DNA from: a virus
Direction: 5' to 3' (one strand)
IMG/VR virus record: IMGVR_UViG_3300025030_000302
Span: 1-34,032 of that record
Length of the DNA stretch: 34,032 nt
Below, in pieces: positions 1-34,032 of the stretch. The notes under the pieces were generated by a model. The model was not told the origin of the DNA and did not search any database. It saw only the letters and a list, made by a program, of their open reading frames with translations. The position numbers and the translations under genes were made by a program. Every line of letters starts with the position of its first letter. The stretch's first letter is position 1.

Positions 1-208
1 GCAGCTTATAGGGGGGCTTATGACTCCAGATATTTATAGAATGGGCAAAGCATGAGACTTTTGTGATACTTTTGCCGGATTTTATTGAGTTTGCGGGGAG
101 TGGTGAAGGAGAAACCTGCTGGATTTCAAATAATAGAATGTTTTCTTAATGGCATGCCACACTGTGGCTTTATTTGCAGATGAACATAGAAAGATTTGTT
201 TGCGTGTT
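1..208. other. Left flank with no gene recognised
   Basis: No coding region is supported here. The stretch is AT-rich compared with the rest of the window. It holds two direct copies of ACTTTTG at 57-63 and 68-74 (11-bp period) and a short perfect inverted repeat, GCCACA-C-TGTGGC, at 156-168 followed on the + strand by a T-rich stretch. The position, downstream of the leftward accessory genes of a Mu-like phage, is where the phage left end and transposase-binding sites would be expected. I could not identify a phage-host boundary from one window. Confidence 0.4.
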
Positions 209-766
209 TTATGCGGCAGAATGCTTTTTGATTGATCCCGGGAAGACGTCATAGAAGTTTGCGAATGCCGATTTCCAGAAAGGAATTTTGAAGAGCTCTT
301 CTTTGCCGTATCCCATCGCCTTGACCAGCTCGTTGTGACAGAGCAGGTCGAGGACTCTCAGTGCAGGTGGTTCTTCTGCTTCTATACTCAAGCGATCAGC
401 TTCGACCAGGGCGAGCATGGCCGGAGTAAGCTCGGGATCGATGAGCCTTTTTTCGAGAGCAATGAATTGCCTGGCGAGATCGTGGTGAAGGCGGGCATTG
501 TTCTTTGTGCCGAAGACCAGGTTGACGGCGGAGGCAATGGCCGTGGCGGCGGCAAAGTAGATCGGCGCATTCGATGTGGAAAGGGTCGAGACTACTGTAA
601 TGATTGTTCCCGATCCGCTCAATAATGCGAACGTATCAGACAGCTTAGAAAATCGGTCAAAGAATTGTCTACGTCGGTTGTGGTACCTTACTGACCGGCG
701 GACATCGAAAAGCAGGCCGTGAACTTTACTTTCGTCTACAAAGTCATTTTTTACCATCTGATCCAC
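209..766 (-). CDS. SLATT-like two-helix membrane protein
   Basis: This 185-residue protein starts with GTG at 766; an ATG three codons later (757) is an alternative. The N-terminal part is basic (around RRSVRYHNRRRQFF, residues 23-36). Two hydrophobic segments follow at about residues 45-62 and 68-86, then a conserved-looking HHDLARQF stretch and a helical acidic C-terminal half. This layout resembles the SLATT family (SMODS/SLOG-associating 2TM effectors), proposed membrane-disrupting effectors in antiphage or self-killing systems. No nucleotide cyclase, SLOG or reverse transcriptase gene is next to it. The assignment rests on pattern recall only. The start overlaps the preceding small gene by 23 bases, which implies coupled translation. 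Its place between the repressor and the phage left end is a usual site for accessory lysogeny genes, so a superinfection-exclusion or defence role is plausible but inferred. Confidence 0.6.
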   Translation of the reverse strand: MDQMVKNDFVDESKVHGLLFDVRRSVRYHNRRRQFFDRFSKLSDTFALLSGSGTIITVVSTLSTSNAPIYFAAATAIASAVNLVFGTKNNARLHHDLARQFIALEKRLIDPELTPAMLALVEADRLSIEAEEPPALRVLDLLCHNELVKAMGYGKEELFKIPFWKSAFANFYDVFPGSIKKHSAA

Positions 767-911
767 TTTTTGGAGGTGGCCGCCTGGGTGGCGGTGCCGT
801 GTTGGAGATGGAGGTTGACTTGCCGCTGTCTCTATTGAAGTCCTTCCTGGTAGACCCCTGATCTTTCCCTCCAGACTTGCCGCTTTTGTTACTATTGTCG
901 TTTTTGCTCAT
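744..911 (-). CDS. Small disordered protein upstream of the SLATT-like gene
   Basis: This is a 55-residue open frame starting ATG at 911. It is almost entirely Ser, Lys, Gly, Asn and Pro, with a Pro-Arg-Pro-rich C-terminus (APPPRRPPPKSG), and has no hydrophobic segment. It is predicted to be disordered and basic. Its end overlaps the start of the membrane-protein gene, so the two probably form a translationally coupled leftward operon. No strong Shine-Dalgarno sequence is visible. No family is recognised. It could be a partner, chaperone or inhibitor of the membrane protein, or a chance frame; the overlap and the lack of another gene in this gap favour a real gene. Confidence 0.45.
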   Translation of the reverse strand: MSKNDNSNKSGKSGGKDQGSTRKDFNRDSGKSTSISNTAPPPRRPPPKSGSDGKK

Positions 912-950
912 TTGTCACCACTGAAATATTTCAATAGGTTTGGTTCTGCC

Positions 951-964
951 GTGTCGCGTGACAC
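951..964. repeat. Short inverted repeat GTGTC-N4-GACAC
   Basis: A 5-bp perfect inverted repeat with a 4-base centre lies in the gap between the leftward repressor gene and the small leftward gene. There is no T-run after it on either strand, so it is not a convincing terminator. It resembles the TGTCAC-N4-GTGACA repeat at 1611-1626 in general form. It may be an operator for the accessory operon or chance. Confidence 0.25.
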
Positions 965-1008
965 AAAGTAGTAGGGTTTTTCTTGTGATATATTATGGAT
1001 TTGTCAGA

Positions 1009-1404
1009 TTACCCTGCCGCGGAATTTTGATCTGAATCACCTGGCTGATTTTTTTTTCGCCATTCGTTGAACTGGGGAATCTTCTGTAATAATTCCGTTT
1101 CGAACCAGGCTCGAAAGCTTGGATATTCTGACGTCATATCTCGCAGCCAGAGCTTTATATCCCTGATCAGCGGATCTTCGAGCTGGTTGATCGACCCGCC
1201 GTTCGGCTTCTTGTCCCCTTTTCCGAGTAAAAGCCAGTTGGCGTCCACGTTGTACTCTTTACAAAGAGCAGCAAGGAAGTCAGCGTTCGGGGGATTAACA
1301 CCAGACTCGTAGCGTCTGATTGTATCTCTGGTAACGCCAAAGCGAGCCTCCCATTGAACCTGGGTTTCTTTACCCCTTAGTTCTCTTATCCTCTCCCCGA
1401 TCAT
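1009..1404 (-). CDS. XRE-family phage repressor (C-type)
   Basis: This 131-residue protein has an N-terminal Cro/CI-type helix-turn-helix (residues about 1-62: MIGERIRELRG, then a recognition region around RFGVTRDTIRRYESG and the typical NVDANWLLLG end). The C-terminal part is a short helical region rich in Trp, Glu and Lys with no LexA/CI peptidase signature, so RecA-triggered self-cleavage is unlikely from sequence. It is leftward and faces the early operon, as the c repressor does in Mu-like phages. The divergent intergenic region carries several copies of one operator motif. It is the most likely target of the antirepressor encoded at 11832-12419, though this is inferred. No good Shine-Dalgarno sequence precedes the ATG. 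Confidence 0.85.
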   Translation of the reverse strand: MIGERIRELRGKETQVQWEARFGVTRDTIRRYESGVNPPNADFLAALCKEYNVDANWLLLGKGDKKPNGGSINQLEDPLIRDIKLWLRDMTSEYPSFRAWFETELLQKIPQFNEWRKKNQPGDSDQNSAAG

Positions 1405-1424
1405 ATCGAAAACACCGATTTTTC

Positions 1425-1589
1425 ACGCACAGCTTTAATTATCCAAAGCTGTGCGTAAAGCTGTGCGCATGCAATTATGACAAGGCCTTTCGTATGTGTA
1501 AGCAATATCGAAGTTTTTGGCATGCGCCTTAATAATTAAGCAAAATTGAAAGCTGTGCGTGATTTTTCAAGTTGACAGTGCGTGAAAAA
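1425..1589. promoter_or_regulatory. Repeated operator array of the immunity region
   Basis: The 12-base motif AAAGCTGTGCGT occurs at 1445-1456 and 1549-1560 (+), in reverse complement at 1425-1436, and with one change at 1457-1468. A degenerate copy (CAGTGCGTGAAAAAT) lies at 1576-1590 inside the spacer of the early promoter. Copies at 1445 and 1457 are in direct tandem with a 12-bp period. An extended form, with GA and A/T-rich bases after the motif, is shared by the copies at 1425 and 1549. They sit between the divergent repressor gene and early operon, so they are best read as binding sites of the repressor. Confidence 0.75.
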
Positions 1590-1601
1590 TAATGCTAATG
1601 T
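1572..1601 (+). promoter_or_regulatory. Early promoter driving the rightward operon
   Basis: A perfect -35 box TTGACA (1572-1577) is followed after 18 bases by TAATGT (1596-1601), preceded by an extended -10 TG at 1593-1594. The spacer contains a degenerate operator copy and a full operator lies directly upstream (1549-1560), so repressor bound there would block RNA polymerase. Start of transcription would be near 1608, giving a leader of about 100 bases before the first gene. Confidence 0.75.
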
Positions 1602-1610
1602 CTTCCTATC

Positions 1611-1626
1611 TGTCACAAGTGTGACA
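1611..1626. promoter_or_regulatory. Perfect inverted repeat TGTCAC-N4-GTGACA in the early leader
   Basis: Two perfect 6-bp arms flank AAGT just downstream of the early promoter's -10 box. The symmetry and position suggest a second regulator's binding site, for example a Ner/Cro-like early protein or a host factor, rather than a terminator, since no T-run follows. Confidence 0.45.
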
Positions 1627-1710
1627 CCGCCGATACGGGCAATCTACCACATCGGTCAGACGGTTATCAATGTATGAGTTTTTATTTAATCCAGACAGTG
1701 AGGTGGGGAG

Positions 1711-2055
1711 ATGGCGGACAGTGAAAATTTCTTGCTGACAGCAGATGAAAAGGAACTTGTCGACGATGTTCTTGCCGCCGCAGGGCAGCATGCACGCGCA
1801 GACTTATCCACCGAAGCCACCGACGAAGTCACCCTTCGGAAAATGCTCGTAGGGCTTCATGAAGTTCAGATCGCAAAGTGTTTATCCGCGATATCAGAAC
1901 AGACTCGGTCTTTGGGTGAGCTGCTAGACCTTCCAGCGACCGAAGAGAATCTTCGATCGTTTGTACGACTCTTTCGGGCAAGGCAGATGGAATATCAGTT
2001 TCTCGGGATAGAACTGACGGAAGAACCGATAGCTGCAGAAGAATTTTTGAAGTGA
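1711..2055 (+). CDS. First early-operon protein, unknown function
   Basis: This 114-residue acidic protein starts with ATG after a good Shine-Dalgarno sequence (GAGGTGGGGAG). It is predicted mostly helical and has no recognised motif. It occupies the position of ner in Mu but does not show a Ner/Cro helix-turn-helix. The codon use is less GC-rich at third positions than in the late genes. Its last 227 bases are antisense to the end of the leftward ORF at 1829-2218; both frames have good ribosome-binding sites, so either both are real or one is chance. The early promoter upstream favours this strand. Confidence 0.65.
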   Translation: MADSENFLLTADEKELVDDVLAAAGQHARADLSTEATDEVTLRKMLVGLHEVQIAKCLSAISEQTRSLGELLDLPATEENLRSFVRLFRARQMEYQFLGIELTEEPIAAEEFLK

Positions 2056-2218
2056 CCGATTGCAGGTACTGAGCCCGGATAATACAGGCTCTTTCCTCCG
2101 GCTCAAGTTGTGGAGGAACGGCGACAAAGAAACAACATCTGTGGGTTCTACAGGGGTCAAAATTATTAAAAGGGCAACCCGACAGATGTTCCTCAACGAA
2201 GTTCTTAGAGACAGGCAT
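1829..2218 (-). CDS. Leftward Cys-rich ORF antisense to the first early gene
   Basis: This 129-residue frame starts at ATG 2218, preceded by a strong Shine-Dalgarno sequence (AAGGAGG, 9 bases from the start). The N-terminal half has a cysteine cluster around CPFNNFDPCRTHRCCFF with a further Cys near ACII. This resembles small phage or plasmid proteins with a CPF..F..C....C pattern, probably metal-binding. The C-terminal half is helical and runs antisense over the end of the rightward gene. It fills 2056-2309, where no convincing rightward gene exists. A leftward gene inside the early operon is unusual, so confidence is moderate. Confidence 0.45.
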   Translation of the reverse strand: MPVSKNFVEEHLSGCPFNNFDPCRTHRCCFFVAVPPQLEPEERACIIRAQYLQSVTSKILLQLSVLPSVLSRETDIPSALPERVVQTIEDSLRSLEGLAAHPKTESVLISRINTLRSELHEALRAFSEG

Positions 2219-2312
2219 TGGTCTTTTCCTCCTTGTGTGAAATTGACGGTTGGTTGGCACTTTCCTGAGAGAGTAGCACAAGGATGGAGTTTTTAAAAGG
2301 GTCTAGGAATTG

Positions 2313-2732
2313 ATGGTGAAGCAGCTCAACTTATTCAGTCAGCCGAGTCTCAATATCGGCAGGAAACTCAAGGAGCAGTTGGCTGCGTCCGCGAGGGCCA
2401 GCCGGTTCTCCCGTGAGGAGCTGCTTGACCGGATGAACGATCTGGCGAGCCGTTACGGCGTCCGCCTGGTGAAGGGCAACGGTGCCGGCCTGACCATGGC
2501 CACTCTTGAGAAATGGCTCAACCCGGAAGCAATGGAGCATGTGCCGGGCATTAACGCCCTGATAATCTTCTGCGCGGCGCTCGAAGATCTCTCCCCGATG
2601 CGGGAGGTACTCGCGCCCCTGGGCGGAATGCTCATCGATGAGGAAGAGGTCAAGCTGCTGCTGTGGGCCAAAGAGTATCGCCGGGCCAAGGATGCTCGCG
2701 ACAAGATGCGCAAGCTGGAGATGGAGTTATGA
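2313..2732 (+). CDS. Early Mu-like phage DNA-binding-type protein
   Basis: This 139-residue protein starts at ATG 2313 after AGGA; a TTG one codon upstream is also possible. It begins KQLNLFSQPSLN and has a helical region SREELLDRMNDLASRYGV followed by LTMATLEKWLNPE, matching a family found just upstream of transposase genes in Mu-like prophages. The middle looks like a divergent helix-turn-helix. It overlaps the next gene by 4 bases. Likely role: early regulator or accessory DNA-binding factor for transposition; the exact function is unknown. Confidence 0.65.
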   Translation: MVKQLNLFSQPSLNIGRKLKEQLAASARASRFSREELLDRMNDLASRYGVRLVKGNGAGLTMATLEKWLNPEAMEHVPGINALIIFCAALEDLSPMREVLAPLGGMLIDEEEVKLLLWAKEYRRAKDARDKMRKLEMEL

Positions 2733-2968
2733 CCGATCAGGTTAAAAGCGCGAAAGAGATCAGAATCCAGACCAGGGTCTGGATGCTGGAAAAAGGTATC
2801 CGCAGTGTGGATATCCAGAACGCGCTGCACATGAAGAATCACAACCTGGTCTCCGACACTCTGGCCGGGAGGCGAAATAATAGACGGGTGCTGCGGTATC
2901 TGCTCGAACAGGGATGCCCGGTTGAATATTTGGATCTGCCTAAAACTATGAAAGGGAACAAGAAATGA
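2729..2968 (+). CDS. Small helix-turn-helix protein of the early operon
   Basis: This 79-residue protein begins at an ATG overlapping the previous stop (ATGA). Residues about 9-50 form a divergent HTH: VWMLEKGIRSVDIQNAL followed by VSDTLAGRRNNRRVLRYL. The segment TLAGRRNNRRVL is typical of a small family in deltaproteobacterial Mu-like phages related to Cro/XRE folds. It could take the place of Ner, repressing early transcription after induction. It overlaps the following gene by 4 bases. Longer upstream in-frame extension is rejected because it would run over the previous gene without a start signal. Confidence 0.7.
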   Translation: MTDQVKSAKEIRIQTRVWMLEKGIRSVDIQNALHMKNHNLVSDTLAGRRNNRRVLRYLLEQGCPVEYLDLPKTMKGNKK

Positions 2969-3864
2969 AAACAATCAAACTCGAAGTGATAGAGAAGCCG
3001 TTGTCAGCCAGAGAGGCGATGATGCTGGCGGAGTACGAGCACACTATAGTTAAAGATTTCGCCGCGTTCTATCGTGTCGGCCAGGCGTTAGCCGAAATCA
3101 ACAGGCTCCGTCTTTATCGCACCGAAGAAGGCCGGACTTTCGAGCAGTACTGCAAAGAGCTCTGGGATATGTCGAAGAGCAAGGCTTATCAATTGATCGA
3201 CGCATCAGGGGTATACGGTCAGCTACAAATGCAGTGCAGTGATATTTCGTCCACAAATTGTGGAGATTTTCAGGATGCCGAACAGGAAAGGAAATTGCCT
3301 CTTAATGAGGCTCAGGTTCGACCGCTGACAAAGTTTAAAGGCCATCCCGAGAAGATAGCAGAGATGTGGAAAGAGGCGACAAGAACGGCACCGGGTAATA
3401 AGGTAACAGCCAGTCATGTCAGTAAGATAGTAAAAAGCTACCTCGGCGAGAGCATTAAGAAAACCATTCATAAAGCACGGCAGAAAATCAGCCAATCATC
3501 CAGCAAAGAATTCTCCGCAGCATTCAATGCCTTCGCCGATCAGATCGATCAGGCACGCCAGGACAACTACAAAAATACCTCCAGAAGTGAAATCATTAAA
3601 GCCCTCGACCAACTCCGCGCCGAACTAGCCGAAGACGGCGACACCATCGAAGATCAGGTCCTGCGTGGCGGCGGCGATGACTGGAATAAGCTGTCAGCTG
3701 CCGGATTTTCCCTCTTCCGCAAGGATCGCGCCAGCATGACCATCAAGCAGCGCAGTAACGATACCGGCGGTTGGACTAAGTTTAGCGGCCCATTCGAGAC
3801 GCTGAAAGAGATGGAAGACGAATTTAGGACACTCCTCCAAAACGACACTCATCTGCGGGGATGA
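2965..3864 (+). CDS. ParB/KorB-like helical DNA-binding protein
   Basis: This 299-residue protein starts at an ATGA overlap. The N-terminal half (about residues 15-90) reads AEYEHTIVKDFAAFYRVGQAL...FEQYCKELWDMSKSKAYQLIDA, a helical module common in phage and plasmid regulators where SKSKAYQLIDA is the recognition helix. Residues about 110-160 (LNEAQVRPLTKF, then VTASHVSKIV) look like the ParB/Spo0J-type HTH linker. The C-terminal 70 residues form a separate compact domain. Its position directly before the transposase suggests a role in early gene control or transposition-complex assembly, but this is inference. Confidence 0.6.
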   Translation: MKTIKLEVIEKPLSAREAMMLAEYEHTIVKDFAAFYRVGQALAEINRLRLYRTEEGRTFEQYCKELWDMSKSKAYQLIDASGVYGQLQMQCSDISSTNCGDFQDAEQERKLPLNEAQVRPLTKFKGHPEKIAEMWKEATRTAPGNKVTASHVSKIVKSYLGESIKKTIHKARQKISQSSSKEFSAAFNAFADQIDQARQDNYKNTSRSEIIKALDQLRAELAEDGDTIEDQVLRGGGDDWNKLSAAGFSLFRKDRASMTIKQRSNDTGGWTKFSGPFETLKEMEDEFRTLLQNDTHLRG

Positions 3865-3870
3865 TCGGTA

Positions 3871-6108
3871 ATGAACGCGGCCTATTCAGCGAATGATCTC
3901 GCAGCAATGCAGTTGCCTGTTCTCCCGGGAACAGCCAACGGGATCACCCGAAAGGCTGACCGGGAAGGCTGGCCGTACTATTGGCAGAACGATCGCGGCG
4001 GATCCCGCAAAATGTACCGCGCCTACATGCTGCCGGACGATATCCGCGAGGCTATCCTTGCCCGCGAAGAGATCAACGCCCTGGTGCCGGTGAGCAGCTC
4101 CGGCAACCTCCCCGCCACCATATCCTCCACCGGCAACAGCATCGTCTGCGCCGGCCAGGAGTGCCGCGCCAATCTCAAAGCATCGCTGGTCAAGCTGTAC
4201 CTGCAGGCGCTGGCAGCAGCCGGATGGGGCCACAAAGTTCAGGCCCGCGATAACTTCATGGCCGGTTACAACAGCGGCGCGGCCTACCCGGAGCTGTACA
4301 AATCGCTTGGCGAGCTGAGCTGGAAAACCATCGAAAGCTGGAAAAACAAGCTAAAAAAAAGCTGTGGCAACAGCCTGCAGCTCGCCGATCGGCGCGGCAA
4401 AAAGAAAGGCGAGCGCAGCATTACGCCCCTGCAGGCCCAGATCATCCTGGCCTTTGTCCGTCAGCCTAAAGGAAAGAGCCTGCCGAAGTCCGAGATTATT
4501 CGTTTTTCCCGCGAGATCATGCGCAGCAAAGGGATAGATAACCTCTCCGACGCCACCTGCAGGCGCTTCCTCGATGACTGGATTTCGGTCAACTACGATG
4601 AATGGATCTGGTGGCGCGAAGGCGACAAGGGCTTGAACGACAAGGTCATGTTCTGGACCGAGCGCGATTACGACATGATCAACGTCGGCGACATCCTGGT
4701 GGCGGACGGCCATGTCCTCAACTTCCTCATTCTCAACCCCTGGACCGGCAAGCCGCAGCGGATGATGCTGGTGCTGTTTTTCGACATGAAGAGTTCCATG
4801 CCGTGCGGCTGGGAGATCATGCCGACCGAGAATACCGCCTCCATCTCCTCGGCCCTGCGCCGGTCGATCATCCGCCTGGGCATGGTGCCGAAGATCGTCT
4901 ATCTGGACAACGGCCGCGCGTTCAAAGGCCAGTATTTCACCGGTACAGACTTCGAGCAGACCGAGCTGCCAGGGCTATACGAACGTATAGGGATCAAGCT
5001 CATCGTCGCCAAGCCGTATCACGGCCAATCAAAAACCATCGAGAGATTCTTCAAGACCTTTGGCGAGCTGGAGCGGATGTCTCCTTCTTTTATCGGCCAG
5101 TCCATCGACACCAAACCAGCCCATCTCAACCGCGGCGAGAAGCTGCACCGGCGCATCAACGACAAGATCATCCAGGGCTTCGTGCCGACCATGATCGACA
5201 GCCACCGCGCCATAGCGGCCTGGTTCGACCATTACGCCGCCCGCGAGCAGGGACCAAACAGCCATCTGGCCGGGCAGCGGCCGCAGGAATTGTTCGATGC
5301 CGGGCGCGGTCCGGGAGTGGATCCGGTCGCCCTGCGCATCCTGATGATGAAGAAAGAAGAGCGCAAGATCTATGGCCGTGGCGTCAAGGTTTTCGACAAG
5401 GGCGAATGGTATTACAACCCGGCGCTGTACGGCCGTAATCACAAGGTTTATGTGCGCTACGACCTGCAGGAACGGGACTCCGTCCTCATCTACGACCAGC
5501 GCACCGACGAGTTTATCTGCGAGGCATCACGGGTCGATAAGGTGCATCCTGCCGCCCGGATCCTCGGCAGCGAGGCGGATGTGTCACGGCTTGAGAATCA
5601 GCTGGAGATGATCGGCAGCCTGAAGAAACAGACGGTATCTCACGCCATCGCCATGGCTGAAGCGGTTGTCATCCCCGAGGCGCAGCGCCTGATCGCCGAA
5701 TCCGGCTTTTGTTCCGGCGCGCCTGCAGGCCAGCAGCAACTCGACGGCCGCGGAGGCAAAAGAAACAACATCAAGCTGCTGCCGGATCGTCCGGCAAAAC
5801 TGAGCAGCGTCGAGCTGCAAGCGGCCATCAACGACGCCGACGAAGCCCAGCGCTATCAACGGCAGCAGGAAGAGGCGCAGCTCGCAGCCGACCTGGAAGA
5901 TATGAAAGAGTCGGACCGATACGGCCGCCTGCTTGAAATGGAGATGTGCGGCGAAAAACTTACCGGAGAGTGGCGCCGGTTCATGCGGGTCTATGAGCAG
6001 ATGCCGGAATTCGACCGGGACCGCGATTACTGGGAGAGTCAACGAGCGGCGCTGGCCATCCTTCACAGACAAAAAAATCCGGCTGCAGGTGAAGCTGCAG
6101 CCGGATAA
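3871..6108 (+). CDS. MuA-type DDE transposase
   Basis: This 745-residue protein carries out strand transfer for integration and replicative transposition. The N-terminus (about residues 5-65) is the Mu-type winged-helix end/enhancer-binding domain (LPGTANGITRKADREGWPYYW is typical). A second DNA-binding region spans about 100-240. The integrase-like core has the acidic triad D279 (VADGH), D346 (YLDNGR) and E391 (KTIERFF), spaced 67 and 45 residues. A Mu C-terminal beta-barrel region follows (about 490-560), then a helical tail that should contact MuB. MuA of phage Mu is 663 residues with D269, D336 and E392. The start is the ATG 6 bases after the previous stop. A perfect hairpin lies over its last codons. 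Confidence 0.95.
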   Translation: MNAAYSANDLAAMQLPVLPGTANGITRKADREGWPYYWQNDRGGSRKMYRAYMLPDDIREAILAREEINALVPVSSSGNLPATISSTGNSIVCAGQECRANLKASLVKLYLQALAAAGWGHKVQARDNFMAGYNSGAAYPELYKSLGELSWKTIESWKNKLKKSCGNSLQLADRRGKKKGERSITPLQAQIILAFVRQPKGKSLPKSEIIRFSREIMRSKGIDNLSDATCRRFLDDWISVNYDEWIWWREGDKGLNDKVMFWTERDYDMINVGDILVADGHVLNFLILNPWTGKPQRMMLVLFFDMKSSMPCGWEIMPTENTASISSALRRSIIRLGMVPKIVYLDNGRAFKGQYFTGTDFEQTELPGLYERIGIKLIVAKPYHGQSKTIERFFKTFGELERMSPSFIGQSIDTKPAHLNRGEKLHRRINDKIIQGFVPTMIDSHRAIAAWFDHYAAREQGPNSHLAGQRPQELFDAGRGPGVDPVALRILMMKKEERKIYGRGVKVFDKGEWYYNPALYGRNHKVYVRYDLQERDSVLIYDQRTDEFICEASRVDKVHPAARILGSEADVSRLENQLEMIGSLKKQTVSHAIAMAEAVVIPEAQRLIAESGFCSGAPAGQQQLDGRGGKRNNIKLLPDRPAKLSSVELQAAINDADEAQRYQRQQEEAQLAADLEDMKESDRYGRLLEMEMCGEKLTGEWRRFMRVYEQMPEFDRDRDYWESQRAALAILHRQKNPAAGEAAAG
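6077..6106 (-). terminator. Hairpin over the end of gene A, intrinsic terminator on the minus strand
   Basis: ATCCGGCTGCAG (6077-6088) and CTGCAGCCGGAT (6095-6106) form a perfect 12-bp stem with a 6-base loop. Seven A residues directly precede it on the + strand, so on the - strand the stem is followed by seven U: a textbook intrinsic terminator for leftward transcription. There is no U-tract in the rightward direction. The stem includes the last sense codons of the transposase. In the rightward mRNA it may affect stability or B translation. Confidence 0.7.
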
Positions 6109-6143
6109 CCAACCCCAAAAGAGAGTTTTACCCAGGAGGTGTA

Positions 6144-6863
6144 ATGAAAGAAATACGGTTTTTCCCCAAGTTTGTCAACGTCCGAAACGTCCGGAACTTT
6201 CAGGCCATGATCGATGCCCTGATGATGTCCGCCGGCGAAGGGCGCCTTGCCGCGGTGATCGGCCCTGCCGGTCGCGGCAAGACACGGACGGCCCAGTGGT
6301 ACGCGGCAAACAACCGCTGTGCCTTTGTCCGCTGCCTGTCGATCTGGCGGCATACCGAGCTGGGCTTCCTGCAGGCGCTCTGCCGTGAGCTCGGCATCAA
6401 GAAAATTCCCCATCGCAAGGACACGGCCTTTCTGGCGGCGCTCGATGCGCTGAACACCCAGGGCGGCCGGCCGGTATTTATCGAGGAGATCGAGAAGCTG
6501 CCGCGCCTGCATCTGGAGCTGGTCCGCGATCTCTCCGATCTGTCGGCGGCGCCGTTTGTGCTGATCGGCGAGGATGAGCTGCAGAGCCATATGCAGCAGG
6601 TGACCAGGATCTGGAACAGGACCTTTCAGCTCCTGGAGTTCGAGACCCTGGGCCTCGGCGATGTGGTGATGTTTGCCCGCGAGTCTGCCGGAGTCGACCT
6701 GCCGGCCGATGTGGCGGAAGCCCTGCATCGCGAGGCTAAAGGCTGTTTCAGGGTGATCAAGCGCGATCTGATCTCCCTGGTAAATATCATGAACGCCAAG
6801 GGCAAGCCGGATCCGGACATGGAGATGGCCAAGGTGGCTATCAAACAGAGCTTGAGAGGATAG
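6144..6863 (+). CDS. MuB-type AAA+ ATPase (transposition target selection)
   Basis: This 239-residue protein follows a very strong Shine-Dalgarno sequence (AGGAGGTG). The Walker A motif GPAGRGKT is at residues 40-47 and the Walker B-like VFIEEIEKL at 111-119. It matches the AAA+ domain of MuB/IstB-like proteins without the long N-terminal HTH of Mu MuB (312 residues), so it is short and may depend on other small HTH proteins in the operon. MuB forms ATP-dependent filaments on target DNA, delivers it to the transposase and gives target immunity. The gene lies directly after A, as in Mu. Confidence 0.9.
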   Translation: MKEIRFFPKFVNVRNVRNFQAMIDALMMSAGEGRLAAVIGPAGRGKTRTAQWYAANNRCAFVRCLSIWRHTELGFLQALCRELGIKKIPHRKDTAFLAALDALNTQGGRPVFIEEIEKLPRLHLELVRDLSDLSAAPFVLIGEDELQSHMQQVTRIWNRTFQLLEFETLGLGDVVMFARESAGVDLPADVAEALHREAKGCFRVIKRDLISLVNIMNAKGKPDPDMEMAKVAIKQSLRG

Positions 6864-6864
6864 C

Positions 6865-7422
6865 ATGGCACATCAATCGTTTTCCCAAGAAGTGCTCGGC
6901 ATGCTGAAAGATGTGTGCCGGGAGGGTGGCAAGGCCGAGGCCGGTGAGATGTCCAGCAGGCTGTGTCTGAAGACCCGTAAAGAGCATAAGCGCATGCTCA
7001 ACACCCTCTCTGACCTGGCGCGCCAGGGTAGGATCGTCAGGGTGAGCCAGGGTGTCTATGCCGAGGCGAAACCCGCAGCCGAGCCGGATAAGCGCGAAGT
7101 CATGTGGCGGCTGCTCAAGATGCGGCGCCGGGTGACGGTTGACGACCTGGTGGAGATGGCCGGCGTCAGCCGGGATTATGCCCGCGAATGGCTGCTGATC
7201 CTGGTCCGGCGAGAGGTCGCCCGCAAGATCCAGGAGCCGGGAAAGGCGGGCCTGTGGGTGTTGATCAACGATACCGCCGAGATGCCTCTGGATGAGAATA
7301 AGGCGGCGAGGCTGCGCGGCATCCGCCTGAAAAAGAAGCAAGTGATATCCAAACTCGATGCCATCGATACCGCCCTGGGCGATATCAGGCAGATACTGAA
7401 AACCATGGAGGAAGAGCAATGA
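6865..7422 (+). CDS. Winged-helix DNA-binding protein
   Basis: This 185-residue basic protein begins one base after the B stop codon. It appears to hold two winged-helix units: residues about 5-68 (EMSSRLCLKTRKEHKRMLNTL...GRIVRVSQGVYA) and about 76-135 (VTVDDLVEMAGVSRDYAREWLLIL). A coiled, Lys-rich tail with heptad-like spacing (IRLKKKQVISKLDAIDTALGDI) ends the protein and may dimerise it. Similar proteins follow MuB in many Mu-like phages. Given the short MuB here, a partner role in target DNA binding is possible, but not shown. Confidence 0.7.
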   Translation: MAHQSFSQEVLGMLKDVCREGGKAEAGEMSSRLCLKTRKEHKRMLNTLSDLARQGRIVRVSQGVYAEAKPAAEPDKREVMWRLLKMRRRVTVDDLVEMAGVSRDYAREWLLILVRREVARKIQEPGKAGLWVLINDTAEMPLDENKAARLRGIRLKKKQVISKLDAIDTALGDIRQILKTMEEEQ

Positions 7423-7652
7423 GCAACGGAACGGAGATAAACAGAATCACATGTATCCTCGACAGCTGCCGCAATGACGCCAAAGAGCAGCTGGCCGCCC
7501 TGCATGACCTGATCGACAACGCCAACCCCAGGGACATCCAGGCAATGGCGACGATGGTCATCGCCGCCGAGAACACCGCCAGGACCGTACAGAAAATGTG
7601 TTTTCTCAGCATACAGGGAGACCGTCATGATCTGGCGAGAGCTGCTGCGTAA
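7419..7652 (+). CDS. Small helical early protein, unknown
   Basis: This 77-residue protein starts at an ATGA overlap with a good Shine-Dalgarno sequence (GGAGGAAGAG). It is helical and mildly acidic, with two Cys and no recognisable domain. It overlaps the next gene by 26 bases. Tight packing between two recognisable phage genes supports it as real. Confidence 0.6.
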   Translation: MSNGTEINRITCILDSCRNDAKEQLAALHDLIDNANPRDIQAMATMVIAAENTARTVQKMCFLSIQGDRHDLARAAA

Positions 7653-8415
7653 GGCGATCATCGCCGAAGGCAGCCAGAGGAAGGTTGCCGCCAAGCTTGG
7701 TTACAGTCCGGCCACCGTCTCGATGACGCTGGCCGGAACCTATACCGGCAGTCAGTCTGATGTCGCAGAAAAAGTTATGGAAATTTACGGAGGTAAGCTG
7801 ATGCAGAATAAGGAAGTGCCGGACGGCTACATGATCAATGCGGTCGGTCACCTGGTGCCGATCGAGAGCATCAAGGAGATCGATCTGGCCCGGGACGAAT
7901 TTGTCAAAAGCGTGGTCACCAAAGCGGCGAAGGTGGCCGTGGTGCTCGATCAATTCAAAAAGCAGCTGGCCGGCGACATGCAGGCCTTCCTGGAGCTGTC
8001 GGCCGAGAAGTACGAGGCGGATCTGGGCGGGGCGCGGGGCAATCTCTCCCTCACCTCCTACGACGGCCGGTTCAAGGTGCTGCGGGCGGTAAGCGAACGG
8101 CTCGATTTCGACGAGCGCCTGCAGGCGGCCAAGGAACTGGTGGATGTCTGTCTGCGGGAGTGGAGCAAGGATGCTGGCCCCGAGCTGCGGACCCTGATCG
8201 AGAGCGCCTTCCAGGTCGACAAGAAGGGCCGGATCAACGCCAAGCGGATCCTCTCCCTGCGGACGCTGGGGATCGATAATCCTACCTGGAAGAAGGCCAT
8301 GGATGCGATCGGCGACGCGGTGACGGTGGTCGGATCGTGCACCTACTATCGCATCTACGAGCGGGATGACGAGGGTAATTATATCCAGATTTGTCTCGAT
8401 TTTTCGGGGGTGTGA
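7627..8415 (+). CDS. HTH domain fused to DUF3164 protein
   Basis: This 262-residue protein combines two parts that are usually separate genes in Mu-like phages. Residues 1-58 are a small Cro-like HTH (WRELLRKAII...RKVAAKLGYSPATVSMTLAG...KVMEIYGG). Residues 59-262 are a full DUF3164 protein, a Mu-like family of unknown function. The junction contains GGAGGT at 7789-7794 followed 6 bases later by an in-frame ATG at 7801, which is a complete ribosome-binding site and start for the second part alone. Either a stop codon was lost, producing a fusion, or two proteins are made from one frame. Confidence 0.75.
   Translation: MIWRELLRKAIIAEGSQRKVAAKLGYSPATVSMTLAGTYTGSQSDVAEKVMEIYGGKLMQNKEVPDGYMINAVGHLVPIESIKEIDLARDEFVKSVVTKAAKVAVVLDQFKKQLAGDMQAFLELSAEKYEADLGGARGNLSLTSYDGRFKVLRAVSERLDFDERLQAAKELVDVCLREWSKDAGPELRTLIESAFQVDKKGRINAKRILSLRTLGIDNPTWKKAMDAIGDAVTVVGSCTYYRIYERDDEGNYIQICLDFSGV
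7801..8415 (+). CDS. Internal start for DUF3164 protein alone
   Basis: This 204-residue product would start at ATG 7801 with a near-ideal Shine-Dalgarno sequence (GGAGGT, 6-base spacing) inside the longer frame. The length and the start (a short lead, then DGYMINAVGHLVPIESIKEIDLARDE) match the usual free-standing DUF3164 protein of Mu-like phages. The family has conserved GNLSLTSYDGR and IDNPTWKKAMDAI-type segments. Its function is not established. Confidence 0.65.
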   Translation: MQNKEVPDGYMINAVGHLVPIESIKEIDLARDEFVKSVVTKAAKVAVVLDQFKKQLAGDMQAFLELSAEKYEADLGGARGNLSLTSYDGRFKVLRAVSERLDFDERLQAAKELVDVCLREWSKDAGPELRTLIESAFQVDKKGRINAKRILSLRTLGIDNPTWKKAMDAIGDAVTVVGSCTYYRIYERDDEGNYIQICLDFSGV

Positions 8416-8624
8416 TGGACAGCCGGACGCCAGAGGGCAAAGGGCAGATTACCAGACGGCCGGCGTTTATCACCTCCGTCTGTACTTTTGCCTTTTGCCC
8501 GATCGATTGCGTGTGCGTGAGCATGACGGATCCGGAGCAAAAAAAGGTCAAATGCGGGCACTATAAAGGGTCGCGGACTGATGGTAGCGGGTCTGTTGTT
8601 AAGTGTGGGTATCAAGGGGAATGA
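8415..8624 (+). CDS. Small Cys-rich early protein, unknown
   Basis: This 69-residue frame starts at a TGATG overlap. It has six Cys (around VCTFAFCPIDCVCV, VKCGH and VKCGY) and a basic C-terminus, so it might bind a metal. No family is recognised. Its end overlaps the ATG cluster of the next gene. Confidence 0.5.
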   Translation: MDSRTPEGKGQITRRPAFITSVCTFAFCPIDCVCVSMTDPEQKKVKCGHYKGSRTDGSGSVVKCGYQGE

Positions 8625-8626
8625 TG

Positions 8627-8854
8627 ATGGATAAGCAAAAACTCTACTCAGCACTGAGGAATTTGGCGGATGCACTTGACCTTGACTCGGATAATTCGTC
8701 TCAAGAAGAACTGGCAGATGTCCGTGACGGAGCGGAATTGATCCGCGTTTTAGCCAGGATCGTGAAAGGGAGAAGTATTGAACAAGCCTTCGGCTCTCCA
8801 GGAGATTGGGGGCACGACACTCCGATAGGTGATGCCCTCGCAAGCAGGGGATAA
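8627..8854 (+). CDS. Small conserved Mu-like phage protein
   Basis: This 75-residue protein is preceded by AAGGGGA; of three consecutive ATG codons (8621, 8624, 8627) the last has the best spacing. The C-terminal motif IEQAFGSPGDWGHDTPIGDAL is recognisable as a conserved signature of a small family in Mu-like phages (AFGxPGDxGxxTPxGDAL). The N-terminal half is helical. Its role is unknown. Confidence 0.7.
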   Translation: MDKQKLYSALRNLADALDLDSDNSSQEELADVRDGAELIRVLARIVKGRSIEQAFGSPGDWGHDTPIGDALASRG

Positions 8855-8861
8855 AAGCGAA

Positions 8862-8901
8862 ACCCCGGCCAAACCGGGGTCATCGGCGGGTGGTTCCGCC
8901 G
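8862..8901 (+). other. Tandem stem-loops between two small genes
   Basis: ACCCCGG (8862-8868) pairs with CCGGGGT (8874-8880) around a 5-base loop, and CGGCGG (8884-8889) pairs with CCGCCG (8896-8901). No U-tract follows, so they are unlikely to be efficient intrinsic terminators. They may stabilise or attenuate the operon mRNA ahead of the gene at 8934. Confidence 0.45.
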
Positions 8902-8933
8902 GTCTGATGAGCAGCCAGCAAATGGAGACAGCC

Positions 8934-9107
8934 ATGATGGAAGAAGCACCGAAAAGACCTGATAAAGAAGACGCCCCCGTCGAGCTCGAAGGTTGCATCG
9001 CCTACCCGACCGGCGAAGGCTGCCCGCTCGAATGGTGCCGCCAGAACCGTGCCGACTGGTGCAAGGATTGGCGCACCGGCCGCATCTGCAAGAATAAGAG
9101 GATCTGA
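8934..9107 (+). CDS. Small Cys-cluster protein, probable metal-binding
   Basis: This 57-residue protein starts at ATG 8934 (GGAG, 6-base spacing); a second ATG follows directly. It is acidic at the N-terminus and has five Cys spaced in the C-terminal half (GC, GCPLEWC, WCKDW, ICKN). The pattern with Trp-flanked Cys suggests a small zinc-binding fold. A longer frame beginning at 8829 is rejected because it overlaps the previous gene and the stem-loops. No family is named. Confidence 0.55.
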   Translation: MMEEAPKRPDKEDAPVELEGCIAYPTGEGCPLEWCRQNRADWCKDWRTGRICKNKRI

Positions 9108-9671
9108 ATGAAGCTTATCTGCCCATCATGCGGAGCCGTCGCCAGCGCTGACGGTTGGATAAACGATGCCAACTGCCGGGAGACGCTGCTGGTCATCAGC
9201 CGTCTGCCTGCCCCGCTGCCGAAAGCGGCCCTGGGGTATCTCTCCCTCTTCCGCCCGGGCACGCAGTCGCTCACCTGGAAGAAGGCCCTGCGCCTGGCGC
9301 TCGAAGTCGAGGAGCTGACCGGCAAGGGCTTTGTCCACGTCCAGGGCCGCGTCGATCGCGACTGCCCGCCGCGGATCTGGGCGCAGGCCATGGAGCAGAT
9401 GGTCGAGCGAAGAAACAACGGCCTGACCCTGCCGCTGCCGAATCACATCTATCTGAGCAAGGTAGCCTATGACCTGGCCGATCAGACTACCCGCCAGGCG
9501 GAGACAAAGACCGAGGCGGCAAAGACCTACACCAGAACCAGGCCCGTTGAAGATATATCGGCTCTCGATCCGTTGGAGAAGGCCAGGCGGGAGTGGGATG
9601 CAAAGCATGGCGCTGACGCCGATACTGTTAATTTGAACAGTATTCCAACGATCATCAAGGGGATGGACTGA
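9108..9671 (+). CDS. Zinc-ribbon-start Mu-like phage protein
   Basis: This 187-residue protein begins MKLICPSCGAVAS with a CX2C pair (C5, C8) and a further Cys at 23. It continues with a helical domain (LPKAALGYLSLFRPGTQSLTWKKALRLALEVEEL) typical of an early gene in many Mu-like phages of proteobacteria. The middle (RIWAQAMEQMVERRNNGLTLPLPNHIYLSKVAYDLAD) resembles small replication or primosome-type helical modules. Its function is unknown. It directly abuts the preceding gene and overlaps the next by one base. Confidence 0.65.
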   Translation: MKLICPSCGAVASADGWINDANCRETLLVISRLPAPLPKAALGYLSLFRPGTQSLTWKKALRLALEVEELTGKGFVHVQGRVDRDCPPRIWAQAMEQMVERRNNGLTLPLPNHIYLSKVAYDLADQTTRQAETKTEAAKTYTRTRPVEDISALDPLEKARREWDAKHGADADTVNLNSIPTIIKGMD

Positions 9672-10105
9672 TGGAAATTCTACACCTTACCCTCCACCGT
9701 AAATGGTTCGATCTGATCGCTGCCGGCAGAAAGGTGACTGAATATCGGCAAGACGACGAATACTGGCACAAGCGGATCTTCAATGATGACGGCTCGAACA
9801 AGAATTTTGATGAGATCCACTTCCGTAACGGTTATGGGAACCACCGGCCTTTGATGGTCGTCGAATTTATGTTCGCCTTTGTCACCCATGCAAGCCTTTG
9901 TGTCTGCGCCAACGGTGAAGAATTGAGCGGTCGCATTATCGTCATCGCTGTCGGTAATAGACTCAGATTTGAAAACTACAAGATCGCAGGCAAACGGATG
10001 TGCGGCGGCTGCGGATCTTTGATCCAGGAAGAATATAGCCTTTGCGACTCCTGTACTCTGAGAGTCAATGCCGGAGTGCTTGCTTGGAACAAGGAGGCGG
10101 TATGA
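9671..10105 (+). CDS. ASCH-domain protein with C-terminal zinc ribbon
   Basis: Residues 1-100 form an ASCH domain: LHLTLHRKWFDLIAAGRKVTEYR, YWHKRIF, FDEIHFRNGYG and a Val-rich beta core. ASCH is a PUA-like RNA-binding fold, and phage members are often small regulators or nucleoside-modification readers. Residues 111-128 add CX2C-X10-CX2C (C111, C114, C125, C128), a zinc ribbon not usual in simple phage ASCH proteins. The start overlaps the previous stop (TGATG). The substrate is unknown. Confidence 0.75.
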   Translation: MEILHLTLHRKWFDLIAAGRKVTEYRQDDEYWHKRIFNDDGSNKNFDEIHFRNGYGNHRPLMVVEFMFAFVTHASLCVCANGEELSGRIIVIAVGNRLRFENYKIAGKRMCGGCGSLIQEEYSLCDSCTLRVNAGVLAWNKEAV

Positions 10106-10416
10106 CCATCAGGAACTTGGTCGCCAAGCTATCACGTGACGAGTTGCTACAGCTTATCGATGATCGATGGCTGTTGTGGCGCGTCACGGAAAATGATGTC
10201 CTGCTGGCAAGGATAAAGGTCTTGCAACGCCAGGCTGAAAAAGCTTTTTCCGAGTATGTAAAATTTAAGCTGCCTGAAACAAAAAAGATGTCCGACTTTT
10301 ACCTCGCCCTGGCGGAAAAAGAAAAGTTGTTCAAACGATATGATCGAATCAACCTGAAAATATCTAGGCTATCCGACATCATAACAAAGAAAGTGAACAG
10401 CCATGCCACCGACTAA
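10102..10416 (+). CDS. Helical Lys-rich early protein, unknown
   Basis: This 104-residue protein starts at ATG 10102 with AAGGAGG upstream and overlaps the previous stop. It is highly charged and almost all helical (long run from about residue 30 to 100), perhaps a coiled coil. The base composition is more AT-rich than in gemA next to it. No family is recognised. It overlaps gemA by 14 bases. Confidence 0.6.
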   Translation: MTIRNLVAKLSRDELLQLIDDRWLLWRVTENDVLLARIKVLQRQAEKAFSEYVKFKLPETKKMSDFYLALAEKEKLFKRYDRINLKISRLSDIITKKVNSHATD

Positions 10417-10840
10417 AGCCCAGCTGGCCAAAATCCACATAGCCAAAAAAGAGCTGCAGCTCGCGGACGATACCTATCGCGATATCCTCGCCCTGAATTT
10501 CAAGGCTGAGTCCGCGAAAGAGCTGACCGACCGGCAGGCCGAGCAGCTCCTCGATCTCTTCCGGGCCAGGGGCTGGAAGCCGAAGAAGGCCACCTCCACC
10601 GCGCCCAGGGCGAAGCGGCGGGACGGCAATTATATCGTCATCAAACCGGGGCCGAGCGCCGCCCAGCAGCGCAAGGTGTTGGCGATGTGGAACGCCCTGG
10701 GCTACGGCATGGATAAGCTGCATATTAGGTGCGCCAAGCAGTTCGGCGTCGACCGCTTCGAGTGGCTGACCGATGGCGGGAGCCTGCATATCCTCATCAC
10801 CGATCTGAAGAAACGGCAGGACGCCAAGGAGGGCAAATGA
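10403..10840 (+). CDS. GemA/gp16-like regulatory protein (DUF1018)
   Basis: This 145-residue protein matches Mu GemA (gp16): an N-terminal helical part (PTKAQLAKIHIAKKELQL...DTYRDIL), a basic linker, and a C-terminal part (WNALGYGMDKLHIRCAKQFGVDRFEWLTDGG...ITDLKKR). GemA modulates host gene expression and DNA topology after induction in Mu, and sits directly upstream of mor, as here. Length agrees with the family. Confidence 0.9.
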   Translation: MPPTKAQLAKIHIAKKELQLADDTYRDILALNFKAESAKELTDRQAEQLLDLFRARGWKPKKATSTAPRAKRRDGNYIVIKPGPSAAQQRKVLAMWNALGYGMDKLHIRCAKQFGVDRFEWLTDGGSLHILITDLKKRQDAKEGK

Positions 10841-11160
10841 GCACCTACACCATAGACAATCTGCCGGACGAAGCCCTGCCGGCGCTCGATGAGTTGACCG
10901 GCGATCTGCGGCTGCTGGCCGAACGGTTCGGGGTGCGGCTGGCGCTGCAGATCTCCGCGCTGTTCGACTCCACCCCGGCCCGGCTGTACGGCCATGACCG
11001 CTGGGTGCGGAAGTGGCGGGACAAGCAGATGCGGGCCGAATACGACCGCGGCGGCATCTCGATTGTCGCTCTGGCCCGCAAGTTCGGGGTCAGCGAGCGG
11101 CATGCCTATAACATCCTCGGCCTGGAGCCGGGCGAGGACAAGCAGATGAGACTCTTTTAA
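10837..11160 (+). CDS. Mor-family transcription activator
   Basis: This 107-residue protein starts at an ATGA overlap preceded by AAGGAGGG. It has the Mor/C layout: N-terminal dimerisation region (about 10-55, LPALDELTGDLRLLAERFGVRLALQISALF) and a C-terminal HTH (about 72-97, GGISIVALARKFGVSERHAYNIL). Mor/C proteins activate middle and late promoters with poor -35 boxes by binding dyads near -43. The two identical dyads at 12913-12928 and 16367-16381 are candidate targets. No second C-type activator is seen in the window. Confidence 0.92.
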   Translation: MSTYTIDNLPDEALPALDELTGDLRLLAERFGVRLALQISALFDSTPARLYGHDRWVRKWRDKQMRAEYDRGGISIVALARKFGVSERHAYNILGLEPGEDKQMRLF

Positions 11161-11171
11161 GAGGAGAAAAC

Positions 11172-11525
11172 GTGAAAATAAAAGAATTCAACCAAGCCAT
11201 AAAACAACGGAGAGATAAGAAATGCCGCTACTTCAACGGCACCAGTAATGGCGAGTGCGAAAACGGAATAGAATACCCTAAAGCCAGGCTGCTGCCCTGC
11301 TTCGGTGAGGGAGATTCGGAGTGTGTAAGCTATAGCCCCTTGAACGCCGAAGAGCTGGCGGCGAAAGAGGCAGAGCATTTGCGGTATATAGACCTGACGC
11401 GCCGAGGCCTGTCGACCTGCTGCGAGGCAGAGCTTGACGTTTCGCAAGTGATACCATCGGGCAAATACAAAAATCACGGCCCGCGATTCTGCTCGAAATG
11501 TAAACGCTTGTGCTTCATGGTTTGA
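11172..11525 (+). CDS. Cys-rich small protein after mor, probable zinc-binding
   Basis: This 117-residue protein starts with GTG at 11172 after GAGGAG. Two cysteine groups are visible: C18, C29, C43, C51 and C83, C84, C107, C110, C114 (FCSKCKRLC). The C-terminal group looks like a small zinc ribbon. It is the last gene before the C4/antirepressor locus. No family is named. Confidence 0.6.
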   Translation: MKIKEFNQAIKQRRDKKCRYFNGTSNGECENGIEYPKARLLPCFGEGDSECVSYSPLNAEELAAKEAEHLRYIDLTRRGLSTCCEAELDVSQVIPSGKYKNHGPRFCSKCKRLCFMV

Positions 11526-11535
11526 AAATAAATTA

Positions 11536-11565
11536 TTGACAAATAACAAACTTCCGGGCTACCTT
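11536..11565 (+). promoter_or_regulatory. Promoter of the C4/antirepressor locus
   Basis: TTGACA (11536-11541) is a perfect -35 box. After 18 bases comes TACCTT (11560-11565), a poor but usable -10 box. Transcription would start near 11572 and read a short structured leader, a terminator, the C4-like RNA and then the antirepressor gene. In P1, C4 and ant share one transcript, which fits. Confidence 0.55.
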
Positions 11566-11572
11566 ATCCACA

Positions 11573-11657
11573 CAGCCGAAAAAAAACGGCTGCACGGGAT
11601 TGGCGTCCCGGAATTCGAGGCGGATACGCCGCCTGCTTCTGCTTCGGCGTTTTTTTT
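11573..11657 (+). ncRNA. Short terminated leader RNA carrying copies of the C4 target motifs
   Basis: Between the promoter and a strong terminator lies a predicted RNA of about 85 bases. It folds as CAGCCG-A8-CGGCTG (11573-11592), CGGGA-TTGGCG-TCCCG (11595-11610), then the terminator stem. TTGGCGT (11600-11606) and TCGAGG (11615-11620) repeat, in the same order, the two segments of the ant leader (11782-11788 and 11817-11823) that pair with the C4 RNA. It may be a decoy for C4, or simply the 5' part of the same transcript. Existence as a separate RNA is inferred. Confidence 0.4.
11626..11657 (+). terminator. Intrinsic terminator upstream of the C4-like RNA
   Basis: ACGCCG (11626-11631) pairs with CGGCGT (11645-11650), and eight T residues run from 11650 to 11657. 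It would end early/middle transcription coming from mor and also the transcript begun at the promoter at 11536. Read-through would be needed to reach C4 and ant, unless a further start lies in 11658-11701. Confidence 0.7.
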
Positions 11658-11701
11658 ATGCCCGCAGAACGGCAGAGTATCAGCATACCAGACGCGCTTT
11701 T

Positions 11702-11783
11702 GGGCGGGTCTGGCAGGGAGCCGCAAGGCTCGCCGGTTCCTCGATCCGGTACGCCAACCTGTCAGATCCGCCCTTTTTGTTTT
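11702..11783 (+). ncRNA. C4-type antisense RNA controlling the antirepressor
   Basis: A 16-bp closing stem is formed by 11702-11717 and 11758-11773 with only two G-U pairs. Inside are a GAGCC-GCAA-GGCTC hairpin (11718-11731) and a CCGG hairpin with a 9-base loop (11733-11749). A U-rich run follows (11774-11783). The loop segment TCCTCGA (11738-11744) is complementary to TCGAGGA at 11817-11823, which covers the ant Shine-Dalgarno sequence. The unpaired ACGCCAA (11751-11757) is complementary to TTGGCGT at 11782-11788. This two-site (a', b') design is that of phage P1/P7 C4 RNA, which blocks ant translation. The downstream AntA-family gene confirms the context. Confidence 0.82.
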
Positions 11784-11831
11784 GGCGTCAGAAGGGGCGG
11801 TAACTCTCACTCTCATTCGAGGAGCATGACC

Positions 11832-12419
11832 ATGAAAGAGCTTATCCGCATCACTCCCCACCAGATCGGTAAACACGAAACCAAAACCTGTTCGGCCCGC
11901 GAGCTGCACGAATTTCTCCAGATCGGCAGGGACTTTGCCACCTGGATCAATGCCCGGATAGAAGAGTTCGGCTACAAGCAGGGCAAGGACTATGAGATTT
12001 TCCCCCAATCGGGGGAAAATAACCTGGTCGGCCGGCCGAAGATGGAATACAGCATCACCATCCATATGGCCAGTGAGCTCTCCATGGTCGAGCGCAACGC
12101 CATGGGCCGGATAGCCCGCAACTATTTCATCAAGTGCGAGGCCATGGCCGTCGAGCAGGTGCCGCTCCTGACCAAGGCGCTGCTCGATAGGACGCCCCTC
12201 TGGAAAAAGATAGTCAAATGGAAAGAGATGGGGCACAGTAATGTCGAGATCGCCCGCCTGTGCTGCGTCGACGCCTCCACGGTCAGAAAGCACCTGCGGA
12301 CCATCGAGCGCCTCGGCATCCTCGCCCCTCCGGATGACCTGGCCAGACGCCAGGAAATCGCCAAGGCCTTCACCGTCAGACGCCCCATGCTGCCGGGAAT
12401 GGAGGGCGACCATGAGTAA
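11832..12419 (+). CDS. AntA/AntB-type antirepressor
   Basis: This 195-residue protein starts at ATG 11832, 7 bases after GAGGAG; the ATG at 11826 is too close. Residues about 15-85 are the AntA N-terminal domain (CSARELHEFLQIGRDFATWINARIEEFGY..GKDYE, then RPKMEYSITIHMASELSMVERNAMGRIARNYFIKCE). Residues about 115-160 form an HTH (VKWKEMGHSNVEIARLCCVDASTVRKHLRTIERLG). In P1-type systems Ant inactivates the prophage repressor by protein contact, inducing lysis. Here the likely target is the repressor at 1009-1404. Translation should be blocked by the C4 RNA just upstream. Confidence 0.88.
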   Translation: MKELIRITPHQIGKHETKTCSARELHEFLQIGRDFATWINARIEEFGYKQGKDYEIFPQSGENNLVGRPKMEYSITIHMASELSMVERNAMGRIARNYFIKCEAMAVEQVPLLTKALLDRTPLWKKIVKWKEMGHSNVEIARLCCVDASTVRKHLRTIERLGILAPPDDLARRQEIAKAFTVRRPMLPGMEGDHE

Positions 12420-12645
12420 GATGACTGTCGAAATGACCCGTGAAGAACACCGGCTGTTCGAATGCTGCCAGCAGTTGATGTCGATCGCCGACCTCGCCCA
12501 ATCGGATCCAGAACAGGCCCTGGCCACCGTGGTCGACCTGCATGTGCCGGAAGCGGCGACGCAGCTGCGCGGCGCGGTAGTCAATATGGCGGCAGGTTTA
12601 TGCAAGATCCACGATGAATGGGGAGGGACGCCATGCCAAGGATAA
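12412..12645 (+). CDS. Small helical protein after the antirepressor
   Basis: This 77-residue acidic helical protein starts at ATG 12412 (GGAGGG upstream) and overlaps the end of ant by 8 bases. It has three Cys and no recognised domain. The overlap implies coupling, so it would be under the same C4 control. Confidence 0.6.
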   Translation: MSKMTVEMTREEHRLFECCQQLMSIADLAQSDPEQALATVVDLHVPEAATQLRGAVVNMAAGLCKIHDEWGGTPCQG

Positions 12646-12833
12646 TCCCCACCCACACCGCCGTCGACCTCCTCGACCAGGCCGCCTCGATGCTGCAATT
12701 CATCGCCGATGTCTCCCCGGCAATAGCCCATGACAGCAAGCATGACGGCATCACCGAGAGCGGCGCTTTCGGCCTGGGCTTGATCTTCGATCACATCAAT
12801 AAAACCATCGGTCAAGCCCGCGAGCTGATCTGA
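12633..12833 (+). CDS. Small protein ending the ant operon, unknown
   Basis: This 66-residue protein starts at ATG 12633 after GGGAGGG; an upstream in-frame ATG at 12618 is possible. It is a mixed helical sequence with HTAVDLLDQAASMLQFIADV and a Gly-rich middle, with no recognised family. It overlaps the previous gene by 13 bases and is followed by a terminator. Confidence 0.6.
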   Translation: MPRIIPTHTAVDLLDQAASMLQFIADVSPAIAHDSKHDGITESGAFGLGLIFDHINKTIGQARELI

Positions 12834-12843
12834 CAGATCCTCA

Positions 12844-12880
12844 AGAGGGGGCAGCGATCTAGCGGCCCCCTTCCTCTTTT
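12844..12880 (+). terminator. Intrinsic terminator ending the ant operon
   Basis: AGGGGGC (12846-12852) pairs with GCCCCCT (12865-12871) around a 12-base loop, followed by a pyrimidine/T-rich run (TTCCTCTTTTCC). It separates the middle operon from the virion/zincin cassette. Confidence 0.65.
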
Positions 12881-12896
12881 CCTTCCCGGCCCCACC

Positions 12897-12961
12897 CCCC
12901 CGCACCCCAGCACCTGAAACGTCTCAGGCTTTCCCGCGATCGGCTCAAGCGAATATATAAT
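12897..12961 (+). promoter_or_regulatory. Activator-dependent promoter of the fibre/zincin cassette (copy 1)
   Basis: A perfect dyad CCTGA-N6-TCAGG (12913-12928) lies in a 38-base stretch (12897-12934) that is repeated with five changes at 16351-16388. A perfect -10 box TATAAT is at 12956-12961, with no -35 box at the right distance. This is the form expected of a Mor/C-activated middle or late promoter. The dyad-to--10 gap (28 bases from the TCAG end) is 14 bases longer than in copy 2. The rest of 12834-13024 has the terminator above and a leader with a Shine-Dalgarno sequence but no gene. Confidence 0.65.
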
Positions 12962-13024
12962 ACCTGTAGAGGAAGCTCGCCGGATCGGCAATGAGCATGA
13001 ATTTTATAACAAGGGAGATAGCTG

Positions 13025-13384
13025 ATGCTAAACGATAAAATTGGTGTGCCAACTGGCCACATAGGAACCGGCAGCGCCCTGCTGCTTGTCGACAAGGTGC
13101 CGATCCCGGCAGCCGGGGTAAGACCATCCGATCCCATCAACACGATGATGGTCGGCAAGATTGGCATCGATATCAGATCCAGCCAGAACTGCACGGTCAA
13201 GCTGGTCCGCCTGCCGGACGGGGTGACCCCGGGCGAAGAATCGGATATCGGCTCCGTTGCTGCCGGCACGCCGGCCTTTTTTCTGTACACCAGCCTGCTC
13301 TGCCCAGCGGTAAAGATCGTGGTGACAAACTCCGGCAGCCAGGACATGACCGTCTTTGAAATGTACGTGCGCGGAGGGGCGTGA
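13025..13384 (+). CDS. Unknown beta-rich protein, probably virion-associated
   Basis: This 119-residue protein starts at ATG 13025 after AAGGGAG. The sequence is rich in Gly, Val and Thr with alternating beta-like segments (VGKIGIDIRSSQNCTVKLVRLPDG, VKIVVTNSGSQDMTVFEMYVRG), so it is probably a beta-sandwich. Coupled by a TGATG overlap to the large fibre-like gene, it is likely a partner, chaperone or base for it. No family is named. Confidence 0.6.
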   Translation: MLNDKIGVPTGHIGTGSALLLVDKVPIPAAGVRPSDPINTMMVGKIGIDIRSSQNCTVKLVRLPDGVTPGEESDIGSVAAGTPAFFLYTSLLCPAVKIVVTNSGSQDMTVFEMYVRGGA

Positions 13385-15495
13385 TGGAACTGATAGCGCC
13401 GGCGAAAAACCTGCAGAAGTTGAGCGTGCGGGCGATCGAGGAGCTTTTTCCCGAGCTGCACGGCTGGGGGCGCGCGGTCGATCTGAATGAGAGCGGAATA
13501 CCTGGCGATCAGATCGCCGTGTGGCTGTTAAAAAATGGAGTGCTGCAGCCAGATAATATCGGCGAATCAAGCATCCTCTACCAGTCCGGCAACGCCTCAA
13601 CCTGGGCGACTACGGCTGTATGGGGATTTGAGCGTAATGCCGTAACCATCGCCATTGATACTGCTCTCGGCGGTGGAGTTTTGTTCATTGGCGAGACTCC
13701 ACGCTACCTGACCTGGGCGGCGTGGATGAACATGGCCGCCATCAACGTCGATTATCTGTTTGTCGGGGTAAAAGGCATTGCCGGATACTCGACCGATCAG
13801 ACAGCGAGCGCTACGAAAATAAGGAAATATCTGAACTCAGTTGATCAAGAATTGTTCATTTCCGATATCTTCAACGGCCTCGACACTAACGGCTTTACCT
13901 TCGCAAATCCTCCGGTTGCCATTGACCAAGACGGCAAACTACGGGTATCTCCTGCCGGTGTGCTGGCTATTTCTGGTGGGTTTTGTGCTGATGAGATTGC
14001 AGAGGGAGCTACTCTCGGGCCTGAGTTGGCGGTCGGCGATTGGACATTTTCAGGCCCATCTGGGAGTGGGGTAAATGGTAATGTAACTATAGACTCTTCA
14101 ATTTCTGCTGGTAATGTAAATATCAGTTTAGCTCTCCTTGATGCTTCCTATATTAGGAGTCTAATTAAGGCAGAAATTACTATAGTTGAATTACCAGGGT
14201 CTACTGGCGACGGCATTAGATTTGACTCTATTAGCCCGAACAGTACGGCATTAAAAGCAGGTACTTATACATTTGAAGCCCCCTGTGATCACCCTTCAAT
14301 CGTTTTTTATGCATTCATTGGATTTAAAGGCAATGTAACTATATCTGTAAAAAAGGTCATCCCAGTATGGCAAGAACGCACTCCAGCACCCACGAAGAAA
14401 ACCATCCGCACCCTGACAGGCTCAAAAACAGTCTACGCCGACATCGATCCAACCATATGGCGCAGGGCGAAAATAGAGCCGACGAGGACGAACAAGTGTA
14501 TCTGCCGGAAGATCAATCCTGTAGGTACGACGAATATCTCTAATAGCGGAGATGCTGCTGCTGTATTATCAGTGGTGGACGATTCAACTGCTCTCGCCGC
14601 CGCTGGACTGGATAAGGTATGCACGAGTGGAAAGGTTTATAAACTGGATAACAGTGCGGGCATTGCGGCAGCGTTTGCTTTCTCTGATGGCAGCACTGGC
14701 AATACCAATAAACATAGCGTATTTGTCTTTGTGCGCGTATCAGGCGGGACAGCTACACTGCAAGGCATGGGCAATCCACCGACGCCAAATACCAGCTCAT
14801 CATCTTATATCCAGCTTAAAGCGGAAAATATAACTCCGGCAGGCACAACAAATAGACTCACTATTGGTGCCTCAGCAGGGGCAGTTGTTTATTTCATACT
14901 CCCCCAACTCGAAGAAGGAGCCTTTGTAACAGCACCAATAATCACCGCCGCTGACCCTCTTGCGACCATCACCAGGACCGGAACAGCAATCACCAAGCCA
15001 ACTGCAAACGTGCTGGCAGATCAGAACATCGCTCTCTATATGCGGTTTTCGATGATGTCTGTCGGACAAGTTGCAAAACTCTGGTCAAGTTATACCGATG
15101 CGAATAATTGCCTGTGCCTGGAAACCACTGCAACTGCTCTCCTGCTTAAAAAGATCGTTGCCGGGGTGACTACATCGGTCAGCCTCTCTCACACTCACGC
15201 GGTGAACGTGCCGATTGAACTACTCGCTATCCAGTCCGATATGGGCATGGCAGCAAAGTTCCGCACCTATACGGGCGGGGCGTGGAGTGCTTGGTCTGCA
15301 TATGTCGATGATGCAACGGCGGACGGGAAAGCGGCTGCGGTAATCGCGGCAACAATGGAACTAGGGGCAGCCAATTCTACTGCCCACATGTCGGGTAACG
15401 TTCAGTTATTCGCGCCGATCCAGCTCGGCAGTCGTGCTTCCTTGGCCGATTACAAAGCCATAGCAGAGCAGGAGGTTAACAAGATAAATGCCTAA
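13384..15495 (+). CDS. Large fibre-like virion protein with carbohydrate-binding-type domains
   Basis: This 703-residue protein starts at ATG 13384 (GGAGGGG upstream). It looks modular. Residues about 1-200 contain a virion-type N-terminal region (VDLNESGIPGDQIAVWLLKNGVLQ, then a short loop-rich beta region). Residues about 209-330 resemble a CBM4/9-like jelly roll (GPELAVGDWTFSG...LKAGTYTF). Residues about 340-520 form a similar domain ending in PQLEEGAFVTAPI, and 530-690 look like a concanavalin-type (LamG-like) domain. PQLEEG-type endings are common in phage receptor-binding and adhesin proteins. Likely role: surface recognition. The stretch 14060-14380 is clearly more AT-rich, pointing to domain exchange. 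Confidence 0.65.
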   Translation: MELIAPAKNLQKLSVRAIEELFPELHGWGRAVDLNESGIPGDQIAVWLLKNGVLQPDNIGESSILYQSGNASTWATTAVWGFERNAVTIAIDTALGGGVLFIGETPRYLTWAAWMNMAAINVDYLFVGVKGIAGYSTDQTASATKIRKYLNSVDQELFISDIFNGLDTNGFTFANPPVAIDQDGKLRVSPAGVLAISGGFCADEIAEGATLGPELAVGDWTFSGPSGSGVNGNVTIDSSISAGNVNISLALLDASYIRSLIKAEITIVELPGSTGDGIRFDSISPNSTALKAGTYTFEAPCDHPSIVFYAFIGFKGNVTISVKKVIPVWQERTPAPTKKTIRTLTGSKTVYADIDPTIWRRAKIEPTRTNKCICRKINPVGTTNISNSGDAAAVLSVVDDSTALAAAGLDKVCTSGKVYKLDNSAGIAAAFAFSDGSTGNTNKHSVFVFVRVSGGTATLQGMGNPPTPNTSSSSYIQLKAENITPAGTTNRLTIGASAGAVVYFILPQLEEGAFVTAPIITAADPLATITRTGTAITKPTANVLADQNIALYMRFSMMSVGQVAKLWSSYTDANNCLCLETTATALLLKKIVAGVTTSVSLSHTHAVNVPIELLAIQSDMGMAAKFRTYTGGAWSAWSAYVDDATADGKAAAVIAATMELGAANSTAHMSGNVQLFAPIQLGSRASLADYKAIAEQEVNKINA

Positions 15496-15847
15496 TGTGT
15501 CTATAATTTTCAGGCTGAAAACAGAAGACGCTCTTGAACAAATGCGGCTTGAATGCCTGCAATTGCTCGGAGCCGGGGCGAACCGGCAGACACCCAAAAT
15601 CGTAGAGGAAACATTTGCGCTGTGCAATACTCCCCCGCAAAACGGATATGTCAGAATTGTTGCCACTCCCGATTTTGCTCAGATGCTTCAGGATGTTAAG
15701 AGCCAGGGGTATGAGTCACCATTTGCCGAATTGGTGTTGATCGAATGGGATGGTCAGACTGAGTTTGTAGTCAATGAATACGATGATCCTGAGTTTGGGC
15801 ATGTACGGGAATTGCTCGGGTACATGGCTGAGTTGCCAATTTTATGA
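15488..15847 (+). CDS. Unknown small acidic protein of the cassette
   Basis: This 119-residue protein starts at ATG 15488 with AGGAGG upstream and overlaps the end of the fibre-like gene by 8 bases. It is acidic at the C-terminus (FVVNEYDDPEFGHVRELLGYMAELP). No motif is recognised. It is coupled (ATGA) to the HExxH gene, so it may be its inhibitor, substrate or partner; that is inference. Confidence 0.6.
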   Translation: MPNVSIIFRLKTEDALEQMRLECLQLLGAGANRQTPKIVEETFALCNTPPQNGYVRIVATPDFAQMLQDVKSQGYESPFAELVLIEWDGQTEFVVNEYDDPEFGHVRELLGYMAELPIL

Positions 15848-16236
15848 GCCGATACATCGCAATAAACGGCACAGCAGATCAGGAAAAAACTCTGCTTGCC
15901 AAACTAAGAATGCCACTCGACGAGATTGTTGAGCGAGTGGAAAAAGCTCTCGATATGTGGCCGGACAATCTCCGCATTGTTCTGCTTCTGCGAGACAAGG
16001 CAAGCGGGGTGCAGGACATCTACCGGCAGCGATACGGCAAGGATTGCGACTATAAGGCGTTCATCTCTCTCGGCAGACTCGAAATTGTTTTGTCTGTGGC
16101 TGATGCCTCACCCCGAGTCCTGGCTCATGAGATCGGCCATGCCGTTGTTGAGCGGTTTTTCGGGAAGGAAAAGCGGCCACCGTATCACATCCACGAACTG
16201 CTGGCACAGTACGCGGAGAAACATTTCAATGACTGA
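15844..16236 (+). CDS. Small HExxH zinc-metallopeptidase-like protein
   Basis: This 130-residue protein has HEIGHAVVERFF at residues 95-106, an HExxH zincin active-site helix with E96 as the general base and H95 and H99 as zinc ligands. A downstream ligand could be H115, H117 or E118 (YHIHELLAQYAEKH). The strand before the helix (LGRLEIVLSVADAS) fits the edge strand of zincins. It is the size of minimal phage peptidases. No signal peptide is seen. It ends the cassette before a strong terminator. Targets could be virion, host surface or host regulatory proteins; none can be named. Confidence 0.65.
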   Translation: MSRYIAINGTADQEKTLLAKLRMPLDEIVERVEKALDMWPDNLRIVLLLRDKASGVQDIYRQRYGKDCDYKAFISLGRLEIVLSVADASPRVLAHEIGHAVVERFFGKEKRPPYHIHELLAQYAEKHFND

Positions 16237-16283
16237 TAAGAAACTAATAGCTGGCATCGTGTAAAGACGATTGCACAGCGGGT

Positions 16284-16327
16284 AAAAGGCGGGTATCGCG
16301 GTGAGCGACACCCGCCTTTTTTGTTTT
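16284..16327 (+). terminator. Strong intrinsic terminator ending the cassette
   Basis: AAAAGGCGGGT (16284-16294) pairs perfectly with ACCCGCCTTTT (16310-16320); an inner TCGC/GCGA stem (16296-16299, 16305-16308) extends it. The T-run TTTTTTGTTTT follows. The stem has A residues on the upstream side, so it may also work for leftward transcription. Confidence 0.9.
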
Positions 16328-16350
16328 CATGCTTGCCCGGCGGCACCCTT

Positions 16351-16401
16351 CCCCCGAACTCCAACACCTGAAACGTCTCAGTCTTACCGCCCTTTTATAA
16401 T
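16351..16401 (+). promoter_or_regulatory. Late promoter of the lysis-head-tail operon (copy 2)
   Basis: The 38-base element at 16351-16388 repeats that at 12897-12934 (33 identical). It includes the dyad CCTGA-N6-TCAG (16367-16381). TATAAT is at 16396-16401 with no normal -35 box. This is a typical arrangement for a Mor/C-type activated late promoter. It heads a long run of lysis, packaging and structural genes. Confidence 0.7.
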
Positions 16402-16447
16402 TCACCTATAAGTACCACTGAAACACATACATCTCCTGCTGGTGGCC

Positions 16448-16472
16448 GGGGCGGTCCTTAACGGTCCGCTCC
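16448..16472 (+). other. Leader hairpin before the lysin gene
   Basis: GGGGCGG (16448-16454) pairs with CCGCTCC (16466-16472), with one G-U pair and an 11-base loop. There is no U-tract. It lies in the late leader between promoter and lysin. The rest of 16237-16520 has the terminator and promoter above and no gene. Confidence 0.4.
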
Positions 16473-16520
16473 GGTTGTCCGGGCTGGAGAATAAACAAAA
16501 GCTTTCAGAGGGTGCCCATC

Positions 16521-16907
16521 ATGATCGAAAACGTTTTCTGGCTGGCGATGTGCATTTACTTCGAGGGCCGGGGTGAGCCGAGAGAGGGGCAGGTGGCAAT
16601 AGCTCACGTGATCATGAACCGCGTCGAGCGCCGTGACGCTTCGATCAAGGATATCGTCCGGGCGCCCTGGCAATTTTCATGGTTGAACCCGGGCGCGCAG
16701 CGGCCGGTGCTGGACGATCTGCCGGCGCTGCTGGCCTGCACCAAGGCCGCCCTGGACTGCCTCAACGAACGCCTCGACGGCAAGGACTTTTTCGGCGCTG
16801 ACCATTACTTCGCCGACTACATCAAGCCTCCGGCGTGGGCTGCAAAGCTGACGTTTATCAAAAAAGTCGGCAAACACATGTTCTATAAGGATGAGGTGAA
16901 ACGATGA
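16521..16907 (+). CDS. SleB-like cell wall hydrolase (endolysin)
   Basis: This 128-residue protein starts at ATG 16521, 8 bases after AGAGGG; a GTG at 16512 is in frame but poorly placed. It is a single Hydrolase_2/SleB domain: AMCIYFEGRGEPREGQVAIAHVIMNRV with the expected catalytic Glu (E15), a WQFSWL segment, and a C-terminal FFGADHYFADYI...WAAKLTFIKKVGKHMFYK. SleB-type enzymes cut peptidoglycan glycan strands (lytic transglycosylase-like). There is no signal peptide, so a holin or other export route is needed. It is the first late gene. Confidence 0.88.
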   Translation: MIENVFWLAMCIYFEGRGEPREGQVAIAHVIMNRVERRDASIKDIVRAPWQFSWLNPGAQRPVLDDLPALLACTKAALDCLNERLDGKDFFGADHYFADYIKPPAWAAKLTFIKKVGKHMFYKDEVKR

Positions 16908-17062
16908 GAGGGTGGAAAACCTGGCTCGCCGCCGCGTGTACGGCCGGCCTTGGCGTGGTGAGCATCTACAGCGGCGACGTGGAAGGCGGCATGCAGCAGA
17001 TCGCCGCGGCCCTGGCCCTGGTAGGCCTTGGCCATAAGATCGAGAAGGTGTTCGGCAAGTAA
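16904..17062 (+). CDS. Small two-helix membrane protein, candidate holin
   Basis: This 52-residue protein starts at an ATGA overlap with the lysin gene. It has two hydrophobic segments, about residues 6-21 (TWLAAACTAGLGVVSI) and 32-45 (QIAAALALVGLGH), a short DVEGG turn and a basic end (KIEKVFGK). Similar small proteins with GDxxxGMQ...LVGLGHK lie next to lysins in Mu-like and other phages. It could be a holin, but this is based only on size, topology and neighbour. Confidence 0.6.
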   Translation: MRGWKTWLAAACTAGLGVVSIYSGDVEGGMQQIAAALALVGLGHKIEKVFGK

Positions 17063-17275
17063 ATGGACCAGTTCGATCAAGCCCAGGCGCTGGACGCCTA
17101 CTATCGCGACCAGGCCCTTGAACTGCACCGAAAGAGGATGGAGGTAGCGGGCGACAGCCTCAGCCACTGCCTGGAGTGCGGGGGCGAGATCCCGGAGGCC
17201 CGGCGGACCATCCTCCCCGGGTGCACCCATTGCGTCGGCTGTGCCGAAAAGATTGAACGCGAAAGGAGATCATAG
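17063..17275 (+). CDS. TraR/DksA-type zinc finger protein
   Basis: This 70-residue protein has the C4 zinc finger C36-X2-C39 ... C57-X2-C60 (CLECGGEIPEARR...HCVGC), the signature of the TraR/DksA family. Short phage members bind RNA polymerase through its secondary channel and alter promoter choice like DksA with ppGpp. A member is common at this place in Mu-like late operons. It directly follows the holin-like gene and overlaps the next start by one base. Confidence 0.88.
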   Translation: MDQFDQAQALDAYYRDQALELHRKRMEVAGDSLSHCLECGGEIPEARRTILPGCTHCVGCAEKIERERRS

Positions 17276-17679
17276 TGGATCCGGCAGTGATCACAGCACT
17301 TGCAACCTTCTTCACCGCCCTCAACGGCTGGACGGTAGGAACAGTCATCATCTTCGTTTTCGTCGTGCCGCCGCTGCTTGGATTCATGGCGGTATTGAAG
17401 GTGGTGGCGGCCATGTCGGCCCTGAAGGAAGAGGTGAGGTCGCGAAACGAAGAGGCGGACAAGCGCTTCGAGGCGATCGTCGCCCTCTTCAACAAGCAGC
17501 TCGCCGAGTTCGTCGGCCGTTATGAAAACAATATCTACCTGGTTAAGAGCTGGGAGCAGACCGCCGGCGAGATGGTCCAGATCGTCATGCTCAATACCCA
17601 GGCGGCAACCAGGCTCGGAGAAAAATTCCAGCAGCTGCTCGATCTGCTGAACGCTGAACGCAACGGGAGAAAATCGTGA
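17275..17679 (+). CDS. Membrane-anchored helical protein of the lysis region
   Basis: This 134-residue protein starts with GTG overlapping the previous TAG. A strong transmembrane segment is at about residues 20-46 (WTVGTVIIFVFVVPPLLGFMAVLKVVA), followed by a long charged helix likely to form a coiled coil (about 48-130). This fits a spanin-like or holin-accessory protein. There is no lipobox. The exact role is unknown. Confidence 0.6.
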   Translation: MDPAVITALATFFTALNGWTVGTVIIFVFVVPPLLGFMAVLKVVAAMSALKEEVRSRNEEADKRFEAIVALFNKQLAEFVGRYENNIYLVKSWEQTAGEMVQIVMLNTQAATRLGEKFQQLLDLLNAERNGRKS

Positions 17680-17933
17680 TGGGATTCGATACGGAACGGC
17701 TGACCATGCGCGGCCGCCTGGCAGAAAAAGAACAGGAGGCAAGACGCCTGGAGATCTCGATCCAGGGCGATATTGCCGCAGTCCGGAGCTGTCTCGCACC
17801 CTTCGCCCCGCTGGTCGAGATCAAGGCGGAAGAGGCCGCGGTCCAGGCCGTAGAGCTTGCCGCCAAACATGCCGACTATCTTGGCATGATCGGCGAGATC
17901 GCCGCCATGAAGAAGGCCCTGGGGATCGTATGA
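17679..17933 (+). CDS. Small conserved helical protein of the Mu late region
   Basis: This 84-residue protein starts at ATG 17679 (a GTG one codon upstream at 17676 is equally possible). It has the signature FDTERLTMRGRLAEKEQEARRLEISIQGDI, typical of a gene between lysis and gp27 in Mu-like phages. It is helical throughout. It may support lysis or packaging; the function is not established. It overlaps the next gene by 4 bases. Confidence 0.7.
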   Translation: MGFDTERLTMRGRLAEKEQEARRLEISIQGDIAAVRSCLAPFAPLVEIKAEEAAVQAVELAAKHADYLGMIGEIAAMKKALGIV

Positions 17934-18361
17934 GCCCCGAGTCGTATTCATGGGAGGTCCGCGAGTCAGCCGAGGAGCTCTATATAATAGATGGTCGAAC
18001 CTATGACCAGGTGGCGTCGGCCACCGGCGTCTCCATCTCCCAGCTGAAACGCTGGGGGATGGAGAGCGCCCCGACCTGGACCGACCGCCGCAAGGAGTAC
18101 CGCCAGGCGCAGACTTCTATCAGGCACGGGGTAATGCTGGCGAAAGCGAAGCTTATCGGCTCGGTCATCGCGACCGAAGATCCGCAGAAGGCGTATGCCT
18201 TTTCGGCCCTGGTCAACTCGGGCCGCGTGATCGATCAGGATCGCCGGGAGGCTTTGGAGGCAGTGCAGAAACAGTACACCGCCAACGGCGAGGCAGGTGG
18301 CAGCCGGGCGATGACCCCGGAAGAATTGCAGGCGGAGATACTCAAGGTCTATGGGTACTGA
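17930..18361 (+). CDS. Mu gp27-like DUF1804 protein (small terminase)
   Basis: This 143-residue protein has an N-terminal HTH (SWEVRESAEELYIIDGRTYDQVASATGVSISQLKRW), a conserved middle (RRKEYRQAQTSIRHGVMLAKAKLIGSVIATEDPQKAYAFSALVNSG) and an acidic C-terminus. It matches DUF1804 proteins that serve as small terminase subunits in Mu-like phages and start headful packaging. Gene overlaps (ATGA before, 11 bases with the large terminase after) support its place in the packaging unit. Confidence 0.85.
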   Translation: MSPESYSWEVRESAEELYIIDGRTYDQVASATGVSISQLKRWGMESAPTWTDRRKEYRQAQTSIRHGVMLAKAKLIGSVIATEDPQKAYAFSALVNSGRVIDQDRREALEAVQKQYTANGEAGGSRAMTPEELQAEILKVYGY

Positions 18362-19697
18362 AATCTTCTATCCATACCAGCGCCGCTGGGCCGGCAACGA
18401 CAGCCGCTTCAAGATCGGCATGTTCGCCCGCCAGACCGGCAAGACTTTTACCACTACCTTCGAGATCGCCAGGGACTGTCAGCTGGCCGATCTCGGCGGC
18501 AAGCGGATGCGCTGGGTGATCCTCAGCCGTGGCGAGCGCCAGGCAAAAGAAGCGATAGAGGAAGGGGTAAAGCGCCACTGCCAGGCCCTGGGCTCGCTGG
18601 TCAGGAGCAATGCAACGGACTGGCGCACAGACGGGGCCAGCTACCGCGCTTTGGAAGTTGAGTTCCCGAACGGCTCGAAGATCACCGCCCTGCCCGCCAA
18701 CCCGGATACGGCTCGCGGTTTTTCGGCCAACGTCTTCCTGGATGAGTTTGCCTTCCACCAGGACAGCCGCAAGATCTGGACCGCGCTCTTTCCGGTGATC
18801 AGCGCCGGGCACCGGCTGCGGGTGGTCTCCACTCCGAACGGCAAGGGCAACAAGTTTTACGACCTCATGACCGGCAACGATCCGGTCTGGTACCGGCAGA
18901 CCACCGATATCTATCAGGCGGTCGAGGACGGCCTGCCCCGCGACATCGATGAGCTGCGCACCGCCCTCGGTGACGAGGATGCCTGGGCGCAGGAATATGA
19001 ATTGAAGTGGCTCGATGAGGCCTCCGCCTGGCTGAGCTTCGAACTGATCAGCGGCTGCGAGGACGATCTTGCCGGGCGGCCGGAACTGTACGGCGGCGGT
19101 CCCTGCTATGTCGGGGTGGATATCGGCGCCCGTAACGATCTTTTTGTCATCTGGGTCGATGAGTTGGTCGGCGATGTCTCCTGGAACAGAGAGATCATCG
19201 CCAAGAAACGAATCAGCTTTGCCGAGCAGGACGCCCTGCTGGCTGAGGTGTTCGGCCGGTACCGGGTAGTCCGCTGTTGCATGGATCAGACCGGCATGGG
19301 TGAAAAACCGGTGCAGGACGCGCAGGCCCTCTACGGCTCGCGGGTCGAGGGTGTGCTCTTCACCGGTCCGAATAAGCTGATCATGGCGACCCTTGGCAAG
19401 GAGCAGTTCGAGAACCGCAAGTGCAGGATCGCCATGGGCGACAAGGTTCTTCGGGCTGATCTGCACAAACTGAAAAAGATCACCGGCCCGACCGGCACCC
19501 CGCGCTTTATCGCCGAGAGCGACAGCAGCGGCCATGCCGACCGGACCTGGGCAAAGTTTCTCGCGGCCAACGCGGCACACGGGCAGATCGTCGAATACGA
19601 CTACCAGCCGGTCCGCCGGCGCGAGTCGAAGGATCATGACGATCCACGCATGGTCAAGACAACCGCCGGTTTCGGGGCGAGACAAGGGGCATGGTAA
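18351..19697 (+). CDS. Mu gp28-like large terminase
   Basis: This 448-residue protein packages DNA. The Walker A-like ARQTGKT is at residues 26-32 and Walker B VFLDEF at 128-133, with TPNGKGNKFYD (161-171) as the coupling region. The nuclease domain starts near 255 with VGVDIGARND (D257) and has MDQTGMG further on. Mu gp28 is 551 residues, so this is a shorter version but has both ATPase and nuclease regions. The start overlaps the small terminase by 11 bases. Confidence 0.92.
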   Translation: MGTEIFYPYQRRWAGNDSRFKIGMFARQTGKTFTTTFEIARDCQLADLGGKRMRWVILSRGERQAKEAIEEGVKRHCQALGSLVRSNATDWRTDGASYRALEVEFPNGSKITALPANPDTARGFSANVFLDEFAFHQDSRKIWTALFPVISAGHRLRVVSTPNGKGNKFYDLMTGNDPVWYRQTTDIYQAVEDGLPRDIDELRTALGDEDAWAQEYELKWLDEASAWLSFELISGCEDDLAGRPELYGGGPCYVGVDIGARNDLFVIWVDELVGDVSWNREIIAKKRISFAEQDALLAEVFGRYRVVRCCMDQTGMGEKPVQDAQALYGSRVEGVLFTGPNKLIMATLGKEQFENRKCRIAMGDKVLRADLHKLKKITGPTGTPRFIAESDSSGHADRTWAKFLAANAAHGQIVEYDYQPVRRRESKDHDDPRMVKTTAGFGARQGAW

Positions 19698-21262
19698 TGG
19701 TGACTCTCTACGATCATCGCGGCAATCCGATAAAGAGCCAGCTGCTGAAAGAGGAGCTGGCCGCGCCGACGCTCGCCGGCATCCGCACCGTCTGGGACAA
19801 TGCGGTGACTTCCGGGCTCACTCCGCACCGCATGGCCGCCCTCCTCCAGGGCGCGGCCGCGGGGGATGCGAACGATTACCTGACCTTGGCCGAAGAGATG
19901 GAAGAGCGCGATCTGCATTACCGCTGCGAGATGGGCAAGCGCCGGCTGGCGGTTGCCTCGCTGCCGGTCATAGTCGAGGCGGCAAGCGATGATGCCAAGG
20001 ATGTGGAGCTGGCCGATGAAATCAGGGCACTGGTGAAGCGGCCCGGTTTTCGTGGTCTGCTCAAGGATCTGCTCGACGCCCTGGGTAAAGGGTATTCGGT
20101 CTCCGAGATCATGTGGCAGCGCGGCGCGAAGTGGCTGCCCGCCGGGTACGAGTGGCGGGATCCCCGCTTCTTTACCTTCGACCGCACGTCCCGCCGTAAG
20201 ATCCGGTTGCTCGATGAGCAGAACATGATGGAGGGCATCGAGCTTGCCCCGTACAAGTTCATCGTCCACCTGCCGCACCTGAAGTCGGGTCTGCCGATCC
20301 GTGGCGGTATCGCCCGGGTAGCAGCATGGTCGTACCTCTGCAAGAACTATACGGTGAAGGACTGGCTGGCCTTTGCCGAGGTGTTCGGCATGCCGCTCAG
20401 GCTCGGCAAGTATCAGAGCGGCGCACTGAAGGAAGACATCGCCATCCTGAAGATGGCGGTGGCCAATTTGGGCAGCGACGCCGCGGCGGTCATCCCCGAG
20501 TCGATGAAGATCGAATTCATCGAAGGCGGCAAGTCGACCGGCGGCGATACGCTCTTTATGCGGCTGGCCGACTGGCTCGACACCCAGGTGAGCCGGGGCA
20601 TTCTCGGCCAGTCCGCGACCACGTCAGGGACGCCCGGCAAGTTGGGCGGTGATGAAGCGCAGTCGGAGGTGCGGGAGGATATCCGCGACGACGATGCCGC
20701 CCAGATCTCCGAGACATTGAACCGCGACCTGGTCATCCCCTTCATCAATCTGAACTTCGGGCCTCAAGAAAACTATCCGGAGGTGATCCTGCGGGCGGTC
20801 GAGAATGAGGACCTGACGGTCCTGACCGCTGCCTTGAAAGAACTGGTTCCGCTCGGCCTGCGAGTTGAGCAGTCGGTGGTCAGGGATAAGCTGGGCCTGC
20901 CCGATCCGGCGAAGGATGCCGAGATCCTGCGCCCGCCGCAGCAGGCTGAGCCGGCCGCCCCTGGGCCGGTCGACAAGGGCAAGGTCGAGACCGCACAGAA
21001 CCGCGAGATGCCGCAGGGCCAGGCGGGTCCCGATGTCGAATCCCTGCTGATCGCCTACATGCAGGAAGAATCGGCTGCGCCGGCAGAGGCGGCGATCCTG
21101 GCGGCGGAAGCCTTGCTTGAAGATGTGAGCAGCCTGGAAGAGTTCAAGGAGAAGCTGATCGATATCTTCGCTGCAACCGATCCAGATGGGCTGGCCAATG
21201 CCCTGGCCCAGCTTGATATGCTGGCCGGCCTGGCCGGACGGATGGAGGCTTCCGAAGAATGA
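19697..21262 (+). CDS. Mu gp29-like portal protein (DUF935)
   Basis: This 521-residue protein is best started at ATG 19697, 7 bases after AAGGGG and overlapping the terminase stop; an ATG two codons earlier is too close. It has the DUF935 portal features: YLTLAEEMEERDLHYRCEMGKRRLAV, GKGYSVSEIMW, FIVHLPHLKSGLP..GGIARVAAW and WLDTQVSRGILGQS. The dodecameric portal is the DNA gate of the head. The C-terminus (about 430-521) is a helical, Ala/Glu-rich tail, as in other Mu-like portals. Confidence 0.93.
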   Translation: MVTLYDHRGNPIKSQLLKEELAAPTLAGIRTVWDNAVTSGLTPHRMAALLQGAAAGDANDYLTLAEEMEERDLHYRCEMGKRRLAVASLPVIVEAASDDAKDVELADEIRALVKRPGFRGLLKDLLDALGKGYSVSEIMWQRGAKWLPAGYEWRDPRFFTFDRTSRRKIRLLDEQNMMEGIELAPYKFIVHLPHLKSGLPIRGGIARVAAWSYLCKNYTVKDWLAFAEVFGMPLRLGKYQSGALKEDIAILKMAVANLGSDAAAVIPESMKIEFIEGGKSTGGDTLFMRLADWLDTQVSRGILGQSATTSGTPGKLGGDEAQSEVREDIRDDDAAQISETLNRDLVIPFINLNFGPQENYPEVILRAVENEDLTVLTAALKELVPLGLRVEQSVVRDKLGLPDPAKDAEILRPPQQAEPAAPGPVDKGKVETAQNREMPQGQAGPDVESLLIAYMQEESAAPAEAAILAAEALLEDVSSLEEFKEKLIDIFAATDPDGLANALAQLDMLAGLAGRMEASEE

Positions 21263-22296
21263 ACACCGCCGAATTCGATAAGGTGTTCAAGCTGCCCTTT
21301 AACGAGGCGAGCACGTTCTTCCGTGACAAGCTGAACCTGCCGACTGCCGCCTGGGACGATATCAGCGGAGCGGCCCATGCCAAGGGGTTCACCTCTGCCG
21401 GAGCATACAAGGCGGAGCTGCTCGCAGATCTGCGCAAGATGACCGACAAGGCCATTGCCGGAGGCATGGATATCAGGGAGTTCAGAAAGCAGTTCCGGCC
21501 CCTGGTCGAGCGTTACGGCTGGCAGCTGAAGGGTGGCAGTCCGGCCTGGCGCAGCGATCTGATCTGGCGGACCAACATCAGCACGGCATATCAGGCCGGG
21601 CGCTGGAAGCAATTCGAGGCGGGCGGCATCACCCATCTGATGTACCTGCATCGGGACGGAGTGAGAAACCCTCGGCCGAATCACGTTGCTCTGGACGGCA
21701 AGATCTTGCCGATCGACGATCCCTTCTGGTCGGCCAACTATCCGCCCAACGGTTTCGGCTGCCATTGCCGGGCGGTGGCCGCGACAGCCGACGAATATCA
21801 GGCGGCTCCCGCCGAGCTGAAGACCAAGCCGGAGGGCTGGGAAAATTTCCCGGACAAGGGCTGGGACTACAACGTCGGCCAGGCCGGTGAGGAGCAGGGC
21901 TACCGTAGCCTTACCGATAAGTTCGAGTCGCTGCCGAACGATATCGCCCGGGCCTGGATGGATCGCTTCGTTGCCGAACCGGCCTTCGGGCGCTTCATCT
22001 CCGGCGAAATCAAGGGAGAGTTTCCGGTAGCGGTATTGCGGCCGGAAGACCTGGCGGCGATCGGCGGCGAAAGCCAGACCGTCTGGCTCTCCGATACGGC
22101 CCTGGCGGCTGGCCGTGATCTGACTGTCGAAGACTATCGGCTGCTGCCGGGGATCATCGACAACGGCGAGATCGCAAGCGACGGCGAGGCGCATGTCATC
22201 GAGTTCAAGCTCGGCGGCACGGCCTACCAGGCGAAGGTGAAACGAGAACGAAGCGGCCGGGCCTATCTCCTGTCGCTGACCAAGAGTGTGGCCTGA
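21259..22296 (+). CDS. gpF-like minor head protein with C-terminal nuclease-like domain
   Basis: This 345-residue protein starts at an ATGA overlap with the portal gene. Residues about 1-195 are the Mu F-like head morphogenesis domain, with the signature NHVALDGKILPIDDPFW and YPPNGFGCHCR (Cys/His cluster). Residues about 255-345 form a further compact alpha/beta domain (TVWLSDTALAAGRDLTVEDYRLLPGI, then HVIEFKLGG, YQAKVKRERSGRAYLLSL). This fits the phage BECR-type (Barnase-EndoU-ColicinE5-RelE-like) toxin domains often fused to gpF. Ejection of such a domain with the DNA is an inference. Confidence 0.85.
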   Translation: MNTAEFDKVFKLPFNEASTFFRDKLNLPTAAWDDISGAAHAKGFTSAGAYKAELLADLRKMTDKAIAGGMDIREFRKQFRPLVERYGWQLKGGSPAWRSDLIWRTNISTAYQAGRWKQFEAGGITHLMYLHRDGVRNPRPNHVALDGKILPIDDPFWSANYPPNGFGCHCRAVAATADEYQAAPAELKTKPEGWENFPDKGWDYNVGQAGEEQGYRSLTDKFESLPNDIARAWMDRFVAEPAFGRFISGEIKGEFPVAVLRPEDLAAIGGESQTVWLSDTALAAGRDLTVEDYRLLPGIIDNGEIASDGEAHVIEFKLGGTAYQAKVKRERSGRAYLLSLTKSVA

Positions 22297-22829
22297 TGGA
22301 TATCTCAGCCAAGATAGACGACAGAGCGGTCACCGCCCTGCTGAATCGTTTGCAGAAGAGAGTCTCCAACATGTCGCCGCTGATGAACAGGATCGGCGCA
22401 TTCTACGAACGGCGGGTGCTGGAAAACTTCAGCGCGGAGTCTGCGCCGGACGGCACCCCGTGGAAGCCGCTGGCCCAGGATACCATGATGATGGGCCTCG
22501 CCAAAAAGAAAGGCTTCAGGAAGAACGGCGGGCTGTCTGCAAGAGGCAAACGGTACATCCAGGGCAAGAAGATCCTGCGGGAGAGCGGCGACCTGGAGGG
22601 CTCGATCCACTTCCAGGCGGACAAGCTCAGTGTGACGATCGGCAGCTCCGGCTCGATCCCCTACGCGGCCATCCAGCAGATGGGCGGCCAGGCGGGGCGG
22701 GGCAAGAAGGTGACCATCCCGGCCAGGCCGTATCTGGCGATGAACAGCGGCGACGGCTTGGCCCTCGCCGAACAAGACCGGACCTGGATTATGAACATGG
22801 TCCGGGAGGAAATGGCGAGCTGGGAATAA
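22296..22829 (+). CDS. gpG-like virion morphogenesis protein
   Basis: This 177-residue protein matches the phage virion morphogenesis family (Mu gpG, tail completion): ISAKIDDRAVTALLNRLQKR, RRVLENFSAESAPDGTPWKPLA, ILRESGDLEGSIHFQ, GSIPYAAIQQMGG and PARPYLAM. It overlaps gpF by one base (TGATG). It helps attach or complete tails on heads. Confidence 0.9.
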   Translation: MDISAKIDDRAVTALLNRLQKRVSNMSPLMNRIGAFYERRVLENFSAESAPDGTPWKPLAQDTMMMGLAKKKGFRKNGGLSARGKRYIQGKKILRESGDLEGSIHFQADKLSVTIGSSGSIPYAAIQQMGGQAGRGKKVTIPARPYLAMNSGDGLALAEQDRTWIMNMVREEMASWE

Positions 22830-22942
22830 AACGGCCGAGAATGCCCTGAGAATCGTTTCGAGGTTGGCGCGACACAATGGGCGCGAAAAAAAAGCGGGAC
22901 GGATACAGAAGTTTCTAAACGGGTTTTAAACGAGGTTTCGAG
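22830..22942 (+). promoter_or_regulatory. Gap before the protease gene, possible weak late promoter
   Basis: In Mu a C-dependent promoter (PI) lies before gene I. Here the gap holds CCTGA (22845-22849) and, after 8 bases, TCGAGG (22858-22863), a distant match to the late dyad at 12913 and 16367, followed by CACAAT-like bases. A repeated AAACG-GTTT-type stretch lies at 22916-22940 before the gene start. The match is weak and no gene is seen. Confidence 0.25.
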
Positions 22943-23926
22943 ATGACGGTGATGAAGCAAAATGCGGTGGCGATAAACGCCATTGAAATACCCCTCATCA
23001 GGGACGGCATGCTGCCGGAGTGGGTCGAGCTGCTGCCGGCCGGCGCGGTCGTCGGCCGGGACGGTCGGAGCTGGAACAACGACAGGCCGGAAGCAGTCCT
23101 CGCCTCTTTTATTGAACTGGGTCGCGATCTGCCCATCGATATCGAGCACAGCACGGAGCTGAAAGCACCGCAAGGCGAGCCGGCCCCCGCGATCGCCTGG
23201 GTGAAGGGACTGGAGAACAGAGGCGGGGAAATTTGGGGAAGGACGGAGTGGAATGCCACCGGCAGGCAGCTGGTCGGTGACGGGGCGTATCGATATCTCA
23301 GCCCGGTGATCATCTATGAGAAATCCACCGGCACCATCGTCGGGTTGACTTCGGTCGGCGCCACCAATCGGCCGAACCTAAAGCTCCCGGCACTCAACCA
23401 TGAACAAGGGGCCGATGCCCCAGAGGAGAGCACTATGTTGAAGGCACTCTTGGCGGCACTGGCGCTGCCTGAAACCGCCACCGAGGCAGAGGCCCTGGCG
23501 AAAATCAACGTCATGCGGACCGATCTCGCGACCGCAATGAACCGGGCAGAGAACCCGAGCCTTGAAAAGTTCGTGCCTCGGGCGGACCATGACGCGGCCC
23601 TGGCCAAGGCGACCAATGCCGAGAACCAGCTCAGGCAGATCAAGGCCGAGGCGCTGGAGACGGCCGTCAACGCCGCCATCGATCAGGCCCTGAAGGCTGG
23701 CAAGATCACCCCGGCGACTGTCGAGTACCACAAGGCCCAGTGCCGGCAGGAAGGCGGGCTGAAACTCTTCACCGACTATTGCGCGGCGGCTCCGGTTATC
23801 GGCGCCGACAGCAACCTGGACACCAAGGATCCGGAGAAAGGTAAGACGGCCATGAACGCGGAGCAGGCGCAGATCGCCGGGATGTTCGGCAATTCGGCGG
23901 AGGATATCGCCAAGTACGGCAAGTAG
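22943..23926 (+). CDS. gpI-like head maturation protease
   Basis: This 327-residue protein starts at ATG 22943. The N-terminal part (about 1-160) is the Mu-like prophage I protease domain: IRDGMLPEWVELLPAGAVVGRDGRSW, DLPIDIEHSTEL with the expected acidic/His region, and YRYLSPVIIYE..TGTIVGLTSVGATNRPNLKLPAL. The C-terminal half is the helical scaffold. As in Mu, a complete internal start (ATG 23435) would also make the scaffold alone. The protease cuts scaffold and capsid during head maturation. Confidence 0.9.
   Translation: MTVMKQNAVAINAIEIPLIRDGMLPEWVELLPAGAVVGRDGRSWNNDRPEAVLASFIELGRDLPIDIEHSTELKAPQGEPAPAIAWVKGLENRGGEIWGRTEWNATGRQLVGDGAYRYLSPVIIYEKSTGTIVGLTSVGATNRPNLKLPALNHEQGADAPEESTMLKALLAALALPETATEAEALAKINVMRTDLATAMNRAENPSLEKFVPRADHDAALAKATNAENQLRQIKAEALETAVNAAIDQALKAGKITPATVEYHKAQCRQEGGLKLFTDYCAAAPVIGADSNLDTKDPEKGKTAMNAEQAQIAGMFGNSAEDIAKYGK
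23435..23926 (+). CDS. gpZ-like scaffold protein from an internal start
   Basis: This 163-residue product starts at codon 165 of gene I, 6 bases after GAGGAG. It is Ala/Glu-rich and helical (MLKALLAALALPE, then a coiled stretch with NAENQLRQIKAEALETAVNAAI), fitting a phage scaffold. In Mu, gene Z lies in frame inside I in the same manner. Confidence 0.75.
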   Translation: MLKALLAALALPETATEAEALAKINVMRTDLATAMNRAENPSLEKFVPRADHDAALAKATNAENQLRQIKAEALETAVNAAIDQALKAGKITPATVEYHKAQCRQEGGLKLFTDYCAAAPVIGADSNLDTKDPEKGKTAMNAEQAQIAGMFGNSAEDIAKYGK

Positions 23927-23980
23927 GGACTGCGGCGGTAATCGAACGCGGCACATTCACAATTATCAAAGAGGTTGGAC

Positions 23981-24850
23981 ATGACAGCATTAGCTCAAGA
24001 TCGCAACACCCCGTTTCGGGAGGGCAAAGCACATACCCTGCCGGTGGTCGCCAACGACTGCATCTTCGGAGGATCCCTGGTCGCCGTCAATGCGGCGGGT
24101 AATCTCAACCCCGGCAGCGACACGGCCGGGCTGATCTTCGCCGGCGTGGCGGATGACCGGGCCGACAACACCGGCGGCAGCGCCGGCGACATCTCCGCCA
24201 CGGTCAAGCGCCGGGGCCTGTACCTGTTCGCCATGGGCACCGCCATCACCATCGCCAATGTCGGCGACGCGGTCTTTCTGGTTGACGATCAGACCGTCGA
24301 TCTGATCGCCAATGTCACCAACGGCATCTTCTGCGGGGTCATCGCCGAGTATCATTCGGCGGGTCTGGCATGGATCGATATCGAGCCGGCGATCATCCAG
24401 GCCGACGTGGCCACGCATATCGCCGACACCTCGGGGGCTCACGCAGCATCCGCCATCAGCCTTGCCGACAGCGGCGGGTTTACCGCAGCGACCACGGTGG
24501 AGGCGGCGCTGGCCGAGATCTACCCGAAGGCACCGGTAGCCATCGCTGACCCCGGCGCAAGCGGGGCAATCCCGGTCACCCGCAGCGGCTCGACAGCGAT
24601 CACCACGGCCGGCGCCGAAACCCGCACCCTGGCGATCCCCGCGGTTGCCGGGATCACCAGGGCCATCAGCCTGGCCGTGGATGGCGGGGATTGCGTGATC
24701 ACCGTGGCATCGGCAATCAACCAGACCGGCAACAACACCATCACCATGGGCGATGCCGGGGACACCATCGTCCTGACGGCCGTGCTGGTCGGCGCCGCCC
24801 TGGCCTGGCGAGTCCTGGTCAATGACGGCTGCGCCCTGTCGACGGTCTAA
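23981..24850 (+). CDS. Probable head decoration or cement protein
   Basis: This 289-residue protein starts at ATG 23981 (AGAGGT upstream; an in-frame TTG at 23975 is less likely). Residues 1-135 resemble capsid cement proteins of the DUF2190-like type (NTPFREGKAHTLPVVANDCIFGGSLVAVNAAGNL, GVADDRADNT, VFLVDDQTVDL). Residues about 140-185 contain THIADTSGAHAASAI...FTAATTVEAALAEI, a linker common in fibre and decoration proteins, and the rest is a Thr/Ala-rich beta domain. Placed between scaffold and major capsid, it is probably displayed on the head. Confidence 0.65.
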   Translation: MTALAQDRNTPFREGKAHTLPVVANDCIFGGSLVAVNAAGNLNPGSDTAGLIFAGVADDRADNTGGSAGDISATVKRRGLYLFAMGTAITIANVGDAVFLVDDQTVDLIANVTNGIFCGVIAEYHSAGLAWIDIEPAIIQADVATHIADTSGAHAASAISLADSGGFTAATTVEAALAEIYPKAPVAIADPGASGAIPVTRSGSTAITTAGAETRTLAIPAVAGITRAISLAVDGGDCVITVASAINQTGNNTITMGDAGDTIVLTAVLVGAALAWRVLVNDGCALSTV

Positions 24851-24911
24851 TCGGCAGACACCAGCAACCAGGAGAGCAGGACCAACAATCAACAATTGGT
24901 AAGGAGCGAAT

Positions 24912-25835
24912 ATGATAATCAACAAGGCAAATCTGGAGGCGGTCTTTCTCAATATCAAGACCACTTTCAACAAAGCGTTCGAGGCCGCCCCGTCCGATTG
25001 GGAAGCGACCACCATGAAGGTCCCCAGCGGATCGAGCCAGAACAACTACAACTGGCTGAGCCGGTTCCCGAAAATGCGCAAGTGGCTGGGCGACAAGGTC
25101 ATCAAGGCATTGTCGGCGTTCAAGTACGTGATCGTCAACGACGATTTTGAGGCCACCGTCGAGGTCGACCGCAATGATATCGAGGACGATACTCTTGGTA
25201 TCTATGGGCCGATGGCCCAGGAGGCCGGGTACAGCGCCAAGCAGTTGCCGGACGAACTGGTTGCCGATCTGAAGAACGGCATCATGACCACCGAGTGTTA
25301 TGACGGCCAGTATTTCTACGACACCGATCATCCCGTCGGCAACGGGGGCGAGGTGCCCGTCGCCTCCGTCTCCAACAAGATCACCGCGGTATTGTCGGCG
25401 GCGACACTGGCGGCGGTCGAGGCGAGCTATGGCGCCCTGCGGCATGCCATCATGAATTTCAAGGATGACGAGGGGCGGCCGCTCGGCCTGGTGCCGAATC
25501 TACTGGAGGTGCCGCCCGCCCTGGAGGGTGTTGCCAATATCATCGCCACCTCGGACAAGCTGCAGGACAACAGCCCCAACCCGTACAAGGGGACCTGCAC
25601 GGTCAAGGTCAATCCTCGGCTGACCAGCGCCACCATGTACATGCTGCATGTCACCAACCGGCCGCTGAAGCCGTTTATCTTCCAGGAGCGCAAGGCGCCG
25701 GTGTTCGTCCAGCAGACCGACCAGAACAGCGACGATGTATTCATGCGCAAAAAGTTCAAGTACGGCTGCGAGGCCCGGGGCGCGGTAGGTGTTGGCTTGT
25801 GGCAGTTGTCCGCAGCTTCTACCGGAGCGGGTTGA
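24912..25835 (+). CDS. gpT-like major capsid protein
   Basis: This 307-residue protein starts at ATG 24912 after AAGGAG. It matches the Mu-like major head subunit (gpT): NKANLEAVFLNIKTTFNKAFE, NNYNWLSRFPKMRKWLGD, VDRNDIEDDTLGIYGPMAQEAG, YFYDTDHP and a C-terminal KYGCEARGAVGVGLWQLS. Family length is about 300. It is followed by a strong hairpin that may protect this abundant mRNA. Confidence 0.93.
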   Translation: MIINKANLEAVFLNIKTTFNKAFEAAPSDWEATTMKVPSGSSQNNYNWLSRFPKMRKWLGDKVIKALSAFKYVIVNDDFEATVEVDRNDIEDDTLGIYGPMAQEAGYSAKQLPDELVADLKNGIMTTECYDGQYFYDTDHPVGNGGEVPVASVSNKITAVLSAATLAAVEASYGALRHAIMNFKDDEGRPLGLVPNLLEVPPALEGVANIIATSDKLQDNSPNPYKGTCTVKVNPRLTSATMYMLHVTNRPLKPFIFQERKAPVFVQQTDQNSDDVFMRKKFKYGCEARGAVGVGLWQLSAASTGAG

Positions 25836-25878
25836 TAGTTGGATCGTTTTGTGAAATAGGCCAGGGAGTTGGCTGAGC

Positions 25879-25911
25879 GTTTCGGCGTCGGGCATGTCTC
25901 GACGCCGAAAC
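25879..25911 (+). other. Perfect 11-bp hairpin after the capsid gene
   Basis: GTTTCGGCGTC (25879-25889) pairs with GACGCCGAAAC (25901-25911) around an 11-base loop, followed on the + strand by seven A, not T. It is not a rightward intrinsic terminator. Located right after the major capsid gene, it may stabilise the upstream mRNA 3' end or be a processing site that lets capsid be made in excess of the genes that follow. Confidence 0.55.
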
Positions 25912-25934
25912 AAAAAAATACGAGAGGTAAAAAA

Positions 25935-26207
25935 ATGTTGAGAATCACCAGTAAAAAAGATGGGTTTCGGCGATGCGGGGTGGCTCACAGCAAGCAGCCG
26001 GTTGAGTATGCCGATGACCGTTTCACCAAAAAGGAGCTTGGCATCCTGCAGGCTGAGTCGATGTTGATAGTCGAGGTGATAGCCGATGAAGCTTCCCTTA
26101 GTTTTATCCTCGGGCAAGAGAAAGCCAAGGGCGAAAAGGCCAAAGGGAAACCCGGCGAGGTTGCCGCTGAAAAGGCGACGCCGGATATTCTGCCCAGGGA
26201 TAAATAA
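25935..26207 (+). CDS. Mu gp35/HI1506-like protein
   Basis: This 90-residue protein starts at ATG 25935 after GAGAGGTAAAAAA; the longer frame from 25869 would include the hairpin. MLRITSKKDGFRRCGVAHS is the family signature, followed by a short fold (VEYADDRFTKKELGILQAESMLIVEVI) and a Lys/Glu-rich tail. It lies between capsid and gp36 as in Mu. The role is probably head-related but unknown. Confidence 0.82.
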   Translation: MLRITSKKDGFRRCGVAHSKQPVEYADDRFTKKELGILQAESMLIVEVIADEASLSFILGQEKAKGEKAKGKPGEVAAEKATPDILPRDK

Positions 26208-26209
26208 CC

Positions 26210-26638
26210 ATGTACGCAACCCTTGCCGACATCCTCGAACAGGTGGCCGAGGCCGAGCTGATCAGTCTCACCGACGATAGCGACGCCGGGGCAGTCGATG
26301 AAACGGCGGTCGACCGGGCCGTCGCCAACGGTATGGCTGTGATCGACGCCTTCTGCGGCGACCGCTATACCGTGCCGTTCGATCCGGTGCCGGAGCTGAT
26401 CAGGATGTATGCGGTCGACCTGGCCGTCTATAACCTCTATAGCCGGCGCACTCACGTTGACATGCCCGAGGTGATCGCCGATCGGCAGAAACAGGCCCTG
26501 GCTTTTCTTCGTCTGGTGCAGAAGGGTGAGGCCTCGGTCGGGGCGGCGGCAATCGTTACGCCGGACAGTTCGAGCAACAGCGCACTGATCCCCGGCAACG
26601 AGCGGCTCTTCACCCGGGACAAGATGAGGGGGCTGTGA
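26210..26638 (+). CDS. Mu gp36-like head-tail connector (DUF1320)
   Basis: This 142-residue protein shows the DUF1320 pattern: YATLADILEQVAEAELISLTDD, VDRAVANGMAVIDAFCGDRYTVPFDPVPELIRMYAVDLAVYNLYSRR, typical of adaptor proteins of the gp6/HK97 fold at the portal-tail interface. The start is 2 bases after the previous stop. Confidence 0.88.
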   Translation: MYATLADILEQVAEAELISLTDDSDAGAVDETAVDRAVANGMAVIDAFCGDRYTVPFDPVPELIRMYAVDLAVYNLYSRRTHVDMPEVIADRQKQALAFLRLVQKGEASVGAAAIVTPDSSSNSALIPGNERLFTRDKMRGL

Positions 26639-27045
26639 TGATCGAGCGAATTGCCGATGCGATCGAGGCCAGGCTGCAGGGCATGGGGCTGTTCAAGGCG
26701 GTGGAGAAGACGGTTACCGCGAAAATTTTAAAGAGCCCGCCATCCGTTGCCGTGTTCCTGGCCTTTGACCGGATGGATACCGACAAGCCGACGACGACGC
26801 GGTTGCTGGTCTGGGATCTGCTGCTGACGGTGTCCGCCCTGGGCGCAAAAAAAGGGGATGACGCCGGCAGCTATCTCGATGCTATCCGCGACGCCTTTAT
26901 CGGCTGGCGGCCGTGGACAACAGGCGGGGTCTTGCCGGCCGAGGTGCCGGAGATCCGGATGGAAGGAATCGAGCAGACCATGATCGTCTATACGGTGCGG
27001 CTGACCATGAAGGTCATGCCGGCAATCATTGCAAGTCAAGGCTGA
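26638..27045 (+). CDS. Mu gp37-like tail protein (DUF1834)
   Basis: This 135-residue protein starts at ATG 26638 (TGATG overlap). It is a DUF1834 member: MIERIADAIEARLQGMGLFKAVE, PPSVAVFLAFDRM and a C-terminal VRLTMKV. It probably serves as a tail terminator or connector between neck and tail tube. Confidence 0.82.
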   Translation: MIERIADAIEARLQGMGLFKAVEKTVTAKILKSPPSVAVFLAFDRMDTDKPTTTRLLVWDLLLTVSALGAKKGDDAGSYLDAIRDAFIGWRPWTTGGVLPAEVPEIRMEGIEQTMIVYTVRLTMKVMPAIIASQG

Positions 27046-27064
27046 GAAGCCATAAGGAGATACC

Positions 27065-27817
27065 ATGCCAGATGTACCCTTTTCGTTTATCGGCGCTGCC
27101 GATGCCTATATCGACATTCTGAGCGATACCGCTGTCCGGCAAGGTCTGCAGCTTGAGGCTAACTGTGTCGAGTTTACGCCAAAGCCTGATTCCCAACGGG
27201 AAGAACAGACGGCCAACGGCCGGTCGAACTTCGGCCAGGTCCTGTCCTCGGTGATCCTGCCGAAGCCGATGACCGCGACCATCAAGTTCAACCAGATGAG
27301 CCAGCAGCTGTTTGCCGCCAACTTCTTCGGCACAAATTCGGTGTTGACCCAGGCCTCCGGGGCTGCGGCTGAACGCAATGTAACGGTCATCCATGATAAA
27401 TGGGTCGATATCGGCGGCGTCATGGTGGCCTCCGCCCTGGTGAAAGATCCAACCGGCGTCACCACCTACGATGTCGATGACGACTATGAGCTCCACGAAC
27501 GCCTGGCCATGATCAAGGCCTTGTCCACCGGCGCTATCGCCAACGGCGAGATCTGTAAAGTGACCCCGACGTTTGCGGCCGTCAACGGCACCGAGATGAA
27601 GGGCATGACCAAGAGCAACGTGCGGATCCGCGTCAAGCTCGACGGCCAGAACTTCGCCGACGGCAGAAACTTCATCTCCGACATCTATCAGTTCCGGCTG
27701 CAGCCGACCAGTTCGTTCTCGTTGATCGGCGATAAGTTCGTCGAGGTGACTTTCGAGGGCGTGCTGGAGACGCCGACCGGATACACCGAACCGTTCAATC
27801 ATAAGTGGCTGAGCTGA
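27065..27817 (+). CDS. Probable major tail tube protein
   Basis: This 250-residue protein begins PDVPFSFIGAADAYIDILSD and continues with beta-rich sequence (KPMTATIKFNQMSQQLFAANFFG) typical of tube proteins of flexible-tailed Mu-like phages. No tail sheath gene (Mu L type) is present nearby, and a chaperone pair and tape measure follow. Position and character support tail tube; direct family proof is lacking. Confidence 0.7.
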   Translation: MPDVPFSFIGAADAYIDILSDTAVRQGLQLEANCVEFTPKPDSQREEQTANGRSNFGQVLSSVILPKPMTATIKFNQMSQQLFAANFFGTNSVLTQASGAAAERNVTVIHDKWVDIGGVMVASALVKDPTGVTTYDVDDDYELHERLAMIKALSTGAIANGEICKVTPTFAAVNGTEMKGMTKSNVRIRVKLDGQNFADGRNFISDIYQFRLQPTSSFSLIGDKFVEVTFEGVLETPTGYTEPFNHKWLS

Positions 27818-27852
27818 GCAAATATTTAACGCTGATTTGAAGAGGAACTGAA

Positions 27853-28191
27853 ATGCGAAAGATCAAAGTACTTGTGGTTGGCGAAAGAGAGATCACGGTA
27901 TCGGAGCTGATGCCGGGACAGATCGATCAACTGATGTCGATGAAAGCCGATGACCAGGTTGCGCCATCTCTCGGCACCCTGCTGGCGTCCGATCTCAATG
28001 CTGATGCGGTTGTCCTCTCCACCGGGATAAAGGGTGCCGATCTGTTGAACGACTTCACCCTTGAGGAACTCGCCGATATCTGGAAGGCGGTCGCGGAGGT
28101 CAACGATTTTTTATTGCTGCGCCTGGGCACGGCGCTAAAGACCGCTCTGGCCCTCGTCGACCAGACGAAATCCGCAGGCTTGTCTGCATGA
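27853..28191 (+). CDS. Tail assembly chaperone (lambda G-like)
   Basis: This 112-residue protein lies between tail tube and tape measure. It begins MRKIKVLVVGEREITVSELMPGQID, a typical tail chaperone start (short beta strand with VxELxxxQ), and has a helical C-terminal half. It binds the tape measure during tail assembly and is not in the virion. A -1 frameshift at codon 87 would give an extended form. Confidence 0.8.
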   Translation: MRKIKVLVVGEREITVSELMPGQIDQLMSMKADDQVAPSLGTLLASDLNADAVVLSTGIKGADLLNDFTLEELADIWKAVAEVNDFLLLRLGTALKTALALVDQTKSAGLSA

Positions 28192-28298
28192 TGATCACCG
28201 CCGGGCACGTCAACGCGGCCAGTTACGGCTGGTCGTTCTTCCTGACTGCCGCCGACGTGCTGGCGGAAATGGCTCCGAAAAATAAACCGGGGAAGTAA
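27853..28298 (+). CDS. Frameshifted tail assembly chaperone (GT-like product)
   Basis: At 28107-28113 the heptamer TTTTTTA sits in the X-XXY-YYZ register of the upstream frame (GAT TTT TTA). Five bases on, GCGCC (28119-28123) and GGCGC (28131-28135) form a hairpin. The -1 frame is open from the heptamer to TAA at 28298. The fused product has 87 codons from the first frame plus 61 from the second, 148 residues. The new C-terminus ends RLVCMMITAGHVNAASYGWSFFLTAADVLAEMAP. A 36-residue ORF from ATG 28188 could also be translated alone, but the frameshift is more typical. Confidence 0.78.
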
Positions 28299-28304
28299 CG
28301 AGGC

Positions 28305-31300
28305 ATGGGAAACACCGGAACGAACATACCGCTGACGCTCACCCTTGAAAACAAGGACATCAAGGCCAACCTGGCGGCGATCGGCGAAAGCGTCAAGAAG
28401 CTCGGTCTCATGACCGAGTCCGCCTTTGCCAAGAGGGACGGCATGGGCGTGCTCGGGGTCAAGAACTTCGCCGAGGTCAAGGCGGAGATGGCCAAGCTGA
28501 CCACGGCGTATCGAGGTCTCGCCGCCTCCGGCAAGCTTTCTGCCGGTGAACAGGCCAAGGCCCTTGAGGCGTTGCGGGCCAAGCAGCGGGATCTCTATGC
28601 CACCATCAGCAATCCGCCGAAGCTTGACCTGGCCCGCAGCGTGCTCGGGATCTCGTCGCAGCAGTCGATCGTTGCCGAGATAAATAAGGTCAAGCAGGCG
28701 TATGCCACCCTCGCCTCATCCGGCAAAGCGAGTCTTGCCGAGCTGACCAGGGCGAAGGTTGCCATGGGTCAGAAGATCGACGAACTGAAGAAGAAGACCA
28801 ACGACTGGCGGGATGCCCTGGGGCAGATCAAAGGGCGGGCGCTGGAGGCTGGCGCTGCCGGCGCCGGGATCGTTCTGGCCTCGAAGGCGGCGATCGATTT
28901 CGAATCGGCGATGGCCGATGTGCGGAAGGTGGTCGACGGCACTCCGGAGGAGATCTCCGCCCTGGGCAAATCGCTGCAGGACCTGAGCGAGAGAATCCCG
29001 TTGACGGCCATCGAGCTTGCGGCGATCGCCACCGCCGGCGGCCAGCTGGGTATTGCCGCGAAAGACATCCTGCCATTTGTCGAAGTGACCGCCAAGATGG
29101 CGACCGCCTTCGACATGACGGCCGAGGAAGCCGGCAATGCCATCGGCAAACTGAAAAACGTTTTCCAGCTTAGCATCCAGGAGATCGCTCAATTCGGCGA
29201 TGCCATCAACCAGCTCGGCAATACCTCGGCTGCAAGAGAAAAAGATATCGTCGACGTGCTGCTCAGAGTCGGCGGTACCGCCAAACAGTTCGGCCTGGCC
29301 AAGGAACAGACAGCAGCTCTTGCCGCCGCTTTTCTGTCTCTCGGCAAAGGTCCGGAGGTCGCCTCGACCGGCATCAATGCCATGCTGAACAGGATGCAGA
29401 CCGCCACCATGCAGGCCCCGCCGTTTGCCGAAGCACTTAAAAAGATCGGCATGACCGCCGAGGAGATGGCCGATGCCGTGGCGACGAACCCGCAGAAGGC
29501 CTTAGACGATTTGCTTGACACCCTGGCAAAGCTGGAAGGCCGGGAGAAGGCCGAGGTATTGACCGGACTTTTCGGGGCCGAGTATCAGGACGATATTGCT
29601 GTGCTGGTCGGCAGTCTGCAGACCTATCGCGATACGATGAAACAGGTGAGCGATGCGACAGCTTTTGCCGGGGCCATGCAGAAGGAATTTGAGGCGAGAG
29701 CTGCGACTACCAAAAATCAACTCATACTTTTGAAAAACGAGTTTGTCCGGATAGTCACCAACGTCGGTACGGGTTTCCTGCCAATAATCAAGCAAGGTGC
29801 CATCGTACTCACTGGCATGCTGAAACCGATCGCAGACCTGACCGGGATGTTCCCAAGGCTATCCGCCGGTATCGTTGGACTAGCCACTGGGGCAATCGTT
29901 TTCTCGACCATAGCCAAAGCGGTCGGGATCATGAAGTCAGCCTTCACGATCTTCGGCGTGGATGCCGTCGCCTCGCTGGGCAAGGTCGGCACCGCCGGTC
30001 GCGGGCTGGGGCTTTTCTTTTCCACCTTCGTCAAAAGGTATCTCGCCCCATTCCTGATCGGTTGGGAGATCGGCACCTGGCTGAATCAATTCGATACTGT
30101 CCAGCGAGCTGGCATAGCCATGGCATCGGCTTTGACCAAGTCGTGGCTTGGCGCGAGGTTAGCCTGGTCAGATCTGACCGGAGGAGATTCCGAGGCAATC
30201 CTCAAAGAGATCAGAGAAGCCGATCAGATCTATGGCGAGATGTTCGCCAATGTCGGCAAGAAGGCCAAGGAGACGGCCGAAGTTCAGAAGAAGGCACAAA
30301 AGGAAATCGCAACGGCCACCGAACAATCGGTGAACACGCAGAAGAAGGTGACCGGCGCTGCTCTTGATGAAATGAAGAAGAAATATCAGGAGTTCACCGC
30401 CGAGGTCAAACGTCTGCAAGGCGAAATCGTCTCCGAGCAGGTAAGCGCCGACCAGCAGATCAGGGATCTGAACCGGCAGACGATGTCCGAAAAGGATGCC
30501 TGGGAAGACAAGAAAAAGCAGGCGCAAGAGTATGCCACCGTCGCCAAGGCTGCCGGAGAGACAGGTAAACTGGCGCTCAAGGCGGCGACCGAAGCCGGAG
30601 ATGAAGCCGGGCGCAAAGCGGCCTTTGCCGACGCCAAAGAGGCCTTCGCCGTCCAGGCTGAATACGCCGGAATGGCCAGGCAAATGTATGCCGAGCTGGT
30701 TGGCGAAGTGAAGAACGGCGACAAGGTCATCATGACCCAGAAGCAGACCATCGAAGTCGCTACCGCAGGGATAAAAGCTTCGGCAGAGGCCAAGATCGCC
30801 GCCCTGAAAGGCATGCAGGAAGCCGAGTATGCGGCCATGGAGGAATTGACCAGGAAGAGCGGCCTGCAGGATCTCAGTAAGGGCATGGACGAAGCCGAAG
30901 AGAAGTGGCTCAAGAACTGGCAGGACATGCGAGCTGCGGCAATCAGCGACATCGAGGCAGTGGAAGATCGGCTGCTGAAGATCAAAGACCGAGAGATAAC
31001 AGTCTGGATAAACGAGAAGGAACGAAAGGCCACCGGCGGCGCGATCGGCGCGTTACGCATGGCCGGCGGCGGCGCGGTCCAAGCCTTCCGCAACATGCTT
31101 TCCGGCGGCCACTTCCCCGGCTTCGGCGGCGGCGACCGCCGACACGTGGTAGCCGAGGACGGCGAATACATGCTCGATAAACACCGGGTCCGTGACGCCG
31201 GGCTGCCTGTAGTCCGGGCCTTCCATGCCGGAGACTACGGCTTTGTGGTCTCCGAACTCCTGAAGAAAATGAAAGGCACCATCAGCCGCCAGGTCGGCGG

Positions 31301-31496
31301 CATCATCGATCGCATGCCGACATTGCCGCCGATCGGCCCGCAGTTCATGCAGGCTGGTGGCCAGGTTGCAGCTGGGGGCGGTGGAGGAGATACCTTCAAT
31401 TTCAGCTTTCACTATTCTGGTTCACAACCTTCAGCCAGGGAGCAGGCTCGGCAAGTGCTGATTGAATTTAAGAAAATGTATAAGGGGCAATTATGA
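28305..31496 (+). CDS. Tail tape measure protein
   Basis: This 1063-residue protein sets tail length. Residues about 195-430 are the TP901-type core (FESAMADVRKVVDGTPEEISALGKSLQDL, TAIELAAIATAGGQLGIA, then KNVFQLSIQEIAQFGDAINQLGNT). Hydrophobic stretches at about 510-545 and 580-600 likely form membrane-active segments. A long coiled-coil region spans 650-910. A Gly-rich end (GGAIGALRMAGGGAVQAFRNMLSGGHFPGFGGG, written here as the region near residues 908-940) and a conserved helix follow. The start is ATG 28305 after GAGG. Confidence 0.93.
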   Translation: MGNTGTNIPLTLTLENKDIKANLAAIGESVKKLGLMTESAFAKRDGMGVLGVKNFAEVKAEMAKLTTAYRGLAASGKLSAGEQAKALEALRAKQRDLYATISNPPKLDLARSVLGISSQQSIVAEINKVKQAYATLASSGKASLAELTRAKVAMGQKIDELKKKTNDWRDALGQIKGRALEAGAAGAGIVLASKAAIDFESAMADVRKVVDGTPEEISALGKSLQDLSERIPLTAIELAAIATAGGQLGIAAKDILPFVEVTAKMATAFDMTAEEAGNAIGKLKNVFQLSIQEIAQFGDAINQLGNTSAAREKDIVDVLLRVGGTAKQFGLAKEQTAALAAAFLSLGKGPEVASTGINAMLNRMQTATMQAPPFAEALKKIGMTAEEMADAVATNPQKALDDLLDTLAKLEGREKAEVLTGLFGAEYQDDIAVLVGSLQTYRDTMKQVSDATAFAGAMQKEFEARAATTKNQLILLKNEFVRIVTNVGTGFLPIIKQGAIVLTGMLKPIADLTGMFPRLSAGIVGLATGAIVFSTIAKAVGIMKSAFTIFGVDAVASLGKVGTAGRGLGLFFSTFVKRYLAPFLIGWEIGTWLNQFDTVQRAGIAMASALTKSWLGARLAWSDLTGGDSEAILKEIREADQIYGEMFANVGKKAKETAEVQKKAQKEIATATEQSVNTQKKVTGAALDEMKKKYQEFTAEVKRLQGEIVSEQVSADQQIRDLNRQTMSEKDAWEDKKKQAQEYATVAKAAGETGKLALKAATEAGDEAGRKAAFADAKEAFAVQAEYAGMARQMYAELVGEVKNGDKVIMTQKQTIEVATAGIKASAEAKIAALKGMQEAEYAAMEELTRKSGLQDLSKGMDEAEEKWLKNWQDMRAAAISDIEAVEDRLLKIKDREITVWINEKERKATGGAIGALRMAGGGAVQAFRNMLSGGHFPGFGGGDRRHVVAEDGEYMLDKHRVRDAGLPVVRAFHAGDYGFVVSELLKKMKGTISRQVGGIIDRMPTLPPIGPQFMQAGGQVAAGGGGGDTFNFSFHYSGSQPSAREQARQVLIEFKKMYKGQL

Positions 31497-31852
31497 CGGT
31501 TTCGCTCGGTGGCATTTCTCTCTCTGATCACCTTGTGTTGGATGGGATTGAAACAGCTAAGCATGTCGCCATGTCTGCCCGCAGGACACTGGGCGGCCGG
31601 ATGGTAATCCAGGTCGGCGCTACTCTGACCGGCGGAAGGGAACTAACCCTTTCAGGAAAAAACCATTTCACCCTGAACCAGATCAATGCCATCAAGGAAT
31701 TGGAGAAGCTGGGGCAGAGTGTTCAGTTAATTCACCCCAGGGGAACATTTGTTGTTTTTGTTACAGAAACACCAGTTACGCCAACTGTTAGCTACGTCGA
31801 TCCGGAAGGCAACGATTGGTATTCCGGTTCCATAATTCTTCAAGAGGGATAG
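31493..31852 (+). CDS. Distal tail protein, small
   Basis: This 119-residue protein starts at an ATGA overlap with the tape measure. It begins MTVSLGGISLSDHLVLDG and is beta-rich, with GGRELTLSGKNHF and a C-terminal YSGSIILQEG. Proteins of this form lie after the tape measure in B3/D3112-like phages and others. Likely a distal tail or hub component; the family is not proven. Confidence 0.65.
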   Translation: MTVSLGGISLSDHLVLDGIETAKHVAMSARRTLGGRMVIQVGATLTGGRELTLSGKNHFTLNQINAIKELEKLGQSVQLIHPRGTFVVFVTETPVTPTVSYVDPEGNDWYSGSIILQEG

Positions 31853-31856
31853 AAAC

Positions 31857-32861
31857 ATGCTTTCCACAGACCTGAAAGCCTACGAGCCGGCCAACGTCAC
31901 CGACACCCCCGCCCACGGCGGGCGGATCTCAGCTAACCTGATCACCTCCGGCGCTCCCAATAATATCTGGGCGGATATCACCAGCGAGGAGCGGGCGGCC
32001 GGGAAGATCAAGTACGAGAAAATCTTTTTGAAGGTTGCCGACGATGCCGATGGCAAGCTGCAGGTGGCCAGGGCCTACTTCAACGCCTTGCCCGCCGGCG
32101 ACAACTGGGCCACCTTTTTCGACGGCACCGCTACCGATACCCTGGCCGATATCCCCGGCGCCGATACCGGCGCGGACGCCAAAACCAAGTACGGCATCGC
32201 CCCGGTTACCACCAACGTCGTGGCCGGAACCAGGACCATCAAGGTCACCGTGCCGTCGGTGAAACTCTTGTCCACCGGAGCTGATGAAATTTACCGGGTC
32301 GGCGAGACGATCATTATCGGCAAGACCGGCACCCAGGAGGTACACACCATCTCCGCCATCGCCGAGCTGGATCTGGAAATTACCATCACCACTGCCGCCG
32401 ATATCGCCAACAACTACGCGACCACCGATACACCCTGGCTGGCCTCGGTTAAAAGTCTCGGCACAGTTGAGACCTCGTCAGCCGTGGTCGGCCACACCGG
32501 CGGCGCCGACTACGATGCAGCAACCTACGCCCCGGTGCTCGATAATATCGGCACGGTACGGCAGCGACTGGTATTCACCTTTGGCGATTCGATAAATTTT
32601 ACCTGCGTCGGCGACAGCCTCGCGGGCCTGGGCAGCGGCACGGTCAACGCCGATTTCACGGCGATGAACACCGCACTGTCCAAGCCCCTCTGCACCCTGC
32701 TGGCCGGAGGCTGGACCGGCCTCACCATCGCGGCCAACGACACCTTCACCCTCGACATCTTCGGCGCGGATCCTCCCGTATGGGAAAAATACGAGGTGCC
32801 GGCAGGCGCGGAGGCGGTCAGCGAGGACCTCCGTCTGCACTTCTCGGGTGAGGTGGCGTAA
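31857..32861 (+). CDS. Tail structural protein, beta-rich
   Basis: This 334-residue protein starts at ATG 31857 after AGAGGGA. It is Thr/Ala/Gly-rich. The first 100 residues (SAPNNIWADITSEERAAGKIKYEKIFLKVADDADGKLQVARAYF in part) resemble a beta-sandwich repeated in virion proteins. The middle (VPSVKLLSTGADEIYRVGETIIIG) has a second beta domain. It belongs to the distal tail set after the tape measure. The exact role is unknown. Confidence 0.65.
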   Translation: MLSTDLKAYEPANVTDTPAHGGRISANLITSGAPNNIWADITSEERAAGKIKYEKIFLKVADDADGKLQVARAYFNALPAGDNWATFFDGTATDTLADIPGADTGADAKTKYGIAPVTTNVVAGTRTIKVTVPSVKLLSTGADEIYRVGETIIIGKTGTQEVHTISAIAELDLEITITTAADIANNYATTDTPWLASVKSLGTVETSSAVVGHTGGADYDAATYAPVLDNIGTVRQRLVFTFGDSINFTCVGDSLAGLGSGTVNADFTAMNTALSKPLCTLLAGGWTGLTIAANDTFTLDIFGADPPVWEKYEVPAGAEAVSEDLRLHFSGEVA

Positions 32862-33632
32862 GTGCCGATCCCCGGCGGCCAGATACTGGTGGCGTTTGCC
32901 AACAGGCCCGGCAGCTCCGGCAACGTTTTGCTGGAGCAAGAGCCCTGGGACAAGTACGTCGGCTACCTGACCCGCGCCGGCGCCGTCGCCTGGCTCGACG
33001 CCATGCTCTACGGCGATCCGGAAGAGGATCTGACGGAGCACTGCGGGATCGACACCGCCGGCAACGTCGCCGGCGTCGTTTATGCCTACCCGGAGCCGGT
33101 CAGCCTCAACTATCTCGCCGGCATCAGCCACGGCCGCCTCGGCCCCCGCCGGATCGACAAGCTCCCGTACAGCGAGGTCCTGCAGGTCCAGCTGGAAACC
33201 GAACCGGCCCTCAAATATCCGACCGACAAAATCTTCTCAGCCGAGTGGCTGACCGATGCTTTTACCAACGACGGCGCCACCCTGCCCAGGCCGGCGGTCG
33301 ATATCTCCGGCAAGCGGCCGCGGATTGCCGGCGCCATCTTTGGTTCGCTCCTGGTGGTCTACGAGGTTGTCCGCCACACCTATACGGTCACGATCTCGGC
33401 CCGGCCTGCATCGGTCGAAAAAGCCTACCAGTCCCACGTCTATGCCGTCTGGGACGGCGGAACCAGGGCTATGGAGTACCAGCCACCCGACGAGGCGGCA
33501 GCCGGCGGGCGCTGCAACGGCCGCTACGGGGTCGGCACCATCAATGACAGCCCCTACGATCCGCCGACCGTCCAGCCCAAGGACATCGAGCGGCAATGGG
33601 ATTACTGCAGCAATTCGGCGGTGGAGGAATAA
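32862..33632 (+). CDS. Distal tail protein, unknown fold
   Basis: This 256-residue protein starts with GTG at 32862 directly after the previous stop. Visible features are a beta-rich core and a C-terminal region with Asp/Pro-rich segments (NDSPYDPPTVQPKDIERQWDY). No recognised domain. Gene order suggests a tail tip component. Confidence 0.55.
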   Translation: MPIPGGQILVAFANRPGSSGNVLLEQEPWDKYVGYLTRAGAVAWLDAMLYGDPEEDLTEHCGIDTAGNVAGVVYAYPEPVSLNYLAGISHGRLGPRRIDKLPYSEVLQVQLETEPALKYPTDKIFSAEWLTDAFTNDGATLPRPAVDISGKRPRIAGAIFGSLLVVYEVVRHTYTVTISARPASVEKAYQSHVYAVWDGGTRAMEYQPPDEAAAGGRCNGRYGVGTINDSPYDPPTVQPKDIERQWDYCSNSAVEE

Positions 33633-33633
33633 C

Positions 33634-34032
33634 GTGAGTTCATTGATCGCCACCTTCACCGGTAAGACCGGCGCCGACTCGACCGCCCGCGTCCGTCTGG
33701 AGCAGATCGTCCCGGCCGAGACCAGCAAGTTTGCCAATGTCCGCGACCTCTACCAGGCCTGGCTGCTGGCCGCCTCCGGACAGCCTGCCCGCCTCTATCG
33801 CGCCGGCGGCTGCCCGATAGAATTCGAGGGTTCCACGGTCCGCTTCTTCCTCGGCTTCTACGCCTGGCCATCGGATCCGGCTTTGCCCTACAACCTGACC
33901 GCATCCCTCGGCCAGCTCGGCCCAGGCCAACGGGTGGAGATGGCCCGCGAGTATTCCGAATTCGTCGACAACGCTTCAATCGTCGCCCTGCCGTTTTTCA
34001 TGGAGGATATCACTTCGACCTGGGAGACCCCG
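33634..34032 (+). CDS. Distal tail protein, cut by the window end
   Basis: The frame starts with GTG at 33634, one base after the previous stop, and runs 133 codons without a stop to the end of the window. The N-terminal part reads SSLIATFTGKTGADSTARVRLEQIV and includes FLGFYAWPSDPALPYNLTASLG. It is probably the next tail tip or hub gene. The function cannot be named. Confidence 0.6.
   Translation, partial: MSSLIATFTGKTGADSTARVRLEQIVPAETSKFANVRDLYQAWLLAASGQPARLYRAGGCPIEFEGSTVRFFLGFYAWPSDPALPYNLTASLGQLGPGQRVEMAREYSEFVDNASIVALPFFMEDITSTWETP

Follow-up and report, generated by a model that had tools for sequence, protein, structure and literature searches.

Does a transposable phage, besides its own repressor, carry a second immunity control of the P1/P7 type, in which a C4 antisense RNA silences an antirepressor gene? 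The question is raised by a locus at 11536-12419 of a virus record from IMG/VR with 34,032 bases; this whole stretch of DNA is called the window here. A first-pass annotation had proposed a P1/P7-type C4/ant design at this place, combined with a separate repressor and operator array. In our analysis, the locus is best explained as a c4-ant immunity operon of the P1/P7 type that a Mu-like phage carries beside mor as an accessory cassette, and we consider this reading highly likely.

The window phage is Mu-like (transposable). According to Pfam, it encodes a Mu-type transposase A with Mu-transpos_C (PF09299/PF02316), the transposase partner B (AAA_22), a DUF3164 gene and a Mu portal (Portal_Mu, PF06074). 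The Mor-like activator scored 23.2 bits, just under the Pfam cut-off of 24.9, and is backed by a PHROG match to late activator. Because relatives of the B protein (74-88%) sit in Desulfocapsa, Desulfobulbaceae and Desulfofustis genomes or MAGs, plus one Deltaproteobacteria MAG, the hosts are probably sulfate-reducing Desulfobacterota, with Desulfobulbales likely. A putative phage repressor is encoded at 1009-1404 (−) (HTH_19/HTH_3; PHROG transcriptional repressor) and is a possible target of Ant. Between this divergent gene and the early genes, an array at 1423-1590 has 14-bp AAAGCTGTGCGTGA repeats in both orientations; those at 1423-1562 (+) are likely operators. We found no copy of the repeat near 11536, at the c4 promoter; the real operator of the repressor may differ.

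Several other features of these genomes were recorded. A type II hammerhead ribozyme (Rfam RF02276, 62.5 bits) lies in the early operon at 8855-8920 (+); it was also found in the relatives L116-L121 (with an altered core in L118-L121), in the prophage L128, and twice in L083, a Mu-like contig with C4. Two relatives have an int-alpA RNA (RF02996) close to their left end (L116, 371-439 (−); L117, 450-518 (−)). The region 13025-15847 of the window includes a 704-aa protein without a Pfam or PHROG match, and tblastn of this region against the relatives L116-L122 gave no match.

The first-pass annotation had described a multi-hairpin RNA closed by 16 bp at 11702-11783, and had named the Rfam C4 covariance model as a check. 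The search returned a C4 antisense RNA (RF01695) at 11697-11776 (+), at 55.2 bits and thus above the cut-off of 45. The structure was as described, but the 3' end had been set about 10 nt too far. The RNA folds into a 16-bp closing stem with two inner hairpins (P1, 11702-11717/11758-11773; P2, 11718-11731; P3, 11732-11750; all (+)), at −50.4 kcal/mol and z −6.7. Our own covariance model gives it 91.4 bits, a score in which the window sequence is itself one of the 8 training rows.

We collected C4 loci with a core-pattern search, which gave 114 viral contigs, 101 of them distinct, the window copy being counted among the 101; the AntA protein used as a query against viral contigs found no relative. 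Since the core pattern fixes the P3 stem and parts of the loop and linker, the invariance of P3 and part of the linker statistics arise by construction, and non-cognate controls were therefore used. With MAFFT and RNAalifold, only the invariant P3 stem was recovered from 75 C4 sequences, because the long stem has indels; the covariance model was used instead. In the alignment of 81 sequences fitted to that model, 20 of the 26 stem pairs had changed on both sides and 96.8% of the alignment cells were paired. The covariation was 0.65, versus 0.18 in shuffled and 0.04-0.08 in slid alignments. The compensatory changes that the first-pass annotation had called for are thus present among related loci, and the pairing is conserved. 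Two C4 matches were observed on each of four contigs: L112, at 1232-1321 (−) and 12093-12172 (+), and L022, L028 and L044.

Two segments of the C4 RNA face targets near ant. The b' loop, UUCCUCGAU at 11737-11745 (+), contains UCCUCGA (11738-11744), which is antisense to the ant Shine-Dalgarno region (duplex −11.7 kcal/mol). Its target b2, TCGAGGA at 11817-11823 (+), overlaps the Shine-Dalgarno sequence by direct reading. The a' linker, ACGCCAA at 11751-11757 (+), pairs with both a1 and a2 (about −10.4 kcal/mol). The segment a2 (TTGGCGT, 11782-11788) is predicted in the loop of a hairpin at 11768-11800 (+), whose 5' arm takes over the last part of the stem that closes C4, so this fold and the C4 fold are exclusive. 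A complement of at least 6 bp in the a2 hairpin was found in 60% of loci for cognate and 20% for non-cognate combinations, so the hairpin is moderately conserved. The pairings of TCCTCGA with 11817-11823 and of ACGCCAA with 11782-11788 are exactly those first claimed, and jointly they arise at a rate of about 1e-4 when the flanks are shuffled 20,000 times with their dinucleotide content kept. What the first-pass annotation overlooked were an intrinsic terminator, a promoter-like pair at 11536-11565 and upstream copies of both targets: a1 (TTGGCGT, 11600-11606), within a predicted hairpin at 11595-11610 (+), and b1 (TCGAGG, 11615-11620 (+)). The b' loop forms 6 bp with b1 and 7 bp with b2. All four pairings together were seen in none of 20,000 such shuffles.

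Then, every C4 was compared with its own flanks (cognate) and with the flanks of other loci (non-cognate) for 98 loci. The loop had a complement of at least 7 bp in the downstream Shine-Dalgarno region in 82% of cognate and 6% of non-cognate comparisons, and in the upstream flank in 69% and 4%, respectively. For the linker, the values were 87% versus 34% downstream and 97% versus 35% upstream (at least 7 bp). The Rfam match, the stem covariation and this cognate co-variation of the targets together lead us to place the RNA in the known C4 family. The segments are diverse: the 101 loci have 76 loop types and 80 loop-linker combinations. That of the window occurs once and is common to none of the 100 other C4 loci. 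The cross-immunity between lysogens that had been suggested would reach only phages with identical C4 segments.

Directly after C4, as the first-pass annotation had stated, lies ant at 11832-12419 (+), encoding an AntA-domain antirepressor-like protein of 195 aa (Pfam AntA, PF08346, 82.3 bits). The product is an anti-repressor Ant according to PHROG, and it has a weak C-terminal HTH match (HTH_38) under the cut-off. There is good support for the proposal that a Mu-like phage has a P1/P7-type C4/ant design beside a separate repressor and repeat array: the curated RNA model, the covariation, the cognate test, the AntA domain, the MuA, Mor and Portal_Mu genes, and the repressor beside its repeats all agree with it. 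Judged by its sequence, the window holds a real, intact-looking C4-ant operon, a known RNA family in a less usual type of phage. That this locus is a C4-ant unit is close to certain.

The genes that follow C4 vary. In 73 loci they included Bro-N (15), pRha (11), AntA (4) and P22_AR_N (4), as well as short frames. Five other contigs combine C4 with Mu transposase and/or Mor-type genes (L007, L053, L083, L086 and L100; the Mor match of L053 is under the cut-off), and a more distant Desulfobacterota prophage, L128, has mor, then C4, then a Bro-N gene. A C4 restricted to the window among Mu-like phages is ruled out by these five contigs and the prophage. In the closest relatives (L118-L120), mor is followed directly by the homologue of the gene at 12618, and the cassette is accessory because it is absent there. 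From these comparisons, the C4 module in transposable phages is both accessory and recurrent.

Its absence from close relatives would also be expected if a decayed or horizontally left-over C4 cassette, functionless in the window phage, were all that remained here. Such a relic would agree with b1 being one base shorter than b2, and with the window C4, in which a CCACC-like 3' end as in the P1 C4 RNA was not seen. However, nothing is missing from the structure or from the four target pairings, the AntA frame is intact, promoter and terminator are present, and in L128 C4 is likewise retained behind mor, there with another antirepressor gene. We regard decay as very improbable.

The leader upstream of C4 has a regular layout. 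A sigma-70-like promoter, TTGACA-N18-TACCTT at 11536-11565 (+), has 9/12 consensus matches and lies 64 nt before a1. A sigma-70 scan missed it because TACCTT is a poor −10 box, and we call it promoter-like on the grounds of position and homology: promoters with at least 9/12 consensus matches occur in 38 of 84 C4 leaders, versus 5.8% in shuffles. It is followed by a predicted hairpin, H1 (11573-11592 (+)), which takes the place of the first hairpin in alignments to the Rfam models isrK and c4-a1b1 (each scoring under its cut-off), then by a1 and b1, and then by an intrinsic terminator at 11626-11657 (+), formed by ACGCCG (11626-11631) and CGGCGT (11645-11650) with T8 (11650-11657). A T-run about 39 nt after a1 was found in 85 of 95 leaders, versus 4% when shuffled, and the record of phiV10 has a putative terminator marked at the matching place.

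What are a1 and b1 for? Among the papers that could be searched, we found no agreed role for these upstream targets. In the window, the last GG of b1 opens the first antiterminator segment, GGCGG (11619-11623), whose complement is CCGCC (11629-11633). Across 71 leaders, a five-base antiterminator complement lies within the 5' arm of the terminator in 89% of cognate and 2% of non-cognate cases. We estimated P(terminator), an in silico folding probability that ignores transcription kinetics. In 69 leaders, its mean rose from 0.44 to 0.82 when b1 was occupied; it was 0.44 when a1 was blocked, 0.38 with a control stretch and 0.41 with b1 minus its last two bases. The value for the window leader is 0.03 when free and 0.97 with b1 occupied. 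In P1, the overlap is kept with different bases (TGCGG with CCGCA), and P(terminator) changes from 0.66 to 0.98. C4 on b1 should force termination before C4 and ant, because b1 shares bases with the antiterminator. This b1/antiterminator switch, which may be new, is predicted by folding for most leaders, P1 included. It is not universal: for the Gifsy-1 leader, the terminator is predicted in every state, whether b1 is occupied or free.

That exception agrees with a plain P1-type unit, in which C4 blocks ant at a2/b2 alone, and a1/b1 with the terminator are either left-overs or damp expression constitutively, giving no feedback. The P1 record also labels a1/b1 as "putative" targets and a2/b2 as the sites of repression. 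Yet a1/b1 keep their complementarity to the cognate C4 in most of the 98 loci, the antiterminator covaries with the terminator arm (the 89% versus 2% above), and the predicted terminator responds to the blocking of b1 and not of adjacent stretches. A plain unit is a serious candidate, though we think it rather improbable.

A link to a known Salmonella RNA appears in the same leader. In a permissive Rfam scan, isrK (RF01394) matched 11572-11654 with 34.9 bits against a cut-off of 50 (E 5.8e-6), and c4-a1b1 (RF03163) matched 11559-11614 with 22.3 bits against a cut-off of 46.7. The window leader is therefore not filed as a member of c4-a1b1, though the a1/b1 sites are present, and with the isrK cut-off missed it can only be said to work like isrK. 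Four loci, those of phiV10, of a Klebsiella phage and of two E. coli prophages, have isrK over the cut-off directly upstream of C4, with c4-a1b1 overlapping the 5' half of isrK. In Gifsy-1, isrK (79.3 bits) is followed immediately by C4 (69 bits), and the 45-codon orf45 starts within the C4 match. When Gifsy-1 was numbered as in Hershko-Shalev et al. 2016, the bases agreed at 11 of 11 published mutated positions, and the published compensatory mutants G28:C162 and G31:C159 fall exactly on a1 x a' pairs of C4. This suggests that the Rfam isrK family is the terminated leader of C4 operons and that IsrK belongs to the same system as C4. We found no paper that makes the C4-IsrK link or proposes C4 attenuation among those that could be searched, and PMC4825925 mentions neither C4 nor P1.

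The Gifsy-1 study (PMC4825925) reported that IsrK ends at its terminator while part of the transcripts read through, and that the ~80-nt STnc1160 is processed out of the transcript. Supplying IsrK in trans gave 8-fold more transcription and 139-fold more translation. Its authors compared the locus with the P4 CI RNA, considered that STnc1160 might act in termination but then cast doubt on this, and explained their data by cis folding and orf45 translation. Start-codon mutants of orf45 lowered activation, and constitutive STnc1160 enhanced rather than relieved the IsrK-driven growth arrest (PMC4825925). Such an IsrK-type cis switch, in which a1/b1 pair with the C4 segments of the same transcript, a short terminated leader opens the fold to activate ant, and C4 does not act in trans as an RNA of its own, was proposed for Gifsy-1 by Hershko-Shalev et al. 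2016 with mutants and native gels (PMC4825925). In our folding, too, a1/b1 of a 280-nt read-through transcript are predicted to bind a'/b' of the same molecule. However, a cis switch leaves the equal conservation of a2/b2 and their overlap with the Shine-Dalgarno sequence unexplained, the ~80-nt STnc1160 in Gifsy-1 is likewise a product of processing (PMC4825925), and in P1/P7 C4 is a processed trans-acting repressor (as cited in PMC5320573). We judge it unlikely.

Under the preferred reading of a P1/P7-type operon, transcription would be driven from the promoter at 11536-11565 and enter the leader with a1/b1 and the terminator. Read-through would yield C4 RNA and ant mRNA; C4 would then be processed out of this transcript and block ant in trans, as in P1/P7. 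The a' x a2 and b' x b2 pairings would cover the Shine-Dalgarno sequence of the AntA gene, so that a lysogen would make no antirepressor. C4 very probably blocks ant translation in the window phage, and the second, RNA-based immunity layer proposed by the first-pass annotation is a fair inference. When C4 is scarce, Ant would be made and, as its family suggests, would probably counteract the repressor. With less certainty, C4 may pair with a1/b1 of the nascent leader, favour the terminator, and limit transcription of its own operon; an occupied b1 would act in this way because it shares its last two bases with the antiterminator helix. The chances for C4-dependent attenuation seem about even. 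The terminated, IsrK-like leader carries a1/b1 and could titrate C4; this sponge role is tentative, a little short of even. We hold with similar reserve, as a possible generalization, that C4 operons at large, P1 included, are RNA feedback circuits in which the isrK-family leader, acting as a sponge for C4, turns on ant. In that case, IsrK/orf45/AnrP of Gifsy-1 would be a C4 immunity system, and the mutants already published for it would amount to tests of the a1 x a' pairing.

The comparison of about 100 C4 switches gives a1/b1 a testable role, attenuation plus sponge, and ties the previously unconnected IsrK to the C4 system. It also shows that the C4 module passes from one phage type to another, with transposable phages of sulfate reducers among them; there, repressor immunity would gain a further layer based on RNA.

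Among known systems, the P1/P7 immI operon (C4-icd-ant) resembles the window in the order and spacing of promoter, a1, b1, C4, a2, b2 and gene, and likewise has a three-stem RNA, b2 at the Shine-Dalgarno sequence, and an antirepressor gene downstream. The P1 promoter P1c4 lies 60 nt before a1, versus 64 nt in the window. P1/P7 C4 is processed by RNase P to a stable RNA of ~77 nt (as cited in PMC5320573). The window differs in being a transposable phage of likely Desulfobulbales hosts, in having no icd frame, and in having no copy of the repeat operator at its c4 promoter. BLASTP shows no relation between its AntA protein and P1 Ant1, a protein with a KilAC domain. The c4-a1b1 motif (RF03163; Weinberg et al. 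2010, PMC2864571) shares with the window a first hairpin and an a1 hairpin upstream of C4; unlike the window leader, the Rfam model (53 positions) stops before the terminator. Gifsy-1 IsrK/orf45/AnrP is similar in H1, the TTGGCGT hairpin, the intrinsic terminator, the adjoining C4 and the antirepressor gene, but Gifsy-1 is lambdoid, whereas the window phage is Mu-like. The P4 CI RNA with seqA/seqC is, like C4, a processed antisense RNA with targets both upstream and downstream, and it acts by transcription termination (as cited in PMC4825925). Unlike C4, it controls replication genes, and the likeness is one of layout. In the attenuators of pT181 and pIP501, an antisense RNA blocks the antiterminator so that the terminator forms, which is the logic proposed here for C4. 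Their antisense RNA comes from the opposite strand, whereas C4 lies downstream on the same transcript and was a founding example of an antisense RNA from the same strand as its target.
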